The notes beneath the pieces are model-generated. The model did no database searches. It worked only from the letters and a program-made list of their open reading frames with translations, and was not told where the DNA came from. Below are positions 1 through 64,000 of a DNA stretch of 64,000 nucleotides, piece by piece; the first letter of the stretch is position 1; each line of letters opens with the position of its first letter. The stretch lies in NCBI GenBank assembly GCA_022566535.1, contig JADFIR010000008.1:1-64000 (forward strand). Direction: 5' to 3'. The stretch is from Planctomycetota bacterium. GTDB lineage: Bacteria; Planctomycetota; Phycisphaerae; Phycisphaerales; SM1A02. Position numbers and translations under genes: made by a program.

Positions 1-280
1 GGTCCAATAACTTTTCAAATCGAAATACTTGTTGTAATGTTTTTCCTTTTGTTCGTTTTACAAAATAGAACAAGAATTCGTCACCTGTTAAAAATTGGAG
101 CATCTCAACAAGAGAGCCTTGGACTTTTTGTGAATGCCAAAACTCTAGGTCCCAAACTGGGACTAACATGAAAAACCTTCTTTTCCACTCATCTGCAAAT
201 ACATCCTTCCTTTTGCCTCCCCGCCTAATTCGAGTATCCACAGCGTAGACAAAAGAGGCAATACGGAGCAGATCATCCAT
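1..280 (-). CDS. Partial QatC/QueC-like protein (AT-rich window end)
   Basis: The minus strand is open without a stop from about position 280 to the window edge. It reads as about 93 residues beginning MDDLLRIASFVYAVD and containing WKRRFFMLVPV and LQFLTGDEF. From memory this resembles the N-terminal region of QatC, the QueC-like protein of the Qat anti-phage system, but I cannot run a search. The 3' end lies outside the window, and the ATG at 278-280 may not be the native start. Base composition is clearly AT-rich, unlike everything after about position 265. The fragment is most likely from another genome, or a recombined end. The coding call is firmer than the family call. Confidence 0.5.
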   Translation of the reverse strand, partial: MDDLLRIASFVYAVDTRIRRGGKRKDVFADEWKRRFFMLVPVWDLEFWHSQKVQGSLVEMLQFLTGDEFLFYFVKRTKGKTLQQVFRFEKLLD

Positions 281-697
281 CCGGACAGCTACTTTGACGG
301 CGACGCTCCGCGCGACGTGACCGTGCCGGGGCTGTCGAACGCGCTCGGTGATGGGTGGTCGGAGTACCGACGCGACGTGATGGGCGAGTTCCTGCTGCGG
401 ACCTGGCTCGAGGCCCTTGGGGTCGCGCCGGCCGCCGATGTCGCGGCAGCGGGATGGGGCGGCGACCGCGTGGTACTGCTGGACGGTCCCGATGCGAGTC
501 GCGCCCTGGGCGCGCGCATCGTGTGGGACGACCCGGCGGCCGACGGCAGAGAGTTCTTCGCCGCGCTGCGCGACGGACTGGCGGCGAGCGACCTGTTCGA
601 CGACCTCGGCCCCGGCGAGATCGTCGGCACCAATTTCGAGCGCAAGTACCGCCGTGAGGCCCGGCCGTTCTACGCCATGACGCTCCAGAAGAAGTAG
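263..697 (+). CDS. 5'-truncated conserved hypothetical protein
   Basis: The plus-strand frame is clearly coding from about 263 (TEQIIHPDSYF) to the TAG at 695-697, about 144 residues. It continues formally upstream into the AT-rich segment, but that part reads as unrelated sequence, so the true N-terminus was lost at the junction near 263-278. A GTG at 317 is available but falls inside the conserved-looking part. The remaining protein is acidic and soluble. The TEQIIHP motif followed by a proline/leucine-rich stretch reminds me of hypothetical proteins with a peptidase-like N-terminal half, but I assign no function. It is followed at 729-748 by a palindromic repeat. Confidence 0.5.
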   Translation, partial: TEQIIHPDSYFDGDAPRDVTVPGLSNALGDGWSEYRRDVMGEFLLRTWLEALGVAPAADVAAAGWGGDRVVLLDGPDASRALGARIVWDDPAADGREFFAALRDGLAASDLFDDLGPGEIVGTNFERKYRREARPFYAMTLQKK

Positions 698-728
698 AGC
701 TACGCGGATGCGCCTCGCAAAGCAAACC

Positions 729-750
729 CCGCGGGTTTCCACCCGCGGCT
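729..750. repeat. REP-like palindrome
   Basis: CCGCGGGT (729-736), a TTCC loop, then ACCCGCGG (741-748) form a perfect 8-bp stem, followed by CTAT. It belongs to the family of short intergenic stem-loops in this window that end in GGCTA. It sits between a truncated ORF and the zinc-finger gene at 785. Confidence 0.6.
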
Positions 751-784
751 ATTCTCCCGCATTTTCTGCGTTTATACTTCTGCG

Positions 785-1171
785 ATGCGTAAGCCAGGCA
801 TTGATCCGAACAACGTCCAGATGACCGATGTCCTGTGTGACTTCTGCCATCGTCAATGGACCGACGACGAGCCGATGATCGAGGGGCACCATGGCAGTTG
901 CCTTTGCGGCGAGTGCCTGACGGTCGCCTACACGGAGGTCATCCTCAACGCCAGCAGCACCGCGCCTGCTGAGTACAAGTGCCCGATGTGCCTGGAGGAA
1001 GCTGGGGACCGCGAAGCGCTGGAGAGGGCGGGCGAGGGCGGTTGGCAGAGTCCGCTCCATGATGATGCCGTGATCTGTAAACGCTGCATCGAACTGGCCG
1101 CACGATCCCTGGACAAGGATCGAGCCTGGGAATGGGCCGCCCCCCGAAAGGGATCGCCGCGTGAGGTTTGA
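785..1171 (+). CDS. Small Cys-rich zinc-finger protein (ClpX-ZBD-like)
   Basis: A 128-residue soluble protein with nine cysteines in paired arrangements: C18-x2-C21, C39/C41/C44, C66-x2-C69 and C98-x2-C101. The first half (CDFC, then CLCGECL about 20 residues later) has the spacing of a ClpX-type zinc-binding domain. The second half looks like a further zinc knuckle. There is no enzymatic domain, so an adaptor or protein-binding role is only inferred. A TATACT hexamer at 773-778 lies just 6 bases before the ATG and no Shine-Dalgarno is visible, so a leaderless transcript is possible. It precedes the histidine kinase gene on the same strand. Confidence 0.75.
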   Translation: MRKPGIDPNNVQMTDVLCDFCHRQWTDDEPMIEGHHGSCLCGECLTVAYTEVILNASSTAPAEYKCPMCLEEAGDREALERAGEGGWQSPLHDDAVICKRCIELAARSLDKDRAWEWAAPRKGSPREV

Positions 1172-1251
1172 GCGCTGCGGCTGAAGGAAGTGGTGAGCGG
1201 AGCGTGTCTTGACTATGGTGCCGATGTCCTTGCTCAAGCCTGGGTAGACCG

Positions 1252-2856
1252 ATGGCTGCCGGAATCAGTCTCGCTAACAAGTGCCAGTTGGTCTTCGGCT
1301 TCGCGGTCGTGGCGATTCTGGCCGCGGCGCTGAGTGTGCCATGGGTTCGCACGCGGATGCTGGTGCGGGAGGGACAATTTGAAGCGGCTCGCCAGTTGGC
1401 CGACGCCTGGCTCGCGAAGCAGATTCAACTCAATCCCGTTGAGCTTCCCGACGGGCCGCCCCTGCGGGTCAACGAGCCGTTCGATGATCCCGACACCGCC
1501 GCTTTGCTGCGGATGACAATAGTGGAGATCGATGAGATCGACACGCCCGAGGACGGCGACCCATTCATCGCTGCCGCCCTTCGGCGGTTCCAGAAGGACG
1601 AGCAGGTCACTGAGCATACAGACACCCAGACCGTTTCCGGAAAGATCGTGTATCGCTATGCCCGGGTGCTGCGCGAATCACAGCTGCGGGCCATGGGCAA
1701 TCAGTTCTCAAGCGAGCCTTCTGATCCGGCCGGGGATGACCCGATCCGTGCCGTGCTGGTCATCGGCCGCACCAGCGAGTTTGCAGAAGGCCAGTTGCTT
1801 CTCAACGACATCTATACCATCGCTGCGTGGATCGTCGCGGGGCTCCTGGCCGTGCTGGTGTTCTATCTGATCCTGACCAAGCTGATTCTCTCGCCGGTGC
1901 GCCGGCTCCGCGAAACGACTGAGAAGGTCCAAGACGGGGATCTCACCATTCGCTCGCAGATCCAAACCGGGGATGAGTTCGAACAACTGGCCGAGGGCTT
2001 CAACACCATGCTCGATCGCGTCGAGCAGAGCCAGGCTCAGCTTCGATCGATGAACGAAAGTCTTGACTTGAAGGTCTCGGAACTCTCCCAAGCGAACATC
2101 GGGCTGTATGAGTCCAACCGGCTCAAGAGCGAGTTCCTGGCGAATGTCAGCCATGAGCTCAGAACGCCGTTGAACTCCATCCTCGGGTTTGCCGACGTGC
2201 TGGAAGAGCTTGCGCGGGCCGATCGCCATGCCGATCCCAAGCGACTTCGATATGTCCAGAACATCCTTACCAGCGGGCGATCTCTGCTGGAGATGATCAA
2301 TGAGCTGCTCGAAATGGCGAAGATCGAAGCCGGGCGGATGGTGGTCAATATCGAGCCGACCAGTATCAGTGACCTGATCGAGGGGTTGGTGGCGATCATG
2401 AAGCCCCAGGCGGAGACCAAGCAGATCGCGTTGGAGACTCAGGTCGCACGGAATCTGGCGATGATCGAAACGGACCCGGGCAAGCTGCAGCAGATTCTGT
2501 ACAACTTCCTATCCAACGCATTGAAATACACTTCGGCGGGCGGCACGGTGACCATCTCTGCCGATCGCCTCACCCGTCAGGACAAGAGTCCCGGGGTTCG
2601 TCTGGCCGTCACGGATACCGGGCCGGGCATTCCCTACGATTTGCAGGACGCGATCTTCGAGAAGTTTCGCCAGCTCGACGCCGGCCATACCCGTGAACAT
2701 GCGGGCACTGGTCTGGGGCTGGCGATCTGCCGTGAGCTGGCGGGCCTTCTCGGTGCCGGCGTCTCGCTGGTCTCCGAGCCCGGTCGCGGGGCGACGTTCT
2801 TCGTCGAGTTGCCCTTGACCCATCAGCCCCAAGAGCCGCAACCGTTGATGGCCTAA
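1252..2856 (+). CDS. Membrane sensor histidine kinase (HAMP, HisKA, HATPase)
   Basis: 534 residues. A transmembrane helix near residues 11-30 and a second near 190-212 flank a variable extracytoplasmic sensor of about 160 residues. A HAMP linker (about 213-265), a coiled-coil stretch and a HisKA domain follow, with the phospho-acceptor in SHELRTPLNS (His301). The catalytic ATPase domain shows the N box (NFLSNALKYT), G1 (DTGPGIP), F box (FEKFRQL) and G2 (GTGLGLAI). It should autophosphorylate and pass the phosphate to a response regulator. None is adjacent, so it is an orphan; a receiver-only protein lies far away at 56384. The sensed signal is unknown. Confidence 0.93.
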   Translation: MAAGISLANKCQLVFGFAVVAILAAALSVPWVRTRMLVREGQFEAARQLADAWLAKQIQLNPVELPDGPPLRVNEPFDDPDTAALLRMTIVEIDEIDTPEDGDPFIAAALRRFQKDEQVTEHTDTQTVSGKIVYRYARVLRESQLRAMGNQFSSEPSDPAGDDPIRAVLVIGRTSEFAEGQLLLNDIYTIAAWIVAGLLAVLVFYLILTKLILSPVRRLRETTEKVQDGDLTIRSQIQTGDEFEQLAEGFNTMLDRVEQSQAQLRSMNESLDLKVSELSQANIGLYESNRLKSEFLANVSHELRTPLNSILGFADVLEELARADRHADPKRLRYVQNILTSGRSLLEMINELLEMAKIEAGRMVVNIEPTSISDLIEGLVAIMKPQAETKQIALETQVARNLAMIETDPGKLQQILYNFLSNALKYTSAGGTVTISADRLTRQDKSPGVRLAVTDTGPGIPYDLQDAIFEKFRQLDAGHTREHAGTGLGLAICRELAGLLGAGVSLVSEPGRGATFFVELPLTHQPQEPQPLMA

Positions 2857-2916
2857 GGACAGTCATCAGGCATGGGCTGGCGGCGTTTCGTCGCAAAGCC
2901 TTGCCTCACAAGCGGG

Positions 2917-3219
2917 CTATCGCTGAATCAGCTTCGGGATCGCCTGATCTGCGTCCGCAAACTGCCGGCGGGCGATCGAGGCGTCGAAGCGTTTGGGCAG
3001 CGCCTGTGTCTTGAGGCGTGAAAGGAGGAACGTCACCACCGCCTCGACGACGCGCTGCGGAGGGTCGCTCCCGTCAACCGACCAGTGGTTGTAATCGGCC
3101 CACGACAGCTCAATGGTGAGGCGTCGGGGCTGGACGGCGCGGTCGCTTGCCGTTTGGACCTCAAACGACCAACCGTTGGCGATTTCCCGCTCCGAGATGA
3201 TCTCGACGAAGGCGGCCAC
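2917..3219 (-). CDS. Small conserved hypothetical protein
   Basis: A 100-residue protein without signal peptide or membrane segment. It contains ANGWSFEVQ, a hydrophobic LTIELSWADYNHW segment and an amphipathic helical C-terminal half. The alternation suggests a small beta sheet followed by helices. I do not recognise a named family, though short proteins of this look occur in planctomycetes. It lies convergent to the histidine kinase gene with a gap of about 60 bases. The competing frame 3033-3236 was judged a shadow because its composition is arginine/serine-rich and unstructured. Confidence 0.6.
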   Translation of the reverse strand: MAAFVEIISEREIANGWSFEVQTASDRAVQPRRLTIELSWADYNHWSVDGSDPPQRVVEAVVTFLLSRLKTQALPKRFDASIARRQFADADQAIPKLIQR

Positions 3220-3329
3220 GATGCTCTTATCGGCATAGGATCAAGCCCGACCTGCGTTCGGCGTCACGCCGCAGCCTTACTGAAATCCCTTACGGGTGAT
3301 ACTCCTGTGACTTGGGACTGCTTACGCGT

Positions 3330-4661
3330 ATGAGCTTCCTGCTTGAGACCATTCGATTGGGGTTGAAGAACCTGCGTCTGCACCTGTTGCGATCGGTGCT
3401 GACCTCGCTGGGCATCATTCTGGGAGTAGGGGCGGTGATTGTCATGGTGTCGATCGGCGAGGGGAACAAGCAGGCTGCCCTGCGCGACATCAACGCCCTG
3501 GGGGCCACCAACATTATTGTGCGGTCATCGCGCCCGCCGGAGGCCGCGTCGATGGGTTCGCAGGAGCGGTCATTTGTCGCCCGGTATGGGATCACTCGCC
3601 TGGACTTGCGCCGGCTTGAGTTCAATATGACCGACGCAGCGCACGTGGTGCCGCTCAAGTCCGTTGGCGGAGAAATCTCCTACCGTTCACAGCGTCTGGC
3701 CAGCCAGGTTTTCGGGATCACGCCCGAATTGCTCGATGCCGCCAATTTGCGCATCGGTCCCCGCGGGCGGTACATCACCGAGGAGGATCTGATCAAGCGG
3801 GCACCCGTGGCGGTGATCGGGTCGGAGATCGCCCAGAAGTTCTTCCGGCTGCGCGATCCGTTGGGGGCCCTCTTTGAGATCGATCAGCAGGTCTTTCGCG
3901 TCGTCGGTGTGATCAGACCGATCGGCCTGGCGGGCGGGGCGGGCTCGGCCTTGGTTGGCCGGGACTGGAATAAGGACGTACACATCCCGCTGACCACCGC
4001 TGAAAGCCGGTTCGGCGACCTCGTTGTGCGCCGGCAGACCGGCTCGATCTCCGGCGAGGAGGTCCAGTTGTCTGAGATCTATCTCACCGCCGGCTCCACC
4101 GACACCGTTCTCAACACCGCCGATCGTGTCCGGCGCCTGCTGGAGATCGCCCATCCGGAATTCAACGACCTCCAAGTTATTGTGCCGTGGGAGCTGCTGG
4201 AGCAACTCAAGAAGACGCAGTTGATCTGGAACATCGTGCTCATTTCCATTGCTGCGATTAGCCTTCTCGTTGGAGGCATCGGGATCATGAACATCATGCT
4301 GGCCTCCGTCACCGAGCGTACCCGAGAGATCGGCATCCGCCGGGCGCTGGGCGCCACACGAAGGCACATCGTCGCACAGTTCCTCGTGGAGACGGGCTCG
4401 TTGACCGCGGTGGGGGGGGTGCTCGGCATCGTGTTGGGCGTGGGCATCTCGATCGGTGTCGGACGGGCGCTGCCCTGGCTGCTGGGTTTGCCTCTCCTGC
4501 GCAGCTACTTTGAGACGACGGTGACCGTGGAGACGCAGGTAACCGGCTGGTCGATCGTCGTATCGTTCCTGGTAGCCACGATGGTGGGACTGATCTTTGG
4601 CATCTATCCGGCGGTGGTCGCCAGCCGCCAAGACCCGATCGTTGCCCTCCGCCACGACTGA
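3330..4661 (+). CDS. MacB/FtsX-type ABC transporter permease
   Basis: 443 residues from the ATG at 3330; an in-frame TTG at 3312 exists but the ATG fits family N-termini better. One transmembrane helix (about 20-42) follows a short basic cytoplasmic segment. A long periplasmic MacB-PCD-like domain follows, then three C-terminal helices with the FtsX motif RTREIGIRRALGATRR in the loop after the second helix. This is the architecture of MacB/LolC-type mechanotransmission permeases that export lipoproteins, peptides or drugs. The cognate ATPase and membrane-fusion protein are not next to it, so its cargo cannot be inferred. The 3' end overlaps the convergent glycosyltransferase gene by 58 bases. 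Confidence 0.9.
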   Translation: MSFLLETIRLGLKNLRLHLLRSVLTSLGIILGVGAVIVMVSIGEGNKQAALRDINALGATNIIVRSSRPPEAASMGSQERSFVARYGITRLDLRRLEFNMTDAAHVVPLKSVGGEISYRSQRLASQVFGITPELLDAANLRIGPRGRYITEEDLIKRAPVAVIGSEIAQKFFRLRDPLGALFEIDQQVFRVVGVIRPIGLAGGAGSALVGRDWNKDVHIPLTTAESRFGDLVVRRQTGSISGEEVQLSEIYLTAGSTDTVLNTADRVRRLLEIAHPEFNDLQVIVPWELLEQLKKTQLIWNIVLISIAAISLLVGGIGIMNIMLASVTERTREIGIRRALGATRRHIVAQFLVETGSLTAVGGVLGIVLGVGISIGVGRALPWLLGLPLLRSYFETTVTVETQVTGWSIVVSFLVATMVGLIFGIYPAVVASRQDPIVALRHD

Positions 4662-6208
4662 TCCGCCCTACCGCCCCTTGCGGGTCTGCGCGTCGCGCCG
4701 CTTGCGGCTTCGCCCGGCTCCTGCCTGCGGTACACCAACACATCACCACTTCCCCAATCCACCCAACCCTCGAAGCGCTCGGCCAGCAGGTACCCGTGCT
4801 CCCCCAAGAGCGCGTAGTGATTCGGGCTGACGTGGCCGGGATAGTACAGAATGATCCACGTCGGCTTCATCTGCGCCAGTTTCTGAGGCAGATCGGCGCC
4901 GTGGTGAAGACTGTACTTCGGTTGCAAGTCGGCAAGGTATATTTCGAGCACGCGATGCGCCAGGCCGATCACGAGGATCGTTTCGTCATCGGTGCGATTG
5001 CTGCGCACGTAATTGGCCGCATCACGCAGCGGCTGCTTGGCCGGCCGGACGATCAGGTCCGCTGCGGAGAATCCAACCACCATCGCAAGAGCCGTCAGTC
5101 CAGCCACACGCTTCCATCGCCATAGCGCGTCCACACCCACTGCCGTCAGCAGCACTGTTCCCGGCAGGGCGAACAGCGTAAACCGCGCATACATCCATGA
5201 GCCTGCCAGGACGACCGTCACCAGGAAGATCGGCAGTCCGAGTAACGCCGCCGCCGCCGTTTCGCGGGGGATTGTTTGCGTGTTCCGCATGAGCACGACC
5301 AAGCCGATGATCGCCACGAGCAGTCCCGGCCAGGTGGCCCACGCGTACCACGACCCACCCAGTTGCCACAGCGCGTGCAACCCCTCGGTTGCAAACACAG
5401 ATGGCTCGTCGCCGCGCGCTGCAAGGTACATACCGATGTGGCTGCGCATGTCCGGCAGTGCAGGGGCATACAGTGCGATCGCCGCCGCCGCCGCCAAACC
5501 GATCGCCACGCCGCCGCTGAATGCTTGGCGTTGTTCGCCGTGCCGCGCGGCTCGCCAAATCAACCACGCCAGGTGGCCGATAGGTACGAACGCCGTCACG
5601 AAGTGCGCCCAGATGCCGACGGCGCACAATGCCGCATATAGACCCCATTGCCACGGGCGCTGTCCGGCCCGAGCGGCGAAGAACATCGAAGTGGCCAAGG
5701 CTGAGAAGCAGATCATCATGCTGTAGCCGCGTGCCTCCACACCCTCCAACACCGCCACCGGCAGCACCGCCATGAGCACAGCCGCGATCAATGCCGCCCG
5801 CCGCCGGGCTCTGCCACCCGTGGGCCGGGCCAAGGCGTAGATCCCCACAACGGCGCCCAGCGAGAAAAGCAAGGCCGGCAGGCGCAAGGCAAGCTCAAAC
5901 CCAATCGCCTGCTCAAACAGTTTGGCCGAGCAGAAGCTCAACAAGGTGTGGGCAATGTGATTGGAGGGTTCGGAGAAGTGGCTTATGATCCATCCCGGTC
6001 CATGTTGGCCGAACGAGAACCACGCCGCAATCTCGTCATACCACAAGCTCTCGCTGAGCCGCGTTGCCCGGATCAGCAACGCCGCCACGACCACCGCCGC
6101 AACGCCCCACAGCTCACGGGAACTCATCTTCTCCCGCGGGATCGCAATGACCTTTCCACTCACCTCACATAGCTCCGCCATGGTCACCGCGTCGACCGGC
6201 GGTGCCAT
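4604..6208 (-). CDS. GT39/PMT-like membrane glycosyltransferase
   Basis: About 534 residues with roughly ten predicted membrane helices. The first extracytoplasmic loop carries SLWYDEIAAW; an acidic pair there is the hallmark of GT-C glycosyltransferases using polyprenyl-phosphate sugars. The C-terminal soluble part (LHHGADLPQKLAQMKPTWI) resembles the periplasmic domain of the family. Likely role: transfer of a sugar from a lipid carrier to a protein or glycolipid at the outer face of the inner membrane; acceptor unknown. In-frame starts exist at 6208, 6181 and about 6127. The last 58 bases are antisense to the end of the MacB-like gene, and the C-terminal tail is low-complexity, suggesting a drifted stop. 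Confidence 0.82.
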   Translation of the reverse strand: MAPPVDAVTMAELCEVSGKVIAIPREKMSSRELWGVAAVVVAALLIRATRLSESLWYDEIAAWFSFGQHGPGWIISHFSEPSNHIAHTLLSFCSAKLFEQAIGFELALRLPALLFSLGAVVGIYALARPTGGRARRRAALIAAVLMAVLPVAVLEGVEARGYSMMICFSALATSMFFAARAGQRPWQWGLYAALCAVGIWAHFVTAFVPIGHLAWLIWRAARHGEQRQAFSGGVAIGLAAAAAIALYAPALPDMRSHIGMYLAARGDEPSVFATEGLHALWQLGGSWYAWATWPGLLVAIIGLVVLMRNTQTIPRETAAAALLGLPIFLVTVVLAGSWMYARFTLFALPGTVLLTAVGVDALWRWKRVAGLTALAMVVGFSAADLIVRPAKQPLRDAANYVRSNRTDDETILVIGLAHRVLEIYLADLQPKYSLHHGADLPQKLAQMKPTWIILYYPGHVSPNHYALLGEHGYLLAERFEGWVDWGSGDVLVYRRQEPGEAASGATRRPARGGRADQSWRRATIGSWRLATTAG

Positions 6209-6274
6209 CGCCCTGCACGGATGTCATCGGCCCACCGACCGCTGAGCGCCACATGCCACCTCCGTAGTCGCGGC

Positions 6275-6697
6275 TCAGCGGGCCCATTTGACTTCGAGGC
6301 GATAGCTGGCGGCGTCGGTGCTGAGCGCCTTGGCTTTGAGACGGACAATCTGTTTGGGGCGCAGAGCGGCCATCGTCCAGCCCATCGCCGGTGCCAGCTC
6401 CATCTCGTCGGCGTCGTAAAATAGAATCCGGTAGTCGATGAGGTATTGGCGACCGGTCAGGTTGCGCACGGGCACCTGCACCTGCATCGGCCGTTTGCCG
6501 TCATCAATGATGATGGCGGGGTGGAAGCCGAGCCACGGTTGAAGCTCAGGCGAGAGCAGGCTGATCTGGGGATCGTTGAACGGCGGCAAATGGGGATCGC
6601 CCAGGCCGGCTACCGGGGCAATGTCGGGCGCTTCACATCCGAGCACGAACAGGGCGGCGAGCACGTATGCAGATAGACCTGGTCGCATCATCGTCAT
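6275..6697 (-). CDS. YcfL-like (DUF1425) lipoprotein
   Basis: 140 residues with a lipoprotein signal ending in LFVLGC (Cys21). The mature part has the YcfL/DUF1425 look: a PMQVQVPVRNLTGRQYLIDYRILFYD core, typical of a small Ig-like fold. It is the last gene of a four-gene minus-strand operon and overlaps the upstream gene by four bases (ATGA). In enterobacteria ycfL sits beside lpoB, and genes of this family cluster with COG3014 and LpoB homologues. Its exact role is not established; an accessory to LpoB-dependent activation of a penicillin-binding protein is inferred from context. Confidence 0.8.
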   Translation of the reverse strand: MTMMRPGLSAYVLAALFVLGCEAPDIAPVAGLGDPHLPPFNDPQISLLSPELQPWLGFHPAIIIDDGKRPMQVQVPVRNLTGRQYLIDYRILFYDADEMELAPAMGWTMAALRPKQIVRLKAKALSTDAASYRLEVKWAR

Positions 6698-8394
6698 TGC
6701 TCCTTCGGCGTTCCATGTTCTGGGGCGGCGAACTGCCTGGCCAGATCACGCACCCGCCGGGAAGTGGGTTGATAGGCTGGATGTCGAGAGAACATCAGCT
6801 TCTTGTACCCCATCGAGAACCGCTGCGGGGTAAACAGGGCCCAGCCGCCTTCCAGGATGTGGCGGGAGGAGAGCTCCTGTGGTCCGGTCGGGCCCGAGCC
6901 GAGGCGGATGCCTTCATCAAGGTACAACGCTCGCAGCTCGCCGACCGTGAAGTCGAGCAGATAATCGTTCGCCTGATAGGCGGTCAGGGTCCGGCGATTG
7001 GGCGCCGAGACATCGTGGCCGCCGAGTATCCAGGGGAAGTCGCCTCGGCGAACTCCGGTGAAGTCATTGCCGTAGACGGGCTTGGGGGCTCGCAGCCACC
7101 GCGGATCGGGGCTGTCTGGCCCGTGGAGCCGCAGATAGACCGCGCGGGGCGCGCCGGGCGTTCCAGGCTCAAAGTCGCCCAGAACGTAGCCCGAACCCCC
7201 ATCGCCGTCGATCGCCACCGTCAGTTGGCAGCGACCATCGACGAGAAGGGGCACGAGATACATTGATTGCGGCGCAAACTCCAGATAGCGGGTGTCCGCT
7301 CGCGCGCCGGCCTTGGTGAGCAGACCGGCCGCAGCCAGGGCGATCCCCGCCAGTTGTGTTCGGCCGGAGCGCTGGTGCCCACCCCCGGCGAAGACGACCG
7401 CGCCGCCGGCGAGCAACATGTTGCCCACGAGGCTCTTGGCCCGGCGGACATCTTCGAGGTTGTTCCAGCGGTGATCAGCGGCCAGGGCATCAACATCGCA
7501 CACCGCCTCAATCCGAGCGATCTCAAGACCGTCGCTCACCACCACCAGAGGCCCGTGGTGATGCTCCTGCGGCACAAACTTCACGAGTGCTTCGTCCGGC
7601 CCGTAGGCGATCTTGGTCGGGCCTTTCCCGTAGTCCACGAGCAAGAGGCAGTTGTAGCGGCGAGACCGCAGCGTCTCGGCAATCGCAGCCAGTTTCGGGT
7701 TGATCTTCACCGCGGCGTCAAGTTGCTCATCGGCTCCAGGCGCCCCGGAGAGGTCGGACCCGATCGCCTGCATTAGGAACCCGAGGGCGAAATTGGTGTC
7801 GACCGCCCTGTAGCCGTGATCTAGGAATGTCGGGTCGGCTGCGGCGCGGCGGGTAAGCGTCTCTGCGTTCTGATCGGCTCCGAAGTCGGTGAGGCGAAAC
7901 AGAGCGTTGGCCGCAGCGGCGCGGACGTTCTCCCAATCACCCAGCGTTGCGTACAGCGCGGCGATCCAGTAGTACGCCAGCGCCTGTTCGAACGGCTCGC
8001 CTTTCCAGATTCTGACCCCTTCGTGGATGAGAACGGCCGCGGTGGTGCGGTCGGCGTTGAGCCCAGCAGTAGAGAGCAGCTCGAACACACGGGCGATGGC
8101 TCGTTCGGCCTCGATCGCGTCGCCGTCAGCGAGCGCAGCCAGCCCCAGGCGAATGTTGTTCAGCAGCACGTGCTCATCGTTTCGGTCTGCATCGGCGCGA
8201 AGGGCCTCCCGAGCGGTGGTGAAGTTGTAGTGGTAGTAGCTGACTATGGCTGCGGTGTTGCGAGGCGGGGCTCCGCAGCCGGCAAGAGCGATTGCCGCGG
8301 CTGCGAGCGTCCATCGTGTGGGGCGCCGGCGGCGGGCCACGCCCGCCGGTGCCGGGACGCGCAGTGTCCCGGCTACTGCCTTGTGATCAGTCAT
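6694..8394 (-). CDS. COG3014-like lipoprotein with TPR-like helices
   Basis: 566 residues as read from the ATG at 8394. A basic stretch RRRRPTRW leads into a lipobox ending ALAGC. The next 200 residues are helical and TPR-like (RLGLAALADGDAIEAERAI). A later segment has two hydrophobic stretches around LVGNMLLAGGAVVFAGG, then a beta-rich region. Layout and neighbours match the COG3014 family found beside YcfL and LpoB homologues. The first 22 or so codons are encoded by a GC-rich palindrome (8351-8372), so translation may begin further inside. It overlaps the LpoB-like gene upstream by 8 bases and the YcfL-like gene downstream by 4. Confidence 0.78.
   Translation of the reverse strand: MTDHKAVAGTLRVPAPAGVARRRRPTRWTLAAAAIALAGCGAPPRNTAAIVSYYHYNFTTAREALRADADRNDEHVLLNNIRLGLAALADGDAIEAERAIARVFELLSTAGLNADRTTAAVLIHEGVRIWKGEPFEQALAYYWIAALYATLGDWENVRAAAANALFRLTDFGADQNAETLTRRAAADPTFLDHGYRAVDTNFALGFLMQAIGSDLSGAPGADEQLDAAVKINPKLAAIAETLRSRRYNCLLLVDYGKGPTKIAYGPDEALVKFVPQEHHHGPLVVVSDGLEIARIEAVCDVDALAADHRWNNLEDVRRAKSLVGNMLLAGGAVVFAGGGHQRSGRTQLAGIALAAAGLLTKAGARADTRYLEFAPQSMYLVPLLVDGRCQLTVAIDGDGGSGYVLGDFEPGTPGAPRAVYLRLHGPDSPDPRWLRAPKPVYGNDFTGVRRGDFPWILGGHDVSAPNRRTLTAYQANDYLLDFTVGELRALYLDEGIRLGSGPTGPQELSSRHILEGGWALFTPQRFSMGYKKLMFSRHPAYQPTSRRVRDLARQFAAPEHGTPKEQ
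8351..8372. repeat. Palindrome inside the start of the COG3014-like gene
   Basis: GCCGGGAC (8351-8358) and GTCCCGGC (8365-8372) form a perfect 8-bp stem around a 7-base loop, followed by TACTG. The element resembles the intergenic palindromes of this window but here supplies N-terminal codons (AGTLRVP) of the lipoprotein. Confidence 0.6.
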
Positions 8395-8959
8395 AAGTCA
8401 GACCCGACACGGCACGTTTGACTTCCCACTTCTCTTCCCAGACCACCGTACCGCTGGAGAGGTGAAGCAACTGAAAGTTGCATAGGTACATGTCGCTGCG
8501 GCCGGCTCCGGAGGTGTTGGTCAGAGCGTGAAACTCAGCGGTGAGTAGATGCGTCGGCGGCAGGCGCAAGCCGTAAGACTCTTCGTCGAGGCCGAGCTCC
8601 TGGGCGACCATCGGCCAGCGCTGGGGTGGGATTGTCCAGATGATGTTGCGGCCCACGGCAGCTTCCGATTCAGCCAACAGCGCCCGAAGCCGGGCGAGAT
8701 ACAGCCATTTCTCTCGTTGGGGAATGATCTGATTGGTGTAATTGACCACGCGATCGACCGAGATCACCCATGGGTTGGCGTCGGAACCGCGCCGCCCGAG
8801 GACCGGGTCGTTGGCGAACGATTCAGCCATGCGGTCGGTCATGTCGATCAGATCGACGCTGCGCAGGAATGTGGTCCGAGCGACCGGCTGGGAGCCGCAG
8901 CCGCAGCCGCATGCCGCAGTCACCATTGCGATCACCACGGCGACGACGGCGTGCGTCAC
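8387..8959 (-). CDS. LpoB-like lipoprotein, copy 1
   Basis: 190 residues with an N-terminal hydrophobic segment and several cysteines (AACGCGCG) that could serve as lipidation site. The mature domain resembles LpoB/COG3417: FLRSVDLIDMTDRMAESF, then SVDRVVNYTNQII, YLARLRALLAE, LLTAEFHALTN and a terminal VVWEEKWEVKRA. LpoB is the outer-membrane lipoprotein that activates PBP1B in enterobacteria; here that role is inferred. Its start overlaps the stop of the second LpoB-like gene by four bases (8956-8959) and its end overlaps the COG3014-like gene by 8, so the four genes are probably translationally coupled. Confidence 0.8.
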   Translation of the reverse strand: MTHAVVAVVIAMVTAACGCGCGSQPVARTTFLRSVDLIDMTDRMAESFANDPVLGRRGSDANPWVISVDRVVNYTNQIIPQREKWLYLARLRALLAESEAAVGRNIIWTIPPQRWPMVAQELGLDEESYGLRLPPTHLLTAEFHALTNTSGAGRSDMYLCNFQLLHLSSGTVVWEEKWEVKRAVSGLTYD

Positions 8960-9564
8960 TGGAACTTGACCTCGTAGCTGTTCTCCCAGACGATCCCGCC
9001 GGGTCCGAGGGCGGGGCCGCTGGCCGCGTCACGAAGTTGCACCAATTGGTAGTCAAGTAAGTAGTAGTTCGTGCCGCCGGAGGGCAGATCGTAGACCTCG
9101 CAGGTCAACATGTAGTCCGCTCGCGACCGGTAGGCCGCGGCGGTGGATGCGGGGTCTTTGCTTCCATATTCGCGGGCCCGGGCCCGTTCAATGCGTGCTC
9201 GGTCGGCGATGAACTCCAGGCCGGTGCGCGCGCCCAGGGAATTGAGTTCGGTCCGCAGCCGGGCCAGGAAGATCTGGAGGTTCTGGTGCGGCCTGCTGGT
9301 GCGGTTCTCAATCGGCCCCACAACGATTCGCGGTGGGCTTGCGCGATTGGTGATGTCCAGGCGTGAGGCGATGTCCTGGGCCATTTTATTCGTGGCGGCA
9401 ATGAGGTCGGCGCTACGCAGCATCCGGGTGCCCAGCTCCGAAGGGGCATCATGGGTGGGATCCAGCCGATACCCGGACCGGCCACGGTTGGGAGGCGGTG
9501 TTGTTTGGCAGGCGACCAGGGCCGCCATGCCGATGACAATTAATGAATTGCGGGCGATTTTCAC
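8956..9564 (-). CDS. LpoB-like lipoprotein, copy 2
   Basis: 202 residues from a GTG at 9564, preceded at good distance by AAAGGA. The longer open frame running up to 10368 is antisense to another gene and is not translated. The signal ends in MAALVAC (Cys19). The mature part has the LpoB plan: MLRSADLIAATNKMAQDI, PPRIVVGPIENRTS, IFLARLRTELNS, YMLTCEVYDLPSGG and a final IVWENSYEVKFQ. It shares that plan with the next gene but the two are clearly diverged paralogues. It is the first gene of the operon, and its own promoter should lie between 9565 and 9780. Confidence 0.85.
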   Translation of the reverse strand: MKIARNSLIVIGMAALVACQTTPPPNRGRSGYRLDPTHDAPSELGTRMLRSADLIAATNKMAQDIASRLDITNRASPPRIVVGPIENRTSRPHQNLQIFLARLRTELNSLGARTGLEFIADRARIERARAREYGSKDPASTAAAYRSRADYMLTCEVYDLPSGGTNYYLLDYQLVQLRDAASGPALGPGGIVWENSYEVKFQ

Positions 9565-9786
9565 TGGCGATTCCTTTGGGCTGCGGTGAACGTCATCACA
9601 TCGAGCCGGGCGCCTCGCGGCGACCGACGCCTCGGCATCCCACCGCCGCACGCCTGGGTGTGTTCCTAGACAACAGACACCCCGATGAGCCGTTCTGTTC
9701 CCCGACCACGCGCGGACCGGTGTATGCAGCATACTGAAACATCGGCTCAGCGTCCCTGCCGAGGCGGGGCAGGAATGCACGAAGGG

Positions 9787-9818
9787 GCAAAAAAGAAGCG
9801 ACCGGCGAGGGTCGCTTC
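9787..9818 (-). terminator. Rho-independent terminator of the STN-like gene
   Basis: On the minus strand a 9-bp stem GAAGCGACC/GGTCGCTTC (arms 9795-9803 and 9810-9818) is followed immediately by a T run (A run 9789-9794 on the plus strand). It lies about 40 bases after the stop codon at 9857, placed to end that transcript before the LpoB operon. Confidence 0.75.
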
Positions 9819-9856
9819 GTGAACCGTGCGTTAGGTGGGGCGCTTCGCGCGAAAGA

Positions 9857-10909
9857 TCAGTCCGGGTCGCCGGCGTCGGCCGGTGGGTTGCTGGAGGCAC
9901 CGACACCACCGCCCGACCCGCCGACGGCGCCAGTCGTTTCGATTGAGCGGATGCCCGTGATCTCCACGTTGGAAAGCCCGCCCGAAAAGGTGAGGTAGCG
10001 TCGTTCGCCGGCCGCTGGCGCTCTGCCGATGGGTCGAACGGCGAAGGGATAGCCGCCGATCTGCCGGTGAATGTAGTCCGGGGCACGGACAATGAGGGTG
10101 CCCACGTAGTAGCGCATGGACGCCCAGTCACCGCCCGCATCAACCCAGCCGTCGGGCTCGACAGTTTCCCTGATGATGTCCATGACCTGCTGAGCGCGTT
10201 CGAGTTCACTGAGTCGATCGGGCTCATCTCCGGGGTCGCTAAAGGGGACCCCTCCCCCCCCACCGCCACCTCCACGGCTGCCACCGCCGCCGCCGCCGTA
10301 ACCTCCTCCGCCACCCCCGCCGAAGCCGCCCCCGCCGCCCCCGCCCCCGCCCCCGCCACCTCTGCCACCCTGGTTTAGCGCGCTACTCAGGTTGAGGCTC
10401 GGAGCGTTGTCGAAGTAAGGGGGCTCGAACAGCAGGTCGCGAAGTTGGTAGTACTTGATCCGTCGTGCCCCGGGCAGGCTCAGCCGCTCCTTCGTGCCCA
10501 GCTCGACGAAGCCGTTGCGGAGCTGCCACGTGCACTCTTCGAACTCCTGGCACTGATCGAGCACCAGCTCCAGCACAGTCAACGCCGGCTGATCCGCGGC
10601 GTCGATACTGATTGGTGTTTCTGGATCAATGCCGAAGCCGATCTTGTCGTCGTTGTATCGGCCAATAAGCTTGATGCCGAGCACCGTTTGGAGGTAGCTG
10701 ATCGCCTCTCGGGCCGGTGTTTCCTCAAACTGCACCGTAATATCGGTGTAGAGCAGCACGCTGAGCATGTGGGCCTTGCCGGTGCTGCGAGCCTGGGTCT
10801 GGGCCCGTTGCTGCATCACATGGTTGATTCGATCGGAAAGACTCTGGCCGAACGCTGACGAGCTGACGAGCACACAAGCGCCGACAAGGACAAAGGCCGT
10901 GGGTTTCAT
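9857..10909 (-). CDS. Exported STN-like protein with poly-glycine linker
   Basis: 350 residues from the ATG at 10909 (MKPTAFVLVG), which opens a clear signal peptide ending near SSSAFGQ; the upstream in-frame codons look non-coding. Residues about 45-110 resemble a secretin/TonB short N-terminal domain (EETPAREAISYLQTVLGIKL), a beta-alpha fold used for contacts across the periplasm. A middle segment ends in LFEPPYF, then an extreme glycine-rich stretch encoded by about 10245-10375, and a beta-rich C-terminal half. No secretin pore domain is present. Function unknown; an envelope scaffold is inferred. A terminator follows at 9787-9818. Confidence 0.8.
   Translation of the reverse strand: MKPTAFVLVGACVLVSSSAFGQSLSDRINHVMQQRAQTQARSTGKAHMLSVLLYTDITVQFEETPAREAISYLQTVLGIKLIGRYNDDKIGFGIDPETPISIDAADQPALTVLELVLDQCQEFEECTWQLRNGFVELGTKERLSLPGARRIKYYQLRDLLFEPPYFDNAPSLNLSSALNQGGRGGGGGGGGGGGGFGGGGGGGYGGGGGGSRGGGGGGGGVPFSDPGDEPDRLSELERAQQVMDIIRETVEPDGWVDAGGDWASMRYYVGTLIVRAPDYIHRQIGGYPFAVRPIGRAPAAGERRYLTFSGGLSNVEITGIRSIETTGAVGGSGGGVGASSNPPADAGDPD
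10245..10375 (-). repeat. Poly-glycine low-complexity tract
   Basis: C-rich on the plus strand, this tract encodes about 40 residues, nearly all glycine, within the STN-like protein. Runs of eight or more C and repeated CCGCC units make it prone to replication slippage, length variation and sequencing error. Confidence 0.8.
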
Positions 10910-11029
10910 GGTGATGATCTCCGCTTTGGGTGACCGGCGGCTGGGCGAGTACCTGCCGGTCAGACCGGGACTGACCAATAGTATATTCGCTGGAGGCAAG
11001 AACCCATAGCATTTTTCGCCGGGATCTTG

Positions 11030-12916
11030 TCAGGGGTTGCAGGGAGCCTGGGACAAGGCCTCAAGGCTCATGAGGGTCTCTGCGGCCCCGATCAGGCCCA
11101 GGGCCTGGGCGGCCGGGGGCTGGTCGCTGTCCCATGGTGCGGCACGGATGCCGCCCAGGGCTCTTGGAGGGTTGCGGAAGGCCCACGCGGAAGATTCACG
11201 GACCGCCAACTGCATGATGAATCGCATGACCTTGAGGTGCCGGCCGAGGGCGAGTTGAGCCTCGTGGGGGGGGGTGAGGTGGGGGTCGCGGAGCATACCG
11301 GCCAGGTAAGCCGCCGGCCTCAGCGATTGGGCGGAGGCGATCAGCCGGCCGCCGGTGGCCAATGCGAATCCGCCGGCGAGGTCCGGTGGGACCGGCTGGT
11401 CCCCGAGGCCGTCGCGGATTCGGCTGGCATCGAGAACCGCACGAATCTCCTGCAACCGCTCGGCGTTGGCGATGGGCTGACCCGTGGCCAGGGCATAGTC
11501 CGACTCCGCCCAGCCGAGCCATGGCAGCAGCGACACCTGCTGGTGCTGCGGAACTGATTCCCAGACAGCGTTGATGGCGCTGCGCACTACCGAGGGATCT
11601 ATAGAGGCGGATTCGGCGCGAAGGAGTCTGCTCAGAGCCGAGCACAGCATGGCTCGTCCGTGTGGCCCGATGGGTCGGACGATCGCACTCTCATGGTCAT
11701 CGGCCACAGGACCCTTCACGCGGGTATGGGCAGTCAGCACACGATTCGTCGCTGCGGCGAGAAGCCGCTGACAGCTGGGATCATCCCGGGCTCCGGCAGT
11801 CTCAAGTGCCGCAAACACAATGGCGGCGCACGCGACGCTGCTGGTCAGTGGATCGTCTTCGCCGGGGGCCAATTCCGCAAGCTGACTAAGAATCTGGCGG
11901 CTGGCCTGGGCGGCGAGCCTCGCCTTGCGTTGATCCACATCGGGCGCCTGGCTATACCGGCCGAGCGCCAGAGCAGCCAACGCTTGCTCCAGCGGAGGTG
12001 CAATCAGCGGGTCATAGCGATCGGCGGTCGGCCGGTAGGTGCCCATGATGCCCAGCGGTTCGGGCAGCGGCGAGATTGAGGCGATCAGATGGGCCGCGAT
12101 TCCGTCGGCGAGAGCCGCGATGGATTGGCGGGTTACGTCCGCCTCGAGCACGACCGTGTCGCCTCGATAGGTCTCGAAGGGCGGCTGATCCGGGCTCGCC
12201 TGCGTCAGGTGCGTAGTGGCGAATCGGTAGATCGATAGGTCGTAAAGCTTCACGAGTTGGGGCAGAGGGAGCAGGGCCAGGCCGAGTTCGACTGCCAGAG
12301 ATGGGAGAAGCCGCTCGACCCGGTCGGCGGTGTTGTTCGCCCGCATTTGCGCTGGAAACAGCATTGCCCGGGCCTTGCCGCGACGAAGGGCCACGCCGTC
12401 GAGCCCGGGGGCCAACTGATGGGCGATCTCCTGGTAGGTTTGCCCCAGCAGGGGTAGCGGTCTGCCGGCAACCTCCAGCTCAAGCGTCAATGCCCGGCCG
12501 ATACCGTCGGTCAATGCCGGTGGAAGGTTGGCGACGGCGGGATCGCCAAGCACCTCGCCCAGCGCCCGCCCGATGGCACGGCGGAGCATCAGGTCGTCGG
12601 CGGTGCTGTCGGCGCCACGTCCCACGACCCGGCCGTTGTGTCGAAGGATCACACAAACCCCGTCGGCCCCGCGAACCGTGACTCCAGCGGTCGGCTCGTT
12701 TGGCGCGGGCAGATCGAACGCGTTGATCCACCGTCGCGCGGTGGTATAGGCCGTGACAACATCGCCCGCATCCGGCAAGAGCGCCGGCTCGCCTTCGTGG
12801 GCAACGGCGGGCTCCGGGGAAGTTGCGGCCGGGCCGGCCGACGCCGTAAGTTCCATCGCCGCCAGCAGTCCGAGTGTGGCGGCGACGCCACGGCCGGCGT
12901 TGCTTGCGGACGACAT
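11030..12916 (-). CDS. Exported protein with AMMECR1-like domain
   Basis: 628 residues from the ATG at 12916; codons upstream to 13114 look non-coding. A weak signal-like segment (ATLGLLAAMELTASAG) opens the protein. Residues about 75-270 follow the AMMECR1 plan: VTVRGADGVCVILRHNGRVV, an alpha-helical block ending in a DP motif, LTLELEVAG, LDGVALRRGKARAMLFPAQM, then a helix and LYDLSIYRFATTHL. The remaining half is helical with repeated alanine/leucine-rich hairpins, possibly an alpha toroid. AMMECR1 proteins are usually small, cytosolic and of unknown biochemistry, so this fusion and likely export are unusual. The domain call is from pattern memory. Confidence 0.65.
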   Translation of the reverse strand: MSSASNAGRGVAATLGLLAAMELTASAGPAATSPEPAVAHEGEPALLPDAGDVVTAYTTARRWINAFDLPAPNEPTAGVTVRGADGVCVILRHNGRVVGRGADSTADDLMLRRAIGRALGEVLGDPAVANLPPALTDGIGRALTLELEVAGRPLPLLGQTYQEIAHQLAPGLDGVALRRGKARAMLFPAQMRANNTADRVERLLPSLAVELGLALLPLPQLVKLYDLSIYRFATTHLTQASPDQPPFETYRGDTVVLEADVTRQSIAALADGIAAHLIASISPLPEPLGIMGTYRPTADRYDPLIAPPLEQALAALALGRYSQAPDVDQRKARLAAQASRQILSQLAELAPGEDDPLTSSVACAAIVFAALETAGARDDPSCQRLLAAATNRVLTAHTRVKGPVADDHESAIVRPIGPHGRAMLCSALSRLLRAESASIDPSVVRSAINAVWESVPQHQQVSLLPWLGWAESDYALATGQPIANAERLQEIRAVLDASRIRDGLGDQPVPPDLAGGFALATGGRLIASAQSLRPAAYLAGMLRDPHLTPPHEAQLALGRHLKVMRFIMQLAVRESSAWAFRNPPRALGGIRAAPWDSDQPPAAQALGLIGAAETLMSLEALSQAPCNP

Positions 12917-13239
12917 CAAGAACGATGCGCCTTGCCGTGGGCTGCGATCGGCCCCGTTCACGATGTCGAAAACGCACTGTGGCACATTTGGCCCATTTCG
13001 GCACGCAGATTGAATCACATCATTGCGCATACCTGAAGTCAAGGAGTTCGCAACGATGCTGCTCAGACGTTTGATCACCATGACCGATAACCGCAAGCGG
13101 ATGGTGATCCTCACCTTGCTTACGTTTGCGACTCTGTGTTAGCCCGCAAGATTCGCGCGATGCACGGGGGATGAGCTCCTCAGAGCCGATCATCATTCAT
13201 TGGGCGCAGATGTTGTTGCGACCGGCCGATGCGGTCCTG
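12917..13239. other. Intergenic region upstream of the AMMECR1-like gene
   Basis: These 323 bases contain no long ORF. A possible 28-codon plus-strand ORF (13055-13141, MLLRRLITMTDNRKRM, ending in a hydrophobic stretch) starts 8 bases after AAGGAG (13041-13046). It could be a tiny membrane peptide but has no other support. The promoter of the divergent-reading minus-strand gene at 12916 should also lie here. Confidence 0.3.
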
Positions 13240-14991
13240 CTACAGCTCGATCTTGTCCGTTCCCAGAGCGCCATGCTCGTCCACGCCGCCTTTGATCGGT
13301 TTGGCCGCGTCCGGAGCACCCTTCTCATCGGTGGGCTCCTCTTCGCTCATTTTGGCGCGTTTAAGGCTGAGGCCGATCTTGCGCTCCTCGACATCCACAC
13401 GCAGGATCTTCACATCGAGCTGCTCGCCCGCCGTCACGATGTCCTGTGGGTTCTCGACCTTCTGATCTGATAGCTCTGAGATGTGCAGCAGCCCCTCCAG
13501 GCCGTCCTCCAATTCGACGAACACCCCGAAATTGGTGATCTTCGTCACTTTTCCGTGAACGACCATCCCGGGTTTGTACGCCGCGGGGATGACGTGCAGC
13601 CAAGGGTCTTCGGTCAACTGCTTGATACCCAGCCCGACCCGCTGCTTCTCCTGGTCGATATCCAGCACCACGCAACTGACGGGATCACCCTTCTTGAACT
13701 TCTCGTTGGGATGGGAAATCTTCTCCGTCCACGAGATGTCCGAGACATGGAGCAATCCGTCGATCCCGGGTTCGATCTCGACGAACGCACCGTAGTTGGC
13801 GAGGTTGCGGATCTTGCCTTCGATGATGGTGCCCGGGGGGAACTTCTCAGCGACAAGCTCCCAGGGATTGACCTCCGTTTGTTTGATGCCCAGCGAGATC
13901 TCATGTTTCTCCTTGCTGATATCAAGTACGACCACCTCCACCTCGTCCTCCACGTTGAGCAATTCGCTGGGATGACTGATCCGTCTGGTCCATGACATCT
14001 CGGAGATGTGGACCAAGCCTTCGATCCCCTCTTCAAGCTGCACAAACGCACCGTAGGAGACAAGGTTGACGATGCGGCCTTTGACTCGGCAGGAGATGGG
14101 ATATCGTTCCTCGATTGTCTCCCAGGGCGATGGCTGCAGTTGCTTGAGCCCGAGCGCGATTTTCTCCTTTTCCTTGTCGATCGTGAGGATCTTGACCTCG
14201 ATCTCGTCGCCGATCTTGAGCATGTCGCTGGGATGGTTGATGCGTCCCCAGCTCATGTCGGTGATGTGCAGCAGCCCGTCGAGCCCGCCGAGATCCACAA
14301 AGGCGCCGAAATCGGCGGTATTGGTGACGACTCCTTTGACGAGGTCGCCCTCCTTGATCGTCGCCAACAGCGTCTCTTTCGCCTTCTCCCTTTGCTTTTC
14401 AATGAGTCGCCGGCGGCTGATGACGATGTTGCGGCGTTCTTCATCGACCTTGAGGATCACGGCTTGAATGGTCTTGCCGATGTACGCGCCGATATCGCTT
14501 GGACGGCGAATATCCACCTGCGATGCGGGCAGGAAGACAGGCACGCCGATATCGACGAGAAGCCCCCCTTTGATCTTGCGCATGCATTTGCCTTCGACGA
14601 CGTCGTCCTCGCTCTTTGTCTCGAGAATCTTCTCCCATCCGCGGATACGATCCGCCTTGCGCTTGGAAAGTCGAACCGTGCCGGTTTCGTCTTCGAGTTC
14701 CTCGAGAAGCACCTCGACAACGCTCCCGATCTCCAGGTCGTCATAGTTATCGAACTCGCTCTTGTTGATCAGGCCTTCAGACTTCAGGCCGACGTCAATG
14801 ACCACATCATCACCAGCCTTGCCGACGACCCGGCCGTTGAGGATGTTGCCCCGTTGGAAATTCTCGATGTCTTGCTGCAGCAGGTCGTCCATGTTGCCGG
14901 TGGCGGCCTGCTCGCCCAGCGCTTCGCGGATGAGTTCTTCGACTTCGAGATCGCTTACGCCGAGTTCTTCGATCAAATTGTAATCAACCAT
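13240..14991 (-). CDS. rpsA: 30S ribosomal protein S1
   Basis: 583 residues with six S1 (OB-fold) repeats. The first two are diverged and serve ribosome docking in other bacteria (GNILNGRVVGKAGDD; VEGKCMRKIKGG). Four canonical RNA-binding repeats follow, each with a G-x-V-x-G start, a YGAFV/FGAFV core and a GLLHISEMSW-type strand. Length and repeat count match bacterial S1. It binds mRNA leaders on the small subunit and helps initiation. The tail after the sixth repeat is acidic and short. The gene stands alone with about 250 bases of leader upstream; no cmk gene is adjacent. Confidence 0.97.
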   Translation of the reverse strand: MVDYNLIEELGVSDLEVEELIREALGEQAATGNMDDLLQQDIENFQRGNILNGRVVGKAGDDVVIDVGLKSEGLINKSEFDNYDDLEIGSVVEVLLEELEDETGTVRLSKRKADRIRGWEKILETKSEDDVVEGKCMRKIKGGLLVDIGVPVFLPASQVDIRRPSDIGAYIGKTIQAVILKVDEERRNIVISRRRLIEKQREKAKETLLATIKEGDLVKGVVTNTADFGAFVDLGGLDGLLHITDMSWGRINHPSDMLKIGDEIEVKILTIDKEKEKIALGLKQLQPSPWETIEERYPISCRVKGRIVNLVSYGAFVQLEEGIEGLVHISEMSWTRRISHPSELLNVEDEVEVVVLDISKEKHEISLGIKQTEVNPWELVAEKFPPGTIIEGKIRNLANYGAFVEIEPGIDGLLHVSDISWTEKISHPNEKFKKGDPVSCVVLDIDQEKQRVGLGIKQLTEDPWLHVIPAAYKPGMVVHGKVTKITNFGVFVELEDGLEGLLHISELSDQKVENPQDIVTAGEQLDVKILRVDVEERKIGLSLKRAKMSEEEPTDEKGAPDAAKPIKGGVDEHGALGTDKIEL

Positions 14992-15250
14992 AGAAAGACG
15001 CTCTGCTCGACTGGCCTTGGCGGCGGCTGCACAGCCCAGGCGGCGGAATGTGAATAGGCGCCGGTTTCAGCTTGCAGCCGTCGCGCCCGTAGCGGATTGA
15101 CAATCCGCCGGGTGTGGAATTAGCCGCTGAGTATAGTTTCGTCAAGGCCCGGCGGCGAGTCTCTTTGATGAAGACCTTCACCCTGCTTGTGAGGAGACCT
15201 CGGCCGCGACCGGGGCGTCCGCCATCAAGAGCACGGCCGTTCGCCCGGGG

Positions 15251-15538
15251 TCATCGAGGGTTGCCGCTGGTGTAGGTGATCGGGTAGGGGCTCAGCCGGC
15301 TGGGATGATCCGTGTACAACATCCGCCCGAGATCGTCCATCACCATCCGCCAGTTCTGATTATTGGTGACCGCAAGGTTGCGCTGGGCGTCAACAGGTCG
15401 ATCCAGTAATCCCCGCAGCTCAGGGCTCGGGTCGTACCGGATGGAATCGAAACTCACATCATCGGGGTTGCTGACCTGGCAGCCGGCCACGGCAGCGATC
15501 ATCAGTCCCGCAAGAAACAGTCGTGTAAAGACCCTCAT
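15251..15538 (-). CDS. Small lipoprotein
   Basis: 95 residues from the ATG at 15538; an in-frame ATG at 15553 is also possible. The signal peptide is RVFTRLFLAGLMIAAVAGC with the lipobox cysteine at its end. The mature 75 residues contain NQNWRMVMDDLGRMLYTDHPSRLSPYP, a pattern I associate with tiny conserved planctomycete lipoproteins, but no function is known. It is not clearly co-transcribed with rpsA, which lies about 260 bases downstream. Confidence 0.7.
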   Translation of the reverse strand: MRVFTRLFLAGLMIAAVAGCQVSNPDDVSFDSIRYDPSPELRGLLDRPVDAQRNLAVTNNQNWRMVMDDLGRMLYTDHPSRLSPYPITYTSGNPR

Positions 15539-15667
15539 GGAATAATGCCTCATTTGCCAGCGGTTCGTAAGCGTTGACGGATTGGAATCTACTTTGCCCC
15601 ATTATTCGTGTCAATGCAATGAAAAGATTCAATGGAGCGGAAAATTCCTCTCGGAGCAGAAAAAACC

Positions 15668-15696
15668 TCGACCGGTGAAGCAAGATACGTTACACT
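15668..15696 (+). promoter_or_regulatory. Candidate sigma70 promoter of the rod-like RNA
   Basis: TCGACC (15668-15673) and TACACT (15691-15696) are separated by exactly 17 bases, each matching 4 of 6 consensus positions. The expected start lies at about 15702, which is where the 18-bp closing stem of the downstream structure begins. Confidence 0.45.
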
Positions 15697-15700
15697 GGAG

Positions 15701-15932
15701 GTGACGGCGTTGAGCCCCCTCGGGATCGCTTTTTGTCGCGGGCAGTTTTGCTCGAGCCTAATCAATCCCAAGGGATCGCCGATCTGCGACGAAGGTCAAG
15801 CCTCCATCGAGTGGAAGACCGGGCTCGACAGACGGCGAGCCCCCCTAGCCTTGGGGTTCGAGCAAAACCCGTGCAGCGGGATGTTGCCATCCCTCTGGGC
15901 GACCCGAAGGGGCCCAGCGCCGTCGTGGTTTT
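15701..15932 (+). ncRNA. Structured rod-like RNA, candidate 6S RNA
   Basis: About 230 nt without an ORF that fold into one long rod. A closing stem pairs 15701-15718 with 15909-15926 (one mismatch). Inside it, 15721-15729 pairs with 15899-15906. An open middle follows, with a hairpin on its 3' side (15878-15883 with 15888-15893). A perfect 14-bp stem pairs 15745-15758 with 15855-15868. Further helices continue (15768-15773/15849-15854, 15776-15781/15833-15838, 15783-15786/15829-15832) to an apical hairpin at 15803-15815. Several G-U pairs would be A-C mismatches on the other strand, favouring plus. Closing stem, open middle with 3' hairpin and long apical arm are the plan of 6S RNA, which binds sigma70 RNA polymerase. 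Existence as a structured RNA is better supported than the 6S identity. Confidence 0.55.
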
Positions 15933-15978
15933 CTCGTTGGGGAATTGATCGTTTGGTGACTGGGGTCGCGCCTGCACA

Positions 15979-16524
15979 TCATTCGCTACCTCGGCTCTTC
16001 AGCATCTGCTCCAGCGTCGTGCGAAACTGTCCGGCCATCACCTCCAGAGATTCAGGCATGACCCGGATCTGGCCGACGACGCTGATAAAGTTTGTATCGC
16101 CATGCCATCTGGGCACGAGGTGGGCGTGGAGGTGTTCGGGCACGCCGGCGCCCGCCGCCCGGCCTTGGTTGATCCCCATGTTGATCCCCTGCGGGTGCAA
16201 CGTTCGTTGGAGCAAATCCGTGCCCAGCTCCAGGAGCTTCCAGAGCTCCGCCCGTTGATCGGGTTCATAGTCCAACAGGGTCGGACGCGGATCGCCCAAG
16301 GACATCAGGAGATGCCCACTCGCGTAGGGGTAGCGGTTCAGCAGGATCAGACCGTGCTCGTTGCGGTAGATCACATGGTTCGCGTCATCGTCCTGAGGGT
16401 TCTGCCAGTAATCAGTCAGGAAAGGCCCGGCGACAAGCTCGGGTTCCCCCAGCGCATCGGCCCTGCGCTGAAGCTCGCGCAGATACGCCATTCGCCATGG
16501 CGCCCAAAGATTCTCGATGTTCAT
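15979..16524 (-). CDS. HIT family protein (Ap4A phosphorylase-like)
   Basis: 181 residues, soluble. The histidine-triad motif HLHAHLVPRW is near residue 132, preceded by NQGRAAGAGVPEHLHAH, the arrangement seen in bacterial HIT proteins that hydrolyse or phosphorolyse dinucleoside polyphosphates. The N-terminus (MNIENLWAPWRMAYL) matches the HIT/APA2-like branch that begins with LWAPWR. Likely substrates are Ap4A or aminoacyl-adenylate by-products. It sits alone on the minus strand, between the rod-like RNA and gnd. Confidence 0.9.
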   Translation of the reverse strand: MNIENLWAPWRMAYLRELQRRADALGEPELVAGPFLTDYWQNPQDDDANHVIYRNEHGLILLNRYPYASGHLLMSLGDPRPTLLDYEPDQRAELWKLLELGTDLLQRTLHPQGINMGINQGRAAGAGVPEHLHAHLVPRWHGDTNFISVVGQIRVMPESLEVMAGQFRTTLEQMLKSRGSE

Positions 16525-16564
16525 GGTCGTATGGTAACGATGAACAATGAGTGATGAGTTTCGC

Positions 16565-16583
16565 CGCGGGGCTTGCCCCCGCG
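16565..16583. repeat. REP-like palindrome
   Basis: CGCGGGG (16565-16571) and CCCCGCG (16577-16583) form a 7-bp stem around CTTGC, just after the 3' end of gnd. It is another member of the intergenic palindrome set and has no T tract, so it is not a typical terminator. Confidence 0.5.
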
Positions 16584-16598
16584 CGGTGATCGCTGTGA

Positions 16599-18107
16599 CT
16601 ACGCCTTCACCTGCGGCCGCTTGGGGTCGGTCCAGTCAAGGTGGAAGTGTCTGCCGGCCGGTTGATCCAACCGCTCATAGGTATGGGCCCCGAAGTAGTC
16701 GCGCTGCGCTTGCAGTAGATTCGCCGGCAGCGTTTCACTTCGGTAGCTGTCGTAATACGCCAGGGCGGAACTGAAGGCCGGCGTGGGGATGCCGCGCAGC
16801 GCTCCCTGCGACACGACTTCGCGCCAGGCGGCTTGGCGCTTTGCGATCGCCTCGCTGAAATACTCATCGAGCAGCAGGTTCGCCAGGTTCGGCTCGCGCC
16901 GATACGCCTCGGTGATCTTCTGCAAGAAAGCCGCCCGTATGATGCACCCGCCCCGCCAGATTCGCGCGATCTCGCCGAAGTCAAGCTGCCAGTCATACTC
17001 ATCCTGCGCGGCTCGCATGAGCCCGAACCCCTGGGCGTAGGCGCAGATCTTCGAACAATACAACGCGTCGCGCACCGCTTCGATGAATGCATCCTTGCTC
17101 TCGGGAGGCTGGGAATGAGGGCCTGCGAGCACTCTGGATGCGGCCGAACGCTCGTCTTTCAACCCGCTCATGCCCCGGGCAAAGACCGCCTCGGCGATGC
17201 TCATCGCCGGCACCCCCAGCTCCAGAGCGTTGACCGCCGTCCATGTACCCGTGCCCTTCATCCCGGCCCGGTCGAGGATGACATCAACAATCGGTTTGCC
17301 CGTGATGGGGTCGTCCTGCTTGAGAATGTCCGCGGTAATCTCAATCAGGTAGCTTGCAAGCTCGTGCCGGTTCCATTCAGCAAACACCTCAGCGAGCTCG
17401 GCCGGCGAGAGTGCCGTCGAGATGCGAAGCAAGCTATACGCCTCGGCGATCAATTGCATGTCCGCATACTCGATGCCGTTATGGACCATCTTGACGTAGT
17501 GCCCGGCCCCGTCGGGCCCGAGGTAGGCCGTGCATGGCTCGCCGCCTGCAACAGGATGTCCCGGCTCACCACCTTCCAGCGGCTTGCCGCTTCGCGGATC
17601 GACCTTCGCCGCGATCGACTCCCAAATGGGCTTGAGCCGCTGCCAGGCTTGTTGATCCCCCCCGGGCATCAGCGATGGGCCGAACCTCGCCCCGACTTCG
17701 CCGCCGGAGATGCCCGAGCCGAAGAAGGTGAGCCGGCCGCGATAGTCGCGCTCCCTTCGGATGGTGTCGGTCCACAGACTGTTGCCGCCATCGACGATGA
17801 TGTCGTCCGGCCTGATCCCCGCGTCGATGAGTTGCTCGCACACCGTATCGACCGCCGGGCCGGCCTTGACCAGCACCACGATCACCCGTGGCCGTTTGAT
17901 CGCACTGACGAACTCCTCCAGCGTCTCGCAGCCAATCAGCCCGCCGCCATCGGGGAAGGGATCGTCGCCGTGCTCGGCGAGAAACTGCTGCGTCACTGAG
18001 CCCGTGCGGTTGTACACCGCCGCGCGATAGCCGTGATCGGCCAGGTTGAGCACCAGGTTTCGCCCCATCACCCCCAAGCCGATGAGGCCAACATCACACA
18101 TTGTCAT
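16599..18107 (-). CDS. gnd: 6-phosphogluconate dehydrogenase, decarboxylating
   Basis: About 502 residues (starts at 18119, 18107 or 18101 are possible). The Rossmann motif [20 protein letters not shown] opens the protein and VYNRTGS supports NADP use. [20 protein letters not shown], with the catalytic loop, and the substrate/lysine motif [16 protein letters not shown] follow. The C-terminal helical domain carries [16 protein letters not shown] and ends with H-x-DW. It oxidises 6-phosphogluconate to ribulose 5-phosphate in the pentose phosphate pathway. A short insertion between KVDPRSGKP and the GGEPC segment is slightly longer than usual. No zwf or pgl gene is adjacent. Confidence 0.96.
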
Positions 18108-18348
18108 TTCTGATAGCATGCGGCTGCGCGCTGGGCGTTCGACTCGGGCGCATCTTCACCGTCAAACGATCGTGTGGCAAGTCCGGGGGTAGCCTCGCCC
18201 GGCAGGGCGCGGGGGTGGGCTGGCGAATCCGCGACAATACGACATTCGCCCGCAGGCTGTCCGCCCGCGGCTATCGGCCAAAAAGACGCTACACTCTCCG
18301 AGGTGATTGCGGCCGACCACTCCACAAGGAATCAAGGAGGTTTCTCAG

Positions 18349-18858
18349 ATGACATCCGTAACCGTCTCCAGTGCATTCGAGATCGGCAAGGCGACGCTTG
18401 ATCTGGCCCGCCGCAGCACCCTGAAGCTGGTCCAGGACATCCCGCCCGACAAGCTCACCCACCAGCCCCTCGGCAACACCAACCACGCGCTGTGGGTGCT
18501 GGGGCATCTGGCCAGTACCGACAACTTCTTCCTGACCTCGCTCGCCAAGCTCGAGCCGGTCATCGAGGAGTCGTGGAATGAACTATTCGGCATGGGATCG
18601 GAGCCGACCGATGATCCGCAGAGGTATCCGTCGCTGGACGAAGTGAAGGCAGGGCTGGAGAAAGCGCGAACGGCGCTCGCTGATTGGTTCCAGTCGATGG
18701 ATGAGCAGCAGTTGCTCTCATCGCTTCCGGACGAGATGAGCAGCTTTGCGCCGAACTTTGCCGCTCTGATGGGTTCCCTCGCCTGGCACGAAGGGTTACA
18801 TGCCGGGCAACTGTCGGCGGTGCGGCGGAGTTTAGGCCTGCCACGTGCGCTTGAATGA
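18349..18858 (+). CDS. DinB family protein
   Basis: 169 residues starting at the ATG 18349, preceded by an excellent AAGGAGG. A four-helix bundle with metal-binding histidines is suggested by the first helix histidines and HEGLHAGQLSAVRRSLGLP near the C-terminus, the typical DinB/YfiT ending. DinB-fold proteins are thiol-dependent or metal-dependent transferases or hydrolases of varied substrate; nothing here fixes the reaction. It is transcribed alone. Confidence 0.88.
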   Translation: MTSVTVSSAFEIGKATLDLARRSTLKLVQDIPPDKLTHQPLGNTNHALWVLGHLASTDNFFLTSLAKLEPVIEESWNELFGMGSEPTDDPQRYPSLDEVKAGLEKARTALADWFQSMDEQQLLSSLPDEMSSFAPNFAALMGSLAWHEGLHAGQLSAVRRSLGLPRALE

Positions 18859-18928
18859 TGCAGGTGTTTCGCGGCCGGCCTTGCGCCGGCGCTTCGCTCG
18901 CGGATCGGATGCGGACGGATCACACGGT

Positions 18929-20299
18929 TCATTCCAGCCACCAATCCTTGGGTGGCGCGGGCGTGTTTCGATCGTTCACGACTAGCGGGACGGTGAATTG
19001 GCCTGCCCAGTACTTTGACGCCGGGCCGGCTCGCAGCGCGAGTGTCGGGTCGCCGCGGACGCGCATCTGCCAGCGACCGTCGGTCTCGTTCGCTTGCATC
19101 AGCAGCGGCACATCTTCGTGGACGACGAGCCAGTTTACGCCCCGGCGGCCGGCTGCGACTTCCCCCGCTAGCCACCAGATATCAAGGCGCCGGGCCGGCG
19201 CGCCATCGTACAAAAGCTCAATGCTCGCCCCGATGGCAATGTCGGTGAACGCGTTGCCCAACGTCGGGCTATAGTCAAAACGCACTCGTACCGGCGACCG
19301 CCCGCTGGTCCATTTCACCACGCCGTGGGCGAAACTGTCCATCACAGCTTGATCGAGCTTCTCGTCGCGTACGGGGTGAAGCATGTCCGCCAGTTCGCCG
19401 TTGACTTCGATGGGCACGCTGATCGTCTGGCGGTGGACCACTTCCCACGCGGCGTCCGGCTCTGGTCCGCGCCGTTGGACCGAGACATCGAAGCGAAGCG
19501 GCGATCGTTCCGGCGGTGGGTCGATGATGATCGGGAACCGCCGCGCCCTCCGGCGGCGGGCGGGGTGGCGAGCCACGGTGATCGGTTCAGCCCCGTTCCA
19601 CTTCGGCGTCAGTAGAACCTGGCACGAAGTACCCGACGGCCACCAATCCCGCACGGCCAGTTCCAGACACAGGGGTGTGTCCTTTGGCCAGGGCCGACGG
19701 ATTCGCACGTCCACCCACGCGGGCAAATCGAGCAGCGCACTGTCCAGATCGAGCTGGGGCGGGAAGACGTTTCTCCAACGGCCCAGCAAGACGCCGTATT
19801 TTTCCTGCCAGCGCTCCGTCACCGGCCGGGCCCGCCAGTCACCGTTGATGGACCGGCCGATGAGCGCGCGCCATTGGCCTTCGGTCAGTTGTTTGCTTGC
19901 CATTCGGCCGGTGAGCTCGGAGATGAGGCCATCGTCGGCGCTGCCGGCTATCGGAAGGCAGCGAAGTATCAGCGTCGTCGGGAGCCGGGACATCCATCCG
20001 CCCTGCCGAGCCTGCTCAATGGTCCAGGTCGAGCCCAATGCCGCGGCGAGCGCTGCGGCCCCAGCGTGGACCCAGCGGCGGCGCGTCCTATGCAGGCTGC
20101 GCTCACTTGTAGCGGTCAAGCCGCATTCCGGGCAGGTCATCCCCAGCGTATGGGACAGGTCGTACCAGCAGCGCGGGCAACGCCGCCGACCGCGTGCCCG
20201 GTCGCCGAAGAGCCCCCACCAGGTCACCGCCGTGCACAGCCCCAGAAGCCCGAGCCCGAACAGCCACATCACCCAGTAGACGAGATCGCTCCCGCTCAC
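18929..20299 (-). CDS. Membrane zinc-ribbon protein (planctomycete family)
   Basis: 456 residues from a GTG at 20299; upstream codons to 20422 look non-coding. The protein opens with a membrane helix (VYWVMWLFGLGLLGLCTAV), a basic loop (GDRARGRRRCPRCWY), and a zinc ribbon CPRC...CPEC, then a second helix. The long rest is a soluble beta-rich domain without catalytic motifs that I recognise. The same start (xSGSDLxxW, helix, RGRRRC-x2-CWY, C-x2-CG) recurs in the gene at 63283, so the two are paralogues. A sensing or envelope role is conceivable but unproven. Confidence 0.75.
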   Translation of the reverse strand: MSGSDLVYWVMWLFGLGLLGLCTAVTWWGLFGDRARGRRRCPRCWYDLSHTLGMTCPECGLTATSERSLHRTRRRWVHAGAAALAAALGSTWTIEQARQGGWMSRLPTTLILRCLPIAGSADDGLISELTGRMASKQLTEGQWRALIGRSINGDWRARPVTERWQEKYGVLLGRWRNVFPPQLDLDSALLDLPAWVDVRIRRPWPKDTPLCLELAVRDWWPSGTSCQVLLTPKWNGAEPITVARHPARRRRARRFPIIIDPPPERSPLRFDVSVQRRGPEPDAAWEVVHRQTISVPIEVNGELADMLHPVRDEKLDQAVMDSFAHGVVKWTSGRSPVRVRFDYSPTLGNAFTDIAIGASIELLYDGAPARRLDIWWLAGEVAAGRRGVNWLVVHEDVPLLMQANETDGRWQMRVRGDPTLALRAGPASKYWAGQFTVPLVVNDRNTPAPPKDWWLE

Positions 20300-20587
20300 G
20301 CCACCAGTGTATGGCACCAGGGCGACGAGGCGCCAAGGCATCCAGGCATCAAGGCAGCAAAGTTGGTCCGGCAGGCTTCCCCCGCCGGGAGTGCCGGGAA
20401 TCCGACGGCTGGACAGACGCACTTTGAACCGGCGATCGTGTTCCTGGCTTGGCTTGGACCATCACCGCCGCCCAGTGTAGCGACGTAGCCACCGGCTTTG
20501 CCGCGGGGTCATTCCGGATCGAAACAACCGTCGCCCATCGCCGGGCCGTATTCGGCGCCGGTTACCTGCGCTCTTGGTTCGCGGCCG

Positions 20588-20821
20588 CTATCGCTTCGTT
20601 CCGTCGAGCGGTTCGATCTTGACCACGTGCAGCAGGTTGTAGAAGATACCGTAATCGGCCACCCGGTCATCCGAGTCCGTGACGCCGACGAACACAAGCG
20701 ATCGGGTGACGAAGGCCATCTCCGGATGCTTGATGTCTACGGTCTGTCCGCTGCTGATATGCAGCCGGATGGGCTCGAATGGGCGCCGATCCAACAATTC
20801 CCGCAGTTCGACCGCTCGCAT
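20588..20821 (-). CDS. Small conserved hypothetical protein
   Basis: A 77-residue soluble protein beginning MRAVELRELLDRRPFEPIRLHISSG, followed by HPEMAFVTRSLVFVG and ending with a strand containing HVVKIEPLD. This pattern (ELRELL..RPFEPF, SG, HPE) recurs in short planctomycete proteins and suggests a small beta barrel. No function is known. It lies just upstream of the decayed restriction island but is not clearly part of it. Confidence 0.7.
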   Translation of the reverse strand: MRAVELRELLDRRPFEPIRLHISSGQTVDIKHPEMAFVTRSLVFVGVTDSDDRVADYGIFYNLLHVVKIEPLDGTKR

Positions 20822-20982
20822 AATGCACCTTGAGCACCATGCTATGACGTCGCCGTGGACCGGACAACATCAATCCGAACTCGACAATCCGCCATCGAAA
20901 CGACAAGAATCCTTCGACGCGGCCCGACCCAGCGTCGCAAGTCTTTTCCACTGAACTATCGACCTGACTTAGCCGGGCCGCG

Positions 20983-21261
20983 CTACGGGCCGAGAAACCT
21001 GCCGATGCGACTGACAAGCCGGTCGGGTTGGCTGATCTGGCACTCCCAAACCGTCAAGACGCCCCACCCCTGGCGGCGCAAGGCGCGTTGATTCTTCAGG
21101 TCGCGCTGCCTATTGCCCCCGAGCTTGTCGGCCCAGAATCTTCTACGCGTGCTTGGGAGCGACCGTCCCTTTCGGCACGTGTGCCGGTGCCAAAAGCATC
21201 CGTGGACGAAGATCACCTTGCGACGCGACCTGAACCGAGTACAGCTTCCTATCCTGTTCAC
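20983..21261 (-). pseudogene. vsr: Truncated very-short-patch-repair endonuclease
   Basis: 92 residues from a GTG at 21261. They hold the C-terminal half of Vsr: RRKVIFVHGCFWHRHTC, with the histidine/cysteine metal site, FWADKLGGN, RD, and GWGVLTVWECQ. The N-terminal half, which carries the catalytic aspartate (the PG-x-PD motif) and the MSRI-type recognition helix, is missing; that DNA now encodes the end of the 71-residue ORF. Intact Vsr proteins are about 130-150 residues and nick T:G mismatches arising from 5-methylcytosine. This copy is almost certainly inactive. It is the last gene of the island. Confidence 0.85.
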
Positions 21262-21473
21262 ACGGGTTCGATGGGAATCCCACAGCGACGCGCAAATCGC
21301 TCGAGGGTGTCAATGATCGAGGAGCCAGCCGCCTCAGTCGGATCCGTAAATCCGTCTTCTTCAGGGTCACAATAATGATTCCGGTCCCAGAAAATGTCAC
21401 CCATATTGATGAGACACTCTTCCGCCAACCGTCTAATCTCGTCACGGCTGATGCTTCGAACTGGCATGTCCAT
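21258..21473 (-). CDS. 71-residue ORF in the restriction island
   Basis: A small acidic protein starting with MDMPVRSISRDEIRRLAEECL and ending FARRCGIPIEPV. A Shine-Dalgarno-like GGAGG precedes the ATG at 21473. It has no membrane segment or catalytic motif that I can name. Its stop overlaps the GTG of the vsr remnant (GTGTGA). Because it follows the amber-interrupted ORF by 24 bases it is probably on the same transcript. Function unknown. Confidence 0.55.
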   Translation of the reverse strand: MDMPVRSISRDEIRRLAEECLINMGDIFWDRNHYCDPEEDGFTDPTEAAGSSIIDTLERFARRCGIPIEPV

Positions 21474-21496
21474 ACCCTATTTCCTCCAGGGAGCGT

Positions 21497-21757
21497 TCAC
21501 AGACCACTTTCGCCGTCTTCAACGCCAAGCGCCAATGCCAGTGCAAGGGCGTTGCGAAGGACAAAAGTTCCATAGTGCCTGACCAGGGTAGTTACACACT
21601 GAGCGCCCGTTGGCGTCCAATCAGCATCCTCTTGGAGCTTTTGTGTAATCGCCGACTAATCGATTGGCGAACCGACCGCTGCGATCGGTCCCAGCTCGTG
21701 CACCAGAGTTGTGTATTCCTCTACGAGTAACTCGACCGAGGAAGCTGCTGTCGCCAT
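21497..21757 (-). pseudogene. Small ORF interrupted by an in-frame amber codon
   Basis: From an ATG at 21757 with a strong GGAGGT upstream, 33 codons (MATAASSVELLVEEYTTLV...) run into TAG at 21656-21658. The same frame then continues for 52 codons to TGA at 21497-21499, with convincingly protein-like sequence (EDADWTPTGAQCVTTLVRHYG, then NALALALALGVEDG). The second half resembles small conserved planctomycete proteins. Either a single C-to-T change turned a CAG into TAG, or the codon is read through. The upstream HNH gene ends 27 bases before this start. Confidence 0.65.
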
Positions 21758-21784
21758 CGCCGTTACCTCCATCAGAGGTGGTGA

Positions 21785-22519
21785 TCATGCAGAACGAGAG
21801 ATAATCGCGGCAGTGACACCAAGAAACCACGGTGCCACGCTCATGATCCTGTTCGACTTCTCGAGGTTGTGCTTGGCGCACAGGAGCCTAACGTTCTCGG
21901 TGGTGATACTGCTGCCACCCTTGGAGTACGGCACATCGTGATCGAAGTGTAGATTCTTTCTCGAGCCACAAAGGACACACCGGCCATGATCCCGTCGCCA
22001 GACCTCTACCTTGACGGCTGTCGGGATGACCCGGGAGTCCCGTAGTATTGGCTCCGCAGCGGCCGGGGTCGTCGTTGGCCTGAGGAAGAAGCGGAACACG
22101 TTCCTGGTGCCATCAGACTTCATCGTCGCATCAACGAGTTCGAAGCGGCCGCGATTAGACCAAATCCCTTGCGCAATCTTCTCATAGACCTGAACGATGT
22201 CCGCTGGAGCGTGACCTTCTTTGTAGGCTCGTGCGGCTTGGTAGAACTTTCCGTTCTCCGTCAGTCGGCCACCGGGGTGCTCCATTGGCTGATCAATTGC
22301 CTTTGGGTCTAGATCTCCTCGTCGGGGCACATCGTGCCCCTCGTATTCGAGCAGCCCTGTGTCGTCGTGCCACTGGTCGTTGTAGGGTGCGCCCTTTCGT
22401 ACGCTCATCAGGATGATGGAGTATTTCAGATTGACACGGAAGTTCATGCCGCGTTGAAGCATGATCCCTTCGCGCTTGACAATCTCGGGATACGATATGA
22501 TCGCTTTGTAGCGGATCAT
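21785..22519 (-). CDS. HNH endonuclease with SRA/YDG-like N-terminal domain
   Basis: 244 residues, perhaps starting somewhat later than the ATG at 22519. Residues about 35-150 (SIILMSVRKGAPYNDQWHDD, YEGHDVPRRG, DQPMEHPGGRLTENGKFY, IWSNRGRFELVDA) match the SRA/YDG-like domain that reads modified DNA in restriction proteins. The C-terminus is an HNH nuclease, CVLCGSRKNLHFDHDVPYS, with a later LLCAKHNLEKSNR and its zinc-binding cysteines. It probably cuts DNA carrying particular base modifications. Its start overlaps the end of the B3-like gene by four bases, indicating translational coupling. No methyltransferase is adjacent. Confidence 0.85.
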   Translation of the reverse strand: MIRYKAIISYPEIVKREGIMLQRGMNFRVNLKYSIILMSVRKGAPYNDQWHDDTGLLEYEGHDVPRRGDLDPKAIDQPMEHPGGRLTENGKFYQAARAYKEGHAPADIVQVYEKIAQGIWSNRGRFELVDATMKSDGTRNVFRFFLRPTTTPAAAEPILRDSRVIPTAVKVEVWRRDHGRCVLCGSRKNLHFDHDVPYSKGGSSITTENVRLLCAKHNLEKSNRIMSVAPWFLGVTAAIISRSA

Positions 22520-22833
22520 TGTTCTGTGGCGAGCACATCGCCAGTATTGATCCCGTGGTGCTCAAAGAACTCGCGGACCCATTTGCGGCCGCGGAAGAAG
22601 CGACGAGGCTTGCCCGTGCGCGCCTCGCGACCGATGTCGGTCTTGATGGTGAGCCCCAATCCGTCAAGCACAATCTCGATCGGGCGACCGGTTCCGTCGG
22701 CCCTCCTGTTGGCGCCGCCGACCGCGTCCTTCGGGAAAAAGTCGTAGTGGCCGTTGATGTAGATGTGGTACTGGCGCAGATTCCCGGCGGTGACGCGCAG
22801 CAGACGCTTTCTGTCGGCAACCGTGCCGCTCAC
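22516..22833 (-). CDS. B3-like DNA-binding pseudobarrel protein
   Basis: 105 residues, soluble. The pattern YINGHYDFFPKDAVGG, then GLTIKTDI and a final WVREFFEHHGINTGDVL has the form of the B3/EcoRII-N pseudobarrel DNA-binding domain. In other bacteria a region of this type stands alone or is attached to cytosine methyltransferases in restriction systems; that is from memory. Here it is the first gene of the island, directly coupled to the HNH gene (ATGA overlap at 22516-22519). Likely role: DNA recognition for the nuclease. Confidence 0.6.
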   Translation of the reverse strand: MSGTVADRKRLLRVTAGNLRQYHIYINGHYDFFPKDAVGGANRRADGTGRPIEIVLDGLGLTIKTDIGREARTGKPRRFFRGRKWVREFFEHHGINTGDVLATEQ

Positions 22834-22940
22834 GAAGTCCTCTCCTACCCTTGCGGATGGGGCGAAACCCGGCGACGCCGATTATACAACGCGACGAGCC
22901 GGGGCAAGCGATGCCTTGAGGCATTACCAGGAAGCGGTCT

Positions 22941-24875
22941 ATGGCCCTCATCACACTCTCCAACGTGCATCATGCCTACGGCACCCACATTGTGCTTGAC
23001 GGGGTGGCGGCGTCGATCGAGCCGGGGGAGAAGATCGGCCTGGTCGGGCGAAACGGGAGCGGCAAGACCACGCTGATGCGGGTCATGCTTGGCGAGATCA
23101 GCCCCGATTCGGGGGCAGTACAGCTTCAGCGGGGGGCAGGGATCGGCTACCTCCGCCAGGACCCCGCCTTCGACCCCAACGAGACCGTGCGCGACGTGGC
23201 TGAAGGAGCCTTTGCACACCTGCATCGGCTGCACCAGCAACTCCACGATGTCTACGAGAAGATGACCGCAGCGTCGGGGGCTGCTCTGGATCGGTTGCTG
23301 AACCGCCAGGCCGCCTTAGAGGGACAGATCAAGGCCGCGGGCGGATATGCCATCGATCACAAGATCGACGCGGCGCTGCACGGGATGGGGTTCATGGACG
23401 AACAGTTTGGCCTGGCGACGGCCGCGCTCTCCGGCGGCCAGCTTTCGCGACTCGGCTTGGCCCGATTGTTGCTCGAAGAGCCGGACCTGCTTCTGCTCGA
23501 CGAGCCGACCAATCACCTGGACATTGACGGCCGGCGATGGCTTGAGCAATTCCTGGCCCAGGAGTACCGCGGCGCGGTGCTGCTGGTAAGCCACGACCGC
23601 TGGCTGCTCGATCGGGTAGTCGGTCGAATCATCGAGATCGAGCGCGGGTCGCTGCGCGACTATCCGGGCAACTACAGCAAGTACGTTGATCTTCGCCGGC
23701 AGCACAAGCTCACCGAAGCTCGCACGTATGCGAAGCAAGTCGAGAAGATTCGTCGGGAGGAGCAGTTCATCGCCCGCTACAAAGCCGGCCAACGGGCCAG
23801 ACAGGCCAAGGGCCGCCAGAGCCGCCTCGAACGCTTCCGGCGCGACACACTGATCGATCGGCCGAGCGAACTCGACGTGATGAGGTTGACACTGCCCAAG
23901 GCTCGGCGATCCGGCGAACAGGTGATCGTTGCCCAGAGCATCTCCAAGCGGTACGGCGACACCGTGCTGTTTGAGGATCTGACTCTGACCATACGCCGGG
24001 GCGATCGGGTCGGCATCATCGGTCCCAACGGCGTGGGCAAGACAACGTTGGTGGAATGCCTGCTAGGCGAGCTTGAGCCGCAGAGCGGGGCTGTACGAAC
24101 GGGATCGCGGCTGAGCGTGGGCTACTACCGACAGAGGCAGGAGCACCTGGATCTGGAGCTTCCTCTGTGGCGGTACCTGCAGTCCGTGATTGTGTCGTTG
24201 GACGGCCAGGCCCGGGGGTCGGAGCAGCAGGCTCGTGATCTGGCGGGGGCATTTCAGTTCTCCGGTGACGAGCAAGACAAGCTCCTGGGCGACTTGTCGG
24301 GGGGTGAGCGCAGCCGGGCGGTGCTGGCGGGGATTGTGGCCGGTGCACATAACCTGCTCGTACTGGATGAACCGACGAACCACCTGGACATTCCCTCGGC
24401 CGAGCAACTGGAGCAGGCGCTTTCGGTCGGCGGGGGATACGCCGGCACGCTCTTGCTGGTCACGCACGATCGGGCGTTGCTGGACGCGACCTGCGAGGAG
24501 CTATTGATCTTCGACGGCCGCGGCGAGGTGCGGGTGTTCCACGGCCGATATTCGGACTGGGCTGAGCAGAACCGCGCGATCGGCCACGCGGTCGCCGACC
24601 GGCGCAGCCGTAGCGGGTCGCCGGCCGGGGCTGCTACGTCGCCGAGGTCGCGGCGGCCCGCAGCCGAGGCCGCGTGTGGCGCGAGCTTGGCCACGCTGGA
24701 GCGCCGTATCGAAGCGCTGCAGCAGCGAATCGGCGAGGTCGATCAGCAGATGCTTGATCCGACGGTTTACACAGATGGTGCACAGTGTAAGGCGCTCAAG
24801 GCGCAACGTGCGGAGTTTCTCAAGGAGCTTGAGCCGCTTGAACGAACCTGGGCCCGTCGTGCCGCGGAGGCGTGA
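22941..24875 (+). CDS. ABC-F family ATPase
   Basis: 644 residues with two ABC cassettes and no membrane domain. Cassette 1 has Walker A GRNGSGKTT, signature LSGGQLSR and DEPTNHLD; cassette 2 has GPNGVGKTT, LSGGERSR and DEPTNHLD. A long basic linker of about 80 residues joins them, as in ribosome-associated ABC-F proteins. The C-terminal arm is a coiled coil (LATLERRIEALQQRIGEVDQQ), like Uup/YheS members. It probably acts on stalled or initiating ribosomes, not in transport. The gene is single and starts at an ATG 108 bases after the B3-like gene start, on the opposite strand. Confidence 0.93.
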   Translation: MALITLSNVHHAYGTHIVLDGVAASIEPGEKIGLVGRNGSGKTTLMRVMLGEISPDSGAVQLQRGAGIGYLRQDPAFDPNETVRDVAEGAFAHLHRLHQQLHDVYEKMTAASGAALDRLLNRQAALEGQIKAAGGYAIDHKIDAALHGMGFMDEQFGLATAALSGGQLSRLGLARLLLEEPDLLLLDEPTNHLDIDGRRWLEQFLAQEYRGAVLLVSHDRWLLDRVVGRIIEIERGSLRDYPGNYSKYVDLRRQHKLTEARTYAKQVEKIRREEQFIARYKAGQRARQAKGRQSRLERFRRDTLIDRPSELDVMRLTLPKARRSGEQVIVAQSISKRYGDTVLFEDLTLTIRRGDRVGIIGPNGVGKTTLVECLLGELEPQSGAVRTGSRLSVGYYRQRQEHLDLELPLWRYLQSVIVSLDGQARGSEQQARDLAGAFQFSGDEQDKLLGDLSGGERSRAVLAGIVAGAHNLLVLDEPTNHLDIPSAEQLEQALSVGGGYAGTLLLVTHDRALLDATCEELLIFDGRGEVRVFHGRYSDWAEQNRAIGHAVADRRSRSGSPAGAATSPRSRRPAAEAACGASLATLERRIEALQQRIGEVDQQMLDPTVYTDGAQCKALKAQRAEFLKELEPLERTWARRAAEA

Positions 24876-24911
24876 CCAGCCCGGTTTGCACAATGAATCA
24901 TTAGCGCTTGC

Positions 24912-25730
24912 TCAGGCGCTGGTGAGGATGACCTGGCCGGTGGAGTTGACGATCTGCCAGTTCGCCGTGGCCAGGGAGGCGACGGCGACGGTGCCGAGGG
25001 CGAAGCCTTGCACCCCGCCGGTGCTGGCGAACCGGCGCAGATCCTCGGTTCCGTTGTCGTCCTTGACGGAGAGGGTATATGAACCGGCACCGGCCTGGAG
25101 AAGCCCGTCGGTGATCAGGAATGCTTCGTTGGTCCGCTCGTTGAGGCAGATGACAGCCTTGGCCCCGGGCGCCTCGCCGCTGGCGGTCAGCACGATGTGG
25201 ACCGTATCGGGGTCGAAGAGAAAATCTTTGTACGTCGGCCCGATCAACTCTTCGAGGATCGCCTCGGTGTTATTGATCAGGGCGATCTCGCTGACGCGGT
25301 TCCCGTAGTGTTGCGCTCTGACGTAGAACATGGCGAACACGAGCGTGATGCCGGCCAGGGCGAAGCAGGCCGCCCGCCAGAACTGGCCGGAGGCGGGCAG
25401 CGGGAATCGGCTGTCCCCGTCGGCGGGTGCGTGGCCGGCCCGGCCGATCGTCGCCAGCGGGGCCAGTTTCGAGGTTTCGCGCTCGATGGCCTTGGCCACC
25501 ACCGCCAGGACGCGTTGACGCAATGAGGGGTCCGGCTCCTCGCCCGGCAACAGGGATTCGTCGCTGGCCACTTCGGCCTGGATGCGTTTGATCTCGTCTT
25601 GAACCGTCGCCGGCGCGTGATGGAACGACCGTGTGTAGTAGGCCGCCTCGTATTCGTCCAGTAGACCCAGCACGTCCAGCGCGGCGAGCTCCAGGAGTTC
25701 TTTCCTCGTCATGGGTTCGTGGGATGTCAT
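24912..25730 (-). CDS. Anti-sigma factor (RskA-like)
   Basis: 272 residues: a cytoplasmic N-terminal domain with the anti-sigma pattern ELAALDVLGLLDEYEAAYYTR, one membrane helix around residues 117-137 (FWRAACFALAGITLVFAMFYV) and a periplasmic C-terminal beta domain. No zinc-binding HxxxCxxC is visible, so it fits the RskA/SigK type. It is encoded 65 bases downstream of an ECF sigma gene on the same strand and should hold that sigma factor inactive until an envelope signal releases it. Confidence 0.85.
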   Translation of the reverse strand: MTSHEPMTRKELLELAALDVLGLLDEYEAAYYTRSFHHAPATVQDEIKRIQAEVASDESLLPGEEPDPSLRQRVLAVVAKAIERETSKLAPLATIGRAGHAPADGDSRFPLPASGQFWRAACFALAGITLVFAMFYVRAQHYGNRVSEIALINNTEAILEELIGPTYKDFLFDPDTVHIVLTASGEAPGAKAVICLNERTNEAFLITDGLLQAGAGSYTLSVKDDNGTEDLRRFASTGGVQGFALGTVAVASLATANWQIVNSTGQVILTSA

Positions 25731-25795
25731 TGCGTATCAGTCTCCAATAACGACAGTGGCACCGGGCGCTTTGCCACCACGTTGTCGTTGGTAAG

Positions 25796-26350
25796 TCACA
25801 TGGCCCAGTCGGCCTTCGCTCGTTCTCTGAGTCGGGCCAGTCCTCTGCTCAGCGCGGATTTCACCGTTCCTAACGGGGCTTCGAGTTGTTCGCTGACCTC
25901 CCGAAGCGTGAATCCGTACAGATAGGCCCGTTCGATCACGACGCGTTGTAGTTCGGGAAGTCCAGCAAGCTGTTGCAACAAACGGGAGTTTCTTTCGTCC
26001 TCCTGAGGACTGTAGTCAGGTCCGTGGTCGGTCTTGGCGGTGCCGGGTTCGGCTTGGTAGGTGGTCGTGGTGCGACGGACGGCGTTGCGTCGAATCCGAT
26101 CGATCAGATGGCGTCGAGCGATGAGCATGACCCAGGTCACCAGCTTGGCCCGGCGGGGGTCGTAGCGATCGGCGGTTTGCCACAGTCGAACAAAGATCTC
26201 CTGAACGGCGTCCTCAGCCTCAGGCCGGGTGGGAAGAAGCTGGCGCGCGACCTTAAACACCAGCGAGCTGAAGCGCTCGTACAGCTCAACCACGGCTGCC
26301 TCGTCACCAGCCGCGACGCGATGCATGAGCATCCAGTCTTGCTGGTTCAT
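25796..26350 (-). CDS. RNA polymerase ECF sigma factor (SigK-like)
   Basis: 184 residues from the ATG at 26350; the frame upstream to 26434 is not needed. Region 2 shows AEDAVQEIFVRLWQTADRYDPRRAKLVTWVMLIARRHLIDRIRR, and region 4 shows LPELQRVVIERAYLYGFTLREVSEQL then GTVKSALSRGLARLR. It lacks the long linker of primary sigma factors. It is paired with the RskA-like anti-sigma gene that follows, so activity is probably set by membrane stress. Target genes are unknown. Confidence 0.93.
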   Translation of the reverse strand: MNQQDWMLMHRVAAGDEAAVVELYERFSSLVFKVARQLLPTRPEAEDAVQEIFVRLWQTADRYDPRRAKLVTWVMLIARRHLIDRIRRNAVRRTTTTYQAEPGTAKTDHGPDYSPQEDERNSRLLQQLAGLPELQRVVIERAYLYGFTLREVSEQLEAPLGTVKSALSRGLARLRERAKADWAM

Positions 26351-26597
26351 GGAGAGGGTCCTCTCCTGCAAAGATATATCCGCCTGAGGCTTACAGCCGG
26401 TTGCGTCCGGCCGGCAGCTTTGGCGGCAATACATCGACCAGCTCTATGCACGATCAGGCCTCCTTTCCTAGATTAACATTCAGTTGGCGAAAATTGGCAT
26501 ATTTTTGTCGTACATCTGCTCAAGTCGGTATATTTTACCTAGGCGGGAAGGGAACTGGCGTCCCAATGGTAGCAGTCGCCAGCGGGAGGGTGCCGCA

Positions 26598-27443
26598 ATG
26601 GCGACCCGATCGCAGCGAAATCAAACCGAGGGGGGGGAAGACCGCGTGGCTCACGTTGCGGGCGGGCTACAAACTCGATTCGACGGGTGGGGGCAGCCGA
26701 ACGCCATCGGTCATCGGCGCGGCCTGGGCCGGCCTAGATGTCCAGCAGCTGGGTTCAGTTTGCTCGAACTGTTGGTGGTGTTGACAGTGACCCTGATGCT
26801 GACCACGCTGTTGCTGCCAACCCTCGCGCTGCTTCGGGAGAACGCGTACCAGGTCATCTGCTCATCCAACCTCAAGCAAACGGGCCTGTCCACGGTGATG
26901 TACGCCGACGAACACAACGGTTGGCTGCCCCATAGCGTCTTTGGTGAGCCTGGGGGTAACAAGCAGGAGATGATGGCCGCTCATACCGGCGAGGAGCCCG
27001 CAAACGAACACTGGGAAGGTCTTGGGTGGTTGTACGCCCAGCGCTACAGTGACGTTCCTGCGGTGTTCTACTGCCCCAGCCACACCGGGGAGCATCCGTT
27101 TGAACGCTATCATGCCCTTTACCCGCAATACCGTCGTTTGCCGGCGGCGGGGTCGCCCATCTACACAAACTATCATTATGCCGGTGACGTGGACTGGGTG
27201 ACCAACTCGCGGCGGCGCCTCGAAGAGGGGCACGCTCTGGTGATTGCGACCGATGGTCTGCGAACGGTACGCGACTTCAATCATCGCACCGGGCTCAATG
27301 TGCTTCGCGGAGACGGATCGGTCATCTGGCGGGACAACATATTCAGACGCCTCGAGAGCTTACTGCCGCTTGGCGGGATCGATGAATCCGACCTCGCTGA
27401 GGAATACTCGGAGATGTGGACCATCATCCAGTCGCACAATTAG
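26598..27443 (+). CDS. Prepilin-type protein with H-X9-DG C-terminal motif
   Basis: 281 residues from the ATG at 26598, preceded by GGGAGGG; the frame opens earlier but without a good start signal. The leader is long for a prepilin. The cleavage/methylation site is GFSLLELLVVLTVTLMLTTLLLP, followed by the conserved RENAYQVICSSNLKQ and a beta-rich globular part. The C-terminal motif HRTGLNVLRGDG gives His-X9-Asp-Gly, the signature of the large planctomycete H-X9-DG family. It should be processed by a prepilin peptidase and assembled by a type IV pilus or type II secretion system, such as one driven by the GspE-like ATPase at 61416-63146. Confidence 0.88.
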   Translation: MATRSQRNQTEGGEDRVAHVAGGLQTRFDGWGQPNAIGHRRGLGRPRCPAAGFSLLELLVVLTVTLMLTTLLLPTLALLRENAYQVICSSNLKQTGLSTVMYADEHNGWLPHSVFGEPGGNKQEMMAAHTGEEPANEHWEGLGWLYAQRYSDVPAVFYCPSHTGEHPFERYHALYPQYRRLPAAGSPIYTNYHYAGDVDWVTNSRRRLEEGHALVIATDGLRTVRDFNHRTGLNVLRGDGSVIWRDNIFRRLESLLPLGGIDESDLAEEYSEMWTIIQSHN

Positions 27444-27618
27444 CCCCGGGCAGGTCTCACAACATCGATCAGGGCAATCGGTCCACGAACCGGGGCCGAC
27501 TCTTTGAGAAGATGTGGCTGGATGATCCCTTCGTAGTATCAGCTGCCTTCGCCCGACCGTGCGGAGCTCGTTCCTGCCAGCCGCCACTCGTCTATGCTGT
27601 GACCGGGTCGGAATCCTC

Positions 27619-28620
27619 ATGATGCCAGCTTCGTCAATCGTCACCGGGGCGGCCGGATTCATTGGATCTCACCTCAGCGCAGCTCTACTTCGCCGCGGCG
27701 ATGCGGTGGTGGGCGTAGACAACTTCGACCCGTTCTACGATCACACCGCCAAGGTGGCGAACATTGCGCCGTTGAAATGCGATGGGTTTGAGCTGGTGGA
27801 GGCGGACATTCGCGACGGCGAGGCGATGTGTCGGCTGTTCGACCGGGTTCGCCCTATCAGCGTGTTCCACATCGCGGCCCTCGCCGGAGTCCGGCCCAGC
27901 ATTCAAGAGCCTGCCCGCGTCGTGGCGGTCAACGTTGAGGGGCTGGTCAATGTGCTGGAGGCAGCGCGTCGTTGTGGGTGCCGGCGATTCGTCTTTGCCT
28001 CCAGCTCAAGCGTCTACGGCAACCCCGAAAAGGAGGGACCGTTCTCGGAAGATGATCCGGTCGATCAACCTATCAGCCCCTACGCCGCTACCAAGCGAGC
28101 CGGCGAATTGCTCTGCCATACGTATAGCCGGCTGTACGACATGTTGATCGCTTGCGTGCGGTTGTTTACGGTCTATGGGCCGGCCCAGCGACCCGACCTG
28201 GCGATCGGGAAGTTCATGCGTCTGATCGCCAACGGGCGGACGGTCCAAATGTTCGGCGATGGGGGAAGCAGCCGGGACTACACCTACATCGATGACATCA
28301 TCCACGGGATACTGGCCGCGCATGACCGCATCCAGGTCTCGAACCTCAAGCCTCAGGCCTCAAGCCTTTGTCGAATCTGGAACCTCGGCGGGTCGAATCC
28401 GGTCGCGCTGCGGAGGATGATCGAGGCGATCGGAAGCGTCGTGGGCAAGACGCCAAGGATTGAACAACTGCCCATGCAGCCGGGAGATGTCCAGCGCACC
28501 TGGGCGGACCTGGGCCGCAGCCGCGCCGAGCTCGGCTACGAACCGAAGACCTCGTTCGGGGACGGCCTCCGCAAACAGTGGGTATGGATGCGGGAAGTCA
28601 TGGAGAAGGCGACGGTGTAG
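27619..28620 (+). CDS. NAD-dependent nucleotide-sugar epimerase
   Basis: 333 residues from the ATG at 27619. The glycine motif TGAAGFIGSHL opens a Rossmann fold; VGVDNFDPFYD indicates NAD specificity. SSSSVYG, YAATKRAGE (catalytic Tyr and Lys) and the LFTVYGPAQRPDLAI segment are those of UDP-glucuronate 4-epimerases. It likely interconverts UDP-glucuronate and UDP-galacturonate for envelope polysaccharides. Codons 243-251 or so are encoded by a tandem heptad repeat (28343-28369), adding a short insert (VSNLKPQASSL) that the family does not normally have. It is not obviously in an operon. Confidence 0.9.
   Translation: MMPASSIVTGAAGFIGSHLSAALLRRGDAVVGVDNFDPFYDHTAKVANIAPLKCDGFELVEADIRDGEAMCRLFDRVRPISVFHIAALAGVRPSIQEPARVVAVNVEGLVNVLEAARRCGCRRFVFASSSSVYGNPEKEGPFSEDDPVDQPISPYAATKRAGELLCHTYSRLYDMLIACVRLFTVYGPAQRPDLAIGKFMRLIANGRTVQMFGDGGSSRDYTYIDDIIHGILAAHDRIQVSNLKPQASSLCRIWNLGGSNPVALRRMIEAIGSVVGKTPRIEQLPMQPGDVQRTWADLGRSRAELGYEPKTSFGDGLRKQWVWMREVMEKATV
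28343..28370. repeat. Heptad tandem repeat inside the epimerase gene
   Basis: Four consecutive near-identical heptamers of the ACCTCAA/GCCTCAG type (28343-28370). The frame is kept, so the repeat adds about nine residues to the epimerase in a surface loop region. Confidence 0.6.
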
Positions 28621-28670
28621 TGGACGCCGCCGCGGGATAAGCCGGGCGCGCCTTCGGTTCTCAACAGCAG

Positions 28671-29663
28671 CTATTGGGTGTCGCGCGATTGTGATGAAGA
28701 TGTCGCGACGAGACGAAGCACCTGGACAAGGTGTCGGCCGATCTCTGGATCAATCAACTCGTAGGTTGACGCCCGCACCGTGTCAGCCAGCAGGACATGA
28801 TCGAGGTGGAACAGTGGGACGGCGCGATGGTAGCTTGCGCCGTAGCCGTGCCCGGCCTGCTTGTAGGCGTGTTCCAGGTCTGGGAACAACATGCGCAGCG
28901 ATGCGCTGCCGCGGGTCATGTTGAAGTCACCGACCACGATGTCCGGCGGCGGGGCACTCGTGTCCTCCAGCAATCGCCGCGCCGTGCGAGCGACCTCGGC
29001 CCGCGACCTCCGCAGGTCGGACGGAAAGTCAACAGCGTACACCGTGATCGGCTGACCGAGACGATCGCTCGTATCGATCTGAAACATCGCCACAAGGATG
29101 TCGTCGTTGGCGACCAGTGCTCGCGCTTCCAGGATCGGTAGTCGCGTAAGGACGGTGAACGGCCGCACCATCACGGGTTTAGCGCTTTCGCCCAGCCAGG
29201 CCTGCAGGCGTTCCGATCGGCGCGTCCCGATTGAGTGGCTCAGAATCGTCAGATCACCGCCCAGCTCGAGGATCTTTTCAACGTGGGCGTCGTACCGGCC
29301 GCGCTTCTCGTGGCTCATGTTCCAGTGCACGAGGCGCAGCCCGGGGACGTCGGTGACCGCAGCGCGAAACCAGAAGCGATGCTCGATGGTTGTGAAGTAG
29401 ACCCCGATGGCCGCGCCGATTGCTGCCCATATCCCGAGCCGGCGCCGCCTCAAACGGGGCTTCTTGGCCGGCCGGCTTGCCCCGGCTAGACCCAGGAGCG
29501 TGGCTAGCAGCACGGCGGGCGTCGGAATCCACAGCAGCCATTGACTCCAACTGTAGCGGTCGGAAGCAATGTGCCCGATCAACCACCCCAACACGACGAC
29601 CATCGCTACGGTCGTGCAGATGACGCCAAGCGTTGTTGCCGCGATGCGAACAAGCCTTTGCAC
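28671..29663 (-). CDS. Membrane protein with degenerate EEP phosphatase domain
   Basis: 330 residues. Three N-terminal membrane helices (about 7-30, 43-60, 75-92) precede a periplasmic endonuclease/exonuclease/phosphatase fold. The first motif is HWNMSH and the central motif VVGDFNMT keeps the Asp/Asn pair; HLDHVL keeps the later Asp-His. The usual second-strand Glu appears replaced (DLTILSHS) and the terminal SDH is replaced by GRH. It may therefore be inactive or altered. It is encoded 10 bases after the SLC13-type permease and probably shares its transcript. Confidence 0.78.
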   Translation of the reverse strand: MQRLVRIAATTLGVICTTVAMVVVLGWLIGHIASDRYSWSQWLLWIPTPAVLLATLLGLAGASRPAKKPRLRRRRLGIWAAIGAAIGVYFTTIEHRFWFRAAVTDVPGLRLVHWNMSHEKRGRYDAHVEKILELGGDLTILSHSIGTRRSERLQAWLGESAKPVMVRPFTVLTRLPILEARALVANDDILVAMFQIDTSDRLGQPITVYAVDFPSDLRRSRAEVARTARRLLEDTSAPPPDIVVGDFNMTRGSASLRMLFPDLEHAYKQAGHGYGASYHRAVPLFHLDHVLLADTVRASTYELIDPEIGRHLVQVLRLVATSSSQSRDTQ

Positions 29664-29673
29664 GCCGAGCTCG

Positions 29674-31512
29674 CTACCCAGTGGGATGAAACGGGAAGGC
29701 CAGCGGCGTGACGAGCACGGCCACCGCAGCCACGATCAGTGTCAGCGGAACGCCGAGCTTCGGATAATCCATGAAGCGATACCCGCCCGGGCCGTAGACC
29801 ATCAGATTTGTCTGATACGCGATCGGCGTTATGAAGCTGCAAGCAGCGGCGACCATCAACGCGATAACGAAGGGCTCAGGGCTAACGCCGACGATCTCCC
29901 CAACTTTGACACCCTGAGCGGTTTCCATGGCGATCGGAAACATCAACACGGCGGCGCCGCTGTTAGTAATCAGCTGCGCGAAGATCGACGTGAGCATGAA
30001 GATGACGAACAACATCGCGTGCGGACCGAGGTCGCCGCAGAGGTTCAAGATGGCCGCGGTGATGTGTTGGGCTGCACCGGTCTGGTTCATCGCCTCGCCG
30101 ATGCCCAGCGCCGACGCGATCACAATGACCACTTGCCAGTTGATGCTATTGCGGGCGATTGTGCCCGTCACGCAGCGCGTGCCGACCATGGCCAGCGCGC
30201 AGAACAGCGCCGCCGCCACCGGATCAATCAACCCGCTGGTCAAGAGCACCACCAGCAGGCCAAGGATTCCCAGGGCCAGCCACGCCCGCTCGTGGCGGAC
30301 AGGTCGCGAGCCCTCGACGGTTGAGACCAGGTAGAAATCGTCGCTGTTGCGGTAGGTGTTGACGAACCCCGCGTGCGTGTCCAGCAATAGCGTGTCCCCC
30401 GGCTGCAATACGATGTCGCCAATCTTGGCCTTGATATGTTGGCCGTGGCGGTGCACGGCAACGATGGCAGCGTTGTAAATGGTACGGAACCGCGTCTCGC
30501 GCACGCTGCGCCTCACCAACGGTGATTCGCGGGCCACCACCGCCTCCACCAAGGTGCGCTGCCGGCGGCCGGCCGCGACCTTCTCGACCTGGTCCGTGGC
30601 CGGGGCCAACCCCCGGATCTTGCGCAGATCGACCACAGACTCGAGGATGCCCACGAAGCCCAGCCGATCGTTCGCTTGCAAGCGCTCGCCGGGCGGCACG
30701 GCCGGCAGAACCCGCGCTTCACGCTCGATCTCCGTTAGATAGAGGCCAGGCAGATGTCGCAGCCCCGCCTCTTCGATCGTCTTGCCCACGATCGGCGAGT
30801 CCGGCTGCACCACCATCTCCACCTTGTATTTCCTTGCCTCTTCAGTTATGGGGGCGGCCGGCTTTCGTTGTGGCAACAGCCAACGCGATGTCAGGACGAT
30901 CAGACCGATGCCACACACCGCCGCCGGCAATCCGACCACGGTGACCGCCCAGAAACTGCCGGGAGTGAACGGCACGCCGTTGCTGGATGTCATGGCCGGT
31001 TCGCTTCCCAGTGACGTGAGGTAGAGCCGGTTGACCACGATGTTGGAGGCAGTGCCGATCATGGTGCACGCCCCGCCGAGGATCGCCGCGAAGCTCAGCG
31101 GCATGAATAGTTTCGAAGGGCTGATCCGCAGCTTGCGGGCCCAGTCGTTGACGATGGGCAGATACATCGCCACGATCGGGGTGTTGTTCATAAACGCGCT
31201 CATTACAGCGACCGGAGTCATCAGTCGCAGTTGAGCGCTGCGGATGGTCTTCGGTCGGCCGAGCAACCGCTGGGCGAGCGCCGCCATGCCGCCGGTTTCC
31301 TGCAACCCCGCCGCCACCACGAAAAGGGCTGCGATCATTAAGACGGCGGGATGGGCGAAGCCGGCGATGGCATCCTGCAGGGGGATGATGTCAAAGAGCA
31401 GCAGCAGGGTCAGGCCGCCGGCCATCACCACATCGACGCCGATGCGATTGGTGGCCAGAGCCCCGATCACCAATCCGATCGTGCCGAGTGTGAACCACGC
31501 TTGCCATTCCAT
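29674..31512 (-). CDS. SLC13/DASS-type anion permease with RCK-C domains
   Basis: 612 residues. An N-terminal block of helices includes the conserved NNTPIVAMYLPIV element, followed by a cytoplasmic insert with two TrkA-C (RCK-C) domains (VQPDSPIVGKTIEEAGLRH and a second unit near LVRRSVRETRF), then a C-terminal helix block with ITNSGAAVLMFPI. This architecture is that of the SAC1/citrate-transporter group moving sulfate, dicarboxylates or similar anions with sodium or protons. The gene follows a bisphosphate nucleotidase by 36 bases, which points to sulfate; that is inference. Confidence 0.9.
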   Translation of the reverse strand: MEWQAWFTLGTIGLVIGALATNRIGVDVVMAGGLTLLLLFDIIPLQDAIAGFAHPAVLMIAALFVVAAGLQETGGMAALAQRLLGRPKTIRSAQLRLMTPVAVMSAFMNNTPIVAMYLPIVNDWARKLRISPSKLFMPLSFAAILGGACTMIGTASNIVVNRLYLTSLGSEPAMTSSNGVPFTPGSFWAVTVVGLPAAVCGIGLIVLTSRWLLPQRKPAAPITEEARKYKVEMVVQPDSPIVGKTIEEAGLRHLPGLYLTEIEREARVLPAVPPGERLQANDRLGFVGILESVVDLRKIRGLAPATDQVEKVAAGRRQRTLVEAVVARESPLVRRSVRETRFRTIYNAAIVAVHRHGQHIKAKIGDIVLQPGDTLLLDTHAGFVNTYRNSDDFYLVSTVEGSRPVRHERAWLALGILGLLVVLLTSGLIDPVAAALFCALAMVGTRCVTGTIARNSINWQVVIVIASALGIGEAMNQTGAAQHITAAILNLCGDLGPHAMLFVIFMLTSIFAQLITNSGAAVLMFPIAMETAQGVKVGEIVGVSPEPFVIALMVAAACSFITPIAYQTNLMVYGPGGYRFMDYPKLGVPLTLIVAAVAVLVTPLAFPFHPTG

Positions 31513-31548
31513 CGCGGTTTGACTGCCGTTGGTGAGGATTGGCCCTGG

Positions 31549-32571
31549 CTACGCCGTCGCGGCGATGCCCAGCGTCTCTATTGCCTCGATGATCCTGCCG
31601 TGAACGCTGGCCGCGGCGCAAACGACGCCTCGGTTCGCCCTCAGCTTCCGGCCATGGGTGAAGTCGAGTTGGGCACCGGTGATATCGGTGACCACTGCCC
31701 CCGCTTCCGTGGCGATGAGCATCCCTGCGGCGTGGTCCCAGACGTTCTCGACATAGCCTTGCTTCATGGGCATTCGAAGATAAGCATCGGCTTGTCCCCT
31801 GGCGACCACCGCATATTTGCATTGACTGTCCAGGTGGGTGTATTCAACCTCAAGCTCAAGATGCTCCAAAACCCGCTGTGTATCGCTATGACGGGAATGG
31901 GCGGCCTCCACCGATTCACACACCCGCACCGTCTTGGGGGGGCCTGATCCCTGACCGGTCCCGCAACGTGCCGGGCGCGGCTTGCTGGGCGGATCATCCG
32001 CAGGCCATTGCCAACTGCCCGATCCGGCCGCGGCAGCGTAGATCGCGCCGTGGGGGTCGGCCTGATCAAACGGACGGCTCAAATCCAGCGACAGGTTCGG
32101 ACAACCCATCACGCCCAGCACCACCTGCCCATGCTCGATCTTCGCCAGCGCGACCGCATATTGCTGGCCGCGCAGAAACCCCTTTGTGCCGTCGATGGGA
32201 TCGAGCGTCCAGTACGCCTCGGCCGGGGCATCGTGATCGCAGGCGTCGATGGCCGTGAGCACCTGCTCGGTGGTGACACCGGCGTGGATGGTGCGGACCA
32301 CTTCGATAACCGCGTCGCGAACGCCCTCGTGCTCGTCGGTGCGCAACCGATCAGCTCGTTCCTCGCCCGCGATGAGCACTTCTCCAAAGGCGGTTCGCAA
32401 CGCCATGACGATGATCGCCTGGACGGCGAAGTCGGCCACGGTGACCGGGCTGCGGTCGTCCTTGGTGATTTGCCGAACACGATCGAGGTCGCCTTGCACG
32501 GCCCGGGCCACGCCGCAGGCCGCGGCCACCGCATCAATCGCAGTCCCAAGCGCGGGATCGGAGTTGTTCAT
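31549..32571 (-). CDS. 3'(2'),5'-bisphosphate nucleotidase (HAL2/CysQ type)
   Basis: 340 residues from the ATG at 32571. It is an inositol-monophosphatase fold protein with EER (metal ligand), WTLDPIDGTKGFLRG (the Asp/Ile/Asp/Gly/Thr metal motif) and WDHAAGMLIATEAGAVV near the end. The text DPIDGTKGFLRGQQYAVALA is that of the HAL2/SAL1 branch, which removes the 3'-phosphate from adenosine 3',5'-bisphosphate made during sulfate assimilation and sulfotransferase action. The adjacent SLC13-type permease supports a sulfur role. Its start overlaps the small four-helix-bundle-like ORF by 38 bases. Confidence 0.88.
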   Translation of the reverse strand: MNNSDPALGTAIDAVAAACGVARAVQGDLDRVRQITKDDRSPVTVADFAVQAIIVMALRTAFGEVLIAGEERADRLRTDEHEGVRDAVIEVVRTIHAGVTTEQVLTAIDACDHDAPAEAYWTLDPIDGTKGFLRGQQYAVALAKIEHGQVVLGVMGCPNLSLDLSRPFDQADPHGAIYAAAAGSGSWQWPADDPPSKPRPARCGTGQGSGPPKTVRVCESVEAAHSRHSDTQRVLEHLELEVEYTHLDSQCKYAVVARGQADAYLRMPMKQGYVENVWDHAAGMLIATEAGAVVTDITGAQLDFTHGRKLRANRGVVCAAASVHGRIIEAIETLGIAATA

Positions 32572-32824
32572 CTGGTTCCTGTTCATCCGAGCAGAGCAAG
32601 GGGTTCTCTTGTTTGCCTTGTGATTGGTCGTCGCCGCTTCGGAAGCGCTCAAGTGATGCGAGAAAGGCTTCGGCCCGGGACCGCTGTTTGTGCTCCTGCC
32701 TGGCGTGCTCGGTGAGGTAGCGCTGACCGTTGAAGTAGCGGGCTAGAGTGAGGTGGAACATCTGCTCGCTCAATTCCATGCCATCCTGCAATACCGGCAA
32801 CTGCTCAAAGCGATCATCTTTCAC
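32534..32824 (-). CDS. Small four-helix-bundle-like protein (doubtful)
   Basis: 96 residues. The first 27 or so (DRFEQLPVLQDGMELSEQMFHLT) resemble the opening helix of the small four-helix-bundle proteins once called rRNA intervening-sequence proteins. The rest loses the pattern and becomes glutamine/glutamate-rich, so it is either a decayed copy or a lineage-specific tail. It overlaps the start of the nucleotidase gene by 38 bases. A real translation product is possible but not secure. Confidence 0.45.
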   Translation of the reverse strand: MKDDRFEQLPVLQDGMELSEQMFHLTLARYFNGQRYLTEHARQEHKQRSRAEAFLASLERFRSGDDQSQGKQENPLLCSDEQEPDEQLRSRAWDCD

Positions 32825-32946
32825 TGGTAGTCGTGAGAACCCATTCTAACCGCCACCTCGGGGAGGACCGAACCTGATCGGACGGGTAACAACGCTCCGA
32901 GATGTGCGGTGACGTTGCCATCGCAGGCCAGAAGTAAAGAGGGGGC

Positions 32947-34515
32947 TTAGCCCGTTACGGCCGCCGCCGGCTGCCAGTTCGCCTTGAACTCGCGCAGAGC
33001 CTCGGTGAACTCATCTTCAAGGCCCTTGAAGCTTCCGGCCTGGGCGAGCTTGGTGCGGAGATCCTTGTGGGGGCCGCGCATAGCGTCCAGCAGATCCCGT
33101 TCGAACGCATGAACGTCACCCAGCTTCAGGTCGTCCAGGAAGCCGCGGGCGCCGGCGAGAATCGAGATGCACTGATCGATCGCGTCATACGGCACGTACT
33201 GGCCCTGCTTGAGCAGCTCGACCATATGCGCGCCACGGTCGAGCTGCTTCTGGCTGGCGGGGTCCAGCTCGGTGCCAAGCTGGGCGAACGCCTCCAGCTC
33301 GCGGTAGGCCGCAAGATCGAGACGCAGGTGGCTGGCCACCTCTTTCATCGCCTTGATCTGAGCGGCCGCGCCCACCCGGCTGACGGAAATCCCCACGTTG
33401 ATCGCCGGTCGAACACCGGCCGCGAACAGCTCCGGCTGAAGATAGATCTGCCCGTCCGTAATGGAGATGACGTTGGTGGGGATATAGGCTGAAACGTCGC
33501 CCTCCTGCGTTTCGATGATCGGCAATGCCGTCAGGCTGCCGGCGCCATGCTTGTCGGCTAGCTTGGTCGCGCGTTCCAGCAGCCGGCTGTGCAGATAGAA
33601 GACATCACCGGGGTAGGCCTCGCGCCCGGGCGGCCGGCGCAGCAGCAGCGACAGCTGGCGATACGACTGGGCCTGCTTGGACAGATCGTCATAGACACAC
33701 AGCACGTGCTTGGGCGTCTTGCCCTCCTTGCCTTGCCACATGAAGTGCTCACCCATCGCGCAGCCGGCGTAGGGTGCGATGTATTGAAGCGGGGCGGGGT
33801 CAGCTGCCCCGGCCGACACCACAATGGTGTAGTCCATCGCCCCGTGCTGCCGCAGCGTCTCCACCGCCGCCACCACGGTTGACTCTTTCTGGCCGATGGC
33901 GACGTAGATGCACACCACGCCGTCCGGCGTGCCCCACCAGTCGCGCTGGTTGATGATGGTGTCGATGGCGATCGCGGTCTTGCCCGTCTTGCGGTCGCCG
34001 ATGATCAGCTCCCGCTGACCCCGGCCGACGGGGATCATCGAGTCGATGGCCTTGATGCCGGTTTGCAGCGGCTCCTTGACCGGCTGGCGATAGGCGATGC
34101 CGGGGGCGACGATGTCGAGCTTCCGAGTGAGCCCGCCGGTGTCGATCGGCGTGCCGCCGTCCAGCGGATGACCCAAGGGGTCCACCACCCGCCCCAGCAA
34201 CGCGTCGCCCACGGGCACTTCCAGCAGCCGGTTGGTTGACTTGACCGTGTCGCCCTCGCGGACGGCCAGGTAGTTGCCGTAGATCACCGCTCCCACCGTA
34301 TCCAGTTCGAGGTTCATCACCTGGCCCATCACGGCGCCTTCGGTGGTGTCGAACTCCAGGAGTTCCCCGGCCATCGCCTTGGACAGCCCGTAGATGCGAG
34401 CGATCCCGTCGCCCACCTCAACAACCCGGCCAACCTCGGAGATCTCCAACTCACTGGAGAACTGCTCGATCTCCTGCTTGATGACGGATGTAATTTCTTC
34501 GATCTTGATCTTCAC
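32947..34515 (-). CDS. atpA: ATP synthase F1 subunit alpha
   Basis: About 522 residues from a GTG at 34515 that follows an AAGAGAG; an in-frame GTG at 34536 is also open. It has the nucleotide-binding P-loop GDRKTGKTA about residue 173, the conserved QRELIIG just before it, GRGQ, and the C-terminal helical bundle. Alpha subunits bind non-catalytic nucleotide at the F1 hexamer. Unusually, the gene is separated from atpH by a SIMPL-domain gene and a frameshifted GxxExxY gene, and atpG, atpD and atpC do not follow it. A short decamer tandem, CACAGATGAA twice, lies just upstream at 34532-34556. Confidence 0.97.
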
Positions 34516-34531
34516 GGCTAACTCTCTTGAA

Positions 34532-34556
34532 ACCACAGATGAACACAGATGAACAC
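34532..34556. repeat. Short direct repeats next to the GxxExxY gene
   Basis: CACAGATGAA occurs twice in tandem (then CACGG). A related inverse stretch near 34965-34985 reads TCTGTGTCAATCTGTGG. Such cacagatgaacacag strings flank GxxExxY genes in other genomes in my memory and may mark the inserted segment. Confidence 0.4.
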
Positions 34557-34590
34557 GGCCAAGGAGTATTACCAGGAATCCCTTGCCACG

Positions 34591-34993
34591 CTACATGACG
34601 AGGCGTTTGATTTGGATTCTCGGAATACCGAAGTTGATGAGGAGGCAAACAGGAAGTCCAGTGGCCTTGAGGTAGTTGAGGCACTGAGCCATGTGCACCT
34701 CGTCAAACGCCTTGGCCGCTTTCAGCTCAACAAGAACGCGGTTCTCCACTAGGAGGTGCGCAAAGTATTCTCCAACGACGATCCTAATCATAGTGAACAT
34801 GAATGGGCGCTTGTTGTTGGAGGTCGAGGCCTTGCGCGCGTATTTCATGAGCCAATGCATTCTCGTATACTCGCTCGAGGAAGCCGCTGCCGAGGGTATT
34901 GGCAACCTCAAAGGCCCATCCAATGATCGTTTCCGTGATCTCATTGAGTTTCAATCTGCGTTTATCTGTGTCAATCTGTGGTTCACTGTTCAT
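34591..34993 (-). pseudogene. Frameshifted GxxExxY protein gene
   Basis: From the ATG at 34993, which overlaps the end of the SIMPL gene (ATGA), the frame encodes 69 residues including NTLGSGFLERVYENAL, the GxxExxY motif. It then hits TAG at 34784-34786. In the +1 frame the protein continues as IVVGEYFAHLLVENRVLVELKAAKAFDEVHMAQCLNYLKATG to the stop at 34591. Removing one T near 34786 restores the family sequence. GxxExxY proteins have a nuclease-like fold of unknown role and often accompany repeats. The gene is broken unless the frameshift is an assembly error. Confidence 0.8.
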
Positions 34994-35799
34994 GGTGACT
35001 CGTTCTTTGGCGCGATCTCGTAGATGACCGTGACGCCGGCGCGGACGGTGATCTTGCCGGGGACGATGGGCGGCGGGACGGCGGCTTCGGCCAACGCCGC
35101 GCCGGCACGGGCGGCCATGGTCCGGATCGGCTGCCAGTGTGCGGCTTCGTCCAGGGTGATGGTGATGATCCGAACGAGCTGCACCGATGCGGCCTCGGCC
35201 AGAGAGTGCGCGTCGGCGAGTGCGTTGGCGGTCGCGGCTGCGATCGCCTCCGCTCGATGGGTGCGCGGATCGGCCAGGTCGAAACCGATGGCGCCGATCG
35301 AGTTGGCCCCGGCCTGGTTTGCCGCTTCGATCAGCTCTCCGGCCAGATCGAGCCTCTTGGTCTTGATCGAAAGCGTGTTGGTCACCTGGTAGCCGATGAT
35401 CTGAGGGCGCCACTCCGGACCCGCCTGGCGTGGGCGTCGCGAATGCTGCGGCTGGAGGTGGAACTGACCGGTCTCGTATTCGCCTTTGGTCAGGCCGACC
35501 TCCTCGAGGGCCTCAACGACATCGACCATTCGCCGGCTGTTTTCTTGCAGCGCCTCGCCGGCCTGGGTTGATTCGGTCACCACACCAACGTTCAGCCGCA
35601 GTTGATCGGCGGGCTTGTGAAGCTGGGCGTCGCCGCGGACCGTGAGCTTCGCAACAACCTTGTGACGACCATCGGTGTCCGAATCATCCGTAAACGCAAG
35701 CGCTGCTCCTGTGTAGCGCTCGTTCTCCGGGTCCGCCCAAGCCCACGGAGTCGTGAACAGGCAGAGGGCGACCGCGGCGCTTGGAATTGCCGCATTCAT
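34990..35799 (-). CDS. SIMPL-domain (DUF541) exported protein inside the atp operon
   Basis: 269 residues with a signal peptide (MNAAIPSAAVALCLFTTPWAWA). The SIMPL fold shows KLTVRGDAQLHKPADQLRLNVGVVTE, the helix HEAL-like region VVEALEEVGLTKGEYETGQFHLQP and a C-terminal VTVIYEIAPK. These periplasmic or outer-membrane proteins have no agreed function. Its ATG overlaps the atpH stop by the ATGA arrangement (35796-35799), so it is co-translated with ATP synthase subunits. Nothing in its sequence suggests an ATP synthase part; its position looks like an insertion that became coupled. Confidence 0.88.
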   Translation of the reverse strand: MNAAIPSAAVALCLFTTPWAWADPENERYTGAALAFTDDSDTDGRHKVVAKLTVRGDAQLHKPADQLRLNVGVVTESTQAGEALQENSRRMVDVVEALEEVGLTKGEYETGQFHLQPQHSRRPRQAGPEWRPQIIGYQVTNTLSIKTKRLDLAGELIEAANQAGANSIGAIGFDLADPRTHRAEAIAAATANALADAHSLAEAASVQLVRIITITLDEAAHWQPIRTMAARAGAALAEAAVPPPIVPGKITVRAGVTVIYEIAPKNESP

Positions 35800-36401
35800 G
35801 TTCCGTCTCCTTCTTCAATGATCTGGCGGGCACGGTTGCGGATTGTCACCCCGCCGCTGGTCAGCAGATCGTGACGCATTCGGCGAAGCCTACCGGCCAC
35901 TGAGCCGTCGATGAGTTGATCGCCGATGCGCAGCTTCAGGCCGCCGATCATCGTCGGGTCAGTGTAGGCATAGAGCACCGGCTCTTTGGCGAGCGCGGCG
36001 CCGATGCGATTCCGAATCGAATTGAGCTGCTCTTCGCCCAGCGGATGGGCAGTGTACAGATCGACCTCGACGCGGCCGAACGTTTCGTGCACGAGTTGGT
36101 CGTAGGCGTCGCTGATCGCTTCGAGATGCCCCAGGCGACCCTTTTGATTGAGAAGCAACAGGAACCGCAAGGTGAGGTCGGTCACCTTGCCGTGAAAGAG
36201 TCTGCCCAGGCCGGCACCGCGCCTGGCCCGATCGATGATGGGGGAGCAAAGGAATTCGTGAAAGGTCCGATCGCCGCGGGCCAGTTCGCAGATCTGCTCG
36301 AGCTCTTCGCCGACCTCGACGATCTTCGCCCGCCCACCGGCCTGCTCGGCCAGCTCGTAGAGGCTCCGGGCGTAGACTTTGGCCACGGCGTCGGTGTGCA
36401 T
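35796..36401 (-). CDS. atpH: ATP synthase F1 subunit delta
   Basis: 201 residues from the ATG at 36401, which gives the typical N-terminus DAVAKVYARSLYELA; an in-frame ATG at 36425 is less likely. The N-terminal helical bundle carries FLCSPIIDRARRGAGL and the C-terminal beta part ends GSVAGRLRRMRHDLL. Delta links F1 to the peripheral stalk (subunit b). It lies 132 bases after atpF and is coupled by overlap to the SIMPL gene. Confidence 0.92.
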   Translation of the reverse strand: MHTDAVAKVYARSLYELAEQAGGRAKIVEVGEELEQICELARGDRTFHEFLCSPIIDRARRGAGLGRLFHGKVTDLTLRFLLLLNQKGRLGHLEAISDAYDQLVHETFGRVEVDLYTAHPLGEEQLNSIRNRIGAALAKEPVLYAYTDPTMIGGLKLRIGDQLIDGSVAGRLRRMRHDLLTSGGVTIRNRARQIIEEGDGT

Positions 36402-36433
36402 GGAACGGTGCGAAGTCGAAGTCAAAGGTCAAA

Positions 36434-36500
36434 GAGATTCAAGGTCAAAAGATCGTAGGGTCCGCTGTGCGGGCGAGCTGTAGGGTCCGCTGTGCGGACC
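36434..36500. repeat. Repeat cluster between atpF and atpH
   Basis: The GTAGGGTCCGCTGTGCGG word occurs twice in direct orientation (about 36455 and 36480), and the bases before it hold heptad-like GTCAAAG units. Inverse copies of the word occur near 57716-57766. It lies within the atp operon without splitting a gene. Confidence 0.55.
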
Positions 36501-36533
36501 ACCTCCTCTAGGCTTTAGCGCGGGCCGGCTCCT

Positions 36534-37085
36534 CTAGCGGTGACGAGCGCTGGTCAATTCGCGCAGCGAATCATCGATCAGTCGCTGCTGGTCTTCGGCT
36601 GAGATCTCTCGTTGCAGGATTTTGGTCGCGATGTCGGCGGCGAGGGTGGCGGCTTCGGCATGCAGCTCGCTGATCGCGGAGCGCTTGGCACTTTCGATCT
36701 CACGGGCGGCGCGCTGTTTGAGCTCGGCGAGCTCGGCTTCGTTGCGGCTGCGCAGCTCTTGGGCCGCCGCTTGGGCACCGATCTTGGCCCTGGCGATCAT
36801 CTGGTTGGCCTCGTCGCGGGCACTAGCCAGTTCCCGTTCATACTCCGCCAGGGCAGCCTTGGCCTGCTCACGGGCGTCTTCGGCGGTGTCGATCTCCTGG
36901 CGGATCTTGCGCTGACGGTCATCGAGGCCCTTGACGATCTGCGGCCAGACCTTCACGTAGAGGAAGCCGAACGCGATGAGGAATACCACCAGCGCCGTGA
37001 CCGCAGGCAGCCAGTTGGCGTCCATGACTCCCACGTGTTCTACGCCGTGCTCAACAGCTTCTTCGGCAGCAAGCAACAATGGCAT
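36534..37085 (-). CDS. atpF: ATP synthase F0 subunit b
   Basis: 183 residues from the ATG at 37085, preceded by AAGGA at a workable distance; an in-frame start at 37133 is less likely. A membrane helix (WLPAVTALVVFLIAFGFLYVKVWP) is followed by a long charged coiled coil (REQAKAALAEYERELASARDEANQ), the peripheral stalk. The segment before the helix (AAEEAVEHGVEH) is an extra N-terminal extension. The gene lies between atpE and atpH, as usual. Confidence 0.93.
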   Translation of the reverse strand: MPLLLAAEEAVEHGVEHVGVMDANWLPAVTALVVFLIAFGFLYVKVWPQIVKGLDDRQRKIRQEIDTAEDAREQAKAALAEYERELASARDEANQMIARAKIGAQAAAQELRSRNEAELAELKQRAAREIESAKRSAISELHAEAATLAADIATKILQREISAEDQQRLIDDSLRELTSARHR

Positions 37086-37163
37086 CTCGTTGGATCCTTG
37101 GGCTTCTTCGAACCATCTGATCGGCGCGTACACGGGCGGAGATCGGACGTTGGCGTGCGGAGA

Positions 37164-37520
37164 TTACGGATTCGGAATCTTCCCCAGTGCAATGATGCCG
37201 ACGATCACCGAAAACAAGGCTACGCCTTCGACCAGTGCGGCGGTGAGGATCATGTTGATGAAGATGCGGCCGGCCATCTCCGGCTGGCGGGCGATCGCTT
37301 CCACGGCACTGCCGCCGATCCGGCCGATGCCGATGCCGGCGCCGATGGCGCCGAGGCCTGCGGCCAAACCGACGCCGAGACCGGTCATATCGCCTTGAGC
37401 GAGGAGCAACCCGCTCAGTGCAGTGACGGAGTCCGCGCCCTGGTCGGCTCCGGCGGTCCCGGATGTAAAGAACGCCAGACCGGCGAAGGCGACCAACATC
37501 ATGAGCAAGGGAGTTTTCAT
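37164..37520 (-). CDS. atpE: ATP synthase F0 subunit c
   Basis: 118 residues, longer than the usual 75-85 because of an N-terminal signal-like extension (MKTPLLMMLVAFAGLAFFTSG) before the two-helix hairpin. The first helix is glycine-rich (GAIGAGIGIGRIGG), the loop carries ARQPE, and the second helix holds the ion-binding Glu in ALVEGVALF. The polar partner residues typical of sodium rings (Gln in helix 1, Ser/Thr after the Glu) are absent, so proton translocation is expected. It is the second F0 gene of the operon. Confidence 0.95.
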   Translation of the reverse strand: MKTPLLMMLVAFAGLAFFTSGTAGADQGADSVTALSGLLLAQGDMTGLGVGLAAGLGAIGAGIGIGRIGGSAVEAIARQPEMAGRIFINMILTAALVEGVALFSVIVGIIALGKIPNP

Positions 37521-37627
37521 TTGAGATTGGCTCTCTTTGGTGACGCGGTGGGCTCGCGTCGATGTGAGGTCATCACTTTCCGCCGGGCGACGTGGCCCAC
37601 GTGCACGCCGCGCCGATGTTGCCCTGC

Positions 37628-38557
37628 CTACCCGCGGGCCGCCTCCAACGCCGGTTCCCGCCCAGCCTCCGCTTCCTCGTGTTCATGCTCCTCGTCGTGA
37701 TGGGACATGAGGCTGATGAAGACTGCGGTCAGAAACATGAAGATGAACGCCTGGAGGACGGCGATGAACAACTCAAGGAAGGTGATGACCACGGCCGCCG
37801 TGCCGCTGATCAGAGAGATGCCGCCCACGCCCCACGCGCCCATGCCTCCCTTGGCCGCCGTCGCCCCGAAGCCCAGTAGCACCGCCATCAGCGTGTGCCC
37901 GGCGAACATGTTGGCAAACAGACGAATCGCCAGGGCAATCGGCTTGATGAAGTGGCCGACCAGTTCGACCGGCACCACGATGAGCATCACCGGCCAGATA
38001 TACCACCGCTCGCGGATGAGTCCTCCCGTCTGGTGTACCACCCATCCCTTGAACCCCAGCTCTCTGAATCCGTGGATCTGGATTAAAAGCAACGACAGCA
38101 ACGCCAACGCGCTCGTGACCATGATGTTCGCCGTAGCCGTGCCGCCGAACCATGTTGGCGCGTCATGACCAAAAACCAGATGGGTGATGTCGAGGACCGG
38201 CACGAGGCCGAAGAGATTGTTGAAAAGGATGAAGAAGAACAACGTCAAGAGGTATGGCAGGTATCTGCGGGTGTGTGCTTCGCCCAGCACGGGCACGAGC
38301 ATCTGGTCTCGCAGATAGATCACCATCGCTTCGATCAGCTGGGCGAAGCGTCCCTTGGTGATATATCGCTCGTTGCCCTCGGACTCCGGTCCGGTGGCGA
38401 TGGCCTTGGCCGCCTTCATCATCGCCGCCACAAAGACGATTGTCACCACGGCGATCGTCACCATGTGCATGGTCAGAATCGGTGTTCCCCCGACTGTCTT
38501 GAGCAAGACGACATCGGTGACGTGATCGGTAGGATCGTTGGCGGCAAGAAAAAGCAT
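37628..38557 (-). CDS. atpB: ATP synthase F0 subunit a
   Basis: 309 residues with about six membrane helices. The conserved arginine helix appears as IALAIRLFANMFAGHTL, and the next helices as LLFVSGTAAVVIT and LQAFIFMFLTAVFIS. The N-terminal region carries LTLFFFILFNNLFGLVP. Subunit a forms the ion half-channels against the c ring. The C-terminal tail is histidine/glutamate-rich, which is unusual. It is preceded by atpI- and atpZ-like genes, the standard order. Confidence 0.96.
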   Translation of the reverse strand: MLFLAANDPTDHVTDVVLLKTVGGTPILTMHMVTIAVVTIVFVAAMMKAAKAIATGPESEGNERYITKGRFAQLIEAMVIYLRDQMLVPVLGEAHTRRYLPYLLTLFFFILFNNLFGLVPVLDITHLVFGHDAPTWFGGTATANIMVTSALALLSLLLIQIHGFRELGFKGWVVHQTGGLIRERWYIWPVMLIVVPVELVGHFIKPIALAIRLFANMFAGHTLMAVLLGFGATAAKGGMGAWGVGGISLISGTAAVVITFLELFIAVLQAFIFMFLTAVFISLMSHHDEEHEHEEAEAGREPALEAARG

Positions 38558-38593
38558 CGGCGGGCAAGACCCTGATCTATTGCGATCCTTAGT

Positions 38594-39031
38594 TTATGTG
38601 ACCCGCTGCACGTGCACCGCCAGCACGGCCGCTTCACACGCCTGCACGATCACGTACGTGATTGCGATCGACAGCAGCAACGGTGTCCCGCCAAGCGGAG
38701 CCGCGGAGTATAGCAGGTACGCCGCAGCCGGGGTCAGCAGCAGCCGCCCCACGATCGCCGCCAGCCAGATGGTGACCCACGAGATCATCGGCCGCGATCG
38801 CCACGGCTGCATCGCCACCACCGCGACGACACCGACACCGGCTACAACCGCCGCGCCGGCCGGGCCGGCAACGCCAACTTCCCATCCGAACCCGCCTACC
38901 CACACCACGGCCAGCCATCCAAAGCTCGTCGCCATCGCCGACCCGCAGACCGCCACCAGCAACAGCCCAGTCGGAAGCGCGATGCTCGGCTCGCTACCTG
39001 GTCTCGCCCGGCCGGTCATCGGGCCGGTCAT
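38594..39031 (-). CDS. atpI: AtpI-like membrane protein
   Basis: 145 residues from the ATG at 39031 (MTGPMTGR), with four predicted membrane helices (for example LLLVAVCGSAMATSFGWLAVVW and VTIWLAAIVGRLLLTPAAAYLLY). In this position, between an AtpZ-like gene and atpB, the protein is expected to be the AtpI component that helps c-ring assembly or magnesium/calcium handling. Sequence similarity in this family is weak, so the name rests mostly on position and topology. Its start overlaps the end of the atpZ-like gene. Confidence 0.72.
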   Translation of the reverse strand: MTGPMTGRARPGSEPSIALPTGLLLVAVCGSAMATSFGWLAVVWVGGFGWEVGVAGPAGAAVVAGVGVVAVVAMQPWRSRPMISWVTIWLAAIVGRLLLTPAAAYLLYSAAPLGGTPLLLSIAITYVIVQACEAAVLAVHVQRVT

Positions 39032-39296
39032 CGCTCGACGTGTCGTCATCATCGTGAAGTTGCCAATCGTCATTCTGCGGCAGCGGCTGGCCTCGGCCGG
39101 TCGTCGGGTGCATTCGGTCCAGCTGGCGATTGAGCTTCAGCGCGCCTTTGATCAAGCTCCACAGCCCGACCACGATCCCCAGGACCGAGCCAACCAGGAT
39201 GCCCGTGGGACTGGTGCCTCGCCAGCGGTCGAAAAGCCAGCCGAGTATGGCGCCCGCGGCCACCTGCGCCGCGACCTCCATGCCCAGCCCAGCCAT
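38994..39296 (-). CDS. atpZ: AtpZ/AtpI-family protein
   Basis: 100 residues from the ATG at 39296. Two short helices (AGLGMEVAAQVAAGAILGWLFD and ILVGSVLGIVVGLWSLIKG) with the family sequence GTSP between them are typical of AtpZ. The C-terminus is a long acidic tail. It is the first gene of the ATP synthase operon and should act with AtpI in assembly. The large open frame extending upstream to 40496 is antisense to nuoI and not coding. Confidence 0.82.
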   Translation of the reverse strand: MAGLGMEVAAQVAAGAILGWLFDRWRGTSPTGILVGSVLGIVVGLWSLIKGALKLNRQLDRMHPTTGRGQPLPQNDDWQLHDDDDTSSDDRPDDRPGETR

Positions 39297-39428
39297 GCGC
39301 CAACCGACTCGAATCTCGGCTTCCAGGTCCCCTCGACTAGGTCGGCCGGCTGTACCCACGCTGTGCGTTATACCACCCCAATCGCCAATGGGCAGCCGAT
39401 TCAATCTCCGGCTACTATCCTGACGCAC

Positions 39429-39986
39429 ATGACCATCCCTGAATCCCAGATCATCGACGTCACTCCGAAGCGGCTCGGCCGTACCGAAGGCCTGTTCGTC
39501 CCCGCGATATTCCTTGGTCTGGGCACCACGCTTCGACATCTGTTCACCAACGTTGGCCGGGAAGGCAGGAACAAGAAGAATATCTGGGTGGTGCAATACC
39601 CCGAGCAGAAGCGCGACGATCGGCCGGTGGAGCAAGGCGGCCAATACCGTGACAACTTTCGCGGGGTCCATCGGCTCAATCGCGACGAAGACGGCCGGAT
39701 TCGCTGCGTCGCCTGTTTCATGTGCGCGACCGCCTGCCCCGCCGACTGCATCCACATCATCGCGGAGGAATCTCCCTGGCCGGACCGCGAGAAGTATCCC
39801 AAGCAGTTCGACATTGATGAGCTGCGCTGCATCTACTGCGGCATGTGTGAGGAAGCCTGCCCCTGTGACGCCATCGAGCTGACGCCGCATTACGAGATCG
39901 CCGGCCTCAGCCGCGCCGAAATGATCTTCGACCGCGAGAAGCTGCTGGAGATCTACGACCAGACCATCGACGAAAAGCCGATGTGA
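39429..39986 (+). CDS. nuoI: NADH-quinone oxidoreductase subunit I
   Basis: 185 residues from the ATG at 39429. Two 4Fe-4S motifs are complete: C93-x2-C96-x2-C99-x3-C103 and C134-x2-C137-x2-C140-x3-C144. The N-terminus has the GLGTTLRHLF helix that anchors subunit I. It carries electrons to cluster N2 in complex I. Unusually, no other nuo gene lies near it: the upstream gene is atpZ on the opposite strand and a DUF1579 gene follows convergently. It starts 132 bases from atpZ in divergent orientation. Confidence 0.93.
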   Translation: MTIPESQIIDVTPKRLGRTEGLFVPAIFLGLGTTLRHLFTNVGREGRNKKNIWVVQYPEQKRDDRPVEQGGQYRDNFRGVHRLNRDEDGRIRCVACFMCATACPADCIHIIAEESPWPDREKYPKQFDIDELRCIYCGMCEEACPCDAIELTPHYEIAGLSRAEMIFDREKLLEIYDQTIDEKPM

Positions 39987-40031
39987 GAAGAAGCGGTCAG
40001 CCATTAGCCACCAGAACAGGGAACGTTTAGC

Positions 40032-40114
40032 CGCCGGTCGCAGACCGGCGCGCTCAGCCTGCCAGGGGTCAAGGTGCCAATGCAGCGACATAAAGCCGCG
40101 ACCGGTGGTCGCGG
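40032..40114. repeat. Two REP-like palindromes after nuoI
   Basis: CGCCGGTC/GACCGGCG (40032-40050, loop GCA, preceded by TTTAGC) and CCGCGACC/GGTCGCGG (40096-40114, loop GGT). Both are perfect 8-bp stems in the 158-base gap between nuoI and the DUF1579 gene. The first carries the TAGC word on the left, i.e. inverse orientation to most copies. Confidence 0.6.
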
Positions 40115-40144
40115 TCTTGCCGGTTGCGGTCCGTCGGCGGAAGG

Positions 40145-40789
40145 CTACTTCTTCCGTTCCAAGGTACCCTCGAAGTTCTTGAACTCCTTGCCGTCGGGGC
40201 CCGTTGCGTAGCTGACGTAGGTGTGGCGGCTGGGGTTGGACAGATCGAGGATTCCTCGGGTGTTGAACACCTGTCCGGAGGCAGGATCGCGGTGGCTGCC
40301 GCGGGTGGTCAGGACTTTCGACTCGGGGTCGTAGGTGCCGGTCTCGAACATGATCGCGGTGGACTTGGTGTCCATCCAGATGAACTCGTACTGGCCGTCG
40401 ATGTTGTTGTAGCCCATGTATCCGAGGCCGCGGAACTTGCCCCACTCGCTCTCGGAATCGACGGTCTCGCGGATATAGCGACCGTTGAGGACCCATTCGC
40501 GCGAGACCGTGCCGGGCATTCTCATCATCGCCTCCTCACCGGGTTCCATCCACATGGTGAACATGCCTTCCCATTCGCCGATCATCCGGTTGAGGTACTG
40601 GTGATGCTCACCGGGTGCTCCGGCCTTGGCCTTGGCCTCCATCTCGGCCGACATCTCCATGTCTGGCTGGTCCTGCGCCGGCTGGGCCGACGCTAGGGGC
40701 TGACCGCCCGACACGATGCTGAGCCTTCCGGCCGCAAACGCGAGCCCAGCCACCGCTAGCAGGCCCCATACGTTCCTGTTGATTCTCAT
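40145..40789 (-). CDS. DUF1579 exported protein
   Basis: 214 residues with a signal-like N-terminus (MRINRNVWGLLAVAGLAFAAG). The mature part has the DUF1579 pattern: HQYLNRMIGEWEGMFTMWMEPGEE, VSREWVLNGRYIRETVDS, GLGYMGYNNIDGQYEFIWMDT and a final TYVSYATGPDGKEFKNFEG. These proteins are lipocalin-like beta barrels of unknown ligand. No operon partner is evident. Confidence 0.88.
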   Translation of the reverse strand: MRINRNVWGLLAVAGLAFAAGRLSIVSGGQPLASAQPAQDQPDMEMSAEMEAKAKAGAPGEHHQYLNRMIGEWEGMFTMWMEPGEEAMMRMPGTVSREWVLNGRYIRETVDSESEWGKFRGLGYMGYNNIDGQYEFIWMDTKSTAIMFETGTYDPESKVLTTRGSHRDPASGQVFNTRGILDLSNPSRHTYVSYATGPDGKEFKNFEGTLERKK

Positions 40790-40955
40790 GTCTGACTGCT
40801 CACTTATTCATTTCTCCGAAACAATGCGTGACCCGCCGACCCTCGGCGAGCCTCACTGGAACTTATACCGCGCGCGCAGACCGAGTTGCAAGCGTGGAGC
40901 CCCACGATTGGCCGCAAGGTGGAATTGGCTTCCGGCGGGCGGCGACGGCGGAAAA

Positions 40956-42506
40956 TCAATCCCCGCGCCAGAAGCGGGGGGTGAACAGGACGATGATGGC
41001 GAAGATTTCGAGCCGGCCGAGAGCCATTAGCAGGCACAGGACCAGCTTCGTTGGGGAACTCATCCAACCGTAGTTCTCGATCGCGCCGACCATGGCCAGC
41101 CCCGGACCGATGGTGAACAGGGACGCGATGCTGGCGCTGGCGGCGGTGGTGTAGTCACAGGTCCTGTCGCCGGTCCATTGCTCAAGCAGCATTACCGCGC
41201 CGGAGCCGAGGACAAACAGAATCACAATGCCCACAACGTAGGCGAGTGTGGCGAGCTTGAGTTCGTCGTCGATGGTGGTGCTGCCGACACGCACCGGGCG
41301 GACAACGTTCGGCCGAAACACGCGCTCGATCTCCGAGAGTATCACCTTGAACGCGATCCAGATGCGGATGACCTTGATGCCGCCGGCGGTGGAACCGGCC
41401 GAACCGCCGATGAACATCAGCAGGATCAATACGGCCTTGGCCAGGAAAGGCCAGGTGTTGAAGTCGGCGGTGCAATAGCCGGTCGTGGTGGCGATTGAGA
41501 CGGTGGTGAACACGCCGTATCGGATCGCGGCCCCCGTGGATGCATCGATCGGCCGGCCGGTGGTGGTGGTGATGGATTGGCCGGCAAGGCATAGCACGAT
41601 GATTGCCGAACCGACCACCATCAGCCCCAGGTAGGTTCGAAGCTCGGGATCTCGCCAGACGCTCTTGAGCTTGCCGCGGATCAGCGCGAAGTACAAGCCG
41701 AAGTTCACCCCCCCCAGGACCATGAAGCAGATGATGATGATCTCGACCGCCCGGGACTGGTAGGCGCCGATGCTGGCGTTGCGGGTGCTGAAGCCGGCGG
41801 TGGCCAGCGTGGTGAACGTGTGGCAGACGGCGTCGAAGAGGCTGGTTCGGCCGATGAGCCAGACCGCAAGGATCTGGGTGGCGGAAAGGACCAGATAGAT
41901 GTACAGCAGCACGCGAGCGGTCTGGCGGATATGCGGCTGCAGCCCTTCGGGGGACGGTCCTGGGGCTTCGACTTGAAAGAGGCGCTTGCCCCCGACGCCG
42001 AGGGTGGGCAGCACCGCCACAAAGAGCACGACAATCCCCAACCCGCCGATCCATTGTGTGAACGCGCGCCACAGCAGCAGGCTGCGAGGCAGCGCGTCGA
42101 TGTCGGAGAGGATGGTCGCCCCGGTGGTGGTCAGCCCGCTCATGGCTTCGAAATAGCAGTTGACCGGGCTGTTGAATGGGTGGGTAGCGGCCGGTCCGTC
42201 GGGCAGGTGGGCCCACAATAGGGAGGGAAGCGCGGCCAAGGCGGCCCCGACCAACCAGCTCAGCGCCACCAGCAGCAATGCTTCGCGCCGGCCCAACTGT
42301 GGTCGAGTGGATCGGGTGAGCCCCCACAGGATGCCGCCGAAGGCAAAACCGCTGACGGCGGCGATCAACAATGCGCGGAAGGCTCCCGCTTCGGCTGGTT
42401 CATCTTGCAGAAGTTGCAGACCGGACCATGCTGCGACCGCCAGCAACAACAGACTCAACACCACCAGAAGCAGGCCGAGCTGTTTGAGAACGTAGCGCAG
42501 GTTCAT
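40956..42506 (-). CDS. trkH: Potassium uptake transporter TrkH
   Basis: 516 residues with the fourfold M1-P-M2 organisation of TrkH/KtrB channels. Selectivity-filter segments include GLTTTGATIL, FSTRNASIGA, ITTTGYCTADF and the region before IGPGLAMVG. N-terminal helices LLLVVLSLLLLAVAAW and LLIAAVSGFAFGGILWGL support the inner-membrane placement. It works with the regulatory TrkA protein, whose gene is immediately upstream with a 6-base gap. Together they import K+ with low affinity. Confidence 0.92.
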   Translation of the reverse strand: MNLRYVLKQLGLLLVVLSLLLLAVAAWSGLQLLQDEPAEAGAFRALLIAAVSGFAFGGILWGLTRSTRPQLGRREALLLVALSWLVGAALAALPSLLWAHLPDGPAATHPFNSPVNCYFEAMSGLTTTGATILSDIDALPRSLLLWRAFTQWIGGLGIVVLFVAVLPTLGVGGKRLFQVEAPGPSPEGLQPHIRQTARVLLYIYLVLSATQILAVWLIGRTSLFDAVCHTFTTLATAGFSTRNASIGAYQSRAVEIIIICFMVLGGVNFGLYFALIRGKLKSVWRDPELRTYLGLMVVGSAIIVLCLAGQSITTTTGRPIDASTGAAIRYGVFTTVSIATTTGYCTADFNTWPFLAKAVLILLMFIGGSAGSTAGGIKVIRIWIAFKVILSEIERVFRPNVVRPVRVGSTTIDDELKLATLAYVVGIVILFVLGSGAVMLLEQWTGDRTCDYTTAASASIASLFTIGPGLAMVGAIENYGWMSSPTKLVLCLLMALGRLEIFAIIVLFTPRFWRGD

Positions 42507-42512
42507 GGAGGC

Positions 42513-43853
42513 TCATCCCGTGGCGAAGAGCTTTTTGAGTTCCTTGTCCCGGCCGTGGGGGCCGATGACCAGCGCCGTGTCGGTTGGCTGCAATGTATCA
42601 TCGGCTCCGGGGACCCAGGCGCGGTCGCCCCGGCGGATCGCAGCGACGATCCAGTGCGGCGTCAGCTTGACCTCCCGCAGAGCCTTACCGATGACCGGTG
42701 CGTCGTCGCCCACTCGAACTCGATACGCGTCCACCACGCCGTCGGCCAGCGACGACAATTTTTGCAGCGAACGATCGTCCAACGTCATCTGGATTTCGGT
42801 CGTCGCGACCACACTCGGGCTGAATACGCGATCGACGCCGAGGTGATACACAAGGTCCAGATAGGTGGACCCCGCCACGACCGCAATCACCTGGGTGACC
42901 CCCAGGCTCTTGGCCAGGACTGAGGCGATGATGTTGTCTTCATCATCACCGCGCAGCGCCACGAACACGTCGGCTTGGCCGATGTGCTCCTCCTCGAACA
43001 CGTTGCGATCGGTGGGGCTGGCCTGGAGCACCGTGACCCAGTCCAGTTTGTCGGCAAGCTCCTCGGCCCGCTGGTGGTCGGTTTCGAACAGACGAATGGA
43101 GAAGTTGCGGTCGTGCAACGCCCGGCAGAGCCAGACGGCCATGGCCGACCCGCCCATGAGCACGACGCGTCGGCGCCCGAGCTTGTCATCGTGAAAGAGC
43201 TTGCGGGCCTCTTGAAAGGCGCTGGCGTTGCCGACGAGGATCACGGTGTCGCCGGTCTGTACCGCGCTCGACGCCTCGGGGATGAATGCTTCGCCATTGC
43301 GAGTGATCGCGGCCAGCCTGGCCCCGAGTGGAAGCGACAGCTCGGACAGCGGTTTCCCGATGGCCGTGGCGTTGTCGCTGACGGGAAACTGCTGCATCTG
43401 GATGGCGCCGCGGGCGAAGGTCTCAATGGCCAGGGCCCCCGGGTTTCGCAGCGTGCTGGCGATGGCCAGGGCGGTTGAGTATTCCGGGCAGATCAGGCGG
43501 TCGATCGAAAGATATTGCCGGTAATCCAGACCGCGGTGCTCAAAGAACGAGCCGTGGTGAACGCGGGCGATGGTCTTGGTTGCCCCGACCCCCTTGGCGA
43601 TTGTCGCGGTGAGCAGGTTGACCTCGTCGCTTCCGGTCGCGGCCAGCAGCAGATCACAATGATCGCCTCCGGCTTCGCGCTGCACCGCCGCCTCGGCCCC
43701 ATTGCCACAGCAGGTAGCGACGTCCATGGTGTCGGCGACGGCCCGCAGACGCTCCGGGTCGGTATCGATCACCGTGATGTCGTGCCCGGCCGCGCCCAGC
43801 ACCTCAGCCGCGTGGGTGCCCACCTGTCCGGCGCCACAGATAATGATGTTCAT
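42513..43853 (-). CDS. trkA: Potassium transport regulatory protein TrkA
   Basis: 446 residues from the ATG at 43853 (MNIIICGAGQVG). Two Rossmann nucleotide-binding RCK-N units (GAGQVG at the start and MGGSAMAVWL midway) and two RCK-C units are present, the standard TrkA layout. It binds NAD(H)/ATP and gates TrkH. The downstream trkH gene begins 6 bases after its stop. The open frame reaching further upstream is not needed. Confidence 0.93.
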   Translation of the reverse strand: MNIIICGAGQVGTHAAEVLGAAGHDITVIDTDPERLRAVADTMDVATCCGNGAEAAVQREAGGDHCDLLLAATGSDEVNLLTATIAKGVGATKTIARVHHGSFFEHRGLDYRQYLSIDRLICPEYSTALAIASTLRNPGALAIETFARGAIQMQQFPVSDNATAIGKPLSELSLPLGARLAAITRNGEAFIPEASSAVQTGDTVILVGNASAFQEARKLFHDDKLGRRRVVLMGGSAMAVWLCRALHDRNFSIRLFETDHQRAEELADKLDWVTVLQASPTDRNVFEEEHIGQADVFVALRGDDEDNIIASVLAKSLGVTQVIAVVAGSTYLDLVYHLGVDRVFSPSVVATTEIQMTLDDRSLQKLSSLADGVVDAYRVRVGDDAPVIGKALREVKLTPHWIVAAIRRGDRAWVPGADDTLQPTDTALVIGPHGRDKELKKLFATG

Positions 43854-44288
43854 AAGCCGGCCCTCGACCCCGGCACCTACCGCGCGCGATTCGCCTCTGG
43901 GGGCGGCGACCGGCGGTGCCCGCGAGGCGAAGATCATATACCAGCCCGCCGGTTGCGGGCGTGTGCTGAGATCCTGCGCCGCGAGTCGCCGTCGCCCCAA
44001 GCGTCACCCAGACCGCACGCAGGAGATCGCCGGCAGATGAGTTGACACGCGCTGCCAGCGATCACCCTGGTCTTGGGAGACCCAAAGTGATCCGATCGTG
44101 GCGCCGAGCGCCCGGCGGTCGCCGGCATGCTCCCACGGCAGAGCCGCGGTAAGCCGTTGGTCGCTCTCGCAGCCGTTGTTTGTCGGCGACATCGATGTCG
44201 TGTCCAGGCATCGAACTGATGCCCCATACCCCCCAGGGCCCTGGTGATTCGGTGGCGCGGAGTTTGTACGCTTATGACGTGGAGGCGA
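43854..44288. other. Gap between trkA and the lipoprotein gene
   Basis: 435 bases without an intact gene. The middle (44004-44177, minus strand) holds a fragment of a sialidase-like gene. No promoter stands out. Confidence 0.5.
44004..44177 (-). pseudogene. C-terminal fragment of a BNR/sialidase-like gene
   Basis: The frame ending at 44004 encodes LPWEHAGD, then RRALGATIGSLWVSQDQGDRW and VSTHLPAISCVRSG. This is recognisable as the last part of the sialidase/VPS10-like beta-propeller proteins, in which an ALDVD-type segment normally lies between the two parts; here about 15 residues are lost. Sequence before NGCESDQR is unrelated. It is a remnant, not a working gene. Confidence 0.6.
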
Positions 44289-44294
44289 ATGAAG

Positions 44295-44663
44295 ATGAAT
44301 GGCAAGCTGTGGTGCGTGGCGTTGGGGGTCGTGTGGACGGCGGCCGGGAGCGGCTGCGCCTCTGGATCGGATCCGGCGGACGCGGGTCGAGACCATGTCA
44401 GATTCCTTTCGTCCAGCTTGGTGATGCCCACGCCGGCATTGCGGGGCGATGGCGCCCAGAGCGCCGCAGCGTGGCCCGTGGATCAACGCCATTGGGAGTA
44501 CGCGCGCAACGATGCGCCGTTGAGTGTGAGCACGACGCCGCGGTACCGCCGGACCACATGGGCCGAGATTCGTACGCTTGATCGTCTGCGCACGACCAAC
44601 GGCCGGCCGCGGGAGTTTTCCACCACGACCATTCGAACGATTCACCACCCGGTGGTCCGCTGA
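44295..44663 (+). CDS. Small lipoprotein
   Basis: 122 residues from the ATG at 44295, which lies 9 bases after GGAGG; ATG 44289 is also in frame but too close. The signal MNGKLWCVALGVVWTAAGSGC has the lipobox cysteine at its end. The mature part is basic and largely unstructured (RTTWAEIRTLDRLRTTNG). I recognise no family. Confidence 0.6.
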   Translation: MNGKLWCVALGVVWTAAGSGCASGSDPADAGRDHVRFLSSSLVMPTPALRGDGAQSAAAWPVDQRHWEYARNDAPLSVSTTPRYRRTTWAEIRTLDRLRTTNGRPREFSTTTIRTIHHPVVR

Positions 44664-44763
44664 CCGACCGCCCAGATGGCCCGCGTTTCGGGGAATGTGG
44701 CCGGGCAGCGCCCACTCTCGGGCACGTGTCTGCGATTACCTCTGGTTACGGCCCAAGTTGTCC

Positions 44764-44792
44764 TTGACAGGGCTGCGTGCGACTGCCATACT
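44764..44792 (+). promoter_or_regulatory. Sigma70-type promoter of the HU-like gene
   Basis: A perfect TTGACA (44764-44769) and CATACT (44787-44792) are 17 bases apart. Transcription from it would give a leader of about 130 bases before the ATG at 44928. Confidence 0.65.
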
Positions 44793-44927
44793 GCAACGTA
44801 AAGACGGTTGCCCGGATCGGCTGGTTGGGCGGGTGTGCTGCTTTGCAAGTCGTCGCGCGATTGCGGGTGATCGTTCGCAAAGGTTCGGTCTGCTCGTGAC
44901 AGGCAGTTGACAAGGGGGCTGGAAAAG

Positions 44928-45305
44928 ATGCCGACGACGACAAAGAAGGATCTCATCGACCGGATCGCCAAGGAAACGCACCAGAAGCGGTCGACGGTGA
45001 AGAGGACGGTGCAAAGCTTCCTGGACAACGTGATTCGTGAGATCAGCAGGGGGAACCGTCTGGAGTTTCGCGATTTCGGCGTTTTTGAAATCCGCCATCG
45101 AGCCCCTCGTGTTGCTCAAAACCCCAAGACACTGGAACGCGTGCCTGTGCCGGCGAAGAAAACGGTGAAGTTCAAAGTTGGCCGACTGATGAAGATTGCC
45201 CTGGAGGGAGATGCCCGGCTGGAGGGGGCCAGACGGGCCGGCGCGTCAACTTCAAGCAAGCCCAGGCAGCGAGTTTCTGTGACCAGCGACGCGCAGGCCT
45301 CCTGA
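44928..45305 (+). CDS. HU/IHF family DNA-binding protein
   Basis: 125 residues from the ATG at 44928. The N-terminal helices (TKKDLIDRIAKETHQKRSTVKRTVQSFLDNV) and the DNA-contacting arm (GNRLEFRDFGVFEIRHRAPRVAQNPKT, with the usual proline in the loop) are typical HU/IHF. A basic C-terminal tail of about 30 residues (RRAGASTSSKPRQR) is an addition over the 90-residue standard. It bends DNA and organises the nucleoid. A clear sigma70 promoter precedes it; dnaB follows 94 bases downstream. Confidence 0.92.
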   Translation: MPTTTKKDLIDRIAKETHQKRSTVKRTVQSFLDNVIREISRGNRLEFRDFGVFEIRHRAPRVAQNPKTLERVPVPAKKTVKFKVGRLMKIALEGDARLEGARRAGASTSSKPRQRVSVTSDAQAS

Positions 45306-45398
45306 TTATCTTTGCGGCGCTGGAGAGGGCGTCGTTGTGGATCAACTGCCGCTTGTTCGCCGCACCCGGCGCGGGCGGGGAGGCTGACTGGCTCACGG

Positions 45399-46883
45399 AT
45401 GAGCACAACTCCCACCACACAAGACACGCTGGGGCCTCCAATGACCGCTGGCCGCACGCCGGGCGGCAACCCGCAGCGCATCGCCCGGCTGTTCGAGAAG
45501 CTCCCCCCGCACGCCATCGAAGCCGAAATGTGCCTTCTGGGCTCGATACTGCTTGAGCCGCGCGAGCTGGGCGACATCACGCTGATCATCAGAGACGGCG
45601 AGGACTTCTACAAGCCGGCCAACGGCGCCATCTACGACGCCATGGTCGAGCTGTACGACGCCCACGCGTCCCTCGATGTCGTGCAGCTCAACCAGGTGCT
45701 GGTGGATCGCGATGTCCTGGACGCCGTTGGCGGGCAGGATTACCTGGTGGAGCTGGCCAGTTGCGTGCCCAGCGCCGCCAACGCCGGCCACTACGCTCGG
45801 CTGGTCCGCGAAAAGGCCATGGTCCGCCGGCTCATTGAGCAGGCCGGTGAGATTCTTCACGAGGCCTTTCACAGCCGCGATGATGCGGCGACGATTCTCG
45901 ATCAAGCCGAGCACCGCATCTTCACGATCGCCGAGCGCTACGAACACAGCGAGGTGGAGACGCTGGGGCGCCTTGTCCAGGAAGTCGTGGCCAGGCTGCA
46001 AGCCAGCGACGGAAGACAAGTCAGCGGGGTGCTCAGCGGGTTCGCCGAGCTTGACGAGCTCACCGGTGGATTTCAGCAGGGCGACTTCATCATCATTGCA
46101 GGCCGGCCATCCATGGGAAAGACTGCCCTGGCGCTCAACGCCGCAGAAAACATGGCGATGCGCGGCGATGGCGTGGGTATCTTCAGCCTGGAGATGAGCA
46201 AGCACCATCTTGTCGAGCGGTTGCTCGCGTCACGATCCGGTCTGGAGCTCCACCGGCTTCGGCGCATGATGCTGGGTAAGGAGCACTATAGCCGCCTGTT
46301 TGCCGCCTGCGGTGATCTGCAAGATGCCCCGATCTACGTGGACGACCTCGCCGCCTCGACGCTCCTGCAAATCCGGGCCCGGGCCCGGCGAATGGTCGCC
46401 AAGTACGACATCAAGGCGATCTTCATCGATTACATTCAACTGATCACCGTCGGCGCGCGGGTCGAATCACGCCAGGTGGAGGTCAGCGAGATCAGCCGGG
46501 GCCTCAAAGCGCTGGCCCGCGAGCTGAATCTGCCCGTGATCTGCATGAGTCAGCTCAACCGCTCGCCAGAGCAGCGGGAAGGGCACAAGCCGCGTCTCAG
46601 TGATCTACGCGAGTCGGGGTCGCTCGAACAGGACGCCGACGTCGTCGCCCTGCTGCATCGTGAGGACTACTACCACCTGGGCGAAAAGGACTACGATCCC
46701 ACCGGCACCGCCGATCTGATTATCGCCAAGCAGCGCAACGGCCCAACGGGCGCCATAAAGCTCTCATGGATCGAGCAGTCCACCCGGTTCAAGGATTATT
46801 CGTCCGCTGTTGGTGCGGGTGAGTATGCCGGCGGAATCGGGCCTGCAGCACCTGTTGAGGTCGGGGCCGAGTTGCCGATTTGA
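45399..46883 (+). CDS. dnaB: Replicative DNA helicase DnaB
   Basis: 494 residues from the ATG at 45399. The N-terminal collar domain begins LPPHAIEAEMCLLGSILL. The RecA-like helicase domain carries Walker A GRPSMGKTA, Walker B IKAIFIDYIQLI, the DNA-binding loop and the motif CMSQLNRSPEQR. The C-terminus lacks inteins. It unwinds DNA at the fork with primase. ATG 45441 is also possible; I keep 45399 because a GGGGAGG lies upstream. Confidence 0.95.
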   Translation: MSTTPTTQDTLGPPMTAGRTPGGNPQRIARLFEKLPPHAIEAEMCLLGSILLEPRELGDITLIIRDGEDFYKPANGAIYDAMVELYDAHASLDVVQLNQVLVDRDVLDAVGGQDYLVELASCVPSAANAGHYARLVREKAMVRRLIEQAGEILHEAFHSRDDAATILDQAEHRIFTIAERYEHSEVETLGRLVQEVVARLQASDGRQVSGVLSGFAELDELTGGFQQGDFIIIAGRPSMGKTALALNAAENMAMRGDGVGIFSLEMSKHHLVERLLASRSGLELHRLRRMMLGKEHYSRLFAACGDLQDAPIYVDDLAASTLLQIRARARRMVAKYDIKAIFIDYIQLITVGARVESRQVEVSEISRGLKALARELNLPVICMSQLNRSPEQREGHKPRLSDLRESGSLEQDADVVALLHREDYYHLGEKDYDPTGTADLIIAKQRNGPTGAIKLSWIEQSTRFKDYSSAVGAGEYAGGIGPAAPVEVGAELPI

Positions 46884-46901
46884 GTTGGCCTGCGCCGCTG
46901 T

Positions 46902-47921
46902 CTACCACGGCTTCTCGCGGGCGACGATCCATGCCATGTATCCCAGGTACAGGGCCAGCAGCACCGCACCTTCGGTGCGGGTGATCTTGTTACGGTGAGT
47001 CACCGCCATCGGCAACAGCAGCAGCGCGATGAAGAGCATCATTGAGAGGTCCTGCCAGCCGTGGCTTGCCGGGACCCCAACGGGGTGCACGATCGCCGTA
47101 GTACCCAGCACGAGCAGCAGGTTGAACAGGTTGGAGCCGACCACGTTGCCGACGGCCAGATCGTGGTGCCCCCTTCGGCAAGCGACGATGCACGTCGCAA
47201 GCTCCGGCAGGCTGGTGGCGACGGCGACGATGGTCAGGCCGATCAGCGCTTCGCTGAGCCCCAGCGATCGCGCGATGGCGACCGCGCTTGTTTCGCTGAG
47301 CTTTCCCCCGGCAACCAGACCGCTCAGCCCCACCAGACACAACACGGATGCGCCGATGATCGAGGCACGGGTCTCCGCCTCGGCCTCCACGGAAAGCTCG
47401 CGAACAAGTGGGTCCGCCGCATCCCGCCTGCCCATGCGGTACCAACTGACCATAAAGACGGCGAACCCGATGAGCATCAGCACGCCGTCGAATCGCCCGA
47501 AGCCGCTGCCGTTCGCGCCCGGCGGCAGCAGGGCCAGCCCGATCATCGCCACGGAGACAACGATCAGCCACGGCAGCTCCTTGCTGACGATCCGCCCGTG
47601 AACAGCCAAAGGGGCCACCAGCGCGGTCAAGCCCAGGATCAGTCCGATGTTGGCGATGTTGGACCCGACGATGTTGCCGAAGCTGAGATCAGGGTGGCCG
47701 TTTCGCGCCGCGATGACATTGAAGAAAAGCTCCGGAGAGCTGGTGCCCAGCGCCACCACGGTCAAACCGACGACCAACGTTGACACGCCGAGGCGCCGCG
47801 CGATCGTGACCGTTCCGCTGACCAGCCAATGTCCGCCCAGCAGCAGCAGGGCGATGCCCACGCCAAGGGTGACCACTGCGGCGAATGGATCTTCCACGAA
47901 TTGGTCGAGAGCCTCAAACAT
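46902..47921 (-). CDS. Calcium/sodium antiporter (CaCA, YrbG-like)
   Basis: 339 residues, about ten membrane helices. Two inverted alpha repeats hold the ion site: GLTVVALGTSSPELFFNV and GLTIVAVATSLPELATCI, each with the conserved Ser/Pro/Glu. The insert between halves is short, as in YrbG. It exchanges Ca2+ for Na+ or H+ across the inner membrane. It lies convergent to dnaB with a gap of 18 bases. Confidence 0.92.
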   Translation of the reverse strand: MFEALDQFVEDPFAAVVTLGVGIALLLLGGHWLVSGTVTIARRLGVSTLVVGLTVVALGTSSPELFFNVIAARNGHPDLSFGNIVGSNIANIGLILGLTALVAPLAVHGRIVSKELPWLIVVSVAMIGLALLPPGANGSGFGRFDGVLMLIGFAVFMVSWYRMGRRDAADPLVRELSVEAEAETRASIIGASVLCLVGLSGLVAGGKLSETSAVAIARSLGLSEALIGLTIVAVATSLPELATCIVACRRGHHDLAVGNVVGSNLFNLLLVLGTTAIVHPVGVPASHGWQDLSMMLFIALLLLPMAVTHRNKITRTEGAVLLALYLGYMAWIVAREKPW

Positions 47922-48038
47922 GGTCCGTCGATTGTAATGGCGGCCGGCTTCACCGGCCGAGGGCGGGCGTAGGATGTCGCGGTCTCATTGACCCGCTTGA
48001 ATGCGGGCGGAACAAAAGACGCTGCCGGTGGTAACAAC

Positions 48039-48061
48039 CCGCGGATATGCATCCGCGGCTG
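48039..48061. repeat. REP-like palindrome
   Basis: CCGCGGAT (48039-48046) and ATCCGCGG (48051-48058) form an 8-bp stem around ATGC, followed by CTG. Similar words recur near 55010. Confidence 0.6.
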
Positions 48062-48083
48062 TCACACCCAGCCGTCCTCCCCA

Positions 48084-48118
48084 TAACTCCTAACCCCTGA
48101 TTCCTGACTCCTTACTCC
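48084..48118. repeat. Five-unit heptad tandem repeat
   Basis: Five consecutive heptamers of the form TNACTCC (TAACTCC, TAACCCC, TGATTCC, TGACTCC, TTACTCC). It lies just upstream of the ECF sigma gene at 48130, replacing any visible Shine-Dalgarno. Confidence 0.7.
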
Positions 48119-48129
48119 TCCTCGGCCTC

Positions 48130-48693
48130 ATGGCTCCCTCATCGTCCAACGAGACGCTCGAAGCGACCCTGCAACGGGCGGCTGTTGGCGATGAGTCAGC
48201 CTGGCGCCAGCTTGTGGAGATGTACACCCCGCGGGTGTACGGGCTGATACGTGCTCAATGCGGCAACACGGACCTCGCCGAGGAAATCACGCAATCGACA
48301 TTCTGCACGATCGTGGCGAAGATCGGCCGGTATTCCGAACTGGGCCGGTTCGAGTCCTGGCTGTTCCGCATTGCCATGAACCGCCTGCGAGACGAGATGC
48401 GTCGGCGCAAGCGGCAAGCCAACCCCGTGGAAAGCGAGACGCTCATGGGTCTCGCCGGCGCTGCGAAAGCTGCTGACAACCCCGACCCCGAGGAGGCACA
48501 AGCACTGCGAGCGGCCCTTGCACGGTTATCGGATGCCGACCGGCGGGTCGTTCATCTGCGGCATTTCGCCGGCCTGAGCTTTGCTCAGATCGCCCAGGTC
48601 CTTGGCGAACCCTTGGGGACGGTCCTGGCCCGGCAACATCGGGCCCTGAAGAAGCTCCGGCAGCTGCTGGTCGGTGACCCGCGACATTCCTGA
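48130..48693 (+). CDS. RNA polymerase ECF sigma factor
   Basis: 187 residues. Region 2 appears as NTDLAEEITQSTFCTIVAKIGRYSELGRFESWLFRIAMNRLRDEMRR and region 4 as LSDADRRVVHLRHFAGLSFAQIAQVLGEPLGTVLARQHRALKKLRQ. The two genes that follow on the same strand encode a single-helix anti-sigma-like protein and an exported helical protein, forming a small stress-response operon. Five heptad repeats sit directly before its start. Confidence 0.92.
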   Translation: MAPSSSNETLEATLQRAAVGDESAWRQLVEMYTPRVYGLIRAQCGNTDLAEEITQSTFCTIVAKIGRYSELGRFESWLFRIAMNRLRDEMRRRKRQANPVESETLMGLAGAAKAADNPDPEEAQALRAALARLSDADRRVVHLRHFAGLSFAQIAQVLGEPLGTVLARQHRALKKLRQLLVGDPRHS

Positions 48694-48749
48694 CCGCCAC
48701 AGCCGATCCGCAGCAATGAAGCTGCGCCTGATTCGTTTGGTTCTACGTC

Positions 48750-49256
48750 ATGGCGACTTCCGCAGGTAATCACCCCTCAGGCCCCGGGCACGAACGCGAG
48801 ACCACCTATGCCGGGCCGCCCGAGCTTCGGTCGCTTGATGCGATGCTTGCGCGGCAGGCTGGTCGGCTCCGAGTGCCCCAAGGTTTGATCCAGCGGGTGT
48901 TCGAAGCATCGGTGGCTGGGCTGCCGAGCCCGCGACGGGTTTGGCGTAGAGCTTCTCATCCGGAGCCGGTAATGGCCACGGTGTCTCTGTGGAGCCGACT
49001 GGCCATGGCGGCGTCGATTGGGCTGGCCTTCATCGTGGCCAGCCAGTTCCTCCGCCCCCAGCCCCTGCTGTCGCCGGAGATGGAGCTGGTCCTGATGGGT
49101 GACGCCCGGGACACACGCAACGGGCTGTACCGGATACTGCTGGATTCCGACGTGCAGCCGCTGGGCGAGGTGGAGCATCTGCTTCTGACCAGGGACATGA
49201 CGTTTGACGACCTCGGCCACGACCTGACGATGCTTGTCGCTGACTTGGATATGTAA
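48750..49256 (+). CDS. Anti-sigma-like single-pass membrane protein
   Basis: 168 residues. The N-terminal half is cytoplasmic (PPELRSLDAMLARQAGRLRVPQGLIQRVFEAS). One helix (LWSRLAMAASIGLAFIVASQFL) spans the membrane and a short periplasmic part contains EHLLLTRDMTFDDLGHDLTMLVADLD. It lacks the zinc anti-sigma motif. Position after the sigma gene and topology suggest that it restrains that sigma factor; sequence similarity to known families is weak. The next gene starts 10 bases later. Confidence 0.68.
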   Translation: MATSAGNHPSGPGHERETTYAGPPELRSLDAMLARQAGRLRVPQGLIQRVFEASVAGLPSPRRVWRRASHPEPVMATVSLWSRLAMAASIGLAFIVASQFLRPQPLLSPEMELVLMGDARDTRNGLYRILLDSDVQPLGEVEHLLLTRDMTFDDLGHDLTMLVADLDM

Positions 49257-49266
49257 TGGAGCGGAG

Positions 49267-50055
49267 ATGACAGGCAGCATGAACCGGGTTGTAGGCGTGG
49301 CCACGATCGGAAGTACGCTGGTGCTCGTAGCGGCCTTCGTGGCTGGATCGTTGGCCCAAGCCGGCGATGAGCCTGCGGTGTCACTTGCCCAGGCGACAGC
49401 GAACTTGCCGGCCGATGAGCTTCGGCTGCTCGATGTCGCGTGGGCTGAGGCTGAGCCGCCGGAGGCTCACGAGAAGAAGGTCGGCGCGTCGAAACCAGCG
49501 CGGGGCTCCGCCGTTGGTGATCCAGACCGACGACGCCGTCGGCCGGGCCGCCCGCTGACCCCGACGCTGGTCGAACAATGTCTGGAAGTGGCCCGCGACG
49601 TCGAGCCGGCTCTGGCCAAGCGGCTGGAGGAACTCCGCCAACGCCGCCCGGGCCCAGCCTTTGAGCGGGCCATCCGCAATGCCCGGCACCTGGTGGGCCT
49701 GGCTCGGCTCAAAGAGCGCGATCCCCAGCTGTATGCGCTCAAGGTGAAAGAGCTGCGCCTGGATGCTCAGATCGACAGCATCCTCAAGCAGTTGGCTGGA
49801 GCGCGCCAGACATCAAGTGAAGCGGCCGAGGTCATTGAATCTCACGTGCGGGGCCTGGTGCGGCAGCAGGTCGCTGCCTCCATTGCTTCGCGCGGCATGT
49901 ATCTGCTGCGCCTCAAGGAGAACTTGAAGTCGCTTCAGGAGCAGCTTGCCCACGATGCGGCCAACTTCGAGGAGGCCGTGGAGCGGCGAATGAGAGCGCT
50001 GATCGAGGAAGCTGAGCCTCTGCTGCCTGCGGCTTCGGAATCGAGCACCGGGTAG
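49267..50055 (+). CDS. Exported helical protein of the sigma operon
   Basis: 262 residues from the ATG at 49267, with a signal peptide (VVGVATIGSTLVLVAAFVAGSLAQAG). The mature protein is almost wholly helical (LVEQCLEVARDVEPALAKRLEELRQRRP, RHLVGLARLKERDPQLYALKVKELRLDAQIDSILKQL), with charged coiled-coil segments, resembling Spy/CpxP-like or extracytoplasmic sensing proteins in planctomycete sigma operons. It may report envelope state to the anti-sigma protein; this is inferred from gene order. Confidence 0.7.
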   Translation: MTGSMNRVVGVATIGSTLVLVAAFVAGSLAQAGDEPAVSLAQATANLPADELRLLDVAWAEAEPPEAHEKKVGASKPARGSAVGDPDRRRRRPGRPLTPTLVEQCLEVARDVEPALAKRLEELRQRRPGPAFERAIRNARHLVGLARLKERDPQLYALKVKELRLDAQIDSILKQLAGARQTSSEAAEVIESHVRGLVRQQVAASIASRGMYLLRLKENLKSLQEQLAHDAANFEEAVERRMRALIEEAEPLLPAASESSTG

Positions 50056-50129
50056 GTACGGACATCCCGCCCGTTCCTCACAGGCCCAGCCCGGGGGTTG
50101 AGTATCCACAGACAAATGTTGCGCTTGAC

Positions 50130-50152
50130 CCCCCGGCGAAGCCGGGGGCTAT
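50130..50152. repeat. REP-like palindrome
   Basis: CCCCCGGC (50130-50137) and GCCGGGGG (50141-50148) enclose GAA, and CTATG follows. It lies between the sigma operon and the Opp-type permease gene. Confidence 0.6.
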
Positions 50153-50198
50153 GGGATCAGATGAATGACCGACTCGGCTACGGTACGATGGCCGGTTG

Positions 50199-51218
50199 AT
50201 GGCAGTGCGTAGTCTTGGTCGAGCGCCCAGATCCAGCCGCACGATGGGCTGGCTTGGTGGCGTGGTGTTGGTGGTGATGGTGCTGGGATGTCTGGCGACG
50301 CTGCCTTACACCCTGGGCAAAGGTCGTGCAGCCGACTCGGGGCGAAGTCTGGCAGCGGGCACTGAACCGCGCCGCTACGAGGCCACGAACCTCGACCAAG
50401 CCCTCTTGCCGCCGTTCTGGAGCCGCCACGCACCCGACGAGCGGCAGCGCGCCGAATCAAGCCCCCAGCCGCCGAGACATCTCCTTGGCTCTGACCGGCT
50501 CGGTCGTGACCTGCTGACGCGATGCCTCGCCGGGGGCGGGATCAGCCTGGGCATCGGGCTGGCCGCAGCCTGCATCGCCGTCGTGATCGGCACGGCCTAC
50601 GGAGCACTGGCGGGATACCTTGGCGGCCGAATTGACGGGGCATTGATGCGGATCGTCGATGTGGTCTACGGCCTCCCCTACATCCTGTTGGTGGTGCTGC
50701 TAGCGGTGGCGGTGGACGGCCTGATCGAACGCTGGGGGCAGGACCTGAGCCCCGGCCTGCGGCAGGCGGTCAACGTCGTCACCCTGCTGGTGGCGATCGG
50801 CGGCGTGAGCTGGCTGACTCTGGCCAGGGTTATCCGCGGGCAGGTTCTCACGCTCAAGCAGCAGCCGTTCATGGAAGCGGCACGGGCCGTTGGGGTGCCT
50901 CTTGGGCGTCAGTTCACCCGGCACCTGCTGCCGAACCTGCTGGGGCCGATCATCGTCTACGCGACTCTCACTGTGCCCGCGGCCATCCTCTCCGAATCAT
51001 TCCTGAGCTTTCTCGGCATTGGGGTGAGAGAGCCGCTGCCCAGCTGGGGCAATCTCGCCGCCGACGGCTTGAGCGAGCTGAACACCGTTCGCGTACGCTG
51101 GTGGTTGCTGGTGTGGCCGAGCCTGTTCATTGCCACTACCCTCTTGGCGCTCAATTTTGTCGGTGAAGCGCTCCGCGAAGCGCTCGATCCCAAGCGCAGG
51201 GCGGTAGCCGTTGTGTAA
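50199..51218 (+). CDS. Opp/Dpp-type ABC transporter permease
   Basis: 339 residues from the ATG at 50199. It has a first helix near residues 17-38, a loop of about 60 residues with LGSDRLGRDLLTRCLAGG, then five more helices. The EAA-type motif EAARAVGVPLGRQFTRHLLPNLLGPI and the ending SFLSFLGIGVREPLPSWGNL are those of DppC/OppC. It should pair with a DppB-like permease and OppD/OppF ATPases to import peptides. Only an OppD-like ATPase is seen, and it lies 9 kb away at 60092. Confidence 0.9.
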   Translation: MAVRSLGRAPRSSRTMGWLGGVVLVVMVLGCLATLPYTLGKGRAADSGRSLAAGTEPRRYEATNLDQALLPPFWSRHAPDERQRAESSPQPPRHLLGSDRLGRDLLTRCLAGGGISLGIGLAAACIAVVIGTAYGALAGYLGGRIDGALMRIVDVVYGLPYILLVVLLAVAVDGLIERWGQDLSPGLRQAVNVVTLLVAIGGVSWLTLARVIRGQVLTLKQQPFMEAARAVGVPLGRQFTRHLLPNLLGPIIVYATLTVPAAILSESFLSFLGIGVREPLPSWGNLAADGLSELNTVRVRWWLLVWPSLFIATTLLALNFVGEALREALDPKRRAVAVV

Positions 51219-51284
51219 CACCAGGCGCGTGGGACGATCGCGTGTCCCTCTCACATTCCTGTTGATCGGCGGAAAGGATTGACC

Positions 51285-53333
51285 GTGCAAAGCATGTGCA
51301 AGAAAACCGGGCCGAAGCGGTTCACGATGTATTGGTTTGCCGCATCGGTGGTGGCGTGGTCTTTGTCGGCCGGGGCGGCGGTTGATCCGGATTCGCCCGT
51401 CGCCGACGCGCTCGCCCGGGCCGATCTGGCCGTCGAACGGATCGTGTCCGTCGCCAACGAGCAACGGAGCTTCGACAACACGGTCGAGGCCATCGACGAC
51501 CTCATCGCCCAGTTGGAGCTGGACACGAACATGACGATGTTCTTGGCCTACGTGTCCACTGACCCCGACGAGCGCCTGGCCGGTGAAAAGGCTGAAGAGG
51601 ATTTCCGGAACTGGTTGATTGAGCTTCTGAAGCGCGAGGACCTCTACGGAGCGGTCAAAGCCTATGCCGAGACCAACCCGAACCTCAGCCCCGAGCAGAC
51701 GCGGCTGCTCAAATTCACGATGCGCGACTTCCGCCGGGCGGGAATGAACTTGTCGGCGCAAGACCGCCGCCAGCTCACCGAGGTCGAGAAGGAGATCACG
51801 CGGCTCAGCATCGAGTTCGAGAAGAACATCCGTGCGGAGGAAACAGTTGTGCCCCTGACCCGCGCGGAGCTCAGCGGCTTGCCCGAAGAGTTCTTCGACA
51901 ACCCCAGCCTCAAGCAATCGGGCGACATCTACCTCGTCGGCATGGCCTATCCCCAGTTCCTGCCCATCATGGACTACTGCGACAACGAGACCACCCGCAA
52001 GAAAGTCTGGCTGTCGTATAAGCGCCGGGGCGGGCGGAGAAACGTCGGCGTGTTGGAGCACATCCTCAAGCTCCGCGCCGAAGCGGCCCAACTGTTGGCG
52101 TACGCCCATCCGGCCGACTTCGAGATCGAGGTCAAAATGGCCAAGAATGCCGACGCTGTCCGAGCGTTCTATGACAGGCTGCGGCCGTTGGTGCGAGAGA
52201 AGGCGCTCCTGGACGCTGCCCAACTGACCGCCGCCAAGCGCGAGCACACCGGCGATCCCAACGCAAAGCTCTCTCCGTGGGACAGCTCCTTTTACTTGAA
52301 CTATCTCAAGAAGACCAAGTACGCGGTTGATCCGGAGAAGGTGCGCGAGTACCTGCCGCTTGACCGCGTCATCGATGGGTTGTTTTCGATCACCCAGTCG
52401 CTCTACGGACTTGAGTACCACGAGGTGACGGAGCATGCCGTGTCCGAGGGCCGGGCGATCTGGCATGAGAACGTCCGCCTGTTCGAGGTCTGGGACAAGG
52501 TCAGCGGCGAGATGCTGGGTGAGTTCTATGTCGATCTCCATCCCCGGGAGAACAAGTACGGCCACGCTGCGCAATGGGGCCTGGCTCAGCACAAGGTCTG
52601 GTCCGACGGGACCGTCACCAAGCCGGTGGCGGCGCTGGTCTGCAACTTCAGTGAGCCTACCCCGCAGCGGCCGTCGCTGCTCACCCATGACGAGGTCGAG
52701 ACATTCTTCCATGAGTTTGGCCACTGCCTGCACACAATCCTCAGCGAGGCCCGCTACTTTCGATTCGCCGGCACCGGCGTGGAGCGGGACTTCGTGGAAG
52801 CGCCGTCGCAGATGTTCGAGAACTGGGTGTGGGACGCCGACGTGCTGCAAACGTTCGCCCGTCACTATGAGACCGGCGAGCCGTTTCCGCAGGACCTTCT
52901 TGACGGCATGATCAAGGCCCGCCACCTGGGCTCGGGAATGCTCGCCGAGCATCAGTTCTACTACGGCCTGGTGGATCTGGCCTATCACACCGATCCCGAC
53001 GGCGAGGTGGATACCACCAAGATTCAGGCTGAGCTCTTCAGCGAGGTCGAGCTGTACGAAGAAGTTCCCCAGACGTACTACCAGGCTGCATTCGGCCATT
53101 TCACCGGATATCAGGCGGGCTACTACGGCTATCAGTGGTCGCTGGTGTATGCCTGCGACATGTTTGGGCGGTTCAAGGAACTGGGCCTGCTCGACCCCGA
53201 AGCGGGGTTGTACTACCGCAGAAAGATCCTCGCTCGCGGTGGGGCGATGGACGGTCTGGACCTGGTGAGGGAGTACCTCGGCCGGGAGCCCCGGATGGAC
53301 GCCTATCTGGAGCACCTGGGGTTGAGCCGGTGA
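51285..53333 (+). CDS. Exported M3-family oligopeptidase
   Basis: 682 residues from the GTG at 51285, 6 bases after AAAGGA. A signal-like helix (FTMYWFAASVVAWSLSAGAA) suggests export. The zinc site is HEFGH at residues 476-480 and EAPSQMFENW supplies the third ligand region. Sequence features such as FYDRLRPLVREKALLDAAQL and YGGHFSTG-like GHFTGYQAGYYGYQWS place it with thimet/oligopeptidase A type M3 enzymes, here periplasmic. It would trim peptides, which fits with the Opp/Dpp permease gene next door. Confidence 0.93.
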   Translation: MQSMCKKTGPKRFTMYWFAASVVAWSLSAGAAVDPDSPVADALARADLAVERIVSVANEQRSFDNTVEAIDDLIAQLELDTNMTMFLAYVSTDPDERLAGEKAEEDFRNWLIELLKREDLYGAVKAYAETNPNLSPEQTRLLKFTMRDFRRAGMNLSAQDRRQLTEVEKEITRLSIEFEKNIRAEETVVPLTRAELSGLPEEFFDNPSLKQSGDIYLVGMAYPQFLPIMDYCDNETTRKKVWLSYKRRGGRRNVGVLEHILKLRAEAAQLLAYAHPADFEIEVKMAKNADAVRAFYDRLRPLVREKALLDAAQLTAAKREHTGDPNAKLSPWDSSFYLNYLKKTKYAVDPEKVREYLPLDRVIDGLFSITQSLYGLEYHEVTEHAVSEGRAIWHENVRLFEVWDKVSGEMLGEFYVDLHPRENKYGHAAQWGLAQHKVWSDGTVTKPVAALVCNFSEPTPQRPSLLTHDEVETFFHEFGHCLHTILSEARYFRFAGTGVERDFVEAPSQMFENWVWDADVLQTFARHYETGEPFPQDLLDGMIKARHLGSGMLAEHQFYYGLVDLAYHTDPDGEVDTTKIQAELFSEVELYEEVPQTYYQAAFGHFTGYQAGYYGYQWSLVYACDMFGRFKELGLLDPEAGLYYRRKILARGGAMDGLDLVREYLGREPRMDAYLEHLGLSR

Positions 53334-53586
53334 GCCGGATCGAACACTCTCGCCGAGCGGCGGAACTACGCCACGTGCCCGGCAACCGTGGCCGATCTTC
53401 GTGCGTAAAGCCTGCCGGGGCGAGATTCCGTCGGTGGCCTCCGCGCTGTGGTGGGGCTTGACCGGGCATGCGACAGGCAGGAAACTGACTGGCCTTGCTG
53501 ATTCTCGGCTTCTATTGGTGGTCCCGGCCGGTCCGATAGCCGGCCGAGGCGAAGGCAAATTCGACCCGCTTGGGAGGTAGAGACCG

Positions 53587-54969
53587 ATGGCTGCACGTTC
53601 AACCGCTGGGACCGGCGTCGTGGTATCACTGGTCGTGTTCGTGCTCTGCGCGGTCTTTCTGCTGATACTGTCGATCGTGTTCTACACCGGCCAGACCAAG
53701 GCCGCACAATCCGATGTGGAAGCACAAGCCGCCCTTGCGAGATTCGTCACGCGCGAACAGCAGAACCGTGACCAGATCAAGGCGCTGGTAGCCAAAGCCG
53801 AGCACGGGCCCTCAGTCGTGCAACAACTGCAGCGCGATTATCAGGAGCTGATGGGGTACGTCTCCGGCAATCCCGGAAACACGTTCGCTGCACTGCAAAG
53901 TGAGCTCGTGCGTTTCGGCGTACCGCCCGAAGGCGAGAGCGTCAGGAACGTCCTGCAGACGCGCGCTCAGAACCTCAGGAACACACAAAACGATCTGGAC
54001 AGCCTCACCACGAAGCTCACCGACCGGGGGAACGAAATATCGGAGCTTCGCGCCCGCGCCCAACAGGTGAAACAAGATCACCTGGAGGCGCTCGACGCGG
54101 TGCGCAGCGGGATCGCCGAGTATGGCGAGGCGGCCGAGGAGTATCGCCGCGAGGTTGACGAGGTGAAGAACGATTACTTCGGCGCGATCGACCGATTGCG
54201 TGACGAGTTCGAAGGTCAGATCGCCGGCCTCGAGAACGAGAAGGATACGTTGTACCAGCAGGTCGTCTCGCTGAAAGGACGTGTGGACGAGTTGCAGGCG
54301 ATCTTGAGTAGGTCCCGCCTGCGGGCGGAGAACCCCGCCATGCTCGTGGACGGTCACATCATCGACGCCGCCGGATCAAGCGACCAGGTTTTTATCGACC
54401 GCGGCAGGCAACACCGAATCGTCCTGGGCATGACGTTTGAGGTGTATGACCGCGACTCGGCGATCAGGGTGAATCCGAACACCGGCGACCTGCCGCGCGG
54501 CAAGGCGAGCCTGCAGGTGATCAGAGTCGCCGACACCACCTCAACCTGTAAGATCACGCGGACCGTCCCCGGCCGGCCGGTGGTCCGCAACGATGTCATC
54601 GCCAACGCCGTCTACGACCCCAATTACGTCTTTCGATTCCTCGTGCACGGCAAGTTCGACGTTGACGGTGACGGCAGACCATCTGAAGGTGATGCGGAGT
54701 ATCTGCGAAGTCTCATCATCGACTGGGGCGGGTCCGTGGTGACCGGCGAGCAGCTTCCGGGCGATCTGGATTTCCTGGTGTTGGGTGTCGCGCCGCCGCT
54801 GCCTCCGCCGTTAGCCGTGGACGCCACACAGTTTCAGATCGACGACTGGGTTCGCAAGCGCCGCGCGCATGAACAGTACCAAGAGCTGTTCACCCAGGCC
54901 CGCGAGGCCCAGATTCCCGTGCTCAACTCGAACCGCTTCTTCATCCTCATCGGGCACACCGAGCGGTAA
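53587..54969 (+). CDS. Membrane-anchored coiled-coil protein with BRCT-like C-terminus
   Basis: 460 residues. An N-terminal helix (GVVVSLVVFVLCAVFLLILSIVFY) anchors it, then about 250 residues of coiled coil (TQNDLDSLTTKLTDRGNEISELRARAQQVKQDH). The C-terminal 150 residues hold a beta-rich segment (VFIDRGRQHRIVLGMTFEVYDRD) and a part with BRCT-like rhythm: FLVHGKFD, EYLRSLIIDWGGSV, DLDFLVLG, then AREAQIPVLNSNRFFILIG. BRCT domains are usually intracellular. Function unknown. The planctomycete occurrence is inference. Confidence 0.65.
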   Translation: MAARSTAGTGVVVSLVVFVLCAVFLLILSIVFYTGQTKAAQSDVEAQAALARFVTREQQNRDQIKALVAKAEHGPSVVQQLQRDYQELMGYVSGNPGNTFAALQSELVRFGVPPEGESVRNVLQTRAQNLRNTQNDLDSLTTKLTDRGNEISELRARAQQVKQDHLEALDAVRSGIAEYGEAAEEYRREVDEVKNDYFGAIDRLRDEFEGQIAGLENEKDTLYQQVVSLKGRVDELQAILSRSRLRAENPAMLVDGHIIDAAGSSDQVFIDRGRQHRIVLGMTFEVYDRDSAIRVNPNTGDLPRGKASLQVIRVADTTSTCKITRTVPGRPVVRNDVIANAVYDPNYVFRFLVHGKFDVDGDGRPSEGDAEYLRSLIIDWGGSVVTGEQLPGDLDFLVLGVAPPLPPPLAVDATQFQIDDWVRKRRAHEQYQELFTQAREAQIPVLNSNRFFILIGHTER

Positions 54970-55050
54970 GGTCAGCTCACGGCCCAAGCGCACTGCGATT
55001 CGTTCATAGCCGCGGATGCATCTTGGCAGGCTTGCATTGTCGCGCAATTC

Positions 55051-55073
55051 CCCCGCATATTCATGCGGGGCTA
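55051..55073. repeat. REP-like palindrome
   Basis: CCCCGCAT (55051-55058) and ATGCGGGG (55063-55070) enclose ATTC and are followed by CTATG. The variable loop and shared GGGGCTATG ending match other copies. Confidence 0.6.
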
Positions 55074-55151
55074 TGATCGTTGTTTCGCGGGCGGGCCTGC
55101 CCCGCCGCGAGAGATCCGAATCGCAAGACTTGATACATCGAAGCAGCGACT

Positions 55152-56198
55152 GTGGCCAGGAACCAACCAGCGATCGTCGTATGGAGCCAGTACTTGGCGC
55201 TGCGGGCAGTTGCCGGGTTCATGCACTGTTTCAGCGTCGAGCAGAACCTTCAGACCGCCGCAGACGTCGGCTCGCTGTTCTACCGCTTCAGCCGCAGGCA
55301 TCAGCAGCGCGCCATGCGCAACATCGCCCTGAGCTTCCCCACCTGGCCGGCCGAACGCGTCGCCGAGGTCGCCGAGCGATCGCTGCGCCACATGTTTCAA
55401 CTGTTCATGGTCGATGCGGTGATCACGCCTCGCCGCATCACGGCTTCGTCCTGGCCGAGCTATGTGCGCATCGGCCCCCTCAGAGGCTTGATGGATCGAC
55501 TGGTCCGCGGGGAACCGCTGATCTTCCTTACCGGGCACTTCGGCAACTGGGAGTTGCTCGGGTACACGTTGGCGGTGATCGGGTATCCGCTGCATGCCCT
55601 GGCCAGACCCTTGGATAACCCGTTGCTGAACCGGTGGGTCATGGGCATCCGCGAGGCACGGGGTATGCGCATCATCACCAAGTGGGGCGCGACTCCGATT
55701 CTGCAGGGTGTTCTGGAGTCGGGGGGGCGGGTGGCATTTATCGCCGATCAGAATGCCGGCGACCAGGGCCTCTTTGTGCCGTTTTTCGGGCGACTCGCCT
55801 CGAGCTATAAGTCGATCGGCCTGCTGGCCATGCGGTACCGCGTGCCGATCGTTGCGGGCTTCGCCCGGCGGCTGGACGGGCGGTTCAAGTATGAGCTGAC
55901 GTGTGCGGACGTCATCAGTCCCCAGGATTGGGTCGATGAGCCCGACCCGCTCTTCTACATCACCGCGCGGTATAACCGGGCCATGGAGCAGATGATCCGC
56001 AGCGCCCCGGACCAGTATCTCTGGGTGCACCGCCGCTGGAAGAGCCGCCCGCGGCACGAACGCCTCGGCCGGCCGGTGCCCAGCCGATTGATCGCCAAGC
56101 TGCAATCGCTGCCCTGGTTGACCCAGACGGACATTGATTTGATTGTGCAGCGGTCAAACGAGGCCGCACGGGAACGGGATCTCACGGCCCGACATTGA
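55152..56198 (+). CDS. LpxL/HtrB-like acyltransferase
   Basis: 348 residues. The lysophospholipid acyltransferase motif HFGNWE (GHFGNWELLGY) marks the HX4E active site, and ALARPLDNPLLNRW, RVAFIADQNAGDQGLFVPFFGR and VHRRWKSRP follow in the order seen in lipid A late acyltransferases. It probably adds a secondary acyl chain to a Kdo2-lipid A precursor or a related lipid at the inner membrane. No other lipid A genes are near. Confidence 0.9.
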   Translation: MARNQPAIVVWSQYLALRAVAGFMHCFSVEQNLQTAADVGSLFYRFSRRHQQRAMRNIALSFPTWPAERVAEVAERSLRHMFQLFMVDAVITPRRITASSWPSYVRIGPLRGLMDRLVRGEPLIFLTGHFGNWELLGYTLAVIGYPLHALARPLDNPLLNRWVMGIREARGMRIITKWGATPILQGVLESGGRVAFIADQNAGDQGLFVPFFGRLASSYKSIGLLAMRYRVPIVAGFARRLDGRFKYELTCADVISPQDWVDEPDPLFYITARYNRAMEQMIRSAPDQYLWVHRRWKSRPRHERLGRPVPSRLIAKLQSLPWLTQTDIDLIVQRSNEAARERDLTARH

Positions 56199-56383
56199 CC
56201 GGCGGGTCCTAGCGGGGATACTTAGAGCAGTTGCAGCCAACGTGTAGCGATCCTAACGAGCCGCGCGCGGAAGCCCCCGGCGTCGGTGCGTCCGCTTCCT
56301 TCAACCGTCGCGGCTCGTCGCGGACGCTACACTTCCGTTCCTTCGGGACTCTTGCTGGTTTCCCTTACCGATCATGGCCTACT

Positions 56384-56809
56384 ATGCCGACCGCACGACT
56401 TCAAGGCAAGAAGATCCTCATCGTTGACGACGATGAGGACATCCTCGGCAGCATCGACCTGGCGATGCGGGCCGAGGGCGCGACGACCACGATGGTCGTT
56501 GACGGCAACACCGCTGTGAGCGCGTGTCGCAGCGGCGCCCCCGACGCCATCGTGTTGGACATGATGCTTCCGAAGCGGTCCGGATTCCTGGTGCTCGAGA
56601 CGATCAAACAGGAACCCGACCCGCCGGTGATCGTGATGATCACCGCAAACCAGGGCAAGCGCCATATGGCCTACGCAGAGTCGATTGGCGTGGACGCGTA
56701 TCTCGTCAAGCCGGTGCCGTTGCAGCGACTGGTGGAGACCTTGGTCCGACTGCTCCAAGAGGCTGCAGACGGAGGCCGCGAAGCAGACGATCCGGAAGCT
56801 CAACCTTGA
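56384..56809 (+). CDS. Receiver-domain response regulator
   Basis: 141 residues from the ATG at 56384, essentially a single REC domain: ILIVDDDEDILG (acidic pocket), VLDMMLPKRSG (phospho-acceptor Asp), VIVMITANQGKR and YLVKPVPLQRL (Lys). There is no output domain, so it signals through partners. A histidine kinase is not adjacent. The gene that follows, 34 bases downstream, is of unknown function. Confidence 0.92.
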   Translation: MPTARLQGKKILIVDDDEDILGSIDLAMRAEGATTTMVVDGNTAVSACRSGAPDAIVLDMMLPKRSGFLVLETIKQEPDPPVIVMITANQGKRHMAYAESIGVDAYLVKPVPLQRLVETLVRLLQEAADGGREADDPEAQP

Positions 56810-56843
56810 CTCGACCACCCCAGTCATCGAGGCGAGTGCAGTG

Positions 56844-57212
56844 ATGGCTGGAGCCGAATCCATCACCGACCAGACTGATGCCCCCCGACAGTTCGTCATC
56901 CTCTCCCGCGAGGAGCCGGCCGGGGGAACCGGGCTGGCGCCCATCGGCCCTCGCCCCGACATCCTGCGCAACCTGGCTGACTGCAACACCGGCCCGGAAC
57001 GCAACGGCGCCGACGACGTGCTGCACGGGCCGGGCATTCAGATCGAACTGACCCCCAACCAGAATCCCATCACCCAGATGCTGGTGACGGTCACGGAGGA
57101 GGAGATCGGCTGGTTGGTGCTGGCCAGGCTCATCAAGGCGTTTCACTGGAAGCTGCTCGACCCCAACACCGGGCGCGAGCTGAGCCCACAAGCCGATTCG
57201 TCACAGCCCTAA
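56844..57212 (+). CDS. Conserved hypothetical protein
   Basis: 122 residues from the ATG at 56844; a GTG at 56841 is also possible. The core ILRNLADCNTGPERNGADDVLHGPGIQIEL, then QMLVTVTEEEIGWLVLARL and KLLDPNTGREL is conserved in appearance and reminds me of unannotated planctomycete proteins. It looks soluble, with an alpha/beta fold. No motif points to a reaction. Confidence 0.72.
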   Translation: MAGAESITDQTDAPRQFVILSREEPAGGTGLAPIGPRPDILRNLADCNTGPERNGADDVLHGPGIQIELTPNQNPITQMLVTVTEEEIGWLVLARLIKAFHWKLLDPNTGRELSPQADSSQP

Positions 57213-57232
57213 CCCTGAACACCTGACTCCCG

Positions 57233-57697
57233 ATGATTGAGAGGATCATCACCGGCGGACAGACCGGCGTCGATCGGGCGGCTCTGGACGTGGCGATCAA
57301 GCTCGACCTGCCCTGTGGCGGCTGGTGCCCCAAGGGTCGAGCCAGCGAGCAGGGGCCGATCGCAGACGTCTATCCTTTGACCGAAACGCCTCTGGCCGAT
57401 CCGGACCAGCGCACCGAGTTCAACGTCCGCGACGCCGATGGCACCCTCATCATCGCTCACGGTGAGCTCACCGGCGGCACCGCCCTGACACGTGACCTCG
57501 CCGCCTCACTCGCCAAGCCATTCCTGGTCGTCGATCCCCACGATCCCTTGGCCGCGAAGACGATCGCGGCATGGCTGAGCGAACAGAACGTTCGAATCCT
57601 CAACGTTGCCGGGCCGCGCGAGAGCCGGGACCCGGGGATCTACGAACGAGCGGGCAAGCTCCTTCACGCTGTTCTGGGTGGTGACGCACCATGCTGA
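57233..57697 (+). CDS. Putative molybdenum-carrier/SLOG-like protein
   Basis: 154 residues. The nucleotide-binding opening IITGGQTGVDRAALDVA and the later HGELTGGTALTRDLA match the SLOG/molybdenum cofactor carrier family, with a Rossmann-like fold. The founding protein was described as binding molybdenum cofactor; the wider superfamily binds nucleotides. It is encoded 20 bases after the previous gene, so they are likely co-transcribed. Confidence 0.85.
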   Translation: MIERIITGGQTGVDRAALDVAIKLDLPCGGWCPKGRASEQGPIADVYPLTETPLADPDQRTEFNVRDADGTLIIAHGELTGGTALTRDLAASLAKPFLVVDPHDPLAAKTIAAWLSEQNVRILNVAGPRESRDPGIYERAGKLLHAVLGGDAPC

Positions 57698-57715
57698 TAC
57701 CATGCTCCCATACGC

Positions 57716-57766
57716 GTAGGGTGCGCTGTGCGCACCGCCCCCATTGGTCCGCACAGCGGGCCCTAC
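57716..57766. repeat. Inverted GTAGGG-CCGCTGTGCG-CC repeat pair
   Basis: GTAGGGTGCGCTGTGCGCACC (57716-57736) and an inverse copy GGTCCGCACAGCGGGCCCTAC (57746-57766) face each other across 9 bases and can pair into a long hairpin. Two direct copies of the word occur at about 36455 and 36480. Confidence 0.7.
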
Positions 57767-57777
57767 TTGGCTGATCC

Positions 57778-58167
57778 ATGTCCGACAAGTCCCCCGACAA
57801 TCGAGTCACTCTGCAGGGACTGGCCTGCGATGCCTCCAATCCCGACAAGCTGCGCCGCGCCCTCGATGAGGCGCTCGATTATCGCGGAGACGTCACCATC
57901 ACGCGAAAGTCCACCGGCGAATCGATCCAAGGCTATGTCTTCGATCGCACATCCGCAGCCACGCTCAGCGACTCGAAGATCCGCCTCATTCCCACCAACG
58001 GCGGGCAGCGCATCACCATCCCCTACGACGACATCGCTCAGGTTCGATTCACCGGCAAGGACACCGCGGCCGGCAAGTCCTTCGATACCTGGATGAAAAA
58101 ATACGTCCGGAACAAACTGGCCGGCGAAGCTGCGAACATTGAGGCCGAGTCGCTCGATGACGCGTGA
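57778..58167 (+). CDS. Conserved hypothetical protein
   Basis: 129 residues, soluble. SNPDKLRRALDEALDYRGDVTITRKSTGESIQGYVFDRT is followed by a beta strand region (IRLIPTNGGQRITIPYDDIAQVRFTGKD) and a helical tail (FDTWMKKYVRNKLAGE). The pattern is of a small barrel-like domain seen in planctomycete genomes next to unrelated genes. Function unknown. Confidence 0.72.
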   Translation: MSDKSPDNRVTLQGLACDASNPDKLRRALDEALDYRGDVTITRKSTGESIQGYVFDRTSAATLSDSKIRLIPTNGGQRITIPYDDIAQVRFTGKDTAAGKSFDTWMKKYVRNKLAGEAANIEAESLDDA

Positions 58168-58300
58168 GGTGGGGGTGTGTGGCGGCAATCGCCACGGACG
58201 GGGCCTCAAGGCCGTGGTGGGGGCAATGGTCATTCACCCGCACCACCTATGAAAATAGACAAATAAACCCCAGCGACGCTGTCGGGCCGCCGAAGTAGGT

Positions 58301-59971
58301 GTGGGGCATGGCGACTTGTTGAACCTTCTGACGATCATCGGCGGCGTGGCTCTGCTGGTCTTCGGCGTGCGGTACCTGCGCAAGGGTTTGGACCGGCTGT
58401 TCGGCCGGCGGCTGGGCACGTGGATGCAGCGGCTGGCGGCGCGGCGCGGCTTCTCCTTCCTGGCCGGCATCGGGGTCTCCGTCGTCGCACCTTCCAGCAC
58501 CACCATGTCGCTGCTGGCGGTGCACACGGTCCAGGCCGGCCACCTTACCGCCCGCCAGATGCTCACCATTGTGTTAGGCGCCAACATCGGCCTGACCGTC
58601 ATGGTGCTGCTCATTGCGCTTCGGCTGGAGCAGTACGCACCGATCGTGGTGCTGGCGGGCGTGGCGCTGTTTCAGTTCACCAAGAGTCCGCGCAGTCGTG
58701 GAATCGGCCAGGTCCTGCTCAGCCTCGGATTCATCCTCTTGGCCATCGACATCATGAAGCGCGCGGCGGAAACCGTGGACATGCAGAGCGGCCTGTGGGC
58801 AGTCATCAACTTCGAGAATCTCACCGAGCATGCGCTGCTGCTGGCGATCTTCGCGGCGATGTTGGCGATGGCCCTTCAGTCGAGCACGGCCACCATCGGC
58901 CTGGTCATCGGCTTGGGGGTATCCGAAGCGGTCAGCTTCAAACTCGCCGTCCCCGTCGTGCTGGGCGCCAACGTGGGGCTCGCGGTGACGACGCTCATCG
59001 TCGGCTGGCGGGTGATCGAGCCCCGGCGATTGGCGCTGGGCAACCTGCTGCTGAAACTGGTGTTGGCCGGGCTGGCGCTGGTGGTCCTGAATCTGCTGGG
59101 CGACCGTCTGCCCAACCCCGGGGCCGAGTCGTTTGGCCTGGCGATTGCCGGCGTGCATAGCGGCTTCAACATCGTCCTGGCAGCGGTTGGCCTGCCTCTG
59201 GTCGGCGTGGTGAGCTCACTTCTGGAGCGCCTGGTTCCGACACCGCCCCCCGAACGGCGCAAGGCTTTCGGCCCCAAGTACATCAGTAACGGGCCCATCG
59301 GCGGCGTGGCCCTGGCTATGGGCCAGGCGTTGCGCGAGATCACCCACATGTCCGAGATCATCCGCGCCATGCTCCGCGACGTCTGGGCGGCGCTGGAGAC
59401 CGGCAACGAGAAGCTTGCTCGCGACGTGGCCGTGCGCGACGATCACGTCGATCTGCTGGACACCGAGGTCAAGCGTTTTCTAACCCGGATGGCTCGAGAA
59501 GAGGCCGGCGAGTACGACGCCGACGAACAGATGCGCCTGCTTCGGTATCTGGCCGAGGTGGAGACGATCGGCGACATCATCGACAAGAACATCAGCGAGC
59601 TGGTGCTGAAAAAGATCCGCCTCGGGGCCGAGTTCTCCAAAGAGGGGGCCGAGGAGCTCAAGGACTTCTACTGCAAGGTCTCCGAGAACGTGGTCATCGC
59701 CGAGACCGCCTTCACCACCCGCGACCGCGCCCTGGCCCAGCAACTGCTCCGCCACAAGCAGCGGATCGATCAATACGAGCGGGAACTGCGGGACCGGCAT
59801 TTTGCCCGGCTCAACGCCGGCCTGGTCGAATCACACGAGACCAGCGCCATCCACCTCGATCTGCTCACCCACCTGAAGCGCATCAACAGTTGCGTCACGC
59901 ACGTGGCCTACGCGATTCTTCAGGACACCCAGCCCAAGCACACCAGCGCCCCCACCGGCGCCGGCGAATGA
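58301..59971 (+). CDS. Na/Pi cotransporter with PhoU-like C-terminus
   Basis: 556 residues from a GTG at 58301 (an ATG at 58308 is out of frame). About nine membrane helices hold two inverted motifs: VVAPSSTTMSLL and MALQSSTATIGLV, the QSS-type sites of NptA/YjbB phosphate transporters. The C-terminal 200 residues are a PhoU-like helical bundle (LEKRFL, VRDDHVDLLDTEVKRFLTRMA). It likely exports or imports phosphate with sodium. No phosphate regulon genes are adjacent. Confidence 0.92.
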   Translation: MGHGDLLNLLTIIGGVALLVFGVRYLRKGLDRLFGRRLGTWMQRLAARRGFSFLAGIGVSVVAPSSTTMSLLAVHTVQAGHLTARQMLTIVLGANIGLTVMVLLIALRLEQYAPIVVLAGVALFQFTKSPRSRGIGQVLLSLGFILLAIDIMKRAAETVDMQSGLWAVINFENLTEHALLLAIFAAMLAMALQSSTATIGLVIGLGVSEAVSFKLAVPVVLGANVGLAVTTLIVGWRVIEPRRLALGNLLLKLVLAGLALVVLNLLGDRLPNPGAESFGLAIAGVHSGFNIVLAAVGLPLVGVVSSLLERLVPTPPPERRKAFGPKYISNGPIGGVALAMGQALREITHMSEIIRAMLRDVWAALETGNEKLARDVAVRDDHVDLLDTEVKRFLTRMAREEAGEYDADEQMRLLRYLAEVETIGDIIDKNISELVLKKIRLGAEFSKEGAEELKDFYCKVSENVVIAETAFTTRDRALAQQLLRHKQRIDQYERELRDRHFARLNAGLVESHETSAIHLDLLTHLKRINSCVTHVAYAILQDTQPKHTSAPTGAGE

Positions 59972-60004
59972 GGCAAACGACGTGTCGCGCCCCGGCACAC
60001 ATAG

Positions 60005-60073
60005 CCCCGGGCTTGCCCGGGGTCGACACCCAAATCAGCATGAACCACCACCCGCCACAAGTGGCGGGCTATG
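60005..60073. repeat. Paired REP-like palindromes between two genes
   Basis: Two palindromes face in opposite directions: TAG-CCCCGGG/CCCGGGG (60005-60022) and CCCGCCA/TGGCGGG (60051-60067) followed by CTATG. Together they form an inverted pair with ACATAG and CTATGT at the ends, between the Na/Pi gene and the OppD-like gene. Confidence 0.6.
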
Positions 60074-60091
60074 TGAAACCCGACCGTCGCT

Positions 60092-61192
60092 CTATGCGAG
60101 ATCATCGCGTCGAAACGCGATGTCGGGGCGGCGAGAAGGGTGGTGTTCGAGGTATTCGGTTCGCCAGCAGCCGACCCAATGGTCCGGCTCGATCTCATAG
60201 AGCACGGAATCGGCCCCGCCGGGCGATTTGGCCAAGTCATCCGGCGGATCCATCGCCGGCCACCAGGGCACGATTCCTTTCTCATAGCCAGGCAGCTTCT
60301 TGAACTGGTCAGGATCGTTGGTCACCTCATCGATGGTCGTGAGCCGGTGCTTGACCTCGCCGAGCTTGGGCATCGACTTGAACAGGCCGCGGGTGTATGG
60401 GTGGTGCGACTTTTCGAACAGGTCATAGACCGTCGCATACTCGACGACCCGGCCGGCGTACATCATGCAAACCACGTCTGCATTCTCCGCGACCACGCCC
60501 AGATCATGGGTGATCAGCATCATGGCCATGTCGCGGTCGCGCTGAAGATCAGCCAGCAATTCGAGAATCTGGGCCTGAATCGTCACGTCAAGCGCGGTGG
60601 TGGGCTCATCGGCCAATAGCAGCTTCGGCTGACACGCCAGGGCCATGGAGATCATCACTCGTTGCCGCATCCCGCCGGAGAACTGGTGTGGATAAGCGCG
60701 AAGCCGCTGGGCAGGGTTGGGGATGCCTACATCGTCCATCGCCGCGATGGTGATCTCGACCGCATCTTTCCGGCTGACCTTCTGGTGCAGCCCGATGGCC
60801 TCGATGATCTGATCGCCGATGGTGTAGACGGGGTTGAGGCTGGTCATCGGCTCCTGGAAGATCATGGCGATCTCGCCGCCGCGCACCTTGAGCATTTGTC
60901 TTTCGGTCAACGAAAGCAGATCGCGTCCTTCAAAGAGGATCGAACCGCGATCGAAGCGCCCCGGCGGGCGGGGGATCAGTTGCAAAACGGTCATGGCTGT
61001 GACCGATTTGCCGCAGCCGGACTCACCCACCAGGGCCACGGTCTGTCGCGGATGTATCGCGAGGCTCAGGCCGTCAACTGCCTGGACGCGCCCGCCGGCG
61101 GAGTCAAATGACACCGCCAGGTCGGCGATCTGGAACATCGGCCGCGGTCGGGCGGTGGAATCAATGATTGTTTGTGTTTGCGTCGTGGTCAT
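60092..61192 (-). CDS. OppD/DppD-type ABC transporter ATPase
   Basis: 366 residues. Walker A GESGCGKSVTA, signature FSGGMRQRVMISMAL, Walker B LLLADEPTTALD and switch H (ITHDLGVV) are complete. The C-terminal oligopeptide-transporter extension carries YTRGLFKSMP and CCxxx-like GCWRTEYL near the end, probably a modified cysteine cluster. It energises peptide import and probably works with the DppC-like permease at 50199, though 9 kb separates them. No OppB or OppF is seen in the window. Confidence 0.93.
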   Translation of the reverse strand: MTTTQTQTIIDSTARPRPMFQIADLAVSFDSAGGRVQAVDGLSLAIHPRQTVALVGESGCGKSVTAMTVLQLIPRPPGRFDRGSILFEGRDLLSLTERQMLKVRGGEIAMIFQEPMTSLNPVYTIGDQIIEAIGLHQKVSRKDAVEITIAAMDDVGIPNPAQRLRAYPHQFSGGMRQRVMISMALACQPKLLLADEPTTALDVTIQAQILELLADLQRDRDMAMMLITHDLGVVAENADVVCMMYAGRVVEYATVYDLFEKSHHPYTRGLFKSMPKLGEVKHRLTTIDEVTNDPDQFKKLPGYEKGIVPWWPAMDPPDDLAKSPGGADSVLYEIEPDHWVGCWRTEYLEHHPSRRPDIAFRRDDLA

Positions 61193-61202
61193 CCGTGCTC
61201 TT

Positions 61203-61271
61203 GTTTAGCCGCGGCCGCCAGGCCGCGCGCGGCGTCGTCGCATGGCGCTGCTCTAGGTGCGGCGGCTAAAC
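61203..61271. repeat. Inverted repeat with inner palindrome
   Basis: GTTTAGCCGC (61203-61212) and GCGGCTAAAC (61262-61271) are perfect 10-bp arms 49 bases apart, with an inner hairpin GCGGCC/GGCCGC (61211-61226). It lies in the gap between the OppD-like and GspE-like genes. A 9-base tandem ACACCGAGA twice follows near 61338-61356. Confidence 0.65.
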
Positions 61272-61415
61272 TTCAACTTCGGGTCGATCGAATCACGAAG
61301 GTCTGCACGCAAGCCCAGCTCATGCCTGATAGGGACACCGAGAACACCGAGAGGTTACAAAGAGATCCGTCTTGAAGGCGGATGTCATCAGCCAGAGTCG
61401 CCGCGTGAGGCGGTC

Positions 61416-63146
61416 CTAGGCTTTGGTTGCCCGCAGGACCTCGGAGACGGTCGTAGCGCCGCAGCGGACCTTCTCGAAGCCGGCATCGTGAAGCAGTGTC
61501 AGCTCGCTCGCCTCGATCGCGGCGCGCGCGATCCGCCCGGCGTTGGCCCTGGCCATAACCAGCTCCCGTGTGTGCTCGCTTATCACAAGAAGCTCGTAGA
61601 TGCCGATGCGCCCCCGGTACCCGGTGTTTCGACACTCCCGGCACCCGTGGCCTTGATACAGCTGCGTCTGACCGTCGAGCGTGAATTGCGGCGGCAGCTC
61701 GCTGGGCTGGGGCGTGTACGGCGTCTTGCACGCTGTGCAGATTCGCCGCACCAGTCGCTGGGCGAGCACACCCTGCAACGAGCTGGCCACCAGGAACGGC
61801 TCCACGCCCATATCCAGCAGGCGCGTGAGCGCTCCCGTGGCATCGTTGGTGTGCAGCGTGGAAAGCACCAGATGCCCGGTCAGCGACGCCTGCACCGCGG
61901 CGTCGGCCGTCTCCAGGTCCCGGATCTCGCCGACCATGAGGATGTCCGGGTCGTGGCGAAGCAGCGCCCGCAGCCCTGCGGCGAAGGTCAGCCCCACCTG
62001 CGGCTGAACCTGGATCTGATTCACGCCGTCCACGTGATACTCCACCGGATCCTCAATCGTGATCGCTTTGACCTCGTCGCTGACGATTCGGGCCAGCGTC
62101 GCGTAGAGCGTGGTTGACTTGCCCGAGCCGGTTGGGCCGGTGACGAGCAGAATGCCGTGCGGGTGGCTGATCAGCTCATCCCACCGCTGAAGATTCGCCT
62201 CGGCCATGCCGAGCTCTTTCAGCTCGAACATCTTCGCGCTCTTGTTGAGGATGCGCAGCACCACGCCCTCGCCGAAGAGCATCGGAATCACCGACACCCG
62301 CAGGTCGTATTCCCGGCCTTTGTGCCGAAGGCTGATCCGCCCATCCTGTGGCAGGCGCTTCTCGGCAATGTTGAGGTTGGCCATGATCTTGATGCGGCTG
62401 ATGATCGCGTTGCGGAAGCGATTGACGGTCGGCGGGACGCCGGCGTGGCCGAGCACCCCGTCGATGCGGTAGCGGATCATCAGCGTGTCTTCATAGGGCT
62501 CGATGTGGACGTCCGTGGCCCGCTCGCGGATCGCCTCGACGAGCAGATCGTTGACGAGCTTGATGACGCTGGCTTCCTGCGCCTGTTCGATCTCATCGGC
62601 GTCGGTGGCGGCGAACTCCGATTCCGGCGCTTCGCCTTGCCCGGCCAGCTCATCCAGCGTGTCGCCGGCCACGCCGTAGTGGGTGCGAATGAATTTCCGA
62701 ATGTCCCGCTCGTCGGCCAGCACCAGCTCGATCGACATGCCCGTCAGCAGCCGAAGCTCATCGAACGCGGTCAGCTCGAAGGGATCACACGTGGCCACCC
62801 GCAGCGTGCCGTTGGTGCGCCCGATCGGGACGCACCGCTGCTTGAACACAAGCTTGGCCGGGAGCGTTTGTAAGACCTCTTCGTCCACCTCGATCGTGTT
62901 GAGATCCACGATTGGCAGCGCGAACTGCTGCCCGATCGCCTCCAACACATCGGTGCTGCTGACGAACCCCAGCCGCACCAGCGCGTGATCGAGCCGCTCG
63001 CCGGTGCGGTTCTGCTCGGCGAGCGCTCCCTTGAGTTGCTCTTCGCTGATCAGTCCGCGTTCCAGAAGGATGCTTCCGATACCCATGACATCCTGATTGT
63101 ACCGCTGGCTGTCGTCGTGGATTCGGTCTGTGGCGATGGTTGTCAT
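61416..63146 (-). CDS. GspE/PilB-type secretion ATPase
   Basis: 576 residues from the ATG at 63146. The N-terminal GspE-N1/N2 part has IGSILLERGLISEEQLKGAL. The ATPase domain has Walker A GPTGSGKST, the Asp box, HIEP and His box, and Walker B-like GEIRDLETA. A four-cysteine zinc site appears in CTACKTPY and CRECRNTGYRGRIGIYELL. It drives type II secretion or type IV pilus assembly and probably handles prepilins such as the protein at 26598. No gspF/pilC or gspD gene is adjacent. Confidence 0.95.
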   Translation of the reverse strand: MTTIATDRIHDDSQRYNQDVMGIGSILLERGLISEEQLKGALAEQNRTGERLDHALVRLGFVSSTDVLEAIGQQFALPIVDLNTIEVDEEVLQTLPAKLVFKQRCVPIGRTNGTLRVATCDPFELTAFDELRLLTGMSIELVLADERDIRKFIRTHYGVAGDTLDELAGQGEAPESEFAATDADEIEQAQEASVIKLVNDLLVEAIRERATDVHIEPYEDTLMIRYRIDGVLGHAGVPPTVNRFRNAIISRIKIMANLNIAEKRLPQDGRISLRHKGREYDLRVSVIPMLFGEGVVLRILNKSAKMFELKELGMAEANLQRWDELISHPHGILLVTGPTGSGKSTTLYATLARIVSDEVKAITIEDPVEYHVDGVNQIQVQPQVGLTFAAGLRALLRHDPDILMVGEIRDLETADAAVQASLTGHLVLSTLHTNDATGALTRLLDMGVEPFLVASSLQGVLAQRLVRRICTACKTPYTPQPSELPPQFTLDGQTQLYQGHGCRECRNTGYRGRIGIYELLVISEHTRELVMARANAGRIARAAIEASELTLLHDAGFEKVRCGATTVSEVLRATKA

Positions 63147-63282
63147 GGCCGGTCCATATCGGCCGGATGCGTGACGATGCTGCAACTGCGCCCCTGCCAA
63201 TAGCCTCACCCGGCGGGGCGAGGGTGGGGGGCGAAGCCGCGCGCCCGCTGCCGCCGAATCGCTCCCTGCGTACACTCAGCGC

Positions 63283-64000
63283 ATGACCGCAAGCGACCTG
63301 GACTGGGTCTTTTGGTCTCTCGGCGGGCTGCTGGGAGTCATTGGTATCTCGCTTGTGGCTTGGGCCCTCCTCTGGGATCGCCCGCGCGGTCGGCGGCGCT
63401 GCGCGAAATGCTGGTACAACATGAGCGGCACACCTGGCCGGGTGTGCAGCGAATGCGGATACCGTGCCAAGCGCGAAAAGAAGTTGTTCAACACCCGCCG
63501 CCGCTGGCGCTGGGTCTTTGTGGGCATCCTGGTCCTGGCTGTGGGATATGGTGCGTCTGTTACGCCGCGTGTGAAGCGTAGTCGGTACGGCTGGCCTGGA
63601 GCTGTGCCGACCGTGGTCCTTATCGCCATGGTCCCTTGGCTCAATCCTGGCGGAGTTCTTATAGGGGAGCTGAGCATTCGTGGCGGCCGAGATGAGATGT
63701 GGCCGTGGCAACAATCTTGGCTGGTGGGCCTCTGGATCGAGAGGTGCGAGCAAACTGCAGACGCGACATTGCGCGCCGACGCCCTGTGGCTGCTTGGGTA
63801 CATCGGCCCCGAAGCACGTTCGGCACTCCCGGCGGTGTTTGGGGCAGTCACGGATGATGATCCCAAGGTGCGCGGCGCTGCTGCATACGCGCTGGGCATG
63901 ATCCTCACAGACCATCGGACAAGCATCGCGAAGTTGATCGATCTGCTTGCAGACGAAGACGAGAACGTGCGAGAGAATGCAGCTTGGGGACTTTGGAAGT
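63283..64000 (+). CDS. Membrane zinc-ribbon protein with HEAT-like repeats (partial)
   Basis: From the ATG at 63283 the frame is open to the window edge (about 239 codons). The N-terminus, MTASDLDWVFWSLGGLLG, then a basic RGRRRC-x2-CWY and C-x2-CG zinc ribbon with a second helix near KLFNTRRRWRWVFVGILVLAVG, matches the paralogue at 18929-20299. After two more hydrophobic stretches the protein enters HEAT-like repeats (LRADALWLLGYIGPEARSALPAVF, KVRGAAAYALGMI). It probably presents a soluble repeat domain anchored to the membrane; the rest lies outside. Confidence 0.8.
   Translation, partial: MTASDLDWVFWSLGGLLGVIGISLVAWALLWDRPRGRRRCAKCWYNMSGTPGRVCSECGYRAKREKKLFNTRRRWRWVFVGILVLAVGYGASVTPRVKRSRYGWPGAVPTVVLIAMVPWLNPGGVLIGELSIRGGRDEMWPWQQSWLVGLWIERCEQTADATLRADALWLLGYIGPEARSALPAVFGAVTDDDPKVRGAAAYALGMILTDHRTSIAKLIDLLADEDENVRENAAWGLWK

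Follow-up and report, generated by a model that had tools for sequence, protein, structure and literature searches.

A divergent, probable 6S RNA of Phycisphaerales planctomycetes with a candidate strand-exchange switch

Results

A strongly folding gene gap is preceded by a promoter

The window analysed here is a stretch of 64,000 nucleotides of planctomycete DNA, in which a small lipoprotein gene without a Pfam match (15251..15553, minus strand) and a HIT-domain gene (15979..16524, minus strand; PF01230) flank a gap of strongly folding sequence. The lipoprotein gene is the divergent upstream neighbour and the HIT-domain gene the convergent downstream neighbour of a 6S RNA gene of ~223 nt that we place at 15703..15925 on the plus strand, based on its fold (z -7.2), the R1/R2 models and RF00013 matches on its orthologues. 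6S RNA is the small RNA by which bacteria switch RNA polymerase off and on again. A sequence-only reading of this DNA had proposed an independently promoted candidate 6S RNA in the gap, and this proposal is supported by the RF00013 matches on orthologues, by promoter enrichment and by covariation.

The putative promoter spans 15668..15696 (+) and comprises a -35-like TCGACC (15668-15673), a 17-bp spacer and a -10-like TACACT (15691-15696) that sits 6 nt before the stem base, in agreement with the earlier description of a 17-bp-spaced promoter at this point. We inferred the start of the RNA, 15703, as the position 6 nt past the -10 box. We took the best sigma-70-type score within 100 nt upstream of the core at each of 72 orthologous loci; its median was 6.6 bits, as compared with 2.4 bits in control stretches of the same loci (n=564; p ~7e-21), and many relatives carry a perfect TATAAT in their upstream stretch. 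This enrichment points to independent transcription, as in 6S RNAs.

Folding of the plus strand yielded -128.5 kcal/mol for 15690-15940 (z -5.3 against shuffles) and -126.4 kcal/mol for 15702-15926, the latter compared with a mean of -89.9 for shuffled sequences (z -7.2). None of 200 shuffles equalled it, which is the opposite of the fold no more stable than shuffled sequence that the sequence-only reading had named as grounds for giving up its proposal. As the fold of the minus strand is just as stable (-130.2 kcal/mol), energy gives no strand, and the earlier view that the G-U pairs of the fold favour the plus strand finds no backing in it. The strand was instead assigned from the position of the promoter and the orientation of the 6S model matches, both of which indicate the plus strand.

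The RNA has the parts of a 6S rod

The closing stem, 3'-side hairpin, 14-bp stem with G-U pairs and long apical arm that had been read from the sequence are all present in the fold. The proposed 6S plan holds as a fold, but its parts had been assigned one level too low, with the true central bubble situated within helix P2. All coordinates below refer to the plus strand.

The 5' strand of the closing stem (15703..15730) pairs with its 3' strand (15898..15924) over ~25 bp in four runs, which makes this stem longer than the closing stem of Rfam 6S; the RNA as a whole is ~40 nt longer than the Rfam consensus. The stem is followed by GUGGUUUUCUC, a possible terminator U-run, and terminator-like hairpins and U-runs also lie right after the closing stem in several relatives (e.g. 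loci L056, L022, L027 and L028). Above the stem, folding places a lower internal loop with a 5' side at 15731..15745, a short inner helix (15737-15742 / 15868-15873) and a 3'-side hairpin at 15874..15897 that is variable amongst relatives. The 5' side of this loop is the "open middle" of the sequence-only reading, and the same lower internal loop is what it took for the "central bubble with 3' hairpin"; 6S alignments put this loop between the closing stem and P2.

The 14-bp stem is the downstream helix P2, whose Rfam form CUGAGCC/GGUUCAAG corresponds to GCUCGAGCC/GGUUCGAGC of the window RNA in these alignments. Its 5' strand, UUUUGCUCGAGCCU (15746..15759), equates with Rfam CUGAGCC in the orthologue alignments, and its 3' strand, GGGUUCGAGCAAAA (15854..15867), is defined by folding. 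We predict that the template of the product RNA (pRNA) consists of the 5' strand of P2 and the beginning of the 5' bubble. The 5' side of the true bubble, AAUCAAUCCCAA (15760..15771), is delimited by orthologue alignments, covariation and masking, and contains the 5' strand of a second, competing helix, the collapse helix (15764-15771). The 3' side, CCCUAGCCUUG (15843..15853), was located from orthologue alignments; the 3' strand of the collapse helix, UUGGGGUU (15851..15858), overlaps the 3' strand of P2. The Rfam consensus for the 3' bubble is CCCACCUggaAcag, whereas the window genus has the diverged CCCCCCUAGCC. Across the family we found GCUCGAACC/GGUUCGAGC together with CCCACCU, which is CCCCCCU in the window genus.

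The apical arm (15772..15842) comprises a GGG/CCC clamp, conserved internal loops and a tip formed by GGUCANGCCUC and GAGUGGAAGRCC. By counts on alignment A1, described below, it is the most conserved part of the RNA and its tip is nearly invariant; the apical arm is not the part expected to be most conserved in 6S RNA.

The fold is conserved by compensatory changes throughout the order

A DNA search of 61 related genomes identified the element throughout the order Phycisphaerales. The relatives differ by indels whose lengths are not in threes and by substitutions at paired bases. We analysed two alignments: A1, in which MAFFT aligned 28 core sequences without regard to structure, and A3, a larger one of 72 sequences fitted to the model. 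In A1, 35 pairs were supported, 91.8% of cells were paired and both-side changes occurred in 70 cells against 19 expected (0/500 shuffles), with pairing halved when partners were slid by one column; the covariation score was 0.283 as compared with 0.153 for shuffled alignments (0/500). In A3, both-side changes were found in 28 of the 35 pairs, and the score was 0.417 against 0.171 (again 0/500), although p-values overstate independence here because the aligned sequences are kin and share ancestry. Covariation in relatives, which had been suggested as a check, is therefore found in both alignments, and it joins the folding z of -7.2 in support of a 6S-like rod of closing stem, central bubble and apical arm.

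Conservation of the flanking genes is partial. Amongst the 71 other loci, the lipoprotein gene adjoins the RNA in 37, at ~300-650 nt, and a HIT-domain gene lies near it in 27, so that the gap between these two genes, proposed earlier as the place to collect homologues, is kept on its lipoprotein side in 37 loci and on its HIT side in 27. The lipoprotein, of ~100 aa and without a Pfam match, has been kept as a divergent 6S neighbour across families of the order.

Orthologues of the RNA match the Rfam 6S model

Rfam searches returned nothing for the window at the gathering score and no 6S RNA for the locus up to E 10; the matches obtained, mir-2774 and PYLIS_3, are chance matches. RF00013 likewise had no 6S match over the window's own genome, even at E 10. 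The cmsearch that the sequence-only reading had called for at the locus was thus negative even at E 10, which we read as a limit of detection; membership of the 6S family accordingly rests on the orthologues. SRP RNA, RNase P RNA and tmRNA were considered at first and dropped once RF00013 matched the orthologues.

A bridging model, R2, was derived solely from sequences homologous to the window element. It detected the locus in 116 of 151 Phycisphaerales genomes, one copy in each with the sole exception of G487, which has two; a single gene per genome is usual for 6S RNA. In the same 151 genomes RF00013 gave 47 matches, 11 of them above the gathering score and aligned end to end (model positions 1-187). 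All 47 overlap the R2 locus by >100 nt, one place in a multi-megabase genome, at 21 to 69 bits. The close relatives L006, L013 and L005 score 42.1, 38.1 and 34.5 bits with RF00013 at the same place, L006 is 81% identical to the window (query 12-188), and L005 and L006 are 81-83% identical over most of the RNA. The divergent lipoprotein gene is also found ~480 nt upstream of L061 and L064, both above the Rfam cut-off.

Outside the class, we did not accept R2 matches with E between 1e-4 and 0.05 on the strength of R2 by itself; several of them coincide with RF00013 matches (G276, G141, G302, G097, G181, G150, G138 and G343). Near-complete genomes of genus g35 in family f2 (G037, G042, G046, G050, G452 and G461) had no match to either R2 or RF00013. 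Other genera of this family have 6S matches, unlike g35, suggesting loss of 6S or strong divergence in that genus. Across the phylum, RF00013 matches 173 of 392 Planctomycetota genomes (101 above the cut-off), and 6S is therefore visible there with the current database model. The earlier remark of knowing no described 6S RNA from this group holds in so far as Rfam misses the window lineage, but not for Planctomycetota as a whole. In our literature search, 6S RNA and Phycisphaerae were mentioned together in PMC5673643 only; that paper reports that no 6S was found in Thermogutta and, for its lack in Pirellula and Rhodopirellula, refers to Wehner 2014, a screen with which the number of genomes matched here contrasts.

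Collectively, these data make it very probable that the gap element is the 6S RNA (ssrS) of a Phycisphaerales planctomycete, with its own housekeeping-type promoter and a rod mimicking an open promoter. The family itself is already known; what is new is a divergent, Rfam-invisible Phycisphaerales member of it.

The 3' strand of P2 can pair with the central bubble

Within the bubble, GAACCCCAA pairs with UUGGGGUUC, which overlaps the 3' strand of P2. The resulting collapse helix, AACCCCAA/UUGGGGUU, is 8-9 bp long and G-C rich and shares GGUU(C) with P2; in the window RNA, 8/8 pairs are possible between 15851-15858 and 15764-15771. The helix covaries on the structure-blind A1, with 13 both-side changes against 5.2 expected and 17 further pair types against 11.7, and this covariation drops by half when the helix is slid by one column. 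In L121/L131 (G141), the collapse helix of another planctomycete lineage reads CCUAAC/GUUAGG, a compensatory version of CCCCAA/UUGGGG.

Thermodynamic simulation of the free RNA gave a median pairing of 0.86 for P2 as compared with 0.03 for the collapse helix. When the 5' strand of P2 was masked, as it would be by a product RNA, the median for the collapse helix rose from 0.03 to 0.85, and it exceeded 0.5 in 49 of the 72 sequences. Under the same masking, the two bubble strands formed 6.6 bp in native sequences against 1.6 bp with the 5' bubble shuffled, with native values higher in 64 of 71 comparisons (p 1e-12, which is not to be taken literally since the sequences are related). The potential of the 3' strand of P2 to pair in this way with the distal 5' bubble, and the covariation of this pairing, are thus properties of the family, from which its use in release would follow by analogy.

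Alternatively, the same pairing might not arise through release but already be the ground state in the free RNA. Its strong covariation would fit this, and in a minority of relatives (e.g. L010, L014, L020 and L045) the free RNA already favours the collapse helix, so that the ground state might account for some of the covariation; in a few relatives with a mismatched upper P2 (GUUCC) the collapse helix dominates the free RNA. Most free RNAs, however, favour P2, the collapse helix is gained only upon masking of the P2 5' strand, and the upper P2 letters CC/GG are nearly invariant. We consider a ground-state pairing unlikely on these grounds. We lean towards a sequence-fixed strand-exchange switch in the Phycisphaerales 6S RNA, in which the 3' strand alternates between P2 and a long, G-C-rich collapse helix that is kept by compensatory changes, and towards a release design that differs between planctomycete lineages, with a collapse helix in some and an E. 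coli-like 3' hairpin in others.

A planctomycete 6S RNA outside this group, L139:1501-1679 (-), could form an E. coli-like 3'-bubble hairpin (ACCUGCGAAAGCAGGU) in place of a collapse helix, which suggests that release designs differ within the phylum. In the window RNA, no E. coli-type 9-bp hairpin is evident in CCCUAGCCUUGGGGUUC.

Discussion

6S RNA mimics an open promoter and blocks sigma-A polymerase, and is released as a copied product RNA unwinds P2 (PMC8876501). Once P2 has been unwound, E. coli 6S RNA extends a 3'-bubble hairpin, while the RNAs of B. subtilis and A. aeolicus form a "central bubble collapse helix", in which the 3' strand of P2 pairs with the distal part of the 5' bubble (PMC8876501). 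By analogy with this family, the Phycisphaerales RNA would bind polymerase, template a product RNA, be released upon its synthesis and be subject to growth-phase control. The rod would hold sigma-A polymerase in the mimicked open promoter; on resupply, polymerase would transcribe a short product RNA whose template runs from the 5' bubble into P2's 5' strand (~15746-15762). This copying would free the 3' strand of P2, so that its UUGGGGUU could re-pair with AAUCCCAA in the 5' bubble; the bubble would then collapse and the RNA be ejected. From their position relative to P2, and by comparison with the starts in E. coli and Bacillus, we take U15762 or U15759 to be the candidate starts of the product RNA.

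One rival is an RNA related to 6S whose partner, like that of Ms1 in Actinobacteria, is core RNA polymerase lacking sigma; such an RNA would share the 6S fold and differ in what it binds. Ms1 resembles 6S RNA in structure (PMC9130861), the closing arm of the window RNA is longer than that of the Rfam consensus, and its sequence gives no polymerase partner. Yet the orthologues match RF00013 end to end with the central bubble, P2 and the apical GGG/CCC clamp kept, and the conservation of a switch for pRNA release would be pointless in an RNA that holoenzyme does not transcribe, leaving an Ms1-like identity very improbable. It is hardly credible that the element is a small structured Phycisphaerales RNA unrelated to 6S and like it in outline only: the missing Rfam match in the window and its own genome and the conservation of the apical arm, contrary to 6S expectation, speak for it, but 47/47 co-located RF00013 matches of 21 to 69 bits at one locus, with synteny common to the loci, speak against it.

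Bacteria almost universally use 6S RNA as a brake on transcription. With Rfam and the bridging model together, it can be located in most genomes of the Phycisphaerales and in many further planctomycetes, among them a lineage in which the standard model fails. The alignment also offers comparative evidence for release by a collapse helix, which in Bacillus and Aquifex was earlier inferred from probing and mutants.

In comparison with known systems, the window RNA shares with RF00013 the rod with closing stem, P2 (CUGAGCC/GGUUCAAG), a CCCACCU 3' bubble in its family, the GGG/CCC clamp and the apical arm. It differs from that model in its longer closing stem, its hairpin-bearing lower loop and its diverged bubble (CCCCCCUAGCC), and the window copy falls below detection. 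Ms1 of Actinobacteria (PMC9130861) is likewise a 6S-like, rod-shaped RNA, but binds core polymerase. With E. coli 6S RNA (PMC8876501) the window RNA shares the open-promoter plan and, as predicted here, a pRNA template that extends from the 5' bubble into P2; E. coli 6S is released by an extended 3'-bubble hairpin, of which the window RNA has no evident counterpart and which L139 seems able to form. The proposed switch matches the collapse helix of B. subtilis 6S-1, which likewise joins the distal 5' bubble to the 3' strand of P2; as compared with Bacillus 6S-1, the helix described here is 8-9 bp long and G-C rich, is kept and covaries across an order and overlaps P2 by GGUUC.
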